Translations under genes and position numbers: made by a program
Assembly: GCA_002189035.1 (NCBI GenBank)
Contig: NEEC01000002.1
Span: forward strand, 744,001-808,000
Length of the DNA stretch: 64,000 nucleotides
Source: Utricularia gibba
Taxonomy: Eukaryota; Streptophyta; Magnoliopsida; Lamiales; Lentibulariaceae
Reading direction: 5' to 3'
Notes under the pieces: generated by a model
The model's database searches: none
What the model saw: the letters and a program-made list of their open reading frames with translations, nothing else
Told to the model about the DNA's origin: nothing
Shown: positions 1 through 64,000 of the stretch, piece by piece
Layout: the number at the start of each line of letters is the position of its first letter
How positions within the stretch are numbered: the first letter of the stretch is position 1

Positions 1-1482
1 CAGAGTTCAGTTGCTTGTGAACAAAGAAAAAAGGTTCCTCGGTTATGATGGCAATGATCAATATACCTTGTCTACATCCATGTGATTACAAAGAGCCGCC
101 CCTGCTGTTGGGCCGTACCCAGAAACAATGTTCAGGACTCCATCAGGAAGGCCAGCCTATCAGATGAATATTGGTACTCATCATTATCGACGCCAGTTTG
201 AAATTCTACTGATATAAAACTCACAGAATGTGGAATGCTGCAAGGTTATGCATTACCTCATGTAATAGCTTTCCTACAAGAAATGCAGATAGCGGAGTTT
301 GCTCTGCTGTTTTGAGAACAATGGTATTCCCACACGCCAGTGCTGGACCAACTTTCCAAGCGAACATGACTAGTGGAAAGTTCCATGGGATAATCTGACC
401 CGCAACACCGATTGGTTCGTGCAGCGTTTGAACATGAAGAGCTCCATCTGCTGGAATAGTCATTCCGTGAATCTTATCTGCCCAGCCTGCAAAATAATAC
501 AAAAAGAAGAGTCACGGAGAATCTGAAGTGTCCTCCAGCATTTATCTGTAGCGATCTTTTGGAAACTCACCAGCGTAGTAACGAAACAGTCGGACAAACA
601 TGGGAACTTCTATTTGAGATGTTTGCTCGTATGGCTTGCCGCTGTCCCAAGTCTCTAGTGCTGCAATCTCATCGTTATTCTGTTCAACCAGATCTGCAAA
701 ACGCAGCAGTATCCTTTGCCTTTCCTGAAGAAACCAAATACTTTCACGAACAAGGACCAAATGAACGTGAGAGAATAATCCAGAAAAGAGTATGTTACAT
801 AAGCAGTCATCCTGGGCCATGGTCCCTCATCAAAAGCCTTTCGTGCTGAAGCTACTGCTCGATTAATGTCTTCCGCTTCACCTTCAGCAACATGTGCAAT
901 CACTTCACCACTTCTAGGGTCCAGTGTTGGGAAAGTTTTCCCTGGTTTCAGAAAACATCATGGGTTAGCCCAGGAAAATACTCCATTTATGCAAAAAACA
1001 AGGACTTTAACCTGATGCTGCATCTACGAACTGTCCATTGATGAGAAGCTTATCATATAGGACGCTAACTGGTGCCTTGATTGGATCTTCAACGGCTGAT
1101 GCCGCTGCTGTGCTGTATCGGTAAATCCCTCTGCCTGCAGATCTTTGCTTTCCTGTAAAAACAGTTTTGATTTCAAAGCTGATGAATCAAAACACATATT
1201 CCATATACTGATCGCATGATTAAACAAACGAAAGAGGGCCTCTCTTTGACTTTAACACACGCAAATCCCTGTTCAAATCTCCCACCAGATTCTCAATAAA
1301 AAAACTCAGATTTGAAAACACGTCCCTGGTTCCACGCACAAAAAGAAAAAGAAAAGCCCGGCTCACTCATCCCCTTATCCACTCCTGATCAGGGTAAAAG
1401 GGAGTGGAGAAAAAAATATACCTCCACGCAAAATCGGATGAAGAGAACGAGATACAAGAGACGCGATCCTCCGAGTGGCCAT
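1..1482 (-). CDS. ALDH2B: Mitochondrial aldehyde dehydrogenase, ALDH2B class (N-terminal half; gene runs off the left edge)
   Basis: NAD-dependent oxidation of acetaldehyde and related aldehydes in the mitochondrial matrix. Six exons are readable: 1482-1422, 1152-1012, 941-799, 724-571, 486-257 and 156-67. All have GT/AG borders and compatible phases, giving the first 273 residues of a family usually about 540 long. The start [13 protein letters not shown] is basic and Ser/Arg-rich like a matrix presequence. This fits ALDH2B rather than cytosolic ALDH2C. Visible family blocks are [24 protein letters not shown], the cofactor-site IPWNFP in exon 5, and GYGPTAG in exon 6. The catalytic Glu and Cys lie beyond the window. 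The exon 6 donor at 66-65 is intact, so nothing suggests truncation other than the window edge. The ATG at 1482 is the only one giving a presequence joined in phase. Identification is secure; the paralogue number is not. Confidence 0.93.
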
Positions 1483-2386
1483 CTCCGATCAAAAGGCAGC
1501 AGCAGAGAGAAGGTCAGCCACCCGCTTTCCAGTCAATCAATCGACCAGTAACTGAACAATATCCATGCGTAAGTGGATAAACTACAAAAAATATGGAGCA
1601 TTAAGTCCAAAAAGTCAAAATCGTAATTAGGTGGTGGGCTCTCACCTATTACATACCGTCGTGAGATGGGAACTTGCAACGGTGAAGAGAGCACGTTACA
1701 TTCCACAGAAACGTAAGTGAGGACGCAAGTGCAGTGTTGCGTAGGTAACGGAAAGTTACGACTCAAATACGGCTGAAGTTCCATGTTGGTAGAACACACA
1801 AAAAATTTGACGTGCCTATTCCCGCTCTCTTCTTTCACCCCTAACAACCCCACGTGGTGGATAAGCTGCATCGCGCCATCCATATCTATCTTCTCGGAGA
1901 ATTCATTCGGGTGAGCATCATCGTTTTCCGCCCATTCTCACTCTCGCAGAACACGACCGAGATCATATCCCGTCCGACCCAACGGAAATTGAAGAATATA
2001 CATATTTCTTAGAAAACACTGGAAGTTCTTTCTTATTATTCTTTCCAATAATAAACCCTTCTTGAGAAATCACGAGAAATTCTCAAAATGACCAGTTCTT
2101 CAGTAACATGAATAGTGCGGCTTATCCATCAGAGGATTCCACCAATCTTTGACAACCGCTCGAGTAGGCGATTTTCAAACTGCTTATCAATTTAAAAAAG
2201 TCAAAAGGAATGGCAAGTGGCGGAGATTCAAGCTTCGGAAATATCATACTTTGCAACAGTGTGATGTAGCACACCACGTCCATACACAGAAGCAGATCTG
2301 CGGTTAATGTGGCATCTTGAGGTCAGAAAAGCTCCTCCCACAGTTTACAACGGCAGAAGTAGAAAATTCCCTAATTCCCAGCAGCT
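1483..2386. other. Intergenic: ALDH2B upstream region and ICMT 3' flank
   Basis: The part next to 1483 should hold the ALDH2B promoter and leader. The part next to 2386 is the 3' flank of the methyltransferase gene. A 116-codon open frame (1883-1533, minus) resembles nothing I recognise and has no splice partner. No repeats or RNA genes are visible. Confidence 0.5.
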
Positions 2387-2980
2387 TTACTTGATAAAAG
2401 GGATCCCAGAAGGTGTTCGCCTACCATATTCCTCGTACTCTGATCCAAAAAACCGCCTCAAGAAGAACTCCTCATAGGGTATCCTCTGATGAAAGAACCT
2501 CCAAACAACTACGGCAAATGCAGCCGTAGAAAGCGGATTACAGAGCATGATTTGAGTACCAATCGACCAGATGAAGAAGCCACAGTAACCGGGGTGCCTA
2601 ATGTAGTGAAAGATTCCATGAGTAATCAGTCTGTGATCCTCATCGCGGCGTACCCTGATGAGATGGGTGAAAGATCTACCTGCAGTAATGATGGCCAACT
2701 TTCGTATGACTTCTCCCACAACAACCATAGACAGGCCAATATGGTTGATTACCCATAGTTCCTTCATCGAGGGAAATACATTTATTTCGATCAAGTACTC
2801 TAACAGAGAACACCCCATCGCTACGACATAGTTTTTGCTGATTAAAAGAGACTTCAAAGTGACATTGTCTCTGCCATGAATAGATAGCGCCAGTACGTAT
2901 TCCGAGCAGTGGAAAAACAAAACAGCAAGAAACATTTCCAGTGAATGTATGCACGCTGTGAAACACAGAAGTTCTGCCAT
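2387..2980 (-). CDS. ICMT: Protein-S-isoprenylcysteine O-methyltransferase (ICMT / STE14)
   Basis: Methylates the carboxyl group of the C-terminal isoprenylcysteine of prenylated CaaX proteins, using S-adenosylmethionine, in the ER membrane. The single open exon encodes 197 residues, the length I know for Arabidopsis ICMTs. The catalytic C-terminal half is clear: AGRSFTHLIRVRR, RHPGYCGFFIWS, GTQIMLCNPLS, then VVWRFFHQRIPYEE and a C-terminal SGIPFIK. Several hydrophobic helices span residues about 10-120, as expected for a polytopic enzyme. The frame stays open 20 codons further upstream (to 3040). I chose the internal ATG at 2980 because MAELL lines up with the family N terminus and yields the standard length. 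Transcription diverges from spermidine synthase. In plants this enzyme damps ABA signalling (family knowledge); nothing here tests that. Confidence 0.92.
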   Translation of the reverse strand: MAELLCFTACIHSLEMFLAVLFFHCSEYVLALSIHGRDNVTLKSLLISKNYVVAMGCSLLEYLIEINVFPSMKELWVINHIGLSMVVVGEVIRKLAIITAGRSFTHLIRVRRDEDHRLITHGIFHYIRHPGYCGFFIWSIGTQIMLCNPLSTAAFAVVVWRFFHQRIPYEEFFLRRFFGSEYEEYGRRTPSGIPFIK

Positions 2981-4061
2981 TTTGCACCCCAGGCAACCCG
3001 CAAGCTTTCTGGCCGTTACGAGCTCATCTGATATAATCAAGCAGGGAATGTTTCTTGGATTCCAAAGCGATTAAGCTTAAGCTAGCCAACGAGTTCATGA
3101 TAAGATCATGACACCTCGCATTCCTACATACACAAAAGATTTCAACAACAATTAGTCTGTACAAAGCATATCTCAGTTTTGAAATAATCCACAGTTTACC
3201 GAATCCGCATCAATTACACACAAGAACCAAGAAAAGCGTTTCAATTAGAATACGAAACGGTTCTATGCAAATTATACACGACGCATTTCCTATCACTTTT
3301 TCACCTACAGAGAAGACGTACAGAGGCATATTCCACTTCGCTGCGACCTTCAAGATCTCATACCTTGTCACTGCGACCCTAAAATGTGAGAGCCTTCAAG
3401 ATCTTTCAACATTGAAACCTGAGAAGAAGGCGCTAAAATCGAACCCTAAACCACACAGAACGCTGAGTTCTTGCTGAATCTAGCACGCAGATCGCAGAAC
3501 GGACAGATGAAAATGGACCAGGCCAGCCCATTGATCTCTTTTCGCCGACTATATCCAGATGAGCTTTAGCCTTTCGTTTTCTTAGGCCCAAAATGAATAT
3601 TGCTTTTAAAAAAAATAAATGAAATAATTCAATTTTGGTGTTTTAGAAATTAAATCAATTTTATTATAAACAATTTCTGGACTAAAGTATTTTAACTTAA
3701 TCGTAATTAAATTATACATTTGAAAGAATTAAGTAATTATTTTGAATGAACAAATATTATATATTCGATATTAGATCATTGTTCTCGATTTTGGTATGGG
3801 GTGGGACCCGCAAGTAGTCCTTCCAGGAGGTAAAGTTTTTCCATTTATGTATTATATAAAAAGAGAAATGTATTGGTTTAATCAACGGCTCAGATTGATA
3901 CACGTACACAGTGATTGGCTGTTGGCAGCTGAAAAGCGTCCTTTGCAAGCAGAATCTGTGCGTCACCCAACGACGAGACCCGGTGCGACTCTTTTGTGTG
4001 ACTGACCGACTGTTCAACTGAGAGGGGTTTCGTGCAGAATTCGGTTGCCGGCAGAAAGGTT
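2981..4061. promoter_or_regulatory. Divergent upstream region between ICMT and spermidine synthase
   Basis: About 1.08 kb separates the two divergent start codons, so both promoters must lie here. The stretch 3600-3790 is very AT-rich and low in complexity. No specific operator, RNA gene or repeat could be supported. Short open frames are unsupported. Confidence 0.45.
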
Positions 4062-5919
<1,858 letters not shown>

Positions 5920-6407
5920 AGACACATCCACAGGAAGCATCTCAATGCACACAACCTAAGACAATTGTGTGATTCAACGATTTTGTTTTTCCAGTTTCTT
6001 GCGTTCCCCACCCTCTTCCAAGTCCTAGTGACATTTGGGTCTGGTTTCAGACATTTAGTGGTTGCTTAATCTGTCTTTCCATTCATGATCTACGATGATT
6101 TTAACATACTTGTCTTTCTTAGTAACAAAATAATCGTTCTCCATTTACTGATTAATTTTTTACCCTGGTTAATGCTTATACTTTGTAGAGAAGATTCATA
6201 TCAGTCATAATATAGATATGTTATCAGTGCAAAGCACCAGTCTCAGATCATTACAAAGAAGTCTCAACACAAGCTTAATGGTAAAAAGCTGCGCCTCATG
6301 GGGTAAAAGATCAGCAAGATAAAGACCTTCATCTAAGAGAACCAGAGTCTATGTTAACCAGCAAGATCATGAACATGTAAGTCTTCAACTTCCGATTGTG
6401 CTCTGAC
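5920..6407. other. Intergenic between convergent genes
   Basis: Holds the 3' flanks of spermidine synthase (plus) and the RSS3-like gene (minus). T-rich near 6100-6180. No further feature seen. Confidence 0.5.
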
Positions 6408-7882
6408 TTATGGTGGATACCTGAAATGATGCAGAGGTTGGTGGTGATATGGTGTCGGCATCGAGCCAGAGGCGCCCATCTTCAGATCATCATGGCATTC
6501 CTCCTCATGGTACTCCTCCTTAGCCACCACCATTTCCTCTCCCACAGGCCTTGTGAAGAGGTGATCCTGATGTTCAAAATGAGTCGATGAAGACGGCACC
6601 GGGACGACGGATGGAAGCTTGGAGAGGAGCGCTTCAAGGCTGCTCATTGATGGTGTTATTTTCATGGGATCAGGGGTGACATGGTCAGAGTAATCAGTAA
6701 CTGGAGGCAAGCTGCTGCTTATGTGCCATCCCTCTGGTGGAGCAGTTTGGGAATCACTTGCTGGAGGATATGCTGATGAAGTTGGATATGGCAATAGCAC
6801 CCCTGGTATGCTCTCTATATAGCTGAACTTCTTCTTTAGCAGAACCACATAATTCAGATCTTCAATCACCTGTGCTCATGCATCATATAAACATTTACTT
6901 AATCGCAACGAGTCGAATAAACCGAATAAAATGCAGATAGGACCAGGACCTTGTGAACAGCCCCTAGTTGAATAACACCTTCTCTAACAGCAACCAACGC
7001 AATTGTCTGCAGAAAGATTCCAAGATGCATGAGTTTAGTAGCTGGAACCTGCACCATCATCTTCTGCTTCAGGGGTGGAGATGGAGATGCTCACCTTTAT
7101 TCCAGATTGAAATTGAGCTTCCCAAGTCCTTGGATGCTGCAGGAAATAAAAGGCAGAGAAGATAAAGAGCAGTGGGTAAAGAACCAGTACTCTGTTCAAT
7201 GGTATGAACTTACTGAATCAGCTGAATGCCATGCAGATAGGAAGTTGATTTCCTGATCATTTGGTTCATTGTGGATCCATTTGTGGCTGTGATCCGCTGC
7301 CACCTTCCCAATCAACCTGCAGCAAAGGAATCACTAAAGAGCAAAAGCAAACGCCTTTTCAGAATGAACAGCTCATACCCCTCTCCGTAATTGTAGATTT
7401 CATGAGACATTTTGAAGAACACCTCAGGCTGCAGCCCCTGGTAATGCTGGAGCTCACAGTTGCCGTAAACCGACGAGCTTCCGCCGCTCGTCTCCGCCGC
7501 CGATGCTGCAAAGTTACAGAAACCATCTTCCCACACCAGTATCCTGGAAAACCCACACATACATAATAATGGTGATGCAGAAAAGCAAGCACAGGAAGAG
7601 GAGAAATGCCAAACCAGTTCCTCCTGTTCCCCCTGGATCTGTCATGGGCTCCTCCCAGACCATCCCACCTATGATCATCAACACATGCTTTCAGATCATC
7701 ACATTGAAGAAATCTATGTAATGGGGAAAAAGAAAGAGTTCAAACTTGGGAGGAGGGTAGTTTCTTGGGAGGATCCTCCAGAACACAGCATACACCCATT
7801 GAGAATTTTCATGGAGGCAGAGACTTCTGAGCGTGTGTTGAAGAAGCTGAGTGACAGCCAGAGAGTTGAACTGTTCCTCCAT
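6408..7882 (-). CDS. RSS3-like protein with bHLH-MYC N-terminal domain (LHW-related, formerly 'WNK-related')
   Basis: Seven exons: 7882-7746, 7668-7615, 7543-7379, 7316-7214, 7136-7095, 7006-6950 and 6869-6408. They encode 339 residues. The protein is almost entirely a bHLH-MYC_N fold: LRSLCLHENSQWVYAVFWR, PRNYPPPKWDG, DRSRGNRRNWILVWEDGFC, LQPEVFFKMSHEIYNYGEG, LIGKVAADHSHKWI, and KVIEDLNYVVLLKKKFSYI. The last 110 residues are Pro/Ser/His-rich and probably disordered. There is no basic-helix-loop-helix DNA-binding segment. The nearest families are plant RSS3-like proteins, which act as adaptors in transcription complexes (RSS3 bridges JAZ proteins and non-R/B-like bHLHs in rice). Older databases label them WNK kinase-related, but no kinase motif is present. 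The intron after 6950 begins with the weak donor GTCCTG. An in-frame ATG 24 codons upstream (7954) is an alternative start. Confidence 0.88.
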
Positions 7883-10770
7883 CTGGTTGCTAGCCTCCAA
7901 GTCCTCTTTTTTTGCTACACCTTCCACAGGGAGAAGAAGATCAGTCCCTCTCACTCTCTTTTCCTTTTCAATTTAAAAGTTCCTCCTGCATTGCCACAAA
8001 TGAAAGAAGCAAAACCCCAACACCACTTTACTCACTTTGTATGAAGCCACCCCCCCACCTTCATATACATCCCTACTCACACCCCCTCCCCTTTTCTCCT
8101 CCAATTTTTTAAATTCATTCTAATTTTATTTAATTATCCATTAATTTTTTAAAATATCATCATATCTTTAATATTAAATTCTCCTTATAGACTATATTAT
8201 TTATTTCAATATACCATAAAAATCCAAATGTTCTTCATTTTCAAATTTATATCCATACATTTTAACAATCCTCTAAAAAACCTTCAATTTGCATGGCTGT
8301 AAGGTCTCATTTGAGAAAGTATGGAAGTATGCTTGAGAAATTCTAGAAATCTTGTACTAGAACTTTTATTCACTGTAATCTTCCAAATTAAACTTATTTG
8401 AAATAGTGTATTTTAGAAAGAGTGATGCCTGGTTTCAATGATTGAGGCGACCAGGTCCAGTGAATCAAATCTGTTGAGATTTTAGGGATAGAATGCTGCT
8501 TTATTTTGCAGCAGGCTGAGGCTGCCTTGCCAACACAAAAAGGTCATTACCATGCTTTTGACTCCTCCTTCACCCCCTTCCTTACCAAAAGCCAGCTAAA
8601 TATTCCATTTCTTTTTTATTTATAAAAATAAAATCTGCTTCCATGGAACATTCTTTATTTTGGATGATCACTGACATATTGTATTTCACATACAAGTAAA
8701 AAAATACATATAGAATTATTATTTTTTTCACACAATATTTGACATATGATTAAGTTTCTAATTATACTTGGTTTGTGATGAAGCAAAAAAAAAACCCCAA
8801 CAATTTCCTAAAATTGCCCCCCAATGGATACCCCTTTTGGAAAGTTTCATAATAAAAAAATAATTTTCAGGCTCAGCTTTAATTATTTTCTTCCCCTTTA
8901 AAGCGCTTGATAAGATGCAGCAAAAAAGATGAGCCCCGCCCTTCTTGATTCCGCCCCAGCAAAATCGCATTGGGAGATGCGCCCACGGGCATTATTTTTC
9001 AATTCATTTCTTTTTAATAAAATCAATTTTCTATTCCGAAAATAAATTTATATTATTATTATTATTTTGCCGGGAAAAAGGGATGGTCAAAGGGATCGAG
9101 CTTTCCAGTGAACAGAGCGCATTCGGCGTCAATTGTGTGAAAATGTTGGGGGGACGTCGGAAACCCTACCGGCGGAGGATGAGGAAGGTGTCCGAACGCC
9201 GGGTGTCGGGATCCGTCGACACGTCACGAGGCCCGGAGGAGGAGCAGCCGCATTCCGCTCGCCGCCAAGATTACCTAACCGTTCGGGGCCCAACACCACC
9301 CCCAAATGCGCACAGTTGAGGTAACCCGTCCTCCGCAACAGGTTAAACCGGCAACTGTTTACTGGTTTTGAATCTGGGCCGTCCACGTGTTCCTCTTCTT
9401 GTGAGGTGTCATGTCATCAAGCTTTGTTAACCACATAAAATAATGTATTTCTTTTTTTATATTAAATTTTATTTTCATTTATTTGTAATATATATTATAT
9501 ATCCATTATGTATCGATACTAAATATGGAATCATTTATAAATGATATTTCACTACTTTGGAGTCATCTGAAAATTATCCATCATAGATTTGAACAATATT
9601 ATTCGTTTTGTATATTTAATCTTTATTTTTTTACATTATATTGTTTTGAAAATAAACTCTTATTCTATTCTATTAGTAATTGATTATTATTTTAGCTTAT
9701 AAAGATTTAAAGATTTAGGGTTTAACATAAGATTACTTGGTAGGAATCAAAACATGATCCTAGAGATTTGAACCAGAGGAATGCACCTGTAAACTTAACT
9801 ACTCTTTTCTTTTCGCAGTCTGGGGTAAGCAAAGCAAGGTCGGATGGGTGCCTCCCTCCATGGATGCTGGTTGACCTAACAGATTACTGCACGAGCTTTT
9901 TCGGTGTTGATCTGATTTGAACGACAAAGGGGGAGCGAAACTAAAAGTAAAGGCGAAAGGTGACAATAGCGAGTACCCAATCCCTTTTTCCATTTCCATG
10001 CGCATGTTAGCTGATGCGGTCGCCAAGGGGAAAGACTCCAAGGCTTCACGTGAACCCGTTTGATGGGAATTTTGAACTGCGGGGGGTGTTGGCATCGACA
10101 ACACGAGATGGAGGCCTTGTGGGAGGGGAGGTTTTCGCATCATTTGGGTCAGGAATTCAACCAGAAACTTGAGTTCCGAGCCTCGAAGTAGCTGTTAGAA
10201 TGTCTGGTACCCACTCTGCTTGTCAATCCAACATGAAGGGACCGACCCTGCCAGGTAGCATACAGTTCATGTGATCTTAACTTTTACTACGAAAAGTAGA
10301 TGATTGTAGTAGAATTATTTTTAAATTTGATATATCTGTTGTTTAGAAAGAGTGGAAATGAGCTCAGGATAATGGCTGTGAGTAAAATGGTCAGGGCTCT
10401 GAGTTCAAAGTACAAAATGAACAAAAAAGATGGAAGCCCAACTTCAAATCTTCATATACCACATGTTTCTGTAGCAGAAGACGAGGAAGATGCAACAACT
10501 AGACTTGAAGCAAAGCAGAGCTTTTCTCTATGACAACTGAAGAGCAGACTGAATTTATGGCGCATCCATTTATTGTCTACACTGACTGGCATTCAAAATT
10601 AATACATCCTAAGGACCTCAGTCAAAGATCCATCCACCTTTACATGATGCAGGAATCTAGGGAAGTAACGGCTACCAAAAGGTACTTCTGATGAGCTGTG
10701 ACGACTGGGTTTGGTTTCTTGTTCTTGAAATTGACTTGTTAAAGATGAATCCCAAGTCAACTGTTGGCCA
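7883..10770. other. Long intergenic region upstream of the RSS3-like gene and downstream of the WVD2-like gene
   Basis: Mostly AT-rich low-complexity DNA (8100-8900, 9420-9720), with a GC-richer island at 9090-9330 that has several short open frames but no recognisable protein. Positions 10140-10770 are probably 3' UTR and flank of the WVD2-like gene. A possible tRNA-derived fragment near 9718-9800 (minus) is described under findings. No gene could be supported. Confidence 0.45.
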
Positions 10771-12795
10771 TCACTTATCCTTTAAGGGGAGGATACGTAC
10801 ACTTGTCTTTGAGTTTAGTGATCTGTTGTGGTGAGCATTTTGGGAGGCTCTGGCAGTTGAATTTGCCTCCAACTTCTTAAGAAACTACATTAAGTTCCTT
10901 GTCTGAGCAAAAACACAAGCCAAACTGAACAAATTATGTGAAGATCTGGATTGTAGGACATACCTCTTTCAACTTTTGGGGTTTGTTGTCAGAATTTGTG
11001 GAAGCGCTGCTGGGTGAAAACCCGGTTGGATGTTTCTTATCATAAGTATGCACCTTAAGAGATCTGCCATTAATAGTTCATCTGGTGAAGATAAGGTTCC
11101 AATGAAGAACACTGCAAATGAAAATGACAGTCGAATGATTTTGTAAATCATCTTCAGGGAATACAGCAGTCTCACCCTGAAGGCAGAGGGTTTGATCTTG
11201 TTCCGGATGGAGTCTTGTTTGCAGGATCCTTCTTCAGCCTAGAACACAAAATTCTGGGTGCTATAAGTACTCAAAAAACAACAGCATAGTAAGCACTAAC
11301 TGACAAACTGCACTGGTCCTAGAAACTCACAGAAACACTTGAGTAGTGTTCCATATTTATCTAGTTCTAGCTCAGGCTAAAGATGCACTAGTTAAGTTTA
11401 TATATCTATCCTGGGAATGACAGCCATCGCTCTGAGGACGGTTCTTGAGAAAATTCATTACCTTTCATTCACCTTAACAGGTGTGCGAGAAATGGGCATC
11501 TTTGGTTCGGCTGCAGCCGGTGATTCCTGCATAGACAGTAAATAGTAAAATATGGCGACGCAGATGCTCTGCTTAGCAGACGTACAAATTATCTGAAAAA
11601 GAAAAGATGTCATAAAGATGGGACCACTAACATGCTTCATGGTTAGATTCTTAGCAGGGGAAGAAGAAGCATAATCCCTCTTCTGGAAAGTCCTGAAAGC
11701 TCTTCTAACAATTTCCTTATCCCCCAATTTCTCCATTATCAAAGATTTTCTCATTACTGAATGATCACCCAATGAGGATTCAGTAGCCGAGTTCATCGAT
11801 AGGTGCAAGGATTTGGGAGCTAGTCCTTTGCTATATCCGGTCACAGAGTTCTTACGATGTGGCTGCTGCGGTGTTCCAGTCTTTTTCCTCAAGTAGTGAG
11901 TAGCAGAAGTTGGAGGAGAAGCCAACAGTGACCTTGAATTTCTAGAAGCCTGTAATCCCCTGGATGCAGGAGATACAACTGTCTTCCTGGTTCCTGATAA
12001 ACATTTATCCTTCTTTTTCTTGGGATCCTAAGAGTCAGATTCAAAAAGAAAAATTTGTAATGCTCTCAATACTACAAGAGAAGGGGCATAGCAAGTTTCA
12101 GTTTTTACCTTTTGAACGGCATTCCCGGTGTCCTCACCATGCTTCTCTGGGACATTTGTTTGTTCTGATTGGTTTTCAGCCGTAGTAAGAAAGTTCTCTT
12201 GAGAAGGATCTACCACATTCAAACCAGCATCGTTACTCAAACTCAACTCGGAATGATCTAGATCACCATTCAGCTCTTCCAGCGGTTCCTCTTCCCCAGG
12301 GCTCCCATGATTCACAGCAATGGCATTGCCTACTCCTACCTCCTCGTCGTTCACAGGAATTGCATTATCCATTGAAGAAGTCTTAAAGGTTTGGGGTTCA
12401 GACCCCATAAAAGATATGGAGTTACCATTTTCCACATGAGGAGAAATACTCTCACAGGATTTCTCCAGAACCTCTTCAACCATATTCACTGTGTTCGTGG
12501 TTCCTGGCTCATCATACACATCAGATGAATCACTGACAAAACCTGAAACACATGATTCTAATTGCTTCTCCTTCTCCAATGCCTCAGCTTTCTGAGCTGC
12601 AATCTTCTTGTAATGAGCCTCAAAATACGCCCTCTTCTGTGCTACGGATCCTGGAGTAGATAAACTTCCAACTTCTTCTAAATACTTATTGGGTGAGAAA
12701 GATGACCATTTCTCCCACGAAAGCACATCATTCTCAAATCTCCCAAATGAAACTGACGCTTGAAGCCTTGCATCAGATTTCAAATAGTGATCCAT
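10771..12795 (-). CDS. WVD2-like (TPX2-family) microtubule-associated protein, C-terminal domain reduced
   Basis: Exons 12795-12109, 12027-11632, 11526-11462, 11238-11176, 11063-10964 and 10875-10771 give 471 residues. The N terminus SVSFGRFENDVLSWEKWSS followed by PGSVAQKRAYFEAHYK is the signature of the WVD2-LIKE 7 group, which binds microtubules. The middle is acidic and disordered, then becomes basic (KKKKDK, RAFRTFQKRDY). The KLEEK-centred TPX2 block that normally ends these proteins is not recognisable. The last exon gives only KLKEKLEANSTARAS before the stop, and its acceptor (TTCTTAAG) is weak. A stronger acceptor 26 nt upstream (TTTTGCTCAG, exon start 10901) would end the protein after six codons. 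The first five exons are sound; the end is uncertain. An acceptor AG touches the start codon, so a spliced 5' UTR is likely. Confidence 0.8.
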
Positions 12796-14048
12796 CTGTT
12801 CCCAAATTCAAGATCTTCCGCAGGGTACTGCTTCGGCAACAAACTACCAAGTCAAGGCATAATATTGTAACAAGATCTTCATCTACAAGGTCAAATCTAT
12901 CCTAAACTCAAAACTTAACCTTCCGTAGCTCTACAGAATCTCATGGAAAATAAACAGAATCCACCCCCAAATACAAGTTTCTCAAATCATCCTCCGCCCG
13001 TTCTAATGGAGAACAGTAACAGTTCCGTGGCCACAAAAACAAGAAAAAAAGCACACCCAAAAAAGAAACATGCATCTCCCACCAAACGCTCAAACTATTC
13101 GCACATTCACAAAAATATGCAAGGATAAAATGGTGAAACTAACCAAAAAAGAAAAGCACCCAGCAACAAAAGCTAGCTCTTCGGCCTGGCTCGTTCCTCA
13201 CCTTGCTGAATGAAGCCTCTCCAGCTACTTACTCTCCGCGAACAAAAAGACATTAAGTTAGTTGAGAGAGAATGAAGAATCCGTGTAAAGTTTTATACGG
13301 TTGAAGATCGAATGATTTATCGACGTATTGAGGTAGGCAGCGGCCCACTCCAAAGAGAGAGAGAGTTGCTCTGAAACTGCAGCAGAGCTAGTGCCAGTTG
13401 AGCAAGAAACCAAGAGTAGCGCTCGGCACGTGCCAGATCGGAGGTGGGCACGTGCGGGGACCGAGGCCGCCGCGTAAAAGGTGAAACCGCAAAATCCCGG
13501 TAAAAAGGTGTTCTTTTTCTTTCTTTTGCAGGGGTAAAAGAGACGATGTTTTTCCACATTCCATTCGAGATGTACCTGCTGCTGCTAACCTTGTACGTCA
13601 TTCCAGTGGCCTCACTGTAACATGGTTGGATGCAGCTGCCAACAAGACAACCATCCACGTATCCAAGATGTGCTCATCCATGGTATTCACACAAGCACAT
13701 GCCTCTACAGAAGCAAATCCATGGACTTGGATTGCTGTCTCCATTTTTTTTCATTTTTTCGACAGATGGAGGAGACCCATTGAAGCTGAAGACTTGAAGA
13801 CCTCCATACTCAAGGAGAAGATGGAACGAGTAATTAGAAAGTGAGGCCTCAGATATATGAAGAAAGCAATGGAAGATGCCTCTACAGAATCAATAGAATG
13901 AATATATCATCACTTACGCTTTCTAGCTAGCCAGATTCCGAGTTCTCCAAACCTCATTTTCAGACACTTTGGAATCGAATCTCGGTGTTTATTCCAAAGC
14001 ATGTCTGGTTGGGAGTTCATATGGGCCAAAAAATCGTGTACCATGAGT
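12796..14048. other. Intergenic: WVD2-like leader and promoter, HSP90C 3' flank
   Basis: An intron acceptor ends exactly at 12796, implying a non-coding first exon of the WVD2-like gene further right, probably between 13150 and 13300. Several short open frames on both strands near 13300-13840 match nothing I know. The final 200 bp are HSP90C 3' flank. Confidence 0.4.
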
Positions 14049-17000
14049 TTACTGTGAGCCCTCCTTCCAGGGATCATCGTCTGTTATCACCTCTGAAGGC
14101 TCGATGACCTGCGTCTCAGAATCACCGGTGGAGGCATCTGCAGCTTCATCCTCATTCTCTAGTCTTCCCCAGCGGCCACCGAGGGCCATGGCCATCATTT
14201 CGTAAATCTTGTTGCCGAGCTCTGCTGGGCTATCTGGCTGTGAAAAGTAGGAGATGCTTTTTGAGTTTAAGAGACTTCTGATCAAGTCTTAGTCCATGGA
14301 AAATGGTAACTTACTGTAAATCCACTGGATATCAAAGCTGTATCGTACAGAAGGTCCACTGCTCGTTTTGCGTCTGAGCTTTCGGGTTCATTCTTGCATG
14401 CAGCCTGCAGATGTAAGAACAGAGAGAAGCTGATCAGGCTGGTTAAAGGAAGAAGATTTGAAACCAGTATACTGCTTTAGGATCAAATTGGGTTGATTAA
14501 CTACGGCTAAGACTGCATGAATGAAGCACTGCAGTATTGTACCATTAGATCCTTGACAATAGGATGATCCGGATTGATCTCCAAAATTCTCCTACCCCGC
14601 ATGAATTCCAGACTTGAAGTGTCTCCTAGTGTCTGTGCTCGCATCAGTCTATAGAGGATAGCAAAGTGACCATCAGCATCACGTAATTTATCAGCAGGTT
14701 AGATCCGTACTAGTAAAACTGTGCGTATGCATAATGTAAGTTACCTTTCCATGTTTGCAGACCAACCAAACTTGCCAGACACAAGCACGCATGGTGATGA
14801 GCTAAGCCGTTTCGATACTTGCACCTTTGCAACCTTATCACCAAGCTGCTGTTTTATCCAGTCACACAGAAGGTTGAACTCTTGCTTGGTTTCTCTTTCA
14901 CTAACCTCATCAGCCTCACCTGTCATCATTACAGCACAAGCGATGGATCAGAGCTACAACATCTTGACAGAGGCAAAAAAAGCAATTTTGTATGTGCAAA
15001 TGACAGAGCATTAGCTGATACAAACCAAGCTCGAGGTCCTCCTTGCTAATATCAACAAACTTCTTTTCTTTGTAAGTTTGCAGGTTCTGGATAGCAACTT
15101 CGTCAATTGGCTCGATCAGGTAAAGCACCTGGAGAACAATTGAAATTATACTCAAGTTCCAAACACAGGAAATAAATCTTCAAATTTTTAAAAAAATGCA
15201 TTGAAACCCGATGATGTAGACAACCTCAATACCCTTCTGGACCAACTTTTCTAAGAAAGGTGCCGACTTGGCACTCTTCAAGCTGTCAGTCGCCAAGTAA
15301 TAGATTGCTTTCTGGTTCTCAACCATGTTCTCTACGTAATCATCCAAGCTTATCAGCTCTTCTTCACTCTTGGAAGAGAAAAATCTCAGCAATGGTGTAA
15401 TTTTCTTGTGATTTCCAGTATCCTCAATGCATCCCAGCTTCAGAAACTTCCCAAAATTTTCCCAGAATTTTTTATAATCCTGCTAAGTTATCGTCATGTT
15501 AAAGTACCCTTCTTTGTAGCATAAGGGGACTACAGAATTCGATCATCTACCTCTTTGTTCTCGCTTTCTGAAAGATCTTGAATCATATCAAATGTCTTTC
15601 GTACCAATCTCTTTCTCATTATCCTTACCTGGATCCGTGGAATCGAATAAGCTACAGGGGATCATGAAGAACGAAGTAAAACAAGAGGAAGAAAGGGGAT
15701 CATACAATCCGGCTCTCTTGTAGGATCTCCCTTGAAACATTAAGGGGAAGATCATCGGAATCCACCACTCCCTTAACAAACCTCAAGTATCTTGGAAACT
15801 AAAAGCCAGCCAAAATAAAAATAAAAAATTAAATAAGAGAGGCATTCAGGAATAAAGATACAGAAGTACAAAAGTAGTGTCCCCTACCAATTCCCCATCA
15901 AAGTCATCAGAAATGAACACTCTCTTGACATATAACCGAATATTTTTTGTCTTGGGGTTGATAACCTCCTCATTATTGAGAGGTGCCATGCCAGGAACGT
16001 AAAGTACACTCCTAAATTCAACCTCACCCTGCAAAGGTTCGGGAATTACCAATACAGATCACAGTAGACAATGGTACACAGATCCAATGAAAAGTACCTC
16101 AGTAGTGAAATGGGTGTGTGTGAGTGGATCGAGGAATTCATTGAAGGCCTTCTTGTAGAACTCCTGATACTCTTCCTTTTCAACTTCCTTGGGATTTCGC
16201 ATCTGCATATGCAGAACATAATGGAAACATATTGAAGCAACCCCAGATAGCATATCTTGATTATGAAAATATAGATACAATCAACTTACCCATATAGGTT
16301 TTGTTTCATTTGCCAGCTCCCAGTCCCAATATTTTTCAGTCTTGGTCTTCTTAGTCTTCTTCCTCTCTTCCTGGAGTATTGGGAAGAGACAAGAACCCCC
16401 ACTAAGATGTCCATCACATAGGAAGATTCTTTTTCAACGAGTATTACCTCTGGCTTTTCTTTGTCTTCTCCTTCTTTGGGCACCTCTTCTTCTTCTACCT
16501 GCATGTTGTTTTTTTTTTAAATAAAACATTCAAATACTCGCAAAATATTTAATAGTTCCACAGGTTTTCTGATTTCGAACCTCAATGGTTCTTGATTTCT
16601 CTTGCCATGTGTAGATGGGAAACGAAACAAACTGTGAGTAGTTCTTCACTAAGCTTTGGATCTTTGCAGGCTCAGAGTATTCATATTTGTCATCTTCCTG
16701 AATAGAACAAGGTTAAAACATACGTCAATTAACTTCGTCAACAAACAAATCCAATGCAAAGTGAAAACTCTGAAAGAGCGGGGATAAACAAAAAATACCC
16801 TTAAATAAAGTGTGATTTGGGTTCCACGACCAAAAATTTTCTCTGGATCAGTCTCCTCCCTGATTGAATATGAGCTACTATCAGCGGCTGCTTCCCAGAC
16901 AAACTGTTTGTCAGACCTCGGGCTTTTCGTAGCCACAACTACCTGGTCAACAGGAAAATGAAAATCAGCATATCAAATATAAGAATCGCACTAAAAAAAA

Positions 17001-18178
17001 TTGCAGATGAAAATACCTTATCAGAGACCAGAAAGGCAGAGTAAAAACCAACACCAAATTGACCAATCAAGCTATTGTCTGCACCAAGGTCCTTATTCTC
17101 CTGCATACAAGTAAAATTTCAATAACCGTAGATTCTTAAAAGTGGCTAAGATATTTCAATAGACACTAACACAGGATATACCTTTAATGCCTTGACAAAT
17201 CTAGAGGTGCCACTCTGAGCAATGGTTCCAAGGCAATCGATAAGCTCCTCTTTCGTCATTCCAATACCAGTATCTCTGTGTGTGAATAACAAGAGTCAGA
17301 AACGACCTTATTTGAATGATGTAGAAGGCCATCAGAACTACACATACATAATAGTAATGGTTCCCTTCTCGGGGTCAGGCTTGATACGTATCTCAAGCTC
17401 ACCGCCATCTCCAAGAAGTGATGGCTCCGTCACACTTAAAAACCTCAACTTATCAAGCGCATCACTTGCATTACTGAAAAAAAAAAAAGACAACGATTAG
17501 TATACTATGAAAAAAAAATCCAACCTTGTGGATTGTAAAAATACATAATGCATGTTCGGTTGACTCTTCTTTGGAGTTTTATTTGACAGAATAAGATAAC
17601 ACATCATCAGCCAAGATACAAATGGGATACGGAAAATATATTACCTAACGAGCTCGCGGAGAAACACTTCCTTGTGGCTGTATAGACTGTGGACTATCAA
17701 ATCCATCAGGCGACTCACCTAAGAGCAACTAAATTGTAAATTCAAGCACACCAAACGATCAAAACAGAAAAAAAAAAGGAAAAAGCTCCCGGAATTACGG
17801 ACCAAAGTGCCATCTTGAATATATTCGCTTTCTCTACTCAAGAAGCATGCAAATGTATCTCCATCAAAAAAATATCCAACCGCGAAAATGAAATCGCACC
17901 TCAGCCTGGTACTCATACTGTTCTCCAGAAATCTCAGGAGCTTCTTTTTCTGTCACTGAAGCAGCCTCGCAGCGCAACATCACTCCCCTATGTCTCCTCT
18001 CCATCTTCCATTGCATTGAACTTCTTAAAAGACAATTCTTGAATCCATTCCTAGGCAACAGAGCACTCCTCAATGACACCCTGCTGCTTATCCCTCTTGG
18101 ACGTGTAGAAAATGAGGCAGGGTATGGAATTGCTGCCGGTGGAGCGGAGGCGAAACTTCTGCTTAACACCGGGGCCAT
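14049..18178 (-). CDS. HSP90C: Plastid HSP90 chaperone (HSP90C / HSP90.5)
   Basis: ATP-driven stromal chaperone involved in plastid protein import and thylakoid formation. Nineteen exons: 18178-17900, 17718-17645, 17473-17348, 17275-17182, 17100-17017, 16942-16799, 16697-16581, 16498-16448, 16370-16290, 16202-16098, 16028-15888, 15798-15706, 15628-15551, 15479-15225, 15128-15026, 14919-14745, 14648-14543, 14404-14315 and 14237-14049. Total 2385 nt, 794 residues. Residues 1-75 are Ser/Arg-rich and poor in acidic residues (transit peptide, MAPVLSRSF). The GHKL ATPase follows: [34 protein letters not shown]. Then come an acidic/Lys linker ([12 protein letters not shown]), the middle-domain [10 protein letters not shown], and a C terminus ending [10 protein letters not shown]. 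The family's Thr before DTGIG is Ile here, at the exon 3/4 junction. All phases agree. It is plastid-type, not mitochondrial HSP90.6 or cytosolic, because it lacks MEEVD. Confidence 0.96.
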
Positions 18179-18347
18179 ATTTTCAACTCAGAGAAAAACC
18201 CAGATGGGATTTTTACCACCGATACATACACTAGTTGAAAGTATCTTGCTTTCTGCAAGGCAACGCAAAGGGATATCCGGAGAGATAGGGCTCCGCCTGC
18301 CACCAAACCCTGATGCGCAAGGCGGGGGTTTAACCGCGATCGGAGCA

Positions 18348-18355
18348 TTCTAGAA
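18348..18355. promoter_or_regulatory. Possible heat shock element core TTCtaGAA upstream of HSP90C
   Basis: The perfect inverted pair TTCnnGAA lies about 170 bp upstream of the HSP90C start codon. A functional element usually needs three alternating 5-bp units, and only two are clean here. Such 8-mers also occur by chance. Confidence 0.3.
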
Positions 18356-18826
18356 TAACACGAAAATGGCTGTGAGAGGTTCAGTAATCACTCCTGTAAA
18401 ACAAAAAAAAGAAAACGGATGGCAAGAAAGCCGTCGTTTCCGCCATAGCAACGATATCCGTATCATTTTGGAACCCTTTTTTGCCCTAATATTTTCAGAA
18501 TTAATATCGTTTGCCTACTTTATTTTATAATATTTTTACTCAATCTTTCGTGCTTAATATTTATATGAGTACATATTTATATAAAAAAAATTATTTTTAG
18601 AATAAAATATAATATTGTATCACACCATTTATTTCTATATAAAATGTATTCTAACAAAGAGTAAACCAGCCATATTTTGCTCATTGGGCCTAATTGAAGG
18701 GCTGGACCAATACATTGGCCTTGTAATTGGGCCGATAGGTGTTCTCTAAGGGCCCAAACCACCTCAGCGTTCTCCGTTTTAAATGAAATGGCAAATTCTG
18801 CAGTAACCATCGGCCACCGTTGAGAA

Positions 18827-18834
18827 GAAAGTTC
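18827..18834. promoter_or_regulatory. Possible heat shock element core GAAagTTC between HSP90C and BIM
   Basis: Perfect GAAnnTTC preceded by another GAA (GAAGAAagTTC), about 130 bp upstream of the BIM start and 650 bp from HSP90C. It is a motif match only. Confidence 0.25.
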
Positions 18835-18965
18835 TGCAGTTTTATGCTCTACTTGGTATGTCGGAAAGTCATTGCTTGGTGGCTGTGTAAATGAACGGCC
18901 TTTGTCTACTTTACGCGGGGTGAAAATATCCTATTTTGGGCAGAAATACAGAAGAAAGATAAGAA

Positions 18966-20823
18966 ATGAAAGCTGGGAAGAATCATCTTGAAGAGGACGA
19001 AGACGTGTATGAGGAATTTGGCGCGAATAACGATGCCTCACCATCAAAAAATACGAATCTTTCCAAAGGTTGGACCGCTTTTTGTGTTATTTTAGCTGTT
19101 TATGTGCTTCACCCATAGAATCTTGTACTCCGTGTGCGCACTTTTTTTTTTTTTGTGGGTTTTGGAATATGTCTGATTTTGAACCCTTTTGTTGTGATTT
19201 GGTGAAAGCCAATGGGAGGAGTGACAAGGCGAATGTTACAAGGTCGAAGCACTCGGTCACGGAGCAGAGACGGAGGAGCAAGATCAATGAAAGGTGATAA
19301 GTGTGGACAGAGCTAAATTATATGTTTCACTTCAGAATATGATGTCTTTTGAAGAAGGATGTTTGCTTAGGGTGATGGCTGAAGTAGGGGGAACGCTGAA
19401 ATCACAAGTACAAAGAAAAATTTGGAGCATTTTCATTTTTTAGGAATGTTTTTTAGTGCTTCCTCTTTTACCGAGAGCCTTTGGCGTGGTGTTGTTTTGT
19501 CAACAGTCAGTAACCAAGTTTTTGCATTGGACAAGTGATACAAGTGAAGGCATTCGTTTTCCTTCTGCCTCAGGTATCAAATACTGAGAGGCCTCATACC
19601 CCGAAGTGATCAGAAGAGGGACACTGCATCATTTTTGTTGGAGGTGCAATGCTAAACTACAAGTTGTCGCCATGTGTTGCTGTGAAGTTGTTTGATACAT
19701 TGTTTTGATGATGGTTCATTGATGTGGAAATGTTACTGGATCACTGGTGGATTCGTTGGTCTTCTCTGGTGGTTCTACGGAAAGAATGATGATGTAGAAT
19801 CCTTATTCCAGACTACTGAATTCATTGCAGGTGATCCATTATGTACAGTTTTTACAGGAGAAGGTTCAAACGTATGAAGGATCATATCAAACCTGGGGGT
19901 CAGAGCCCATAAAGCTGGTACCTTGGGTAAAAGATAAACTCTTCACACACGTTTTGAAAGTTGATAAATGAGTTTCTACCAGCTGAAATATTTATCCTGT
20001 TTCTTGCGAAAGAGAAACAGTCAGTGGCATGTACCAGGTTTTGTTGGGCAGCCACAGGTCTCCAGTCTTGGCTCGATTACACAGCATCGGAGACATGATG
20101 AAAATATTGCACTAAGTATGCAGCCATTTACCCAGAATCACAGTGAAGAAATGCGGTGTGGATCATTGGAGCCGGAAGCTCAGAATGCCAATGCAATGCA
20201 TTTACAAGCAGCCCCCATCACAACTGATGCTGCCTTTTCTCATATTATTCAAGGCCCTCCCGATGGAACGCCAGCAGAATGCCCTTCCAATGGGAATTCA
20301 CTGAACTGCCAAGATGAGCTGACGATTGAGGGTGGAACAATAAACATATCAAGTGTTTACTCAGAGAGGTGGGTTAGGGAGCTGTTCTATCAACTTATTC
20401 CAGTGGTTCAACAGATCTTTTGTGGAAACAAAGAACTACAAGGAATTAGAATGTAGCATTCATCTGAATTTTCATGGCACAGCTGTTCTATGATCATTTG
20501 AATTCCTCTCTTCAGGTTGTTGAATTCATTGGCTCAAGCCCTTCAGGCCACTGGTCTGGATCTCTCCCAAGCCACCATGTCAGTCCAGATTAATCTCAGG
20601 AAGCGAGCAGTTAGCAGTTCACTCCCCGGTGTAAGTGTTGGCATTTACTTTCAAAGTATGTGATACCGTGTCTCTAAAATCCCAGCATGGCTATGATGAT
20701 CGCCTTTGTGAAATTTACTAGGATCAAAATATACCTGTCATTCCTGGCAATCAAACAGTTGGGGATTTTCAAGAAGTTAGCAGCGAGGATTTCGACCATG
20801 TTCAGAAGAGACGGAAGACATGA
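18966..20823 (+). CDS. BIM: BIM-type bHLH transcription factor (BES1-interacting Myc-like)
   Basis: Brassinosteroid-pathway bHLH that partners BES1/BZR1 at E-boxes (family knowledge). Seven exons: 18966-19068, 19209-19293, 19574-19643, 19831-19926, 20013-20368, 20516-20630 and 20722-20823, encoding 308 residues. The basic region and helices are [59 protein letters not shown] and EGSYQTW, the usual BIM block at residues about 45-100. After it come [13 protein letters not shown] and the C-terminal [20 protein letters not shown] with INLRKRA, diagnostic of BIM1/2/3. The acceptors before exons 2 and 5 are GAAAG-type and weak, but they are the only ones that keep the conserved frame. The stop lies 118 bp from that of the convergent oligopeptidase gene, so their 3' UTRs probably overlap. 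Closest to BIM2 by size. Confidence 0.9.
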
Positions 20824-20941
20824 AATAGTCCCAGACGCCCTGTTTAATCTAAAGGTTATTACTTTGGGCATATGATGCAAGAATGAACAGAACCTGTACC
20901 TGAGTTTGAATGGATTCATCACAGGTGCCACAGCTCTAGAT

Positions 20942-23900
20942 CTAAATTGTTCCCGAAACTTTCATTAGGAATGCATATTCGAGAGCCATTTCCTGACACT
21001 CCGCAAAACGGCCACCTTCACGGAAATGGCCTCCTTCTTTGCTAGTATGAAGTATGACCGATGAGCAGCTTGAACATGCAGTATCTCGTATCTTGGCTAC
21101 CCATTTTGCAGCCTCCCAAACTCCAACTCTGAGTATGATGGAGTAGCAGGCACATACAGAGAAAAAGATCAGCACGTAACTGAATCATAACCAATAGTTT
21201 GGCTATGAAATCGAGATGGAGTTAGTAAAGCATTACCGGGAATCATTAAACGCAGCTGACACCAGCATTGAAGGCAAGCAAGCTCCAGGAGGAATATTAT
21301 CATATGGAGAGTACTTGAGAATGTAATCAAAGAAGGCCTTTGTTTGAGGATTCCCGAACTCCTCGTAGTCCAAAATGGTAAGAGGCAGAGTTGGATCCAG
21401 CAAAGTGTTGAGAATATCGAGAAAAGGAACCTGCAAGGAAAATTCAGTGAAAACATGGGCAGAATCAGAACTGACAGCCATAAAAATGGCGTGTACCTTC
21501 AAAATGACAGAATTGAACAACTCTGGGCGCATGGTGACGGCTGCTCCAACAAGAAGAGACCCTGCGCTGATACCAACCGCAGCAAGATGATGTCTGTGGA
21601 TAAACCCCTCGTTGACCAAGTACTCACCACAGGCAATAAAATCATGTATGGAGTTTAACTTGCTGAGTCCACGACCAGAGCTATGCCAAGAAGGCTTGAT
21701 GCCAGCACCACCTCTGAACTCAGACAACAAAAGTTACTAATCTAATAACTAGTCCAAGTTCAGAAGGAGATATCGATGAATTCAAGTTTTGCAGATGCTT
21801 AGAATAGAAAATGATGTACCTCACATCAGCGAAAGCAAACATCCAACCTCGATCCAGCAAGCTTAAACGATTTGCACACCAACTTTTGTCCAAAGGTTCA
21901 CCATAAGCACCATATCCATGAAGAAGCCCGGGAGATTTTCCTTTCTTGTATGCCTTCCTTGAGAACAAAATTGTCAATGGGATTTTGAGACCATCATGGG
22001 AGAGTACCTCCTTTTCTTCACAGGCATAGCACTCGGAGCAGTCTTCCCACTGCCATGTTTTGGAGGAGTCTGTATGTATCTCCTTGTACGACATGGAAAT
22101 ATTTCTAACATCTTCCTGATGTACAATGGAGAATGTTTTTTTCAACATGTCGTAATCGACAAGGAGATCAGGCATCTGCATGAATATACAGAGGTATACT
22201 GAAAATCAGACCTTGCATCTAACGCTCTGGATAGCATGAATAAGAAGAAATCCTCCTAGACAAAAAGAGGGATGACCGGTTACTAACTTACAGAACTTTT
22301 AAGTGAGAACCCTTAGAACACGAAAGAAAAAGAAATATACCGCAGGAGATGAGAGGATGGCACGATATGTGGTGCTCAAAAAATCATGATTTGACCCTGG
22401 AGTGATGCTACACATTTTTGAGGGAATAGGAAAATACCAAGGCTCGAGATCTTCGATCTTCATTTCCTTCTCCAACAAAGACAAACAGAATGGCATAATA
22501 TTTGACAAAGTGCATTCAACTGGCATCATCATCAATTGATATCAATCTCTACTGAAACCCCAAATATTATACCTTGTCATTAGGAGGAATAGGCAAGCCT
22601 ATAGAGCATACTGCTGAGGAACCCCTTTAACTAGCCAAAGGACCAAATGCTCATTAAAAATGTCCATATCTTCGAACCAGTAATCTTCACCAGACATTAT
22701 GACACTCTAAAAATCACAAGGGCAGAAAGATGACGAAATTACATATTTATGAATTATATGCATTTACCTTCTAGGATATGAAGCTCAACAAACAAAGATC
22801 GGATATTTTGTTGTTCCAAACAAAGTTAAACCTAAGCCCACTATAGATAATGAAAAAAGGAACATGAAAGTACCTTTAAGTTCATCGAATCAATATCAGC
22901 ATCTCTACATCGTGCCAAATGGTAGCCACTAACTGAGGGTTTGTCATTATTACTTATAGGAGCATTAGTGAGGACATAAAAAGTGCTACCATGATGCTCC
23001 AGAAAGAATTGGACTCCGTCAGTGCGTTTACAGAACCTCTGTAAGCCAGCTTGTGGATGGGTTGCATTTATAACATGCACCTACACGACAGCAAAGAGAT
23101 CGATAAACCACATTGCCAAGATTTAGTTGCAAAGTCCTCATGGCTTCAAATATGCAACAAAATTGAGACAGTAAGTTCCTTCCTCAGATGATGTCCTTGA
23201 ATTCGAATTCACTGTTACAAACTTGCCATCTTTTGTACTTGAAATATCCACGCAGAAGCGAGAATCATTCTCAGTAATTACTACAGTATCATCCTTAGAA
23301 CCTAAGCCTAACGTAGTGCATAAGACCCTAATATGAAAAATATAATTGTTAGAAAAATGCAACACATCACAAGCGAACTTTCATATAAGATATACAGCTT
23401 ACCTGTAAGGCCGCTGGTTCCCATCACATAATGTATAGAACAGAGTATTGCTATCCTGAGCCCACGCCAAACTCATGACACCATCTACACTATGTTGAGG
23501 GAGAATAGCATCGCTCCGGATGTCCTTAACTTGAAGTTGAAAGTGTTCATGCCCCGTGGTGTCCAGTGTATAAGCAAGAAAATTGTGGTCAGGTGATATC
23601 CTACATGTTCCCACATGAACATATCCTACAAACCAATTTCCGTATTTCAAAACTTCAATCTTTTGATGGTGATTCCCTCAAATGAAACTTGATAGCAAAA
23701 AGATCTAACCTTTTTGTTCTGCTATCTCGTTCCAATCAAGCAAGATTTGGCCCCTCCATCCTCGGTAGGCATTGAACATATCCAATCCCAAAACGCCAGT
23801 TTCAAGTGCAGATTCTCTGCATAAAACAGGATACTCCTTCCCCTCTGGTATGTACTGGTAGTAAAACCTGTTGAAATATTTGTGAAGAAGAAACAATTAC

Positions 23901-24364
23901 AAGATTTTTTATCATTTTAAGAGATACAACAGAACCCCGGCGTCCTTCCCACAACTGCAAAAGTAATAACGCTGTGAAAGTACCGACCATGAGCCCCAAC
24001 GCTCAGGAGGGGTTGTGACCCGAGACGGCATTCTGGAGACCATCTCAGAGTAAAGTGTCTTCTGCATTTCCTCAGTGTCCCGCATGAAAGCATTGAAATA
24101 AACGTTTTCTTCGTCAATATAGCGTAGGAAATCAGGATCACTGACATCCCGCATCCAATGATAGGGATCCAGCCATGACACCCCATGGGCAGTGGTCGTA
24201 TGAGTTACCTTCTTGGCCACCGGCGGGCGGAGCACCGGCATGGTGAAAGGTAGTCGCTCAATTCTTTTGCAGAAAGTGGAGTAAAACACATGATAAGGCA
24301 GATGATGAAGCGCATTGGGCAGCATTCCTGTTGACTTCCTCGAAAGAACGAGGCGCGCCGCCAT
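20942..24364 (-). CDS. Prolyl oligopeptidase family serine peptidase (oligopeptidase B / protease 2-like), frame disrupted
   Basis: Eleven exons: 24364-23988, 23867-23710, 23652-23403, 23327-23180, 23080-22874, 22706-22573, 22466-22341, 22175-21820, 21713-21497, 21430-21237 and 21128-20942. Restored length is about 784 residues, with an N-terminal organelle-like presequence. The S9 catalytic fold is clear: TTTAHGVSWLDPYHWMRD near the N terminus, then DRGWMFAFADVR, the nucleophile elbow AAVGISAGS, the Asp loop AFNDSR and the His loop GGHF. Two defects are present. Exon 6 is 134 nt where both flanking phases need 135, and one more G in the run 22622-22625 restores SAVCSIGLP. Exon 4 should end after GAGGAA at 23180, but the next bases are GG, not GT. 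A GT 39 nt upstream (in frame) would drop 13 conserved residues. The gene is either mis-sequenced or decaying. Confidence 0.82.
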
Positions 24365-24633
24365 CTCCGCGGCGAGGGTGGGTACTCAAACTAAACTAGT
24401 AACCACTGGATTCACAATTGGAGCTTATCCCCCAAGTCTCTATTGATTCGAACGCAACCAAATTCACTCGCTCAAATATCTTCACGAACCCCAACTCCAT
24501 AAAATTCACTCGCACAAATTCTGCAGGGCTTGTTCTCGTGGAAGAAACAAAGAGAAGAAAATGGTGATGCTTTCTTTCCTCGAATTCACTTCGCAAAACG
24601 CTTCGGCCCAGCAAATACAAAAAATTAGGAAAC

Positions 24634-24642
24634 AAAAAAAAA
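24634..24642 (-). terminator. RNA polymerase III T-run terminator for tRNA-Val
   Basis: Nine A on the plus strand, i.e. nine T in the sense of the tRNA, starting 7 bp past its 3' end. Confidence 0.8.
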
Positions 24643-24648
24643 CTCAAT

Positions 24649-24720
24649 GTTGCTGCCCAGGATCGAACTGGGGACCTTCAGTGTGTAAGACTGACGTGAT
24701 AACCACTACACCACAGCAAC
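24649..24720 (-). tRNA. tRNA-Val (anticodon TAC)
   Basis: 72 nt. The acceptor strands GTTGCTG/CAGCAAC pair fully. The D arm GTGTAGTGGTTATCAC fits the A box. The anticodon stem TCAGT/ACTGA closes the loop CTTACAC with anticodon TAC (reads GUA). The T arm CCCAG-TTCGATC-CTGGG pairs fully and carries the B box. No intron. A pol III T-run follows. Nuclear type. Confidence 0.95.
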
Positions 24721-25664
24721 TTGGTGATGATTACTTCTTGAACTAAAATGAAATTTACTCCTGCAATATTCCAGCTTAAAAACAACAGGCGCACAACCAT
24801 GGACTCGGGAGGGAAGGCTATCCACGTCCACAGGTTTTTATGTCGACGATGCATCGGAATCGGGACACCCCGTCGATCCAAATACCATACATTCGATCGT
24901 CTATCGGGGCCCAGTTCATCAACACCAGTCTCCAACTTGTCCTGAATCCACCCTGCTTGTTTCCACTCTGCATTCCAAAATCTGTTCCCACTACTTTTAC
25001 TTTTTCAAATTAATGACTAAAATTTCATTAAACATTCACATTACCTTATATACTTACTCATATCATTTTAATCTTAAGATATACAATTATTTTTTTGGTC
25101 TAATACTACTTGTTGGCTCCTTTTTCTAGCTCTTCCCCATCAAAACATGGGTCCCTGAGACACAATACTTTGATCAAGTCCTCAAGTGGGATTCGTCGTT
25201 TACCAAAAAAAAACATCAGCCGCAGCCGCAGCCGCGTATTCCCATCCATGACTGCCTTGAGAAAAAAAAAGCACTTGATTTGCCTACCCAAGCTATGGGA
25301 TCAATGGAATTAATATTATATATATACATATCAAATATAAGTAATTAAGCATATCTTATAATAAATAAATACCATTTAGAAGCCATGGTTTAAACGGGAG
25401 TGAACAGTGAGGCAACAGTTGACCGACAAGACAACGGTTAAAACGTCACATTCCGTGTCCGAATCTGGTCCTCTTCTTTACAATTAAAATAATGAAAAAA
25501 AAATAATAACAATATGAATGTTTCTAGTAATAATAGAACGGTATCTCTGTCCAAATGATTATTTTTTTTTTAAAAAAGGATGGGTTCAATCGTTATAAAG
25601 ACTAGCTCTGGGAGCCACTGCTCGTGTCCCTCCGTCTTATCAGGAAGGCAACCTACTCAGGAAT

Positions 25665-26433
25665 ATGTCCATCCCGCTGGTTACTTCAAACCCCGATGGG
25701 GTCGTCGGAACGAGGACACTTCTCCGGCGAAAAGATTCTGAAGAAATTGCGGTTTTCGAGGCGGCGGCATACTTCGCCGGAGCATTCGAAAACCGCCGCC
25801 TCTCGGAAGACTGGTCACGCTGGGTCCCGGCCACCCGCACCACCCCGGATCTCCGGTACCCGGAAAAGAGCTCCACACATTTCGACGGCAAGCAGAAGGT
25901 CGTCGTTTGGCCCTAATTTTTTTTTCTTTTTTTACGATTATGATGTGATATAACTGTCTGTATATTACCAACTTGAACAATTGAAATATTTTTATTCAAC
26001 AGAAAGTCCACCACCCAAGCTCTCCAGGCGCCAGGTTCGCTAGGTTTTTGGGCTCCCTGTTCAGTCAAACGAAGGGCAAGCCAACGAAGCAACCGCGTTC
26101 CAGAAGAAGAAGCACGAGCTCTATCGTCTTCGAATCAAGATCCACGCCATGGGTTCCAAGCTCCGCCGCCACCCCGTTAAGCCTCCGAGTTTTCAGAAGC
26201 AGAAGCCTTTTCAATAACAGTCGGGAGCCGGGAAATGGAACCCCGAAGTCGCCGGGAAGGACAAGTTGGGATTCAGTGCGCCAAATGCCGCGAAAAGAAT
26301 CCACAACCACGAAGACGGGAGCCAGAACGGAAAGGGAAAGTTCCCCGATCGAGTCGACGACGACGATGGTTGCGATAGCGATTCCAGTTCGGATCTGTTT
26401 GACTTACCTCATCATAACCTAATGCTGAGGTAA
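25665..26433 (+). CDS. BIG GRAIN 1-like protein, frame disrupted by one base
   Basis: BIG GRAIN 1-like proteins are plant plasma-membrane-associated regulators of auxin response and organ size (family knowledge). Exon 1 is 25665-25898 (MSIPLVTSNPDG, then RRKDSEEIAVFEAAAYFAG). A roughly 100-bp intron has the acceptor TTCAACAG. Exon 2 starts at 26003 with KVHHPSSPGARFARFLGSLF. This frame runs on to 26422 with an uncharacteristic end. From about 26226 the conserved C-terminal block DDDDGCDSDSSSDLFDLPHH lies in a different frame. Adding one G to GGG at 26223-26225 joins both halves through GAGKWNPEV, giving about 221 residues. The final codons CTGAGGTAA could instead be a splice donor (AG|GTAAGC at 26430), and known homologues are longer, so a further exon may follow. 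The donor of intron 1 (GTCGTC) is weak. Confidence 0.68.
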
Positions 26434-26818
26434 GCCCTAGCCATTCTAGGGCATCAACAGCCATTTTAGATGGCGGTTCTTGTAAACGGATACGCAAAAA
26501 TGATTAGTTTTGTTATCAAATCTTAACAAAAGTTTAGAAATATTTTTTATTTTAACAAGCAATAGAAGCTCATTTTATTACAAAAACTTATTAAAAATCA
26601 TTTTTGATAAATATAATACTAAATAAATAATAACCACTCTAATAATAATTTATTCCAAATAGCAAATAATTAGGTGGCAACATTTGAGCATGTGTTCCCA
26701 TTAAACAAAAAAAAGAATTGTAAATATTATAAGAATTTTTTTAATGTAGAAAAATAGTGAAAGAAAAAAACAAAAAAGGATAACTGACAAAACTTGACGT
26801 ATTTCTTTAAAAATTTGC

Positions 26819-26822
<4 letters not shown>

Positions 26823-26853
<31 letters not shown>
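26823..26853. repeat. (TA)n microsatellite
   Basis: About 15 uninterrupted TA units within AT-rich DNA. Confidence 0.95.
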
Positions 26854-26857
<4 letters not shown>

Positions 26858-28587
26858 TTATTATAATAATACCAAAATGTCAATATTTTTTTTATCATTT
26901 TCAGTTTTTACTTTCAATTTTTATTCATTTATTTGCTATGTGAAATGATATATTTTAAAACTAAAATGGTATCAATGCACTTACTAATAATAATGTGATA
27001 AAAACATATCAAGTTATTAAAACCATGTAATGAAAAACTCAAATAGTTTTCAAAATTTTTAAAAAATGAATCAAGTTACGACGCTGCTAATTAGTTATGC
27101 TTTCAAATTCAACAAAATTTTGTATTAGAACTTTTTGCATTTACCTCTATTGTTTGGAGAATCTAATGATATCCCAATTAGAGTTACATACGTAGTGTGA
27201 TTCAAAGTGATAATTATTATATTGTGTTCACGTTCGCATCTCGTATGAAATAACATTATAGTAGTGTTAGATTTAAAATCAATTAGTTTTAGTAATATAA
27301 GAGGTTAAATATATAATGTCATAAATTTAAGATCAAACTATTTACAAAAAAAATTGAGAGGATTATAAGATAATTTGGAAAGTTGAAGTGATATCGGCAA
27401 TCTCCATGCTAACATTAATATACAAATCATAACAGCTAGATATATGGAAGTTGCTACAGCATTAAAATGAAAAATATTAAAACAATAGGCAAACAAGCAT
27501 TAAATTGCGACATTATTATATGTCATGAAAAATATATAATCTTTTTTAATATAAGTCCAAGCCAAAAAGAGGAGGGGGTTGTGGGACCGGTGTGGTGAGG
27601 CTCATAATGGAACCGATTCCGAAGGGTTGGAAAGAAATGATTGGTGCGTGGCGTCGAGGAATGAATGTTCGGCGGTGGGGGAGGTTGGGAAATCAACAGT
27701 GTGGAGCCCTGGGCACCACCAAGTAGTCTCTTCAATTCAACGCGGCCATCGCAACCTCTCCCCTGTGCTAAAAGCGTCTGCCTGTTCATTAAAATAGAAT
27801 CAGAAGCAAACCCGAAACAGGACTGCTTGGTTTTGCTGCGTTGGAGTGAGTTTCTTGTGCATTCAAACTCGCCTCGCCTCGCCTCGTGTGTCGATACACT
27901 GCACTCTCCCCGGAACAACAAGTTTTGCTGTGCTTCAGGTCCCACCAAGTTTTAATGCAGCAGTTACTACACAGCATGTCACAGTTCTGAAGGATAGTCG
28001 TTGTTTAGAACCCGCATTGGCAAAAAAAGTTATTGAAATTAAACATCCGATAGGTTTTACAACACACATGAAATCTATATATATAATAAATTTAAATCAT
28101 ATTAATTAGATCCAATCAATTATTAATGATCTACAATTTATTACATATTTATTATTTTATTTTCAAGTTTGAATGCAGAACTATTTATTCTTATAAGGTG
28201 AAAAGAAATGTATTAGCAAAGGCAATGAGATCCCATCCTCACTCTATACTAATGGAATTTTCACCTTGAGTTAAGCAATCCAGTATTAAAACAAATAATT
28301 AATAACAAAAGTAATTAAATATATAACAAAATTAAATTAGTTGAGTTTAAATTTTTCGAATATATAAAGCAAAGGGTGTGGATTATTACGCAAACTTATT
28401 TTTCTTATTTTAAATTTATATTTTTTTAAAGCAAAAGTTATTTATATTCTTTTATTAGAAAAGTTAACATTATTTTCTGTGCGCCCCAAAGCTGTTTGTA
28501 TATGGGCTCTGCCCAATTAGCTATACAAAGGTAATTGGGCCGTCGAGACAGCAAGCCCAACGATCAGTCCGAACTCCCAAGGTCTTC

Positions 28588-28588
<1 letters not shown>

Positions 28589-28628
<40 letters not shown>
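28589..28628. repeat. (TC)n microsatellite in the COQ4 upstream region
   Basis: Twenty uninterrupted TC units, about 450 bp upstream of the COQ4 start. Pyrimidine tracts of this kind are common in plant core promoters and leaders. Confidence 0.95.
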
Positions 28629-28633
<5 letters not shown>

Positions 28634-29074
28634 GCTGAGCGGCGTCTTCTTCCTAATGTTTGATTGAGGTGGTTCTTGTCGTGGCCTTCTATGATCATTC
28701 TCACGGTGACACTTAAATCCAGATTTTTTTCTATGATTTTCCCGATATGATGTTTTTCTCTGATTGGAATTTTTTTTCCAGTGGGCGAACGTTTCACTGT
28801 ATTTCAACGAGATAAATTATGATGAATATCAGGTTATGCTGTGGGTGTTCATGGATTTTTTTTAGATGTTCTTTTAGCGCGTTGATGAGCCAGGATGTTT
28901 TCTGGGTTTTTTCTTTTTGGTTTTTTGCTGTTTTTGGATGAGAGTCTTCGGTTTGCCGCATAGGGTGGATGTTCAAGGATTGATTGCCTTCATAGCATTT
29001 GATCGTTCTTTATGTCCTCAATTCATTGAGTCTTTGCCGTGTTTTTTGAAATTACAGCAAATTTGTTCTCGTAA

Positions 29075-30019
29075 ATGATGGAAGGTCGCCGGGTTGGACT
29101 CAGGGGATGGCAGCAAGCTGCCGTTGCTGTTGGATCAGCAATCGGAGCATTGTTGGATCCACGGAGGGCTGATTTGATAGCCGCGTTAGGGAGACTACAG
29201 GAAAGCCTGCCTTTCAACGAGTGCTCGAGAGGATGAAGCGGAGTTCTGAAGGCAGGGTGAGCTTTCATTTCATTTTTTCTTTCACTTTTAAACCTCACCA
29301 TTTGTTCAAAATCTTCGATGATCAAAGCTGATGACATCGTCTGGCTTGTTTGAAAGTCTTGTCGAATGGTGTGTATTCTTTTGCTTTATGTTCGACAATG
29401 CATGAAATCTAGGGAATGAAAAAACTATTACAGAACTTCTCTTATAGCATTCTCTGTTGTGCATTCATGTCTGTCTGTCATGAAAATGGTTTCTTTCTGT
29501 ATTCATGTAAGTACAGGCTGTACTGTTAGAAAGGCCCCGTGTCATCTCTGCAGAAGTCGGGCACGCATGGGATCTTCCACCTAACACATTTGGTGCTGCC
29601 TATGCAAGCTTCATGGGATCCCGGAATTTCTCTCCGGATGACCGGCCGCCAGTGCGGTTCATGGAAACAGATGAGCTTGCCTATGTTGCAACCCGTGCGC
29701 GTGAGGTCCATGACTTCTGGCACACATTGTTTGGTCTGCCCACCAACTTGATCGGGGAGTCGGCACTCAAAGTCATCGAGTTTCAGCAGATGCTTCTTCC
29801 CATGTGTGCACTCTCTGTTGTTGGGGTACTGCAAGATTTAATGGAAAGCAGAGGAAGCTATTCTACCAGCACTACTTCCCCTGGGCTCTCAAGGCTGGGA
29901 TGAGAGCCACTGATCTGATGTGTGTCTATTATGAGCGTCATTTTTCAGATGATCTGGAAGACGTTCGCCGGCGTTGGGGAATCATCCCTGCCCCGCCTCC
30001 TCCACGAGCAACAAGTTAA
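29075..30019 (+). CDS. COQ4: COQ4 homologue, ubiquinone biosynthesis (two single-base frame breaks)
   Basis: COQ4 is needed for ubiquinone synthesis at the matrix face of the inner mitochondrial membrane. Two exons, 29075-29256 and 29517-30019, should give 228 residues, close to the roughly 226 of Arabidopsis COQ4. It begins [18 protein letters not shown]. The hallmark HDxxH-x11-E metal motif is intact: HDFWH, then 11 residues, then E. Each exon is one base short. Exon 1 is 182 nt where phase requires 183; one G added to GGG at 29189-29191 turns an early stop into [14 protein letters not shown]. Exon 2 is 503 nt where 504 is needed; one G added to GGGG at 29823-29826 restores [13 protein letters not shown]. 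As written the protein would stop near residue 53. Convergent with the SPIRAL1-like gene. Confidence 0.85.
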
Positions 30020-30240
30020 TTCTATGTTCGTCTTTGTTCTCTCCACTGTAGCTTTTTACCAGCTTAGAAAAACATTGAGCAATGGACTCAGTGATGGTAA
30101 CTTATTCCATAATGGGAAAACAACTCATTCTCATACATGATTGAGGTTTTCTTTATCTCCATAAGCACACAGTAACAGATACATGGACATTAATACAGAC
30201 TTGGAAGCAATAAGCCATACAAATTTCAGGGGCACAGCAG

Positions 30241-30661
30241 CTAGTTGCTGCCTCCACCAAACAGATAACCCAAGGAAGAACCTCCACCAGGAGCCGCTTG
30301 AATTTTTGTGGAGGGTCGATCCTACGAACCAGATGATCAAGCAATGAGGTTTCCAGATGACCGAGAATCATAATCTACTGTACTACAAGTTGATGCATAC
30401 CGAGATAAAGTTGCAAGTATTTTGACCATTGAAGTAGTTGTGGGCTGTGCTGCTCTGAATGCCTGCAGGAATCTGCTTACTTGCATCCACTGGCACTGGC
30501 TCAGGAGCTGCGTTTGGCTTTGCACAAGGCTCTGTAGTGGCAGTCTTGGGTTCAGTAGGAGCAGCCTCAGCTTTTTCAGCTGCCGTTTTTGGAGCCTCAA
30601 CGCTGCTAAACAGGTACCCCAATGAACTTTGGCCACCACCACTGCTAACTCCACGACCCAT
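30241..30661 (-). CDS. SP1L: SPIRAL1-like microtubule-localised protein
   Basis: Small plant protein that binds cortical microtubules and controls directional cell expansion. Two exons, 30661-30401 and 30321-30241, encode 113 residues, the normal size for SPIRAL1-like proteins. The two diagnostic end repeats are present: GRGVSSGGGQSSLGYLF at the start and QAAPGGGSSLGYLFGGGSN at the end. Between them lies a low-complexity Ala/Pro/Glu spacer, then KQIPAGI and NYFNGQNTCNF. The intron sits between NFIS and DRPSTK, with a GTATGC donor. No anomaly. Its stop is 221 bp from that of COQ4. Confidence 0.93.
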
Positions 30662-31424
30662 GTTGACAATTACCTACCGCAATGAGAGAAAAGAACAGGC
30701 AAGGAAATTTCACATGAAATCTGGGAGCTTTTGAAAATTGATTTCATTTGTATTATGGAAAAGATAAGAACACCCATCAAAAATCTGCTATCCAGAATCG
30801 AAGTTAAAACAAAATTGGGGAATCGGACTAAATTACAACGATCACCGTATAACCATAGCCCAAAATTTGGAACATCAGCAAGACAAATATGAACAATAAC
30901 ACACACACAACAAAACAGGCATACAAATCTAAGAAAAAAATGTTCACTAGACTCCACTAAAGTGAGATCAGATCTACCAGAGGAAAATACTTGGCTTGCA
31001 GTTGCAGACTCCACAAAACTGACCGCTGAGCATTGCCCCAATTCAAATAAACCCGGATTTTGCTATGTCCAGTACATTATTGTGCTCTCCACTCTTGATG
31101 CCCAACTTGCTGCAATGGGTGGTTGAATGTAGTGGTGACAAACCACCTTCACCATGACTGTGACTGGAAGGAGCAAAGTGTAAAAAGAACAGCACAAAAC
31201 TTCCCTTCCCTTCTTTTCTTTCATGGTCATGATATCTGATTCTGTAAAAGGTTCAGATTCTTCCATTCTTTAGTTGCATGTGGGCCTGGTGTCCTTCTCA
31301 TGATCTGATCGCTTATTCTTTTTTTAAAAAAACATATTATTTAAAACGAAATAAATAATGAACTTTTATTTTCATCAACCTCCTCAGAGTCCATTAAATT
31401 ACATCAAAAAATGCTGCCTGCCTG
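30662..31424. other. Intergenic: SPIRAL1-like leader and promoter, helicase 3' flank
   Basis: Holds the upstream region of the SPIRAL1-like gene and the 3' flank of the helicase. A 67-codon open frame (31266-31063, minus) starts MEESEPFTESD but matches nothing I recognise. No RNA gene or repeat seen. Confidence 0.45.
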
Positions 31425-35109
<3,685 letters not shown>

Positions 35110-35328
35110 GAACTCGAAGCAGTATCTAAACTCTTCTTGACTCAACCCAAATACACATTCCTGGGAATCACCAGAATTCCAGAATGCCGCTAAGTCGACA
35201 TGACCAAAGAGTTGGATCAAGGCCGTACCTTTCCAAGGTTTCCGTTTGCTGTACTATTCGGGTTCACGGAGAAAAAGATTTGCTTGTTGTTTCTTTGATA
35301 AAAAGAAATATAAAGCAATGAACTCATC

Positions 35329-35400
35329 GCCTTCGTAGCATAGTAGTAGTGCGTTCGCTTCGTAAGCGAAAGGTCGCGAGTTCGATCCCCGCCGAGGGCT
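35329..35400 (+). tRNA. tRNA-Thr (anticodon CGT)
   Basis: 72 nt including the discriminator T. The acceptor GCCTTCG/CGAGGGC pairs with one G-T wobble. The A box is TAGCATAGTAGT. The anticodon stem TTCGC/GCGAA closes the loop TTCGTAA, anticodon CGT (reads ACG). The T arm GCGAG-TTCGATC-CCCGC has one A-C mismatch at its fourth pair. No intron. T-runs follow 4 bp downstream. Confidence 0.9.
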
Positions 35401-35403
35401 TCA

Positions 35404-35416
35404 TTTTTTTGTTTTT
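35404..35416 (+). terminator. RNA polymerase III T-run terminator for tRNA-Thr
   Basis: Seven T, a G, then five T, directly after the tRNA. Confidence 0.8.
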
Positions 35417-36645
35417 AGCGAAGGCTTCTGTAAAGGAAATATTTAATTCTGTAATTTCTATTCAAATTTGAAATTGTACCAAAAGAAACGCATGCAAATA
35501 CTCGAAAAATATATCAAGAAAACTACGCGAAATCTGAATCTCCGGTGAAATTCTGCTGATCAGAAACCGGTCGGAAAAAGGAAAAAGAATTCTACACGGC
35601 TACCGTTTTCCCTTGCAAGAATCGGCGGACCCACCTCGCCACCTAATAAGGAAAGTGACCACCCACCTCCTCCCCCTCCCCATGCACGGCGTTATGCTGT
35701 AAAAGGAACACAATTTCCAGTGTGATCTTAGAGTGAGATCCAGCGATGGCATTAAATACCCATGGGTTCTTGGTTTCTATTTGCATTTACCCCCATTGCC
35801 CTTTTCAGTTGTTGGAAAATTCCATCCCCCACTGCAGTAATCTCAAAACTTTGCTCATTTTTTTCCTCATTATGATACAAAGGAGTAACCTTGTTACCCT
35901 TTTCACACGAGCTTTCCTTCTTCCAGTTTCCAGAAGATTTCTTTAACGTTGCAAGTGGTAAAGATTTATTTTTTACCGTTTTGGTGCCTTTACATGTATA
36001 TTGTTATGGAAGTATTTGATTTGTTTCCTATGTTGTTGACTGGATACTTTGGAGACGATACCTTCATTCATGTTCTTGGGCTGTAGTATTTGATTTGATA
36101 TTTTGTGAATTTGGATTTTCATGGCTTAAACTCTGACCGCTGTACTACTGTTTACATATGTTGTTTTACGTATTTTTTCACCTTATGCTGCTGTCTGTTT
36201 GTTAAGATTATGACACTTTCATCTACTTCATAGACGTTAAAGGGTCTTCACGGACTTGTCTGATTTGATTATTGGCCAAGAACAAGGTTGCTTATGATCA
36301 TCTTTGATATGCACGTGCGTATGCTCTCAGAATAAGTAGTTAATAGTCCATTATCCATGCCCTCTTTCCATGAAATCTTCATGAACAGACCTTGTTAACA
36401 GACAATGTGTTCTGTACTTGACATATATGACAGATCTCTTCAGTTTTCAGTATGTGTGTTTTTGACTGTTTTCGGTCAATTGACTGTGCTGTTCATTGTA
36501 GTTCACTCTCTTATTACATTCGCTTTCTATATGATCATGTTTTGAGATCTAAATTTGAAAAACCGGTTTCTGAAAACATTTTAAAGAGGTTCAGTTTCCT
36601 TAGTCCTCTCTTGATTTTCTCATGATAAGTGTTCCATGTAGAGAT

Positions 36646-38508
36646 ATGGCTGGTGAACCGTCTCCTCAGGATGTGGCTGAAGCATTTGCTGCTCAATATT
36701 ATACTATCCTCTGTCGTTCTCCAGAAACTCTCCATAAGTTTTTCAAGGAATCGAGCATTATGGGGTGGCAAGGAGTAGATGGTCTTATGCAACATGTTAC
36801 AACCTTTGAGGTAAGGCTATTAAAAATCTGCCAATGTTGCTGAAGTCTACAGATTCTTTCATCATTGTCCTAATTTTATTTGCTCAGGGAATGAGCACCA
36901 TCGTCTCATCCACTGATTACAAGAATTGCACTGTGAAGCTTCAAACTGTTGATTGCCAGAAGTCACAGCATGGAGCTATTTTTGTCATGGTGACTGGTTC
37001 CTTTACTTTGCCTAATGATGATAGAAAGAACTTTGTACAGGCCTTCTTTTTGTCCAGACAAGAAAAGGGATATTTCGTCTCAAATGATATGCTTCGTGTG
37101 TATGATTCCCATGGCACCAAACCAGACTACAAAAATGATCATCCCGCAGCTGCAACCAATTCTGATAAGAGTAATTCTCTCTGCATTGGACTTTTCTAGT
37201 ATCTAATGCCTGTTGTGGTTTGCCATATATATCTGTCTCCTTTTTTCGCCACAGATGTGAATGTGGTGCTTGAAAAAGACATCAAGGAAGTTGTGGATTA
37301 CAGTGTATCAAAGCCTCTTGATACAGAATCTGCAGCCTCTGGCCCTCCTATTGACTCTCCAGTTCCTGTTGAGAGATCCTTTGATGACAGTACATCCTTG
37401 TCTACACCCGATACTAAACAAGTTCTTCAATATGAAATGGACTTCCCCAAAATTGCCATCCCTGCTTCTAATGAGGATGTTGATGCAAAAACTTTAACTG
37501 TTATCCCAAACGTCTCCTATGCTTCTGTGGTGAGTTATATTCCAGATTGCAAAAAGTTTAAAGCCTCATTTTTCATTTCACATACCTGAAAAACTTTCTT
37601 CTATTTGGAAGTTAACCAGAGAAGGTGTCATGACTTCCCCAACTGCAAAAATAGCTCTGGATGTTCAAACACAACCCACTGCGTCACTGAGAGCCAAAAA
37701 ACCGGAATCTTCGGAGAAACGTGTACCAAAGTCTCCACAGGCTAGAAACGGATCAGTAAGAGCTGAAGGTATGAATTCCCATTTCTCATCACCATTCAGC
37801 AGCATTTAGTAATCTTGGGATTTTCAAATTATAGTCACCCCCACTTCTAGGAATATATATTGGAGGATTGCCATATGATGTCACTAAACAAGATATTGCT
37901 GCTGCTCTCAATCATTTTGGAGCAATTAAAAGGCATTCAGATGCCATCCAAATTCGAAAGCATGAGGTTGAAAACTGCAAATATGATTGATGCATTTTGC
38001 GCTGCATTCCCTGCTATTTGCTAAGATGTTTGTGGTCCATTTTTCCAGGATGGTTTCGTTTGTGCATTCGTAGATTTTGAATCTGCAGATGCTTCTCACC
38101 TTGCAGTTAAGGTATATGCACACTTAATTTCACCTTGCAGATGTTTCGTGAGGTAGCAGCATCATAATTCATTTCTTTGTAGGCTCATCATGTGAGATTA
38201 TGTAACAAGGTAGCCTATATCTCATACAAGAGATCCCCTTCCTTTCAAGGTACTTTAAATTAAGCTCTTTTTGTCTCTCCCTTCTTGTGGATTGAAACCT
38301 CAATACCATTTCAGGTAAGGAAAGTGGAAAGAATGTTGCAACTCGTGTTGCTAATCAAAATGGTGACAAGTCAGGGGACGATAAAACCAATTGTCAGGCA
38401 AAGGTTCCCAGAAGAACTCACAGAAATGCCAATAATGGGAGGGCACTGGTATCCTTAGAAGCCACAGGATCCTCAGACGCGGCAGTTGAAGGCAAGCCAA
38501 TCCCATAG
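36646..38508 (+). CDS. G3BP: G3BP-like protein (NTF2 domain plus RRM)
   Basis: Plant relative of Ras-GAP SH3-binding protein, an RNA-binding stress-granule component. Eight exons: 36646-36810, 36888-37170, 37255-37529, 37612-37768, 37851-37966, 38049-38111, 38183-38249 and 38315-38508, encoding 439 residues. The NTF2 fold covers residues about 8-125: EAFAAQYYTILCRSPETLHK, GWQGVDGLMQHVTTFEG, ILVMVTGSF-like GAIFVMVTGSF, FFLSRQEKGYFVSNDMLR. A disordered acidic/Pro/Ser centre follows. An RRM starts near residue 294: GIYIGGLPYDVTKQDIAAAL as RNP2, then GFVCAFVDFESADAS as a degenerate RNP1. The tail is Lys/Gly/Arg-containing but has no strong RGG box. Exon 4 uses a TTGGAAG acceptor, the only one that keeps frame. 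The ATG 24 nt upstream in frame lies inside the probable leader intron, so I chose MAGEPSPQ. Confidence 0.9.
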
Positions 38509-38958
38509 TCAAGCAGACATGAGATATCTGAAATCACACAACCAAGCAAAAATTGACTGTGAGGACATCATTCCAACACTTTTTGCTTCAAGATTCTAAT
38601 TTCGTATCATCAGTCTGCCATTATAAGATGCCTTCAGCTTTACAAGCTGTTGCGCTGAACTAGGCCTTTCAGTTCACATCTGTTGGTTGCAACTTGCAGA
38701 CTCACACTTTGAATTCTTCAATGGTTTGTCTTCCTTCTTCCTTCTTTCTTCAATAATTTGGTTTTCATGTGGAGCAAACTGCCAAGAAAAAATCTTTATG
38801 TTGAGAAAGTACGTACATTGTTAGCAGGGGAAAGTGTGGTAAGCTCCAATGTAGCAGGACGCTGGTTGATCTCTAAAAAGAATACAATCTAATCTTTTAG
38901 ACCCCGTGAAAAGTGGTTGATGGACGCCAATAGTTTGAACTTTAGCGGCTATGCAGCA
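38509..38958. other. Intergenic between convergent G3BP-like and Cys-rich genes
   Basis: 3' flanks of both genes. No repeat or coding signal except the edge of the tandem repeat that begins inside the next gene. Confidence 0.5.
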
Positions 38959-40676
38959 TCAGCAACAGCAACAGCTTCTAAAGGAGAAGGGCTTGCATCG
39001 GCAAATTGGCTTCTTGATGCAACAGCTCGGCCACTTGGCGCAGTGGCATCCGCAGCTCGGCCACTTCGTGCAACAGGATCGACAATTTGACCACTCTATG
39101 CAACAGGATTGACAACTTGGCCACTCTATGCAGCAGGATTGACAACTTGGCCACTCCATGCAACAGGAAAAAGACTTGCAGTTAGGCCACTTAGTGCAAC
39201 AACATTGGAAGCTCCAGCAGGATCTGCACCATTTTAAATTGCAACTTGGCTGACATGACTTTCTGACGCTAAAACAGCTGCATGAACAGCAAGGCCGATC
39301 GCAGCTTGAGAAGGGGTTGAGTGTGCAGCTTGAACAGTGAAAACATTTGCAGCCCGAGCATTTTCCTGGCCAGCAACTCCAGCTAGGCTTATTTGTTGAC
39401 CACCTACAGCATTTGCAGCATTCGCAGCTATCTGGCCAGCATACACATTTGCAGCCCGAGCAACAAGACAAGTTCTTCTGAAGACAGCAGATTGCCTGCA
39501 GTGGACATGACGATTTGTTCTTCCTGAACTAACAAAATTTCCACATAAGAAAAGGCAAAATGTGGCAGGAAATGCAGCTAGCACAATGCAAAACAGCCAG
39601 GGAATAAAATTATATGGGGTGTCAGTTTGTACAACCCTTAATCTCATGGTCAAGATGTGGATACATGTTTCCTTAAAATGTTATGAATCCAGGCATACTG
39701 ATGTTGGAAAACACTACATTCTTTCTTATCTCTTCACAAACTAATGCTACATTTCTAGGAAAAAGAGGTCATAGTATAATATTTTATTGCAAACGAAAAT
39801 TGAACAGAATGTCACTAACTTCGGCAGGGAAGAATCTTGAGCAGTATTTTCGCTTCTACTGTCAGCAATAGAACTGTTTGGGATTTCAATACTGGCAATG
39901 ATCTTATTATTGCCCAATGCCTTGGGAACATTGCCCATTGGTTTGGTTTTTATCTCCCTTCTTTCCCCAGGCAATATGCTACTGCCACCGGCAGACTTGA
40001 GAGCATTGAGGTTCTGGCCAGTTTCCATCCCTTGCAACGCTAATGGTGTTTGAGGATTTCTAATGTCTATGCCTGAACTTTTTACATCACCCTTACTGAA
40101 GTCTACACCATGATATACTTCCTCCCCATTCTTGACAAGTTCACAAGATCTCTGTAATTCCTCGGATGCACACAACTCTACTGTCTTATAATCCCTGGCT
40201 AAACTATTTTTCCCAATACGAATACTGAACAAAGAATCATTAGACGCAACACTCCATTCCAAAGATGGTCTGCCGAAAGAGGGCACACTATTTGGGTCAT
40301 AATCTCCAGGCCTTTCCATCACTTGCAATGGAGGAGAATGCATCAAAGAAATGCACGAAGCTGAATTTTCCACGGAGATTCTAGAGACGGGTGATCTTGT
40401 TTTAGGAGACTTTTCTACATCTTTTCCCAATCCATTCTTGAGGCCACCTAGGACTTCAGCTCCCTCATCAGTTGAGGAAGCAGATGATGTAGCCACAGCA
40501 ATGGAAGAATCTGCCTTCTGTGGTAGAGAAAACCTAACTTCTTTATGATTTTTCTGTCGATCCGGCTTGCTTAAACTTTCAGAAGCTGTATTCATAGGTG
40601 ATAACCGCAATGAAGAGTATACAGGCTTATAATCCGGCAAAGGCACGGGCTCTCCCTTTTTTTCTCCATAGTCCAT
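38959..40676 (-). CDS. Uncharacterised plant protein with an expanded Cys-rich repeat tail
   Basis: Two exons, 40676-39820 and 39523-38959, encode 473 residues. Exon 1 (285 residues) starts MDYGEKKGEPVPLPDYKPVY and is Ser-rich. It contains SFGRPSLEWSVASNDSLFSI, a block I associate with a plant family of unknown function that ends in a short Cys motif. The donor AA|GTTAGT joins acceptor TTAGTTCAG in phase to a 188-residue tail that is nearly 29 percent cysteine (about 54). It begins SSCPLQAICC and ends RSCCCC. Part of it is 10-residue repeats of the form EWPSCQSCCI. No signal peptide, membrane helix or G-gamma-like helix is visible, although such tails recall type-C G-protein gamma subunits (AGG3/DEP1/GS3). 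Multiple Cys suggest metal or lipid attachment (inference). The Ala-rich alternative frame of exon 2 contains three stops. Confidence 0.68.
39031..39180. repeat. 30-bp tandem repeat, five units, inside the Cys-rich exon
   Basis: Units start at 39031, 39061, 39091, 39121 and 39151. The third and fourth differ at one base. The unit length is a multiple of three, so it adds 10 codons per copy in any frame. A partial sixth copy precedes it at 39009-39030. Open in the Cys frame, interrupted by stops in the other frames. Confidence 0.9.
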
Positions 40677-41915
40677 ACTTCAGTCAAAGGCATCAACATT
40701 CTTGTACATGGCTGTGTAAATCCGACAAACAATCATATTTGGGTGAAATGAAAAAGGATCAAACAACTATATCTCGCATTGAAAAATTATATTATTCAAT
40801 ATCAAATGCCATGAATTCGAAAAACAAAAATATTAAGAGCGTGAAAAAAAAAATTTGGACCAGGATCAAGCAAAATAGAGCAATCCTAACCTCGATCGAA
40901 GGATTTGATCATTCATAAATTGACGTAAAATCTTCGGACGATCTCCCCTTATGCGTATATACCTATGCTAAAGAAGAACGGGGAGATCGTGAGAAAGATC
41001 CTTCGATGACAAAGTCGGGAAGATTCAATTAGGGTTCTTGGCGAAAATGCATTAGGGGATGGATCCACGGAATGAAGATGGGAAGACCGGAGTTTTCGGA
41101 GGGAAACGATCTTCCAGTGTACGAGGATATTTGGCGCCATTTTGGCAACTGTCTTCGTTTTAAATTGGGCCCAGTACGGGTTGAGCCCATAACCATCATA
41201 CTAAAGCCCACTAAAAGACCCAGATGTCGCTCTTAAACGGGAACGAAGAACAATGCGACTGGGACACGTTATCTGATTGTCTGGGTCTCAGGGGGACGTA
41301 CACGTCGCTCTGCTGTTCTCCGGTGGACGAGAAAAGGGGGAGTGAAAAGTGGTCTTGATTCCGGGAAGATCACGTTATGGCTAGGTACGTACCGGATAGC
41401 TTTTTTTTTATTTCTCCCCGGTGACCCATGCTTTCTCTGTGTGTGGTTTTTACTGATCGGGATCGCGGCTCTTCGTTTCGTGTATTCTGTCTGAATTGTT
41501 TTTTTTTCATATTTCTGAATATTGATCACGTATTTTATTACTTTTAGACATCTGCGAGTGTAGGAATCTCCTTTGTTTTGTCAGAAATGTGGTTGTTATC
41601 TTGTCGTTTTATTCTAGTGTAGTTTTCTTGTCTTTAATCGTCATATCTGTGGCTTTGAATGTTTCGATTTTTGCGTATCTGTCTGCTCCGACGTATGACA
41701 ATTTTGGCTGCTGAGGTTTTTCCTATTTTTGGCTTCTAAATCAGGAAGGGGAACATAGTTCCCTCCATCTCTTTAAGCTGTATTTTGTGAAGTTTCTTTC
41801 GAGTTGTTTTATGAAACATCTACTTTTATATCAGGTTCAGCGCCGGAATGTGGTAAGAGATTTTGTTGCAGAATTATCGTGGAGACATGCAATCAACTTG
41901 TTGAAATAGAACTGG
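40677..41915. promoter_or_regulatory. Divergent upstream region between the Cys-rich gene and MRS2
   Basis: 1.24 kb between divergent starts. It contains TTTGGCGC at 41130-41137 (matches the E2F consensus TTTSSCGC) and a TTAGGGTT telo-box-like motif near 41030. Positions 41400-41850 are T-rich and likely the MRS2 leader with an intron. Functions are inferred from motif matches only. Confidence 0.4.
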
Positions 41916-43670
41916 ATGGCTCGACCCGAACCTCCACCTCGTGGTTCTTTTCCCGCTTCCATTAACTCTTCGAAACAATGTGCAGATGGGAATAGTGTTC
42001 AACACCCGTTTGTGTCTGGGTTTCCAGGGTTGAAGAAAAGAAGTCACACTCATGGAAGTCGGTCTTGGACATTGATTGATCCCAAGGGGAACTCAAAAAT
42101 TGTGGAGCTGGATAAATTTTCCGTCATGAGACGTTGTTCTCTGCCCTCCAGAGATCTCAGACTTTTGGATCCATTATTTATCTATCCTTCTACCATTCTG
42201 GGTCGTGATAAGGCAATTGTTGTCAGTCTTGAGCAGATTAGGTGCATAATCACAGCTGATGAGGTTTTATTGAAGAACTCCTTGGATGGGTGTGTAGTGC
42301 AATTCCAAACCGAACTATGCAAGCGCCTTGAAATATCGAAAGAGCACTATGGTAAGATGGAATTATAGGTACGTTTTCCTTTTTTGTTAATGGAGATGCT
42401 GAAATGTAATGGCTGCAGACTTCGGTTCTGTATGTGGTATTGCACGAGAATGTGTTTCGATGTCTAATAATTGCCCTCACTGTATTCTATGTTGACTCAG
42501 ACGATCTACCTTTTGAGTTCAAGGCTTTAGAGCTGGCTTTGGAACTCACATGCACCTCCCTGGATTCACAGGTGTTTAGTTATCTTCCTTCTCTTTTATT
42601 TACCGTGTTGAGTTAAGATTTTTTTCAATTTTATGCATAATACACATCTAGAAATACACGCTAATGGCTCCTCACAAGGCCTAAACACATACATGCTTAT
42701 GGATTGACTGAATGTAGGTCAAACAATTTGAGCTTGAGATTTACCCTGTTCTTGACGAGTTGGCAAGATCAATAAGCACACTCAATCTGGAACGCGTGCG
42801 TAGATTTAAAGGCCACCTCCTAGCCTTAACTCAGAGAGTACAGAAGGTAAGGTGTTGAGATAGGAGGCGCATATGCGAATCTGAGGGTTATTTAATGAAA
42901 TATTTTCAAACTTCAGGTTTGTGATGAAATAGAACAGCTGATGAATGATGATGGAGATATGGCAGAAATGTACTTAACCAAGAAGAAGGAAAGAAGGGAC
43001 AATGCCACAAATGACAATTTATCCGAAGAATTCAGTGATACACTGGAAAACTTCAAGTTTTCTTCAAGATCTGCACCTGTTTCCCCAGTAGGGTCATCTA
43101 CTGGAAAGAAAAGATATCAGAGGGCTTTCAGCAATATCTCCACCAAAACCTTCTCAAGCTCATCTGGTGATGAGAATATTGATCAACTGGAAATGCTGTT
43201 GGAGGCATACTTCGTCCTTGTGGACAGCACGCTTCACAAACTGTTATCGGTAGGAAAATTATCCCAATTGATTAGTTTCAGTCGTTCTTCATCATGCATT
43301 AATTCCATTTTCTTCAATGCAGCTCAAGGAATACATTGATGATACTGAAGATTTAATCAACATAAATCTGGTACTGATCATTGATATGTTTTTGCGTCTC
43401 TTACGGTGACTCTCTGGCTAACACATATTGTTGCAACAGGGAAATGTTCAGAATCAGTTGATACAATTTGAGTTACTCCTTACAGCAGCTACCTTTGTGG
43501 TTACTGTGTTTGCTGTTGTCACTGCAGTTTTTGGTATGAACTTCGAGGACCCTGTGTTTAATGACGCATCAACATTCAATTGGGTGCTCATAATTAGTGG
43601 AGTATTCTGTGGAATAATGTACTTCGGATTCTTGATTTATTTCAAGCATAAAAAGGTCATTCCTTTGTAG
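41916..43670 (+). CDS. MRS2: MRS2-type magnesium transporter (CorA superfamily)
   Basis: Mg2+ channel of the CorA/MRS2 family. Six exons: 41916-42351, 42501-42571, 42718-42846, 42917-43249, 43323-43370 and 43440-43670, encoding 415 residues. The long soluble N-terminal part has LDKFSVMRRCSLPSRDLRLL, ALELTCTSLDSQ, LDELARSISTLNLERVRRFK and QLEMLLEAYFVLVDSTLHKL, all standard for plant MRS2. Two C-terminal helices follow, roughly residues 350-370 and 383-403, with the pore signature GMN at 371-373 in VFGMNFEDPVF. The protein ends in a Lys/His-containing cytosolic tail (KHKKVIPL). All phases agree and no lesion is seen. No plastid transit peptide is obvious, so a vacuolar or ER/plasma-membrane member is more likely (inference). 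Convergent with the phosphatase gene, 258 bp apart. Confidence 0.94.
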
Positions 43671-43928
43671 ACTGCATCTTTTTCAACCTTCACACGAGCG
43701 GTTGAATTTGCAAGATTCGTATTCCTATTTGAAGCTGGTTCTTTTGATTGTTGCATGTTCAGTGAGATCACTTGCCACCTGATACATTGACTGCATAAAG
43801 CACACTTGCAGGGGGACACAAAATGCTCCCCAAAACACCTCCTTGTTGCAGGAGGCATTTGGAAATATGCAAAACATCAGCATGTTTCCGGAGAGACGCT
43901 GCATGAGTCCTAGTGGATGAAACTAGAC

Positions 43929-46718
43929 TCATGAGGCGAGTGTCATCCGAGGACAACTATCCGGGACACAGTCTATTATGTCTCGGTAGTCTCGGCTGAT
44001 CCTGAATGAATCATATGTCTTCCCATCACTGCTCTTTTTGTACTCAAACAACAGGTTTGAGTGATCAAATGCAGTCAGCTTGACAAACCCATAGTCAAAA
44101 TCTCTGTAGATGCTCCAGCTTGGTTTCTGAGGCAGGAATGGCGTGAGGCTAGCTCCACCGCCCCCAACAACAACATGAATCGTCCCATTCAAGCTGCCCA
44201 GGTACCTGTTCTTCTCGTTGTTTGTGCATATATTCTGCGGCAAAGCGGTGCACCCTTCTGAATCCAAGAAAAGTGAGATGGAACTAGAGGGAGCCGGTGA
44301 TGAGGGACAGGTTACCTGGTAAATCGGACAAGTCCTTTCGTAGGAGTGAACATGACCAAACAAAGCAATGTCGACTCTATACTTCTGCCAGAGTTTTTGC
44401 AGTTCTCTACCCATTGGCTCCCCGAATGATCCTTGAAGTGCATAGAAGTCAGCAGAAGAATACCCCAATACCCGATGCGCGAGGAAGATGAGCCAAGGCT
44501 GTTTCTGCCTGTCGACAGATGCGAGACAGTGCTCGATGAATTCATATTGCTCAGTTCCTTCTCTCCAGTCATGCTCCGAATCCGCGATACAGAAACGAAA
44601 CATGCCATAGTCAGTGGCATACCTGCAAACAGAAGCAACTCATTCAGAATGATCATGCAGATGAACCATGTCAATGTACAACAGTTGGGGGCTTCAGCAA
44701 TGATAAACCAGAATCAGTGTACCAGAATTTTGCCCTGTTTTCAGCAGGGGTGAAGAACAACGTTTCTGCTGGAACTCCACATTCTCCACCGGAGTCATTA
44801 TTCTCATAGAAGGAGCCAGTACCAGGCCAGTCACGCTCATGGTTGCCACTACAAAGCAAACTCAGATTAACTAACCAGAAGAAGGTGAAGCAGACTACAA
44901 AGGCTTCCTGCTTGAACCTGCAAGATAGATACCTTGCAATCATGTATGGAACTCTAGAAGCGATCGGCTCGACTTGTGCTGTGAACTGATCCCACTGTGA
45001 AAGATAACCATTTGCATAACAGATATCTCCGATGTGGAAGACGATATCATAACTCCCCAAGCTGTCAATAAGCTGCTTGGTAGTGTTGAGGGCACCTCTT
45101 TGAAAATTGTTGTACTCGTTTGAACCATCATACTCATCCTGCAGTTGAAATGAACAATCTTAGCATCCGATACGACAACTCTTTCGAAAAAATTGAGCTC
45201 CAACCCAATGCAAATGGAGTTCCAAGCACAACCAGTAAAGGCTAAAAACCACACTGTAAAAGGAACGTCACCTTCCCCATATCACCAAAAATGATGACAC
45301 GCTGCAATGAGTCTTGACCGGGATATGGCGAAGCTTTGAAATGGTATATATCACTCAGGATGTCAGTGCCATTAGCCAACTTATGGCCAACTTTGTAAGT
45401 GTACCTGATGAATCATGAAGCATATTAGAGATGGTATGAAAGGATGATCTAATTGCCATGTACAGGATAAATCATACACTCTATTAGGCCATAGTTCCTT
45501 CAAAAATCCGGTATGGATGAATCCGGGATCTCGCCATCCGACTGTTCTCGCAGGTGCTCCTGTAAATGGAGACAAAACTTCAGATGCACATTCTGGAATT
45601 TATCTTGCTTCAAGTGAAAAGAGAAGGCAGGCGTACCACACATGGAATTGCGGTCGAATGTAAGAGTAGCAGCATAAGAACGCTTCTGCTCTCCACCCTT
45701 CAGGCCCCACTCAACGAAGGGCTCTGCTTCGTTGATGTCATATCCACTGGTCCATGTTACAGTCATCTGATCATATATTCAAGTTTGAGATGCTCAAGTT
45801 TCTCAATGATGAGGTGCTGTGTAGTGGAAACTAAATCTCAACCTCATTCCACTCCTTTCCTTGAGCCAGACGAGGATACAGGGGAGCATCCGGATATGCA
45901 AAGGAAACTGAATTTGATATAGCAACCAGTTTTGGCTGCAAAAAAGAAGTTGAAGTCCAGCATCGAACAGCAGGAAATCGAAGTTTAAGGCAATTTTTCG
46001 TATAGCCCACAATACTCACGTTTGATAGACCTCCAGAAAACAGAGCAAAAGAAAAATCTGATCTCTGGTTAATCAACTGAAGTTTTAAAGACCCCTTGCC
46101 TGTGTCTTTATAATTCGGATTGCTGAAATTGGCAAACTGGTACTGCAGAAACATAGAGGTATGCATTAAAGCTAAACTTTATGCAAGAGTGAAAAACTTA
46201 AAACTCAAGCAAAATGGATGCCCACAAAACCTTGATAGGAGCAGTACATAAATATGGTGCTCCAGCTCTTGGATTTTCCGGGAGGCAGACGGATGAACTG
46301 AACAAGGACGTGAATCTAAACCAACTGGGAAAACCTAAGCAGCATAACATCATAGACTTGGTCGTGTAATCACCTGAAGTTGGCCGGAGAAAATACACCA
46401 ATCCAATCATCGATGGAAGGTTTTGAGGTTCCATACTCCAAAGTAACCCATTCATTGTATTCTCCCTGAAGAAAGCACGAGCACGAGCCGGAGATGCAAT
46501 CAGACGGCTATAAAGATGCTGAATTCAGATAAACACGAGACACTTACGTAGGCTCCTAAAATAGATGGAGAAGCATCGATAAACGACCTCTCGTCTAAAG
46601 ATATAACCGTCTTCTCAACAGCAATCCTCGAAAGGGGCTGAACTCCATGTGATTCCACGTCTTTGAACCCAAAAAGCAGACCCAACAGAACCACCAAGAG
46701 GTTCAATCGAACTCTCAT
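43929..46718 (-). CDS. PAP: Purple acid phosphatase (PAP27/PAP1-like, large-subunit class)
   Basis: Secreted binuclear metallophosphoesterase. Twelve exons: 46718-46548, 46465-46374, 46315-46231, 46142-46020, 45935-45843, 45766-45637, 45559-45478, 45404-45272, 45138-44933, 44848-44723, 44622-44316 and 44234-43929. Total 617 residues. A signal peptide lies at the start (MRVRLNLLVVLLGLLFGF). A fibronectin-like N-terminal domain (WVTLEYGTSKPSIDDWIGVF) precedes the phosphatase core. The metal ligands are all present: FGDMG, GDICYANGY, GNHERDW, AHRVLGY, and FGHVHSYERTCP. The C terminus contains VVVGGGGASL and SWSIYRDFDYGF. Several NxT/NxS sites fit secretion. The group also contains nucleotide pyrophosphatase/phosphodiesterases, so the substrate is open. 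The acceptor ten bases before the ATG implies a spliced leader. Confidence 0.94.
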
Positions 46719-47559
46719 GGCGTTAAACCTGAAATTAAAAAAAATACAGGACATATTAGCAGAAAGAAGAATGAACTTAACCCAGTTTCGATCAAATGGG
46801 TACACACAGAAAAACAGTCACAAAAATTGAACTCAAAGGCTCCTCTCTCTAGTGAACACCAATTCAGGAATCTGAGCACGCGATAATTTGGCAGCCGAAA
46901 TTGCGCAAACCCTGCGGAATAACTGATCTTTTTTACCCCCATGACGACAAAAGAAAAGCGTCACCATTAACATACAGAAAAAAACAAAAGCATTCAGAAA
47001 AGGCTCAAGAAGCAAGAAACCACCCTTTCCAACTTCGGTTGGGAATGGATAACGTCACATTCATTACCAGTTCATGATCTACGAGACCCCCAGAAACAGC
47101 GAGTACCATCACCATAAGGCAATGCAACTATATACATACATATATAAGTGCACAACCGGAGCTTGGGCTACAGCCACACGTCATGTTGAAAAGAAACGGG
47201 AATATCCAGGGAACATTCCAATGACTTTCCGTTAAAAGTTCCAGTACATGTCGTAAATGAGTTTGAAGTTACCAAAAAAAAGTTCACCTTTAACGGCTCT
47301 TCAGTCAAGTCTCGTGCTTGAATTGAGTCAACTCAGGTTGATTGACTAAAAAAGCATTCTTTTTTAATCGGGAATGTTCAGTCTGTCACCATTTCACTTA
47401 AGTGCTACGACAAAAAAAAAACTGCCATGTCATACTCAAACTTCACACTTGATGGAATAAGCACTACTTGTTCACATATTGGACTCTCAAGCAAGGGTAT
47501 ATGAAGACTGTCCAAATGCCATGGTGATGTCTTGAGGTTCGACATTCTGTTCAAGCTGA
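46719..47559. other. Intergenic: phosphatase leader and promoter
   Basis: A leader intron ends at about 46729, so a non-coding exon lies near 46900-47100. The remainder up to the erlin remnant has no recognisable feature. Confidence 0.45.
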
Positions 47560-48073
47560 ACATCTTGAAGCGAAGCTCCCGAGCGGCCTCAATTAATTTG
47601 AGTTCTAAGTACTGAGAAGTAAGCTTCAACTAGTTCGCCTCCGCTTTCATTGCCCTGGGACAACAGTAATATTAATTAGAATCTCTAGTTTTTAAACGGG
47701 AAACATAAACAGGAGCATCATTAATCAACATAAAGGGTATGTACGAAATGATGGATGGTACCCACATTTTCATGGGAAAGTGGTTCATTATGTCAACTCA
47801 ATTTAACACACGAACTCCAATGATTCAGTACCACGAGAAAAAACATAGCATGTTTACCTAGAGTAAGAAGCATCAACCAATCTCTTGTCCCTGGCCAAAG
47901 ACACTTCATCAGCAATTTGCTCCTGCCTCTGTGCACTTCCTTCTTCCATCATCTTCTGCTCCATTTAGATTTGGCTAAACTGGGCATGTTTTTCAGCTTC
48001 AGTTATTGCAATCATTTTCTCTTGTCTCTGCCTCCTTCTCAGCAACTCTTTGCCTCTCAATAGCAACCAAAAC
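47560..48073 (-). pseudogene. Erlin-like (SPFH/prohibitin family) pseudogene fragment
   Basis: Two remnants match the C-terminal half of plant erlins, which are ER membrane lipid-raft proteins. Exon-like block 48073-47858 has VLVAIERQRVAEKEAET, then a one-base frame change, EKMIAITEAEKHAQFSQI, a stop (TAA), and MEQKMMEEGSAQRQEQIADE with SLARDKRLVDASYSR. The second block starts at 47654 with AMKAEAN, a stop (TAG, where the family has Lys), and LKLTSQYLELKLIEAARE, then loses similarity near 47560. Both blocks keep GT/AG splice borders (acceptor at 48075-48074, donor at 47857-47856, acceptor at 47656-47655), so this is an unprocessed copy, not a retrocopy. The N-terminal SPFH exons are absent upstream. 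The lesions are not in G-runs, so this is real decay. Confidence 0.8.
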
Positions 48074-49232
48074 CTATAAAAAATCAGATAATGCTTTCGA
48101 CATTTTGAGGGAGAGTTCGATATGCTCTGATCAAATATGTCCGCCAGAGTAAATTGGAAAGGCGGGTGCACTGATGATCAGTGGTGGAACGTCACCCGGG
48201 TCAGGCAGGTTTCTGGATCTTCCTTATTTTTCTAAGAAAATAAATTAATGGTAGTATTAATTATCTTATTCAAAGAGTTTTTTTGAATTTAAGATATGAC
48301 ATTTGAATCATGTACTGCTCTGGGATGAAGATGCGATGATCTCAAAAATTTAGGCATCTCAATCCCGAGTCAATTCGTTCATGAACAATCAAAATCATCA
48401 AAGAAAATGTAAAACAAGATAGGAATCGAACCTGTCACAAATTAATTGGCAAAAGAAATCTATGCCTGAACCAGCCGAACATCAAGATCGAGAATAACAA
48501 ATGAAACAAGTCGTCAAGATGCTCGGAGAATATTTTTACCATAATAGCGATAGACGCGAAGATCACCACAACGGCGACACAGAAGAGAGATTCCAGTACC
48601 CTTCCCGGTGGTGGATTCCTCTCCGGCTGCCGTGGGGGCCGCGCTCCTCGTCTCCCCTTCGAGGAGCTCCATCTCTCAGCTACAAACCGACTACTCCGGA
48701 GTCCAGTGTAATACTCTCCCTCTTACATTCGTACCCAAAGCCGGGGTCCCACCGCAGTATAAGGTATTATTATATAAAATACAAACAAATTACGATCAAA
48801 CCGGCCGGCCGGCCACATCGTACGGACCGTTGCCATCAACCGATTTCGTTGCATGTACCAAAAAGAGAAAATTAATAAAGAAATAAACAGTTCTACAATG
48901 TGTTTTCCGTATAAATGGCCTACTCAAGAGCAGGAGCTAACAAACAACACTTGCAGAAGAGAATCAACGAAAAGAATGAACTAACCAAAAGCTAAGAAAC
49001 TTTCTTTACCTTTGAACTGTGCTACTGAAGCAACAAGAACCCTATTCCGCAACTGCCAAAATTTTCCCTGACTTCATTCAGTCATCTCCCTCCAAGAAAA
49101 ATGGTCTGGGCGTTGCATGTTTGCGCTCTGGTTACCATGGACTGTTGGTATTGATATCGTGGAAAAGAGCAGCAGCAGAAGGATAGCAGAAAAAGGAGTG
49201 TGGTGCGGGTGGGAAGCTGGAAATGAGAGGGA
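48074..49232. other. Intergenic between the erlin remnant and the PMT-type gene
   Basis: Includes a GC-richer island at 48580-48770 with a 92-codon open frame (plus) that I do not recognise, and 3' flank of the methyltransferase gene from about 48900. No other feature. Confidence 0.4.
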
Positions 49233-51926
49233 TCATTTTTTCAGGAATGGTTTTTGGCATACAAGCAGACGCTTGTCACTGCCGTTGTGAACGTCAATCA
49301 TTCGAGCTTCCCACCGGAGCTTTGTAACAAAGGAGCGTGTCTTCTCAATGAGACCAGCCTTATCTGAGATGATAACCCACCCCTGCAATGGGCAACGGCC
49401 GGGCATCAAAAATGAAAGTAGATCATGAATATACGATCCACTTCTTAGAATTACCTCAGGACGAAGTATACGATCCATTTCGAAGATCAAGTCAATGATA
49501 CCACATTTCCTAGAAGCAATGTGTGATAGAAGTCCCTCAGCATGAAGCATGTCGTATGTCCGTGGGTATGTAGGAAAAGGTTCGCACCTGTGAAAGCAAA
49601 AACGGCTTCAGCAATTCCAGAGACGCAAATGAAGCCATCAATGATTGAAAGGCTCAAGAAACATCATCACTAAGCATACTCCTAATAACTGGAGATGGCT
49701 TATGTCACGTTGGCATAAGTGAGTTCTAGTCACGGATGGAGAATCGAAATCCTGAAAAGGAATTATCTGGAGCAAGGGAAGAAACAGGGGATGTAGTTGA
49801 TTACCAGTCATGCAAGACACCTGCAAATCCTTGATCAAGAATGATTGGGAGAGTATCGCTTTTACCGAGAGGCACAACATTCATCACCCACACAGACTTC
49901 CTGGTTTCCAATAAGGCAGTATTTAGGGAACCATAACGAGCATTCATGTCCATAACATTCCGAACCATATTGTATGGTGGCACGGGATCTTCATCCCCAG
50001 GCCTTTTTGGATGGTCAGAAAAGATCAATGGAGAAAGCAATGACCAATAATTCTTTAACGCAGCTCTGTGAAGCTCCAAATCCTCAGCAAAATCTTCAGA
50101 ATTGATTCCTAAATTAAACCATAAGACAGTAAATAGTGCTTCACGGCAGTCACCAAAAATAAACACGTTATGTACCATGAACGGCAAGCTGGGCAGGAAT
50201 TGTAGAATATGTTGAACTGTTCTGCATGGGGATCCAACGCTTACTGTTAGTTGAACCGATGCATTGCCCTAATGGCTTATAGTAAGATTGGCCTGCCTCT
50301 CCCTCGCATATGGGATACGTCTGTTTACTGTGATATGGACAGGGAAAGATTAAATCAACCAGAAAATAGTAAATCAGTACACCCTGAGGTCATTTGCACA
50401 TGCAATATGGATGGCAGAATTAATCCAGCTCACCCAGAAGTGAAACATTGTGCATCAGTTGCTTTCTTCCAGATGAAAGTCTCCTCTCGCTGTGACACGT
50501 GATTCCAGCAAAGTTTTTTGGTGAACTCTTCAAAGGGGCTTGAAATGCTGCCTTTGCTCACTTGCTCTTTGCCAGGTGAAGTTAAAACAAAGTATCCTCC
50601 AGGCTTGAGAATTCTGTCGACTTCGATGAGCAACACTCCATCTGAGAGAGAAGGATTTTAAGTTTTGCTGATGACAAAGTAACTTGTGTTGTAATTTCCT
50701 AGCACATGCACTAATAAAGGTCTCGAAGGCAAATTATGAATGGATTCGTTTCTTTATGCATGCAATAAATTAGACTGCACAAATCAGCATTACTGAAAGC
50801 AACAGAACATACCCCTGTCATTCCATGAAATGCCACACCGAGCACAGTGAACCATGTCATATGATAATGAAGGGAGGGGCAGTTGTGTTGAGGTAAAGTC
50901 CCCAATAAATGCTGGTAGACCTCTCTCAAGTGCAACCTGAACTTGGCTACCAGTTAACTCATAGGATGCCATACAAACGGCCATCAACTTCAGCGAAAGC
51001 AGATGAGCGCCAAAACTACCAAAACCACATCCAATATCCAATACATTTCGCACCTATGATTAAAAAGAATGATAAAAGTCAACTTTTTCCTCTGAAAGCT
51101 GATCTGATGAAAAGTGAAATGAAAGTTTTGTATGGCATCAGAAAGCTTACGCCAGCCGCATGAAAGTCAGCATCGCTAGCCAGTCCTATCATGTCAGCTA
51201 TCTGGTTAGAATAATCTTTAACGCTATCGGCAATCGTCTCATCTTCTGAGCTGAAAGAAATTTGATTCTCTTCCAACAACATTAGCCTACAAAGTTTTAG
51301 GGTACAAAGAGATGGAGTCAAAACACGCAATCATCATTTTCTCTCAGTGTTGCACAAACGAATGCATACTCAAACTTAAAACTTTATTGCTGGAAATGCA
51401 AAACTGAAGTTTCAGGGAAATACCGCTTCGTCATGCTTCCAGAAGAAAGGAATTGATCTTTGCTAAGTTTTACATTTGCACTCCATATAACATCTCTCCC
51501 GCTCGGCCAACTTAAAGGAATCTTGTAGTCCTTAGGTGGACGAACCAAACAGAATTGGTGGTCTTTGGACACTTCACAATGACGACCCAATTCCTCACCA
51601 TCTTTAAAACCAGCCATCATATTAGCGGATACATTGTAGCAAGGAACATGATTCTCTTTTTCCTTGCCACAAAGATCAAAAACCTTACTGTGAGTGGGTT
51701 CAAAATGTCTCAATTCCAAATAATCTGCCACGACTTGGTTTCTCACAGAAACATGGTTAGGATAAACGTCAAGCACCGCGGATTCATCGCCCGAATCAAA
51801 CGAATCGGAGTAAGATCCCGACAGCAAAATGAAAACCAGAAAAGTAACTAAACAAAAAATGAACCAATTTAGCGGCGGTCTACGACCAAGGTAAAACGAT
51901 GCTCTTTTCTGCCAATAGCTTCTCAT
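49233..51926 (-). CDS. PMT: Golgi PMT4/PMT5-type putative methyltransferase (DUF248)
   Basis: Type II Golgi membrane protein of the plant pectin-methyltransferase-like family (QUASIMODO2-related). Eight exons: 51926-51424, 51286-51151, 51053-50813, 50641-50434, 50327-50176, 50108-49805, 49587-49455 and 49382-49233, encoding 608 residues. A short basic cytosolic end (MRSYWQKRASFYLGRRP) precedes one membrane anchor (WFIFCLVTFLVFILLSG). The lumenal part has PCYNVSANMMAGF, HCEVSKDHQFCLVRPPKDY, the SAM-binding motif VRNVLDIGCGFGSFGAHLL, HCARCGISWNDRDG and DRILKPGGYFVLTSP. The second repeat contains RNVMDMNARYGSLN and [20 protein letters not shown]. It ends KRLLVCQKPFLKK. The frame is open 13 codons further upstream (51965). 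I chose 51926 because MRS plus a basic stretch matches Arabidopsis PMT5. Activity has not been shown for most members. Confidence 0.92.
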
Positions 51927-53912
51927 ATCAAATTTTCTCTTGGTACCCCTCTTCAGAATACGCACAAGTACTTCACAGCATTAAAGAATCACCAACATCA
52001 ATTCACAGACATGTGCAGTCTGGCAGAAATTCCCAACCACCCGCAACAAGCGCCCGGATAAACCGAACCGCCCGCATTTTCAGCGCCGAAAAAAATCAGC
52101 AAGTCGGCCAAATTTAACTGAAAAATTACCCAAAACATCAAACTCAGACGTTTACACTTTTGGCATCATCCGTAACAAATACGGAAACGCAGATCAATAT
52201 AAACAAATCTCTCAGCAACAGCGCCAAAACCCGAAAAAAGGATAAGTACTTCAATCAAACCACCAATCAACGCCTCCCAGATCCAACCATACCTGCATTC
52301 CATTCCATCAACAATGTAACTATAAAAGAAACAAAAAAAAAGACGAAATGCAAGAACAAATCGCGAATAAGACAGAATAAGAAACACGCAAAAAGCCATC
52401 CGGATCTCAAATTCAAATCGGATCGGATCCACTGATAATAACATGAAGCGAGATCAGCGGTATCAGATTACCATCAATCAAATGTGGAGTAACTGCGGTT
52501 TTACAAGTCAGCAGCTGCGATCTTGTTCTGGTTCCGCCATTGATATCCAGAGAGAGACAGATGTTACCAGACGGCTCCCAGAGAGAGAGAAAGAGAGTGG
52601 TGACGAAGAATAACAAAAAATCAATAATAATAGATTTTTCCTACGTAGAAAGGGAAGGGGAATTATTTCCGTTTGCCGGAGCCGTTGACGCAATCATTTG
52701 AAAGAAGGCAGGAGGTCTCATCATCCATTCGTTGGCAACTCCAAATCCTCACCAAATTACCAATTTACCCTCGCCCCTCCCATACAATTAATTCTAGGGC
52801 AAAGTTATTAAGGTGTCATTAATGCTAATTATAGAAACTAGCACTAGACTCAATTAAAACATGCAGTTAATGTTTGTGAAAATAATGGCAACGACATCCA
52901 ATACGTTGACTTTGGGATTTTTTACCTTGAATTGAACTCCAATGAGCAACCAGCTGTGATGATGCCATTCCATTCTTGGATGGCTCTGGTTATGATCCAG
53001 TTCAAAAGCTGATTCACTTTACACTATTCCATCTCACGACTGGGAGTCAAAATCGAGAAGGGCTTCAATAAGACAGACTGCAGCACCCCCGAAAAACAGT
53101 TTCGACATTTTGTCGAACACCTGGTGGACGCGGCGACTAACTATAGCAGCTCAAAGAAGGAAGGAAGCATGAAAAGCCCCTCACCTTAACGAAGACTCGT
53201 AATCTCCATATTCCCGATCGCCTCCCGGAGTTCGCCCACGCCGCGCGAGGACCGATGGTCCCCCACCGACTCTGGACCCATTTCGCCTTCCTGCAAGGAA
53301 GGTCTACGGCCCAAATCTCCTTAAAAGGATACAACTCAATGACTTAGCCCAGCCCAGCCAATTGAAGGTGGTCAACCACATTTTCCCAATTTATTATTTT
53401 CTAATTTTAAATTTCTTATGTATTTATTAATAAATAAATAAATGACGCAAATCAAAATCCACAAACCCTCTTTTTTTATTTTAAATTATTTTTAAATAAA
53501 TTAATACTTATATAATTATATAAAATAAATATCACTCAAATTTTATAAATATCTAATTATCTTATTTTAAAAAACAAAAAAAGAAAAAAAATAATGTTTA
53601 CGTGGGGCTAGTTTGTTCAAGCCCATCATTAGCGACCCATCTCTTGGGAAGTTTGATTCTTTTCCAAAACATTTATAATTTTCTTCGCATCTTCCCATTT
53701 GAGTCTTGGATCAGTTACTTCTTAGGATTGGAATGTTTACTTGTCAGTTCCTCCGCCTTCCTGAGCAGGGAATCTCATAAATATGGAATTCCAAGAGGTT
53801 GCAAGTCTTCTTTTTACTCGACCCAACATCTTCCTCTCTGCTGCTGTCTTCTGTTTGTTGGCGTTGTTTATAGCATCTGGGGTTTGTTCAACTGATCTGG
53901 TCAAGTATTGAG
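51927..53912. promoter_or_regulatory. Divergent upstream region between the PMT-type gene and the C2H2 gene
   Basis: The first 700 bp are likely leader and promoter of the methyltransferase gene (a leader intron is plausible near 52000-52450). Positions 53380-53600 are AT-rich. Positions 53600-53910 are probably the C2H2 5' UTR. Open frames at 52160-52444, 53137-53334 and 53602-53895 are unsupported. Confidence 0.4.
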
Positions 53913-54923
53913 ATGGAGGAGAAGGGCAGGTTATCAGAAGGGAGATTTGATGCAGGCAGCAACATTGAAGTTTCAGAGCAGGAAAAAGATGAAATCAGTT
54001 TGAGTGGCTATGGTTTGAGAGAGAACCCGAGGAGAACATGGAGATCTGTTGACTCGAGGCTGTGTTTGTCTCAAGGGAAGCATGTTTGCAGGCAATGTGG
54101 AAAAGGGTTTCAGTCGCTCAAAGCTCTTTGTGGGCACATGGCTTGCCACTCAGAGAAGCATAGAGATGATGCTTCTTGGATTAGTGAGAATTGTTTTGCA
54201 GGAGGTGAAGGTGATCATCAGAGGAGATTGGGAAGAAGACCATCATCCAAGCGTAAGAAATCTCTAGAAAATCTGCCCTTTTTGGAGATCGATTTACAGG
54301 AGCAGCAAGAGGTAGCAATATGTTTGATGCTTTTGTCTGGAAGTAAGGGAGGTGTTCAATCAGTCGAGTCGTCGGGCAACAACTCAACCAAATCTTCATC
54401 AGTGAGCAAACAGGTGAAAAGCAGCGGTAACTTTTCTGACCCTGATTCAGCATACTTCTTGGATGAAAGTTCAGATGAGGACTACAGAGATGAAGTTGCC
54501 AAAAACGGTGCAAAGACAGTGAAGACAGAGGAGAAAAGATGTAGCTACGAATGTTTCAACTGCAAAAAGATGTTCAGTTCATATCAAGCTTTAGGGGGTC
54601 ACAAGCCTTGCAGCAGAAGAACGAATGATGCCCATCAATCATGCGAAAACAGTATAGAAGAAGAAGATGCTGAAACCAGCAGAAAAAAGGTCAGCGCCAA
54701 GCTTGAGAAGAAGAGCCAAGACCATGCCTGTGAATTCTGCAGCCGAGTTTTCAAGAACGGGCAGGCTCTAGGTGGGCACAAGAGGTCACATTTCATCATC
54801 TCATACGACCGATCAAACAGCACAACAACCCCATTGATGAAAACCACTTTACTGGATCTCAATCTCCCTGCGCCTGAGTCACTGGAGGATGATCCCAGCC
54901 ACAGCCACATCTTCCCATGGTGA
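53913..54923 (+). CDS. C2H2 zinc-finger transcription repressor (ZAT4/ZAT9-like) with EAR motif
   Basis: Intronless, 336 residues. Finger 1 is HVCRQCGKGFQSLKALCGHM followed by ACH. Finger 2 is YECFNCKKMFSSYQALGGHK followed by PCSRRTNDAH. Finger 3 is HACEFCSRVFKNGQALGGHK followed by RSH. Fingers 2 and 3 carry the plant QALGGH helix; finger 1 has KALCGH, as in the first finger of three-finger ZATs. The C terminus has LLDLNLPAPE, a typical EAR repressor motif. Between fingers are basic stretches (GRRPSSKRKKSL) and a short hydrophobic LMLLSGSKGG. Finger 2 lacks a His three residues after the conserved one; a Cys (HKPC) or a later His would have to complete the site. The in-frame start at 53913 follows a long leader. 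Family members repress stress and defence genes (family knowledge). Confidence 0.92.
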   Translation: MEEKGRLSEGRFDAGSNIEVSEQEKDEISLSGYGLRENPRRTWRSVDSRLCLSQGKHVCRQCGKGFQSLKALCGHMACHSEKHRDDASWISENCFAGGEGDHQRRLGRRPSSKRKKSLENLPFLEIDLQEQQEVAICLMLLSGSKGGVQSVESSGNNSTKSSSVSKQVKSSGNFSDPDSAYFLDESSDEDYRDEVAKNGAKTVKTEEKRCSYECFNCKKMFSSYQALGGHKPCSRRTNDAHQSCENSIEEEDAETSRKKVSAKLEKKSQDHACEFCSRVFKNGQALGGHKRSHFIISYDRSNSTTTPLMKTTLLDLNLPAPESLEDDPSHSHIFPW

Positions 54924-55325
54924 AAAATCCATCAAGTTCCCTTTGCTGCTAAGGTAGACAGACTCATCGGCTTGCTGAAGTCAGCAGCACGGCAAGAATA
55001 CAAAGATGGCTGGCTCCTGATACACGCAAGCAAGCAAGCAAGCAGCCCCACTTGACTCACCATGGCACCGCATCATCACCTTGTAATAAAAGCCCCCCAA
55101 AGCTGTGAAACGTAGGTAGGTTCACACCACCTATTCCTGATTGTTGCTCTACCAGTTTGTTGTGAATGGGAGTTGATTTTACCGCAGGAGGAGGGTGTAA
55201 AAAAGTGCAACTTGGGCATGTTTTAAAGGCTAGCCTGCTTGCCTTTTGACTTGGGGGGGAATATTTAAACCACATTAGTGTTGTCTTCAATGGCCGGCCA
55301 CACTCCCACCATAAGTCACGTGTAC

Positions 55326-55378
55326 CTTTATTTTATTTTATTTTATTTTATTTATTTATTTATTTATTTATTTATTTT
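55326..55378. repeat. (TTTTA)n/(TTTA)n microsatellite
   Basis: About four TTTTA units followed by about seven TTTA units. Confidence 0.9.
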
Positions 55379-56170
55379 GCGTCATACATCATTTTCACCC
55401 TGCTTTCAAACATTTTCGCAGACTGTATTTTAAATGATTGTTATTCAAATCATGATTTAGCTATTAAAAAATAAATAAAATTATATTCTAAAGGAGTGTT
55501 CTTAAAAAAATTTTAATATTATTTTAATTTTGGAAAAGTAAAAAGTAAAAACAGAAATTTTTTTAAGAAATAGAAACATAAATGACGTATTCCGAAAAAA
55601 TTAAAGAAACAAAAATGTTTTTAAGAATTTGATAACAAATATAAATGGCATGTTTTAATTTATTTTTAATTTCACTCAAAAATTATTTTTTTCAAAAACA
55701 GAAATAAAAATAAGAAGATTTTTGTGCAAAATTATTTTCAGTAAAAACATAACTAAAAACAACATCCAAAAATTATCTACAACACAACTTAAATCCAATT
55801 GTATAATTTTATATTAATGAAACAAAGTACTGAAACCATGAACGGCCCAAGAAGATCCATCTTTCCATAATGGGCCGGTGACTGAAGCCCAACTTAAGAA
55901 ATATGGGCCCACTCCAAAGCAAAAATATTTAAAATTGACAATTTATATTAATATATATTTTTTTAATCATATTTATTAAGATATAAAATCATTTTAATAC
56001 ATATTTATAAAATTTATATATCGAATATAATTTTATTTTTAATAAAATAAATATATTAAATACCATCAAATACCTCATAATATGTAGAATATTATTTATA
56101 CTCAAATAATTTAAATTATTCTGAGAAAAAAAAAAAAAAAAAGCTCTCACACGCAGTCTCTTATGCACGA

Positions 56171-56380
56171 ATGGAGTGCGAAGACGACGAAGAATTGATG
56201 AGGCGTGAATGTACTCAGGATGAAGAAAGGTATGATTTTGTGGGAAAGAAAAAGAGGGGGTTTCTTGCCCACAATGACGCTCTGCAAGTTTCCCTTTTCT
56301 TGCATCTCCATCAACATAGAAACTCATATTTGAAGGAAGACTCCGACCGCAGCAAGCAAGCGAAAAGAAGAACTTCATAG
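56171..56380 (+). other. Upstream open reading frame (69 codons) before the remorin start
   Basis: ATG frame starting MECEDDEELMRRECTQDEER and ending 44 bp before the remorin ATG, in another frame. Acidic then basic, no known domain. It could be a uORF if the mRNA leader begins upstream. An AG acceptor at 56390-56391 (CCAACAG) instead suggests a leader intron that would remove it. Confidence 0.25.
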
Positions 56381-56424
56381 GCATCCAACAGGTGGAGCTG
56401 GAGGAGAAGGCATTTTTCTGGACA

Positions 56425-57572
56425 ATGAGTTCGCCGCATTGGGACCTGAGCGATGCGGAGTACCGAGCTGCAGTTGCCGCAGCAGCTTACGCGATCCAAT
56501 CTATGGAGGAATCAAGCGGCGCGATTGGAGATGAATCCTTGAGGGAATCTGAGGGTAGAGCTGAAGACGAAGGTGCTGATCTTGGCTTCAAAGCCTTGGA
56601 TGATGCACCGAAATCAAAGAGAAAAGGGGTGACTGAAAAGGCTTCTTCTTCCTCCTCCAGGAAAGTGTCTCCGGATTCCCAAGGTGAAGCCTGATCGTTA
56701 TTTTCAGAAACACGCACATACACACAGTGGCTAGGCTTCAGATGCATGCAGCAATCTCACTTCCTTGTGTGTAGCAGCATTTGTTTATTCACTTTGATTT
56801 GTCACTGCAGATGATGCACCCAAATCAAGTTTAAAGGAGGGTTCAGCAGTTGTCGGATTGCGAGAAAAGGCTCCATCATTTAGAAAGAGTGTTAGTTTTG
56901 CTGATCTGAGTAAAAACCCTGAAACGCCAGCAGGGAAGGAGGAGAAGGAGAAGGAGAAGGAGAGGAAACGAGGTGTATCTTTGAAAAAGCCGCCATCTTT
57001 TGAGAACATCAAAGTGAAAATCCCTGAGGCGGCAGCCACAACCAGAAAGGCTGCTGATGATCCTCCATCTGCGGAGTTGCTGAAACCTGAAAGACAAGAG
57101 AAGGTGAAACGAGCACCCGAGGACTCCAAAGCAGAGGCTTGGGAAAGAGAAGAGATGGCCAGCATCAAGGAAAGGTAAGTAGCAACTAGCACCTGCGGGT
57201 TGGAAAAAAACTGAATCACACTCTCGAAATTCAGGTATCAGAAGCTGACGAGCACAATAGATGAATGGGAGAACAAGAAGAAGAAGATTGGAAACAGGAA
57301 GCTGGAAAAACTCGAGGTAAAACATTCACGCATCCTACTCAAAGTCAGGACACAACTAACTGCTCATCTATTTAAAGGGTGAATGGGACCAGAAAAGAGT
57401 AAGGGAGCTGCAAGGTTACCGGACTGAACTGAGGAGAATTGAAGAGATTGCACGAGGAGCCAGAGCACGAGCTGAAGATAACCGAAGAAAGGAGGAGCTC
57501 AAAGTCAAACAGAAAGCAAATAAAATCAGATTGACTGGAAAAATTCCTCCCACTTGCTTCTTCTGCTTTTAA
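56425..57572 (+). CDS. REM: Remorin family protein
   Basis: Plant plasma-membrane nanodomain scaffold. Four exons: 56425-56683, 56811-57174, 57235-57316 and 57378-57572, encoding 299 residues. The N terminus MSSPHWDLSDAEYRAAVAAA begins a variable, Ser/Lys/Glu-rich, probably disordered region with RKSVSFADLSKNPETP and KKPPSFENIKVKIPEAA. The remorin_C domain is the last 110 residues: AEAWEREEMASIKERYQKL, TIDEWENKKKKIGNRKLEKL, EWDQKRVRELQGYRTELRRI, ARARAEDNRRKEE. It forms a long coiled coil. The C terminus KIPPTCFFCF is the usual Cys/Phe membrane anchor, likely S-acylated. The frame is open 11 codons upstream of the chosen ATG without another ATG. The intron positions inside the C domain match other remorins. 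Confidence 0.92.
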
Positions 57573-59492
57573 GAAAACCAGGTTGTCGATGATCACGATC
57601 ATTGAAAATAAACAAGCACCCCAATTGCGATAACGGCAAATACACATACAAAGTACAGGGGAGCCACGTTCATTACACATATATCTTTATCTTTATTACA
57701 AACGAACACTACTCTTATTCCTGGCATGAAAAAACAGACCACCATCCTTGTCCACAGGACAACACATAACAGAACCGACCAACAAATTGGCTAATCATAG
57801 TAATCACTCCTGGTTTCCTTGCTATAACCACCATACCCAGCGGTTGCCTCAGAGTGGTGTGCTCTCATGGCCAGGCCTCGAAAAATGTCCTTCGCTTTCG
57901 GTGTCTTGTAGCTATCATGGATGCGATATGGCAATCTGGAGTGTTTTTCTTCTGGAAGCCATCATCTAGAGTTACCGGAAAACCGCGGTTCCGTGCGGAA
58001 GCGGTCGTTCAAAACCAATAAACCCTAGATTTCGTTTTTTAAAAATTCAGCACATGTTTAACAGGTGTTATATGAACTTTGAAAAACATTAATGCGTTTT
58101 TAAAATATCATTAACTATACACGTGGGTGTCTTATCTATTTTCAAAATCTTTTTTAGATATTATTAATAATAGTTATGAAAGTCTAGAAAATTTTCAAAA
58201 AAATTATGCATTTAAAAATTATTATAATGGTTTATGTGAATGTTTGAAAATTGATTTCTAAAAAATTGTACTATTTTAATTCAGTTCAAGGTTTAAAATT
58301 ATGGGCTGCGGCGGTATGGGCTGGACTTGACTGATTAAAGCGGCCCAAGGAAGGGAAGTTGAAAGGGACAAGTGATATTTGTTTATTGTGATTTTTTAAT
58401 TAAATAATTACATAAGTCGTTTATTGTACCATGCAATAACTTGGTGTTTGGGGGAGGATTCCTTTTGTTGTTATTGCCATAAGGATTGATGGAGACCACA
58501 CATTGGCTTGTTGTCCAAATGAATCCTAATCAGGATCTGCTGACCTGAGATGGTAAAATTCAAGATCAGAAGTAAACGCACATGTCACTCACATCTCGAA
58601 TCTATGAGGCGTTCATCATTTGCTACAGTCAGTTACTGGTTACTGCATCCTTCCTGGTATTCAAGGTGGGATCTTGATCTGGTTTTCATGGTAGAATTCT
58701 ATTAAAGCATGGGAAGATGAAGCAATTAGCAAGAACTAAGGATATGGACAGTGGACCATGCTTTGAAAGGAGTCTGCATTTATTGATTTTTTCCCTTTTT
58801 TTGTTGTTCAATTTGACCTGCAGTTCGCTGTTCGCCCCACGAAAAAAACAAAAATGAATTCAACTGAAAATCACAAGGAGAGAGGGGGGTAGTTATGGAG
58901 TCATAAATGGTGCAGTTAGAGCAAAAATGATGTACAACTGGGCTGGGTGCCGGGGAGTTCTGGGTTGTGGCGAGTGATGGAATAGGCGATGCATGGAACA
59001 GAGAAATGAAATAAAAGCGAGATAAAAAGTTGGGGTTTTGCAGAAGGACCGAGGGTAATTATAAGCACTCAGCAAGGAACTTGGAGTCCGTCCATTAGGT
59101 CTCTTTCTGCTCCCTTTCTTCTCTCATGGCGGCGTAGATCTCAGTTGGGTTTCAGCTGAGAGCCCCCATTTTGCAGTATACATGTTTCAATGCCAAAGGC
59201 ATCAGCCATCAATGCGCATGGTTGTTGCGATTGAGCGTGCAGGGAAAAGAAAAGAGCTCTTAGCCCATCGATGATTGCCCACTACGCTTCACTTTCTTCA
59301 ACTTTTCCTGGTTCCAATTTTTGAGACTAACAGCGAGGTTTGTGGGAATCATTTGCTTCATCCGCTGAGCATTGATTGAAAATCTGCAGTGATGAAGGAG
59401 AAACTAGCATTTTAAGTGGTGTTTGAGAGCCAAAGGACCTTGTTCTTTTCTGGGTTTTCAAAAGAACATATTTTAACTTGAAATTGCGCACA
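57573..59492. other. Intergenic between the remorin and S-acyltransferase genes
   Basis: An exon-like open frame on the minus strand (57791-58019) is listed separately. Positions 58020-58440 are AT-rich. Positions 58440-59490 are likely promoter and leader of the S-acyltransferase gene; the leader is long and pyrimidine-rich near 59100-59130. Nothing else seen. Confidence 0.4.
57791..58019 (-). other. Unrecognised exon-like open frame with one internal stop
   Basis: Minus-strand frame reading NDRFRTEPRFSGNSR, a TGA at 57964-57962, then WLPEEKHSRLPYRIHDSYKT and PKAKDIFRGLAMRAHHSE, ending SKETRSDYYD and a TAG at 57793-57791. The composition (charged, Tyr/His-rich, balanced) looks like the C terminus of a real protein. 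An acceptor-like CTTCCAG just after the stop would let the second part be a terminal exon. No upstream coding exon is visible within 1 kb, so it may be a remnant. I cannot name a family. Confidence 0.3.
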
Positions 59493-62321
59493 ATGAGAAA
59501 GCACGGTTGGCAGCTTCCTTACCATCCGCTGCAGGTATTTTCTCCTCTATTTCTCTTCTTTATATTCGGAGTCTCTTAGCATAAATCTATATGCCTGCAG
59601 GTGGTGGCGGTGGCTGTATTTCTTGCACTGGGATTTGCTTTTTATGTGTTCTTTGCTCCTTTTCTGGGAAAGCAGTTGTTCCAGTACATTGCAATGGGGA
59701 TTTACACGCCTCTTGTGAGCAAATTTGCACCCTTATCTTCGATTTTGATGTGGTTTAACTTCCAGTTTCCTTTTCAGTAAGCTTTTGCATACATCAGGTT
59801 GTGCTTTCAATGCGTTTTTGCTTTATGATTCACGCATATTAATAGTTTCCCTCAATTACTATTCTAACCTTTCCTCATTTTCCTTGTTTGGGTTCCGGGA
59901 TTTGTTCATAAAATCATTCATATCTTTTTGGAAGTATTTAGAGATATCAGTTCTACATATGGATTCCTCAGATCCTCTCCCATTCTATAAGATCGAAATT
60001 GCTATATTTAGAAAAAAAAAAGTATCATGCTATGTACCTTAAATGACAGCATCTGTTGTATGTAATACTAATCACTCCTGAAAGTTGATTCTTCATAATG
60101 CTCTCGCTTATCTTAACTGGTTGGTGATGAGAGTTTTGTGTCCCTGATCTGTTACTGGTATCCTCTGATTTCTCCAGTTGCTATCTTCCTTCGGCTTGTA
60201 CATTTGGTGCGCGGCAGCTGATCCTGCAGACCCTGGAGTCTTCAAGTCCAAAAAATATCTTCGAATTCATGAAAACAAACAGCGTAGCTTTCCCAGAGGC
60301 TCTAACCATGAGCTGTGTTCATCCATTCAAGACAGCAGAATAGAGGCGAATGAGGGGGAGCCAGTGTTGAAAGAAAAAGTGATAATGAGTCGGCTGTTGA
60401 ATGCAACTCCAAGCCTCAGAATCAAAGATGCTGCATTACAGTGCTTCTGGCTATGTTGCCGTGTGCATACTTTTGCAGTGCTGGGGAAGAGAATGCTGAT
60501 AAACATAGTGAAGATGGGATGTTCTTCTGTAGTCTGTGTGAAGTAGAGGTTTGTGTAACATCTCGTTGCATTTATCTCCACTTCATCTGTGATCACACTA
60601 TGAGTTAAAATTCCTGTGTAGGTTTTCAAATACAGCAAGCATTGCCGAGTTTGTGATAAATGTGTCGACTGCTTCGACCATCATTGCCGGGTAAGAAAAT
60701 ACCTGGATTCCAGTTACATTTCACCAGATTTCAAGATAGCTTTCATACCATCTTGCTCTTATTTGCAGTGGTTAAACAACTGTATAGGCAAAAAGAACTA
60801 TAGAAAATTCTTCCCTCTGATGGTTTCTGCTCTTCTCCTGGTATAGCATCCACCCACTCCTTTACATTCTGACTTTTATCATACTCTTGAATCCTTTAAT
60901 TTGGCAATGCAGCTTATTCTTCAATGGACAACGGGGATCATTGTCGTCGTCCTATGTTTTCTTGAGAAGAAGAGATTCGCTTCTGAGATCAGCTCCAAGC
61001 TCGGGAGCAGTTTTACAGTTGTTCCATTCGTAATCGTTGTCGTGAGTGCTGCTTCCCCATAAGTTCTTCCTCCACAGTATCATCTGTTTTCAAAAGACAG
61101 ATTGTTGAACTTGCAGGGAGTTTGCACAATACTGGCCATGGTGGCCACCTTGCCTCTTGCTCAGCTCTTCTTCTTCCACGTTCTTCTCATAAAAAAGGTC
61201 TGATTTTCTTACCACCTACTCTCTGCTATTCATGATCTGATTGCTTCAAAACATTGGGAATGATAGGGGCTGAGCACATACGACTACATTGTAGCTCTGA
61301 GAGAGCAAGAGCAGCAGGCAGTCATGGGTGGGGGTCAGAGTCCTCAAATGTCCCTAGTCAGCTCTGTTACTGGACTAAGCAGCACGAGCTCGTTCAATGC
61401 ATTCAATCGAGGTGCATGGTGCACACCGCCACGGCTGTTTGTTGAAGATCAGGTATCCACACTCTTGTAGAAATATTTGCTTGGAGGGGAAAGAATGCAT
61501 TCCTTTCCTCATCATGCCACTTCTGTTTGCAGTTCGATGTCGTGCCTCCAGACAATATCTCTGTCAGTTCTCTTGGAAAGAAGATACCTGCGGAGGAACA
61601 GTTAAAGAAGAAGACCCCAGCGGCTGTGAAGATCAGCCCTTGGACACTGGCCCGCTTAAACGCAGATGATGTGACCAAGGCAGCTGCGGAAGCTAGGAAG
61701 AACTCAAAGATTCTACGCCCTGTTGGGAGAAATGAATCAGGTTATCCTGTTGAGACAGAGAGCAGTGTTGGCAGCAGTGGTCGTAGGACGGCACTGAAAC
61801 TGGATAGCCACCGGAAACGAGGCAGCCGGAGGATTCACCTACCTGCGGAGGTGCCCTTTGAACAGAGGCAGAGGTATCCTACTTCAGATCACAAAATCAT
61901 CTCAGATGATCATCACACTATGAGCAGGGGAACATCTTCAAGCTTTGCTCCCCTGCAGCTGGAAGCAAGAAATGCTTTCCATCCGAACCGAGCAGTGTCG
62001 TTTCCATCTGAAAACATCACTTCCTCACCGGAAAGTAGCTTGGATTCTCCTGGTCTTGATCCATTCCAGGCTTCTTCATCTGGCCGTGAAGATTCTCGAA
62101 CACTTGCGGCCGCAGCTGGCGTGCTACCCAGTCGGGAAGACATCCTATTGTCAAGATCAACTAGTGATGGGTATGATGCATCGGGTGGAGAAGACAGTGA
62201 TCGAGGTCCAGCAAGGTTCCTGAACAGGCAAACCAACTGGTCAAACATACTCTTTGGATCTGAAACCGAAATCAGCATCTCAAACTTCGGGCAGACGACA
62301 TCATCCTCCTCGAAGGTGTGA
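59493..62321 (+). CDS. PAT: DHHC-type protein S-acyltransferase (PAT), frame disrupted by one base
   Basis: Palmitoylates cysteines of membrane proteins. Nine exons: 59493-59534, 59601-59714, 60178-60548, 60622-60690, 60769-60840, 60913-61041, 61117-61197, 61267-61452 and 61533-62321. Restored length is 617 residues. Two N-terminal membrane helices lie in exons 2 and 3. The Cys-rich domain runs [40 protein letters not shown] with the catalytic DHHC. Two more helices follow ([36 protein letters not shown]), then [16 protein letters not shown] and a long Ser-rich cytosolic tail. Exon 3 is 371 nt where 372 are required. One more G in GGGGG at 60354-60358 restores [20 protein letters not shown] and joins the DHHC domain in frame. 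As written the frame stops near 60546. The group matches the plant PAT19-22 type with a long C terminus. Confidence 0.88.
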
Positions 62322-62764
62322 AAACAAGAGCCTTTTGTCACCTGCAATACAGATTCAGGTTGTTTTCCCTGGTAAGAAACACAGATTAGGACCCTGCTAT
62401 GTTTGCAGGTATTGTTACCAAGTTCCTGATTTCCAGATTCTTGACCTTCATCCTATAAATGTCGTCCCATTTCTTTCACTGTGCAATGAAGTTACTTGCG
62501 CACAAGAAAATTTACATTTTACAACAGCAACTCCAATGTCCACAATTCAGTAACAAAAACAAACTCAAGAATTTGGAAGAAAATGCTACAGGTATGTGAA
62601 AAGCATAACGTGCAGTAAGCTTGGCAACATTACCAACTTGCAGGCTTTCCATTATCTTGAAGTCATTGTCTGTGTCCCTTGCATTAATTAAAAGCAACTT
62701 GATGCGGGGCTTCTTCCAAAAATTCATGTAGAAACGAGCTCCTGCAATGCCGACGAGCCCAATG
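62322..62764. other. Intergenic between convergent S-acyltransferase and membrane-protein genes
   Basis: 3' flanks of both genes; no separate feature recognised. Open frames here are shadows. Confidence 0.5.
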
Positions 62765-63853
62765 TCAACGAGCATCGCTTGGTTCGGCTGCAACATTCAG
62801 GGCTTCTAGATCTGGTTGACTTTCATTGTGTGTGAATTCCAAGCTGTATGCTTTACAACTGAAGTAGAAGATCGTGTTCATCATTGAATCTATCAACAAA
62901 ACAAAGGAGAACATAAACACCAAGAGGGGTCCTTCCCAAATCCTAGAAGAGCCGTCTCCATAACTGAGTGTTTTCACCCTGTGATCAAAGAGACCCTCAA
63001 CGAAAGCCATTCCCAAAGTAGATCCAAGAAATATCGATAGTCCAACATGGAATTGTCTTCTAACCAGAGAACTTGATCTTTGCAAGGCATGCAGCATCAT
63101 GACCTCCTCAAGAATCGATACCACCACAGCGATGTTGCATATGATCATGGCAATTGCCAAGCATATTGCAAGTACCAGTCCAACAAGGAATACGGGATAC
63201 AGAAGAAGATCAGGTGGGCACCCCATGAACAAGAAGAGGCTGCTGGCCATGCCCAAGATGACAATGAACAAAACGAAGCAACCACAAATAACTCCACAGG
63301 CAAGGAGATATGTGAGCAGTACACGCTTCCAAATCTTTGAAATGAATACATAAAACACCGATTGATCACAGGGCTTTCTGGAATAGGCACAGTCCACTGA
63401 ATACACAACAGCAGCTTTAGACAGAAGCAAAAGTGTCATGAATAGAGGGAAACACATTGCAATTGAAACGGTAATTTCTGAAAAATTTTGGCAAAGTCGA
63501 TGGACAAGGGGTTTAAGAGCGAGTCCGCTGGACTTGGCAAGAAGCAATAACCGTATACTCAACCACTTAACCAAGGATTCATTGACCAAAACACTTGACA
63601 AGAAAACAGCAGAAACAGGACAAATCAACACAGCAACAATAGAGAGTAATGCTGAAGAATTTTGTCGAAGAATTCTCACGCTTTCTCTCAATATCTCCAA
63701 ACAACTCGTAGGCTGACTGTGAGTCAAACTCTCCAATTCAAAATTCTCAACACTAAAACTTTCGTTTTCCTCATCTTTCTCCCAGTTCGATGAACCTGCA
63801 TTGGATCTTGTGTTCAATCCACTAGCTGCCTCCATTTCACCACCTCCTTTCAA
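62765..63853 (-). CDS. Uncharacterised plant multispan membrane protein
   Basis: Intronless frame of 362 residues. The N-terminal 55 residues are hydrophilic and acidic (DEENESFSVENFELE). Then LEILRESVRILRQNSSAL leads into about six to seven hydrophobic helices: near LLSIVAVLICPVSAVFLS, ITVSIAMCFPLFMTLLLL, VLLTYLLACGVICGCFVLF, LLLYPVFLVGLVLAICLA, VGLSIFLGSTLGMAF, and LLVFMFSFVLLIDSMMNTIF. A short polar C terminus follows (ESQPDLEALNVA). Between helices 5 and 6 is LEEVMMLHALQRSSSLV, a charged amphipathic segment. The layout resembles plant transmembrane proteins of unknown function that are often single-exon. I know no activity for them. The start could be 63835 (MEAASGL) instead of 63853; there is no evidence to choose. 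The promoter runs toward the right edge. Confidence 0.8.
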   Translation of the reverse strand: MKGGGEMEAASGLNTRSNAGSSNWEKDEENESFSVENFELESLTHSQPTSCLEILRESVRILRQNSSALLSIVAVLICPVSAVFLSSVLVNESLVKWLSIRLLLLAKSSGLALKPLVHRLCQNFSEITVSIAMCFPLFMTLLLLSKAAVVYSVDCAYSRKPCDQSVFYVFISKIWKRVLLTYLLACGVICGCFVLFIVILGMASSLFLFMGCPPDLLLYPVFLVGLVLAICLAIAMIICNIAVVVSILEEVMMLHALQRSSSLVRRQFHVGLSIFLGSTLGMAFVEGLFDHRVKTLSYGDGSSRIWEGPLLVFMFSFVLLIDSMMNTIFYFSCKAYSLEFTHNESQPDLEALNVAAEPSDAR

Positions 63854-64000
63854 CTCAGCCAGACGAATAAAGATTAAAGAACCATGATAAATGCAGGACT
63901 ACTCAAGCCAATGCTTGCTACAAAGATCCAGATCAACGAACCCTCGCCGATAACACATTCCCAAGAAAAGAAAGTATCCTATAGCCTCCACAATCCGAGA

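Follow-up and report, generated by a model that had tools for sequence, protein, structure and literature searches.

Background

BASL is a stomatal polarity protein, and FxFP is a MAP-kinase docking motif. The conserved C-tail of BASL (At5g60880) and of the BASL-like (BSLL) proteins is composed of the sequence FAFPI/VL and a C-terminal CC motif (PMC5014157; PMC9561702). The Cys motif appears as CCR/KF in a published alignment of BASL and BASL-like sequences, and in BASL it has been proposed as a palmitoylation site (PMC5014157). Genes for BASL-like proteins occur across angiosperms and have the docking domain in common (PMC9561702).

Here we analyze a gene from a 64,000-nucleotide stretch of the Utricularia gibba genome (hereafter "the window"), which was originally predicted, from the sequence alone, to encode a protein with an unusually Cys-rich tail. 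According to our sequence comparisons, this protein descends from the BASL/BASL-like group and has lost the FxFP docking motif; both points had previously been missed and constitute the new result of this work.

Gene structure

The gene is located on the minus strand and comprises two predicted exons, joined in frame at a phase-2 junction to encode 473 residues (Table 1). With a rough plant weight matrix, donor 39820 and acceptor 39523 were the top-scoring splice sites of their regions. This best-scoring pair, together with the phase-2 intron also present in the paralogs described below, bears out the original prediction that the N-terminal exon is joined in phase to the Cys-rich tail, the junction itself being a predicted one. 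The reported size and Cys content of the tail (188 residues, of which about 54 are Cys) turned out to be exact.

Table 1. Features of the BASL-like gene (positions in the window)
Feature	Position	Strand	Description
Exon 1, coding sequence	39820..40676	-	ATG at 40676; 285 codons and 2 bases; BASL-like N-terminal part; open frame, paralog matches
Conserved block, residues 111-160	40197..40346	-	LMHSPPLQVMERPGDYDPNSVPSFGRPSLEWSVASNDSLFSIRIGKNSLA; most conserved stretch among the three paralogs
Phase-2 intron, predicted	39524..39819	-	best donor (39820/39819) and best acceptor (39524/39523); equivalent phase-2 intron in both paralogs
Exon 2, Cys-rich tail	38959..39523	-	188 residues including the split codon, 54 Cys, TGA stop; sole stop-free frame
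First CWP motif, CWPDSC	39424..39441	-	aligned by BLASTP to the L003 end (SCWPHCC)
SCWPGKC	39358..39378	-	nearly identical to SCWPGRC at the L004 end
30-nt tandem array	39022..39168	-	MEWPSCQSCC / IEWPSCQSCC / IEWSNCRSCC / TKWPSCGCHC / AKWPSC...

Among the six frames of exon 2 only the Cys frame is free of stops, the other five containing from 3 to 8. The openness of this exon is only moderately significant, because its sequence is poor in stop codons: a frame of at least 188 codons was obtained in 21 of 5000 dinucleotide-preserving shuffles. Codon-usage scores did not tell the exon 2 frames apart. Between the repeat units of the tail, the Cys frame has the lowest pN/pS ratio (0.43, vs 0.50 and 0.76 in other frames), which lends weak support to coding in this frame. 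Exon 2 is also overlapped by a second, Ala-rich frame on the minus strand (39234-39680), open for 148 codons, which would be entered from acceptor 39495.

Upstream of the gene, a short ORF on the same strand (40680-40709; MYKNVDAFD, TGA) stops just short of the ATG at 40676, with a few bases between them, and possibly controls translation. The neighbouring genes, named after their Pfam matches, encode an NTF2-domain protein (36810-37196, plus strand), a MRS2-like magnesium transporter (41910-43336, plus strand) and a purple acid phosphatase (43932-45159, minus strand).

Relationship to the BASL-like proteins

A search of the genome (100.09 Mb in 516 contigs) revealed two paralogs, L003 on contig C4 and L004 on contig C505. 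Each is split into two exons by a phase-2 intron that follows immediately on Phe-Ala-Phe-Pro and the split codon, so the FAFP motif (FAFPV/FAFPL) falls on the exon junction, at residue 205 in L003 and at residue 150 in L004. Their C-termini read ...CSLFSCWPHCC in L003 and ...WFGWLSCWPGRCC (SCWPGRCC) in L004, in agreement with the earlier expectation that relatives of the N-terminal part end in a short Cys motif. As FAFPV/FAFPL followed by a C-terminal CC is the signature described in the literature cited above, we assign both paralogs to the BASL-like group by motif.

For exon 1 of the window gene, the match to L003 is 54% over 58 residues (E 1.3e-9; alignment z 15.8 over shuffles) and that to L004 has an E of 5.3e-4 (z 9.1); both rest mainly on the pattern MxSPPLQxMxxPxxYDPxxxP...EWSVASNxSLFSIxxG. 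The three proteins have in common the conserved middle block and the place and phase of the intron, and each of them ends in Cys. On the other hand, the window protein has an additional N-terminal part (VPLPDYKPVYSSLRLSP) without counterpart in L003 or L004, and carries 54 Cys residues in its tail in place of a final CC motif. The tail is rich in Cys along its whole length and ends in RSCCCC, both paralogs end in plain CC, and a CC followed by R/K-F is absent from the window protein. FxFP was not found anywhere in the 473 residues of this protein; the corresponding place is occupied by SSLPK (or by IEIP in another alignment). The homology that links exon 1 with L003 and L004, together with the equivalent phase-2 intron, indicates common descent with FxFP-bearing relatives. 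We therefore regard the window protein, with considerable confidence, as a diverged BASL-like paralog; motif and descent together make this a fairly firm assignment, but given that FxFP is absent we do not class the gene as a functional BSLL. By this comparison the window copy has lost FxFP and has had its short Cys terminus replaced by an expanded tail.

L003 and L004 have in their flanks (L050, 8341-9576, and L055, 3867-4716) a common neighbour gene, located downstream on the same side and in convergent orientation, whereas no neighbour gene common to the window and either paralog was found. For this reason L003 and L004 seem to have arisen from each other by segmental or whole-genome duplication, and the window gene seems to represent an older branch, with no sign of a recent segmental duplication from them. 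As to the lineage-specific expansion of the tail that had been suggested originally, the tail is indeed longer than in the two paralogs, and what this comparison covers is the paralogs of one genome only.

The Cys-rich tail

The tail contains 54 Cys (29%), 32 Ser, 18 Lys, 12 Trp and 7 Phe residues, and with 25 K/R against 6 D/E it carries a net charge of about +19. The WPSC repeats that had been noted as a part of it are evident at two levels. At the DNA level, TRF reports 3.7 copies of a 30-nt unit with 87% matches (39059-39168), surrounded, also upstream, by more diverged copies; the unit encodes (E/K)WPSCxSCC. At the protein level, WP(S/N)C occurs 5 times, vs 0.05 expected from residue shuffles, a number never equalled in 3000 of them. 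The CC, CxC and CxxC spacings in the tail showed no excess over the same kind of shuffles. Upstream of the array the tail is almost as dense in Cys (27% in its first 100 residues) and contains both CWPDSC and SCWPGKC. The match of SCWPGKC to the L004 end is a modest one, as 7 of 500 tail shuffles attained its score of 48, and the score of the tail against the L003 end was reached in 133 of 500.

No transmembrane stretch is evident in the tail (best 19-residue hydropathy 0.99), and single-sequence structure prediction gave no confident fold for either part of the protein (mean pLDDT 37.6 for the tail and 46.1 for exon 1). Searches of Pfam, NCBIfam and PDB sequences returned no match, the tail being without any Pfam or PDB match. 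Used as a query across the same genome, the tail detected no further copy, only one chance-level match (E 0.49).

A putative membrane anchor

The most probable role of the tail, in our opinion, would be that of a multiply S-acylated membrane anchor, although we give this reading no better than an even chance. Basic clusters of Cys with Trp among them are typical of acylated stretches. We favor the anchor because the tail is net basic, contains 12 Trp and has no predicted fold, and because the ancestral short motif occupies the site at which acylation of BASL-like proteins has been suggested. According to this scenario, the ancestral C-terminal CC motif, thought to be an acylation anchor, would have been extended beyond the old stop and multiplied, in part through the 30-nt tandem duplication. 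The resulting disordered, basic tail may be S-acylated on several Cys by DHHC enzymes, with its Trp and Lys residues aiding the seating at the lipid surface, and the protein would thus acquire a near-permanent hold on the membrane while no longer recruiting MAP kinases via FxFP. Taken as a whole, i.e. a diverged BSLL paralog in which FxFP was lost and the CC motif grew into an S-acylated basic tail, the scenario seems to us about evenly balanced between being right and wrong. The DHHC-type S-acyltransferase sequence that had been noted in the window can be read by eye at 60622-60846 (plus strand); the argument does not need it.

Several observations count against the anchor. In Arabidopsis, replacement of the last two Cys of BASL by Ser left its polarity and function unaffected (PMC5014157), so the CC motif is no proven anchor in this family. 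Mutation of putative acylation sites matters in the BRX-family proteins rather than in BASL (PMC8774072). Sequences with the BRX domain are abundant in the U. gibba genome. The modest match of the tail to the paralog ends, and Cys spacings at the level expected from composition, likewise speak against the anchor. In favor of the anchor, the other in-frame CWPxxCC(C) sequence that recurs in the long open frames of the genome is CNCWP(K/S)WCC(C). Five loci (L025, L036, L037, L038 and L039) carry CNCWPKWCCC (or CWPSWCCC), a motif similar in its CWPxxCC pattern to the ends of the BASL-like paralogs; we take these loci to be cellulose synthases, with the motif in the VR2 region. In Arabidopsis CESA7, VR2 is S-acylated at four Cys (PMC10756762). 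The likeness consists of a short CNCWPKWCCC beside basic residues, but the protein is unrelated, and the resemblance does not exceed what the composition of the tail provides (43 of 500 shuffles), which also weighs against the anchor.

Alternative explanations

If another frame of exon 2 were used, e.g. by way of acceptor 39495 or 39528, the protein would have an Ala-rich C-terminus, about 90-100 residues in length, and the presence of the Cys frame would be incidental. Acceptor 39495 nearly equals 39523 in score (4.50 vs 4.67), and the Ala frame stays open as far as 39234; however, the best pair of donor and acceptor yields the Cys frame, and it is this frame only that reproduces the Cys terminus with a CWP motif present in the second exon of both paralogs. 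We regard the use of another frame as very improbable. It is easier to imagine, though still rather unlikely, that the tail is neutral or degenerating, i.e. that the old stop and FxFP were lost and slippage lengthened a stretch coding for Cys, Ser and Trp, perhaps in an incipient pseudogene. The loss of FxFP would agree with such drift, as would the recent-looking 30-nt repeat that makes up a part of the tail, the retention in exon 1 of just a short well-conserved block, and the proximity of the pN/pS ratio in the Cys frame (0.43) to that in another frame (0.50). Yet exon 1 is open throughout and has kept the EWSVASN(D/E)SLFSI block, all 188 codons of the tail are open, and the tail is Cys-dense well beyond the array.

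According to the main rival of the anchor, the tail would serve as a thiol-rich metal trap or redox buffer attached to the BASL-like N-terminal part, in a manner comparable to the Cys-rich region of rice DEP1; we consider this rather unlikely, to about the same degree as drift. The high number of Cys and the predicted disorder of the tail are consistent with it. Metallothioneins have a similar Cys content, near 30%, but many Trp and Phe residues are atypical of them, whereas the tail is long, contains 12 Trp and 7 Phe, and matches no metallothionein family in Pfam and nothing in PDB. In addition, CxC and CxxC are no more frequent in the tail than its composition predicts, and the short motif of the paralogs, with three Cys only, makes an unpromising metal site; metal binding would therefore have to be a newly gained function. 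The Cys content of 29% compares with 28.2% in OsDEP1, the Cys-rich half of which makes yeast and plants tolerant to Cd, direct trapping of Cd having been proposed (PMC3808331). The superficial likeness to type-C G-gamma subunits that had been pointed out at the outset, in the absence of a G-gamma-like helix, is one of composition: DEP1, GS3 and AGG3 also have a long C-terminal tail with approximately 28-29% Cys. A true subunit of the GS3/DEP1/AGG3 kind is nonetheless extremely improbable, since exon 1 contains no G-gamma domain (Pfam, E up to 1) and is homologous to FAFP-bearing proteins; furthermore, the units of the tail are of the (E/K)WPSC form. As a positive control, an AGG1 sequence scored 5.1e-15 in the same Pfam search, and with the GGL domain absent and the control detected, type-C G-gamma identity of the spliced sequence is refuted. 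In the genome, a search with PF00631 gave one sub-threshold match only, in a frame read as transposase-like, and the AGG1 query gave none.

Implications

In the related species U. vulgaris, the flower stems bear stomata and the submersed organs do not (PMC4358910); hence, a BASL-like gene in such a plant need not act in stomata. It is tempting, if speculative, to consider the window protein as a BASL-like scaffold rebuilt in an aquatic carnivore, in which docking was dropped and an acylated tail with 54 Cys made it a permanent, high-avidity membrane scaffold outside stomata, e.g. in polarizing the cells of traps or glands; we think this rather improbable. The gene would suggest that very Cys-rich tails have arisen a second time, independently, among the signalling proteins of plants, the type-C G-gamma subunits being the other case. 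How scaffolds reach the membrane and stay there, and whether the C-terminal Cys count, are questions of the BASL field. A natural paralog in which the docking motif was lost while the Cys terminus grew from 3 to 54 residues would separate the two functions, and would test the selective value of membrane anchoring alone.
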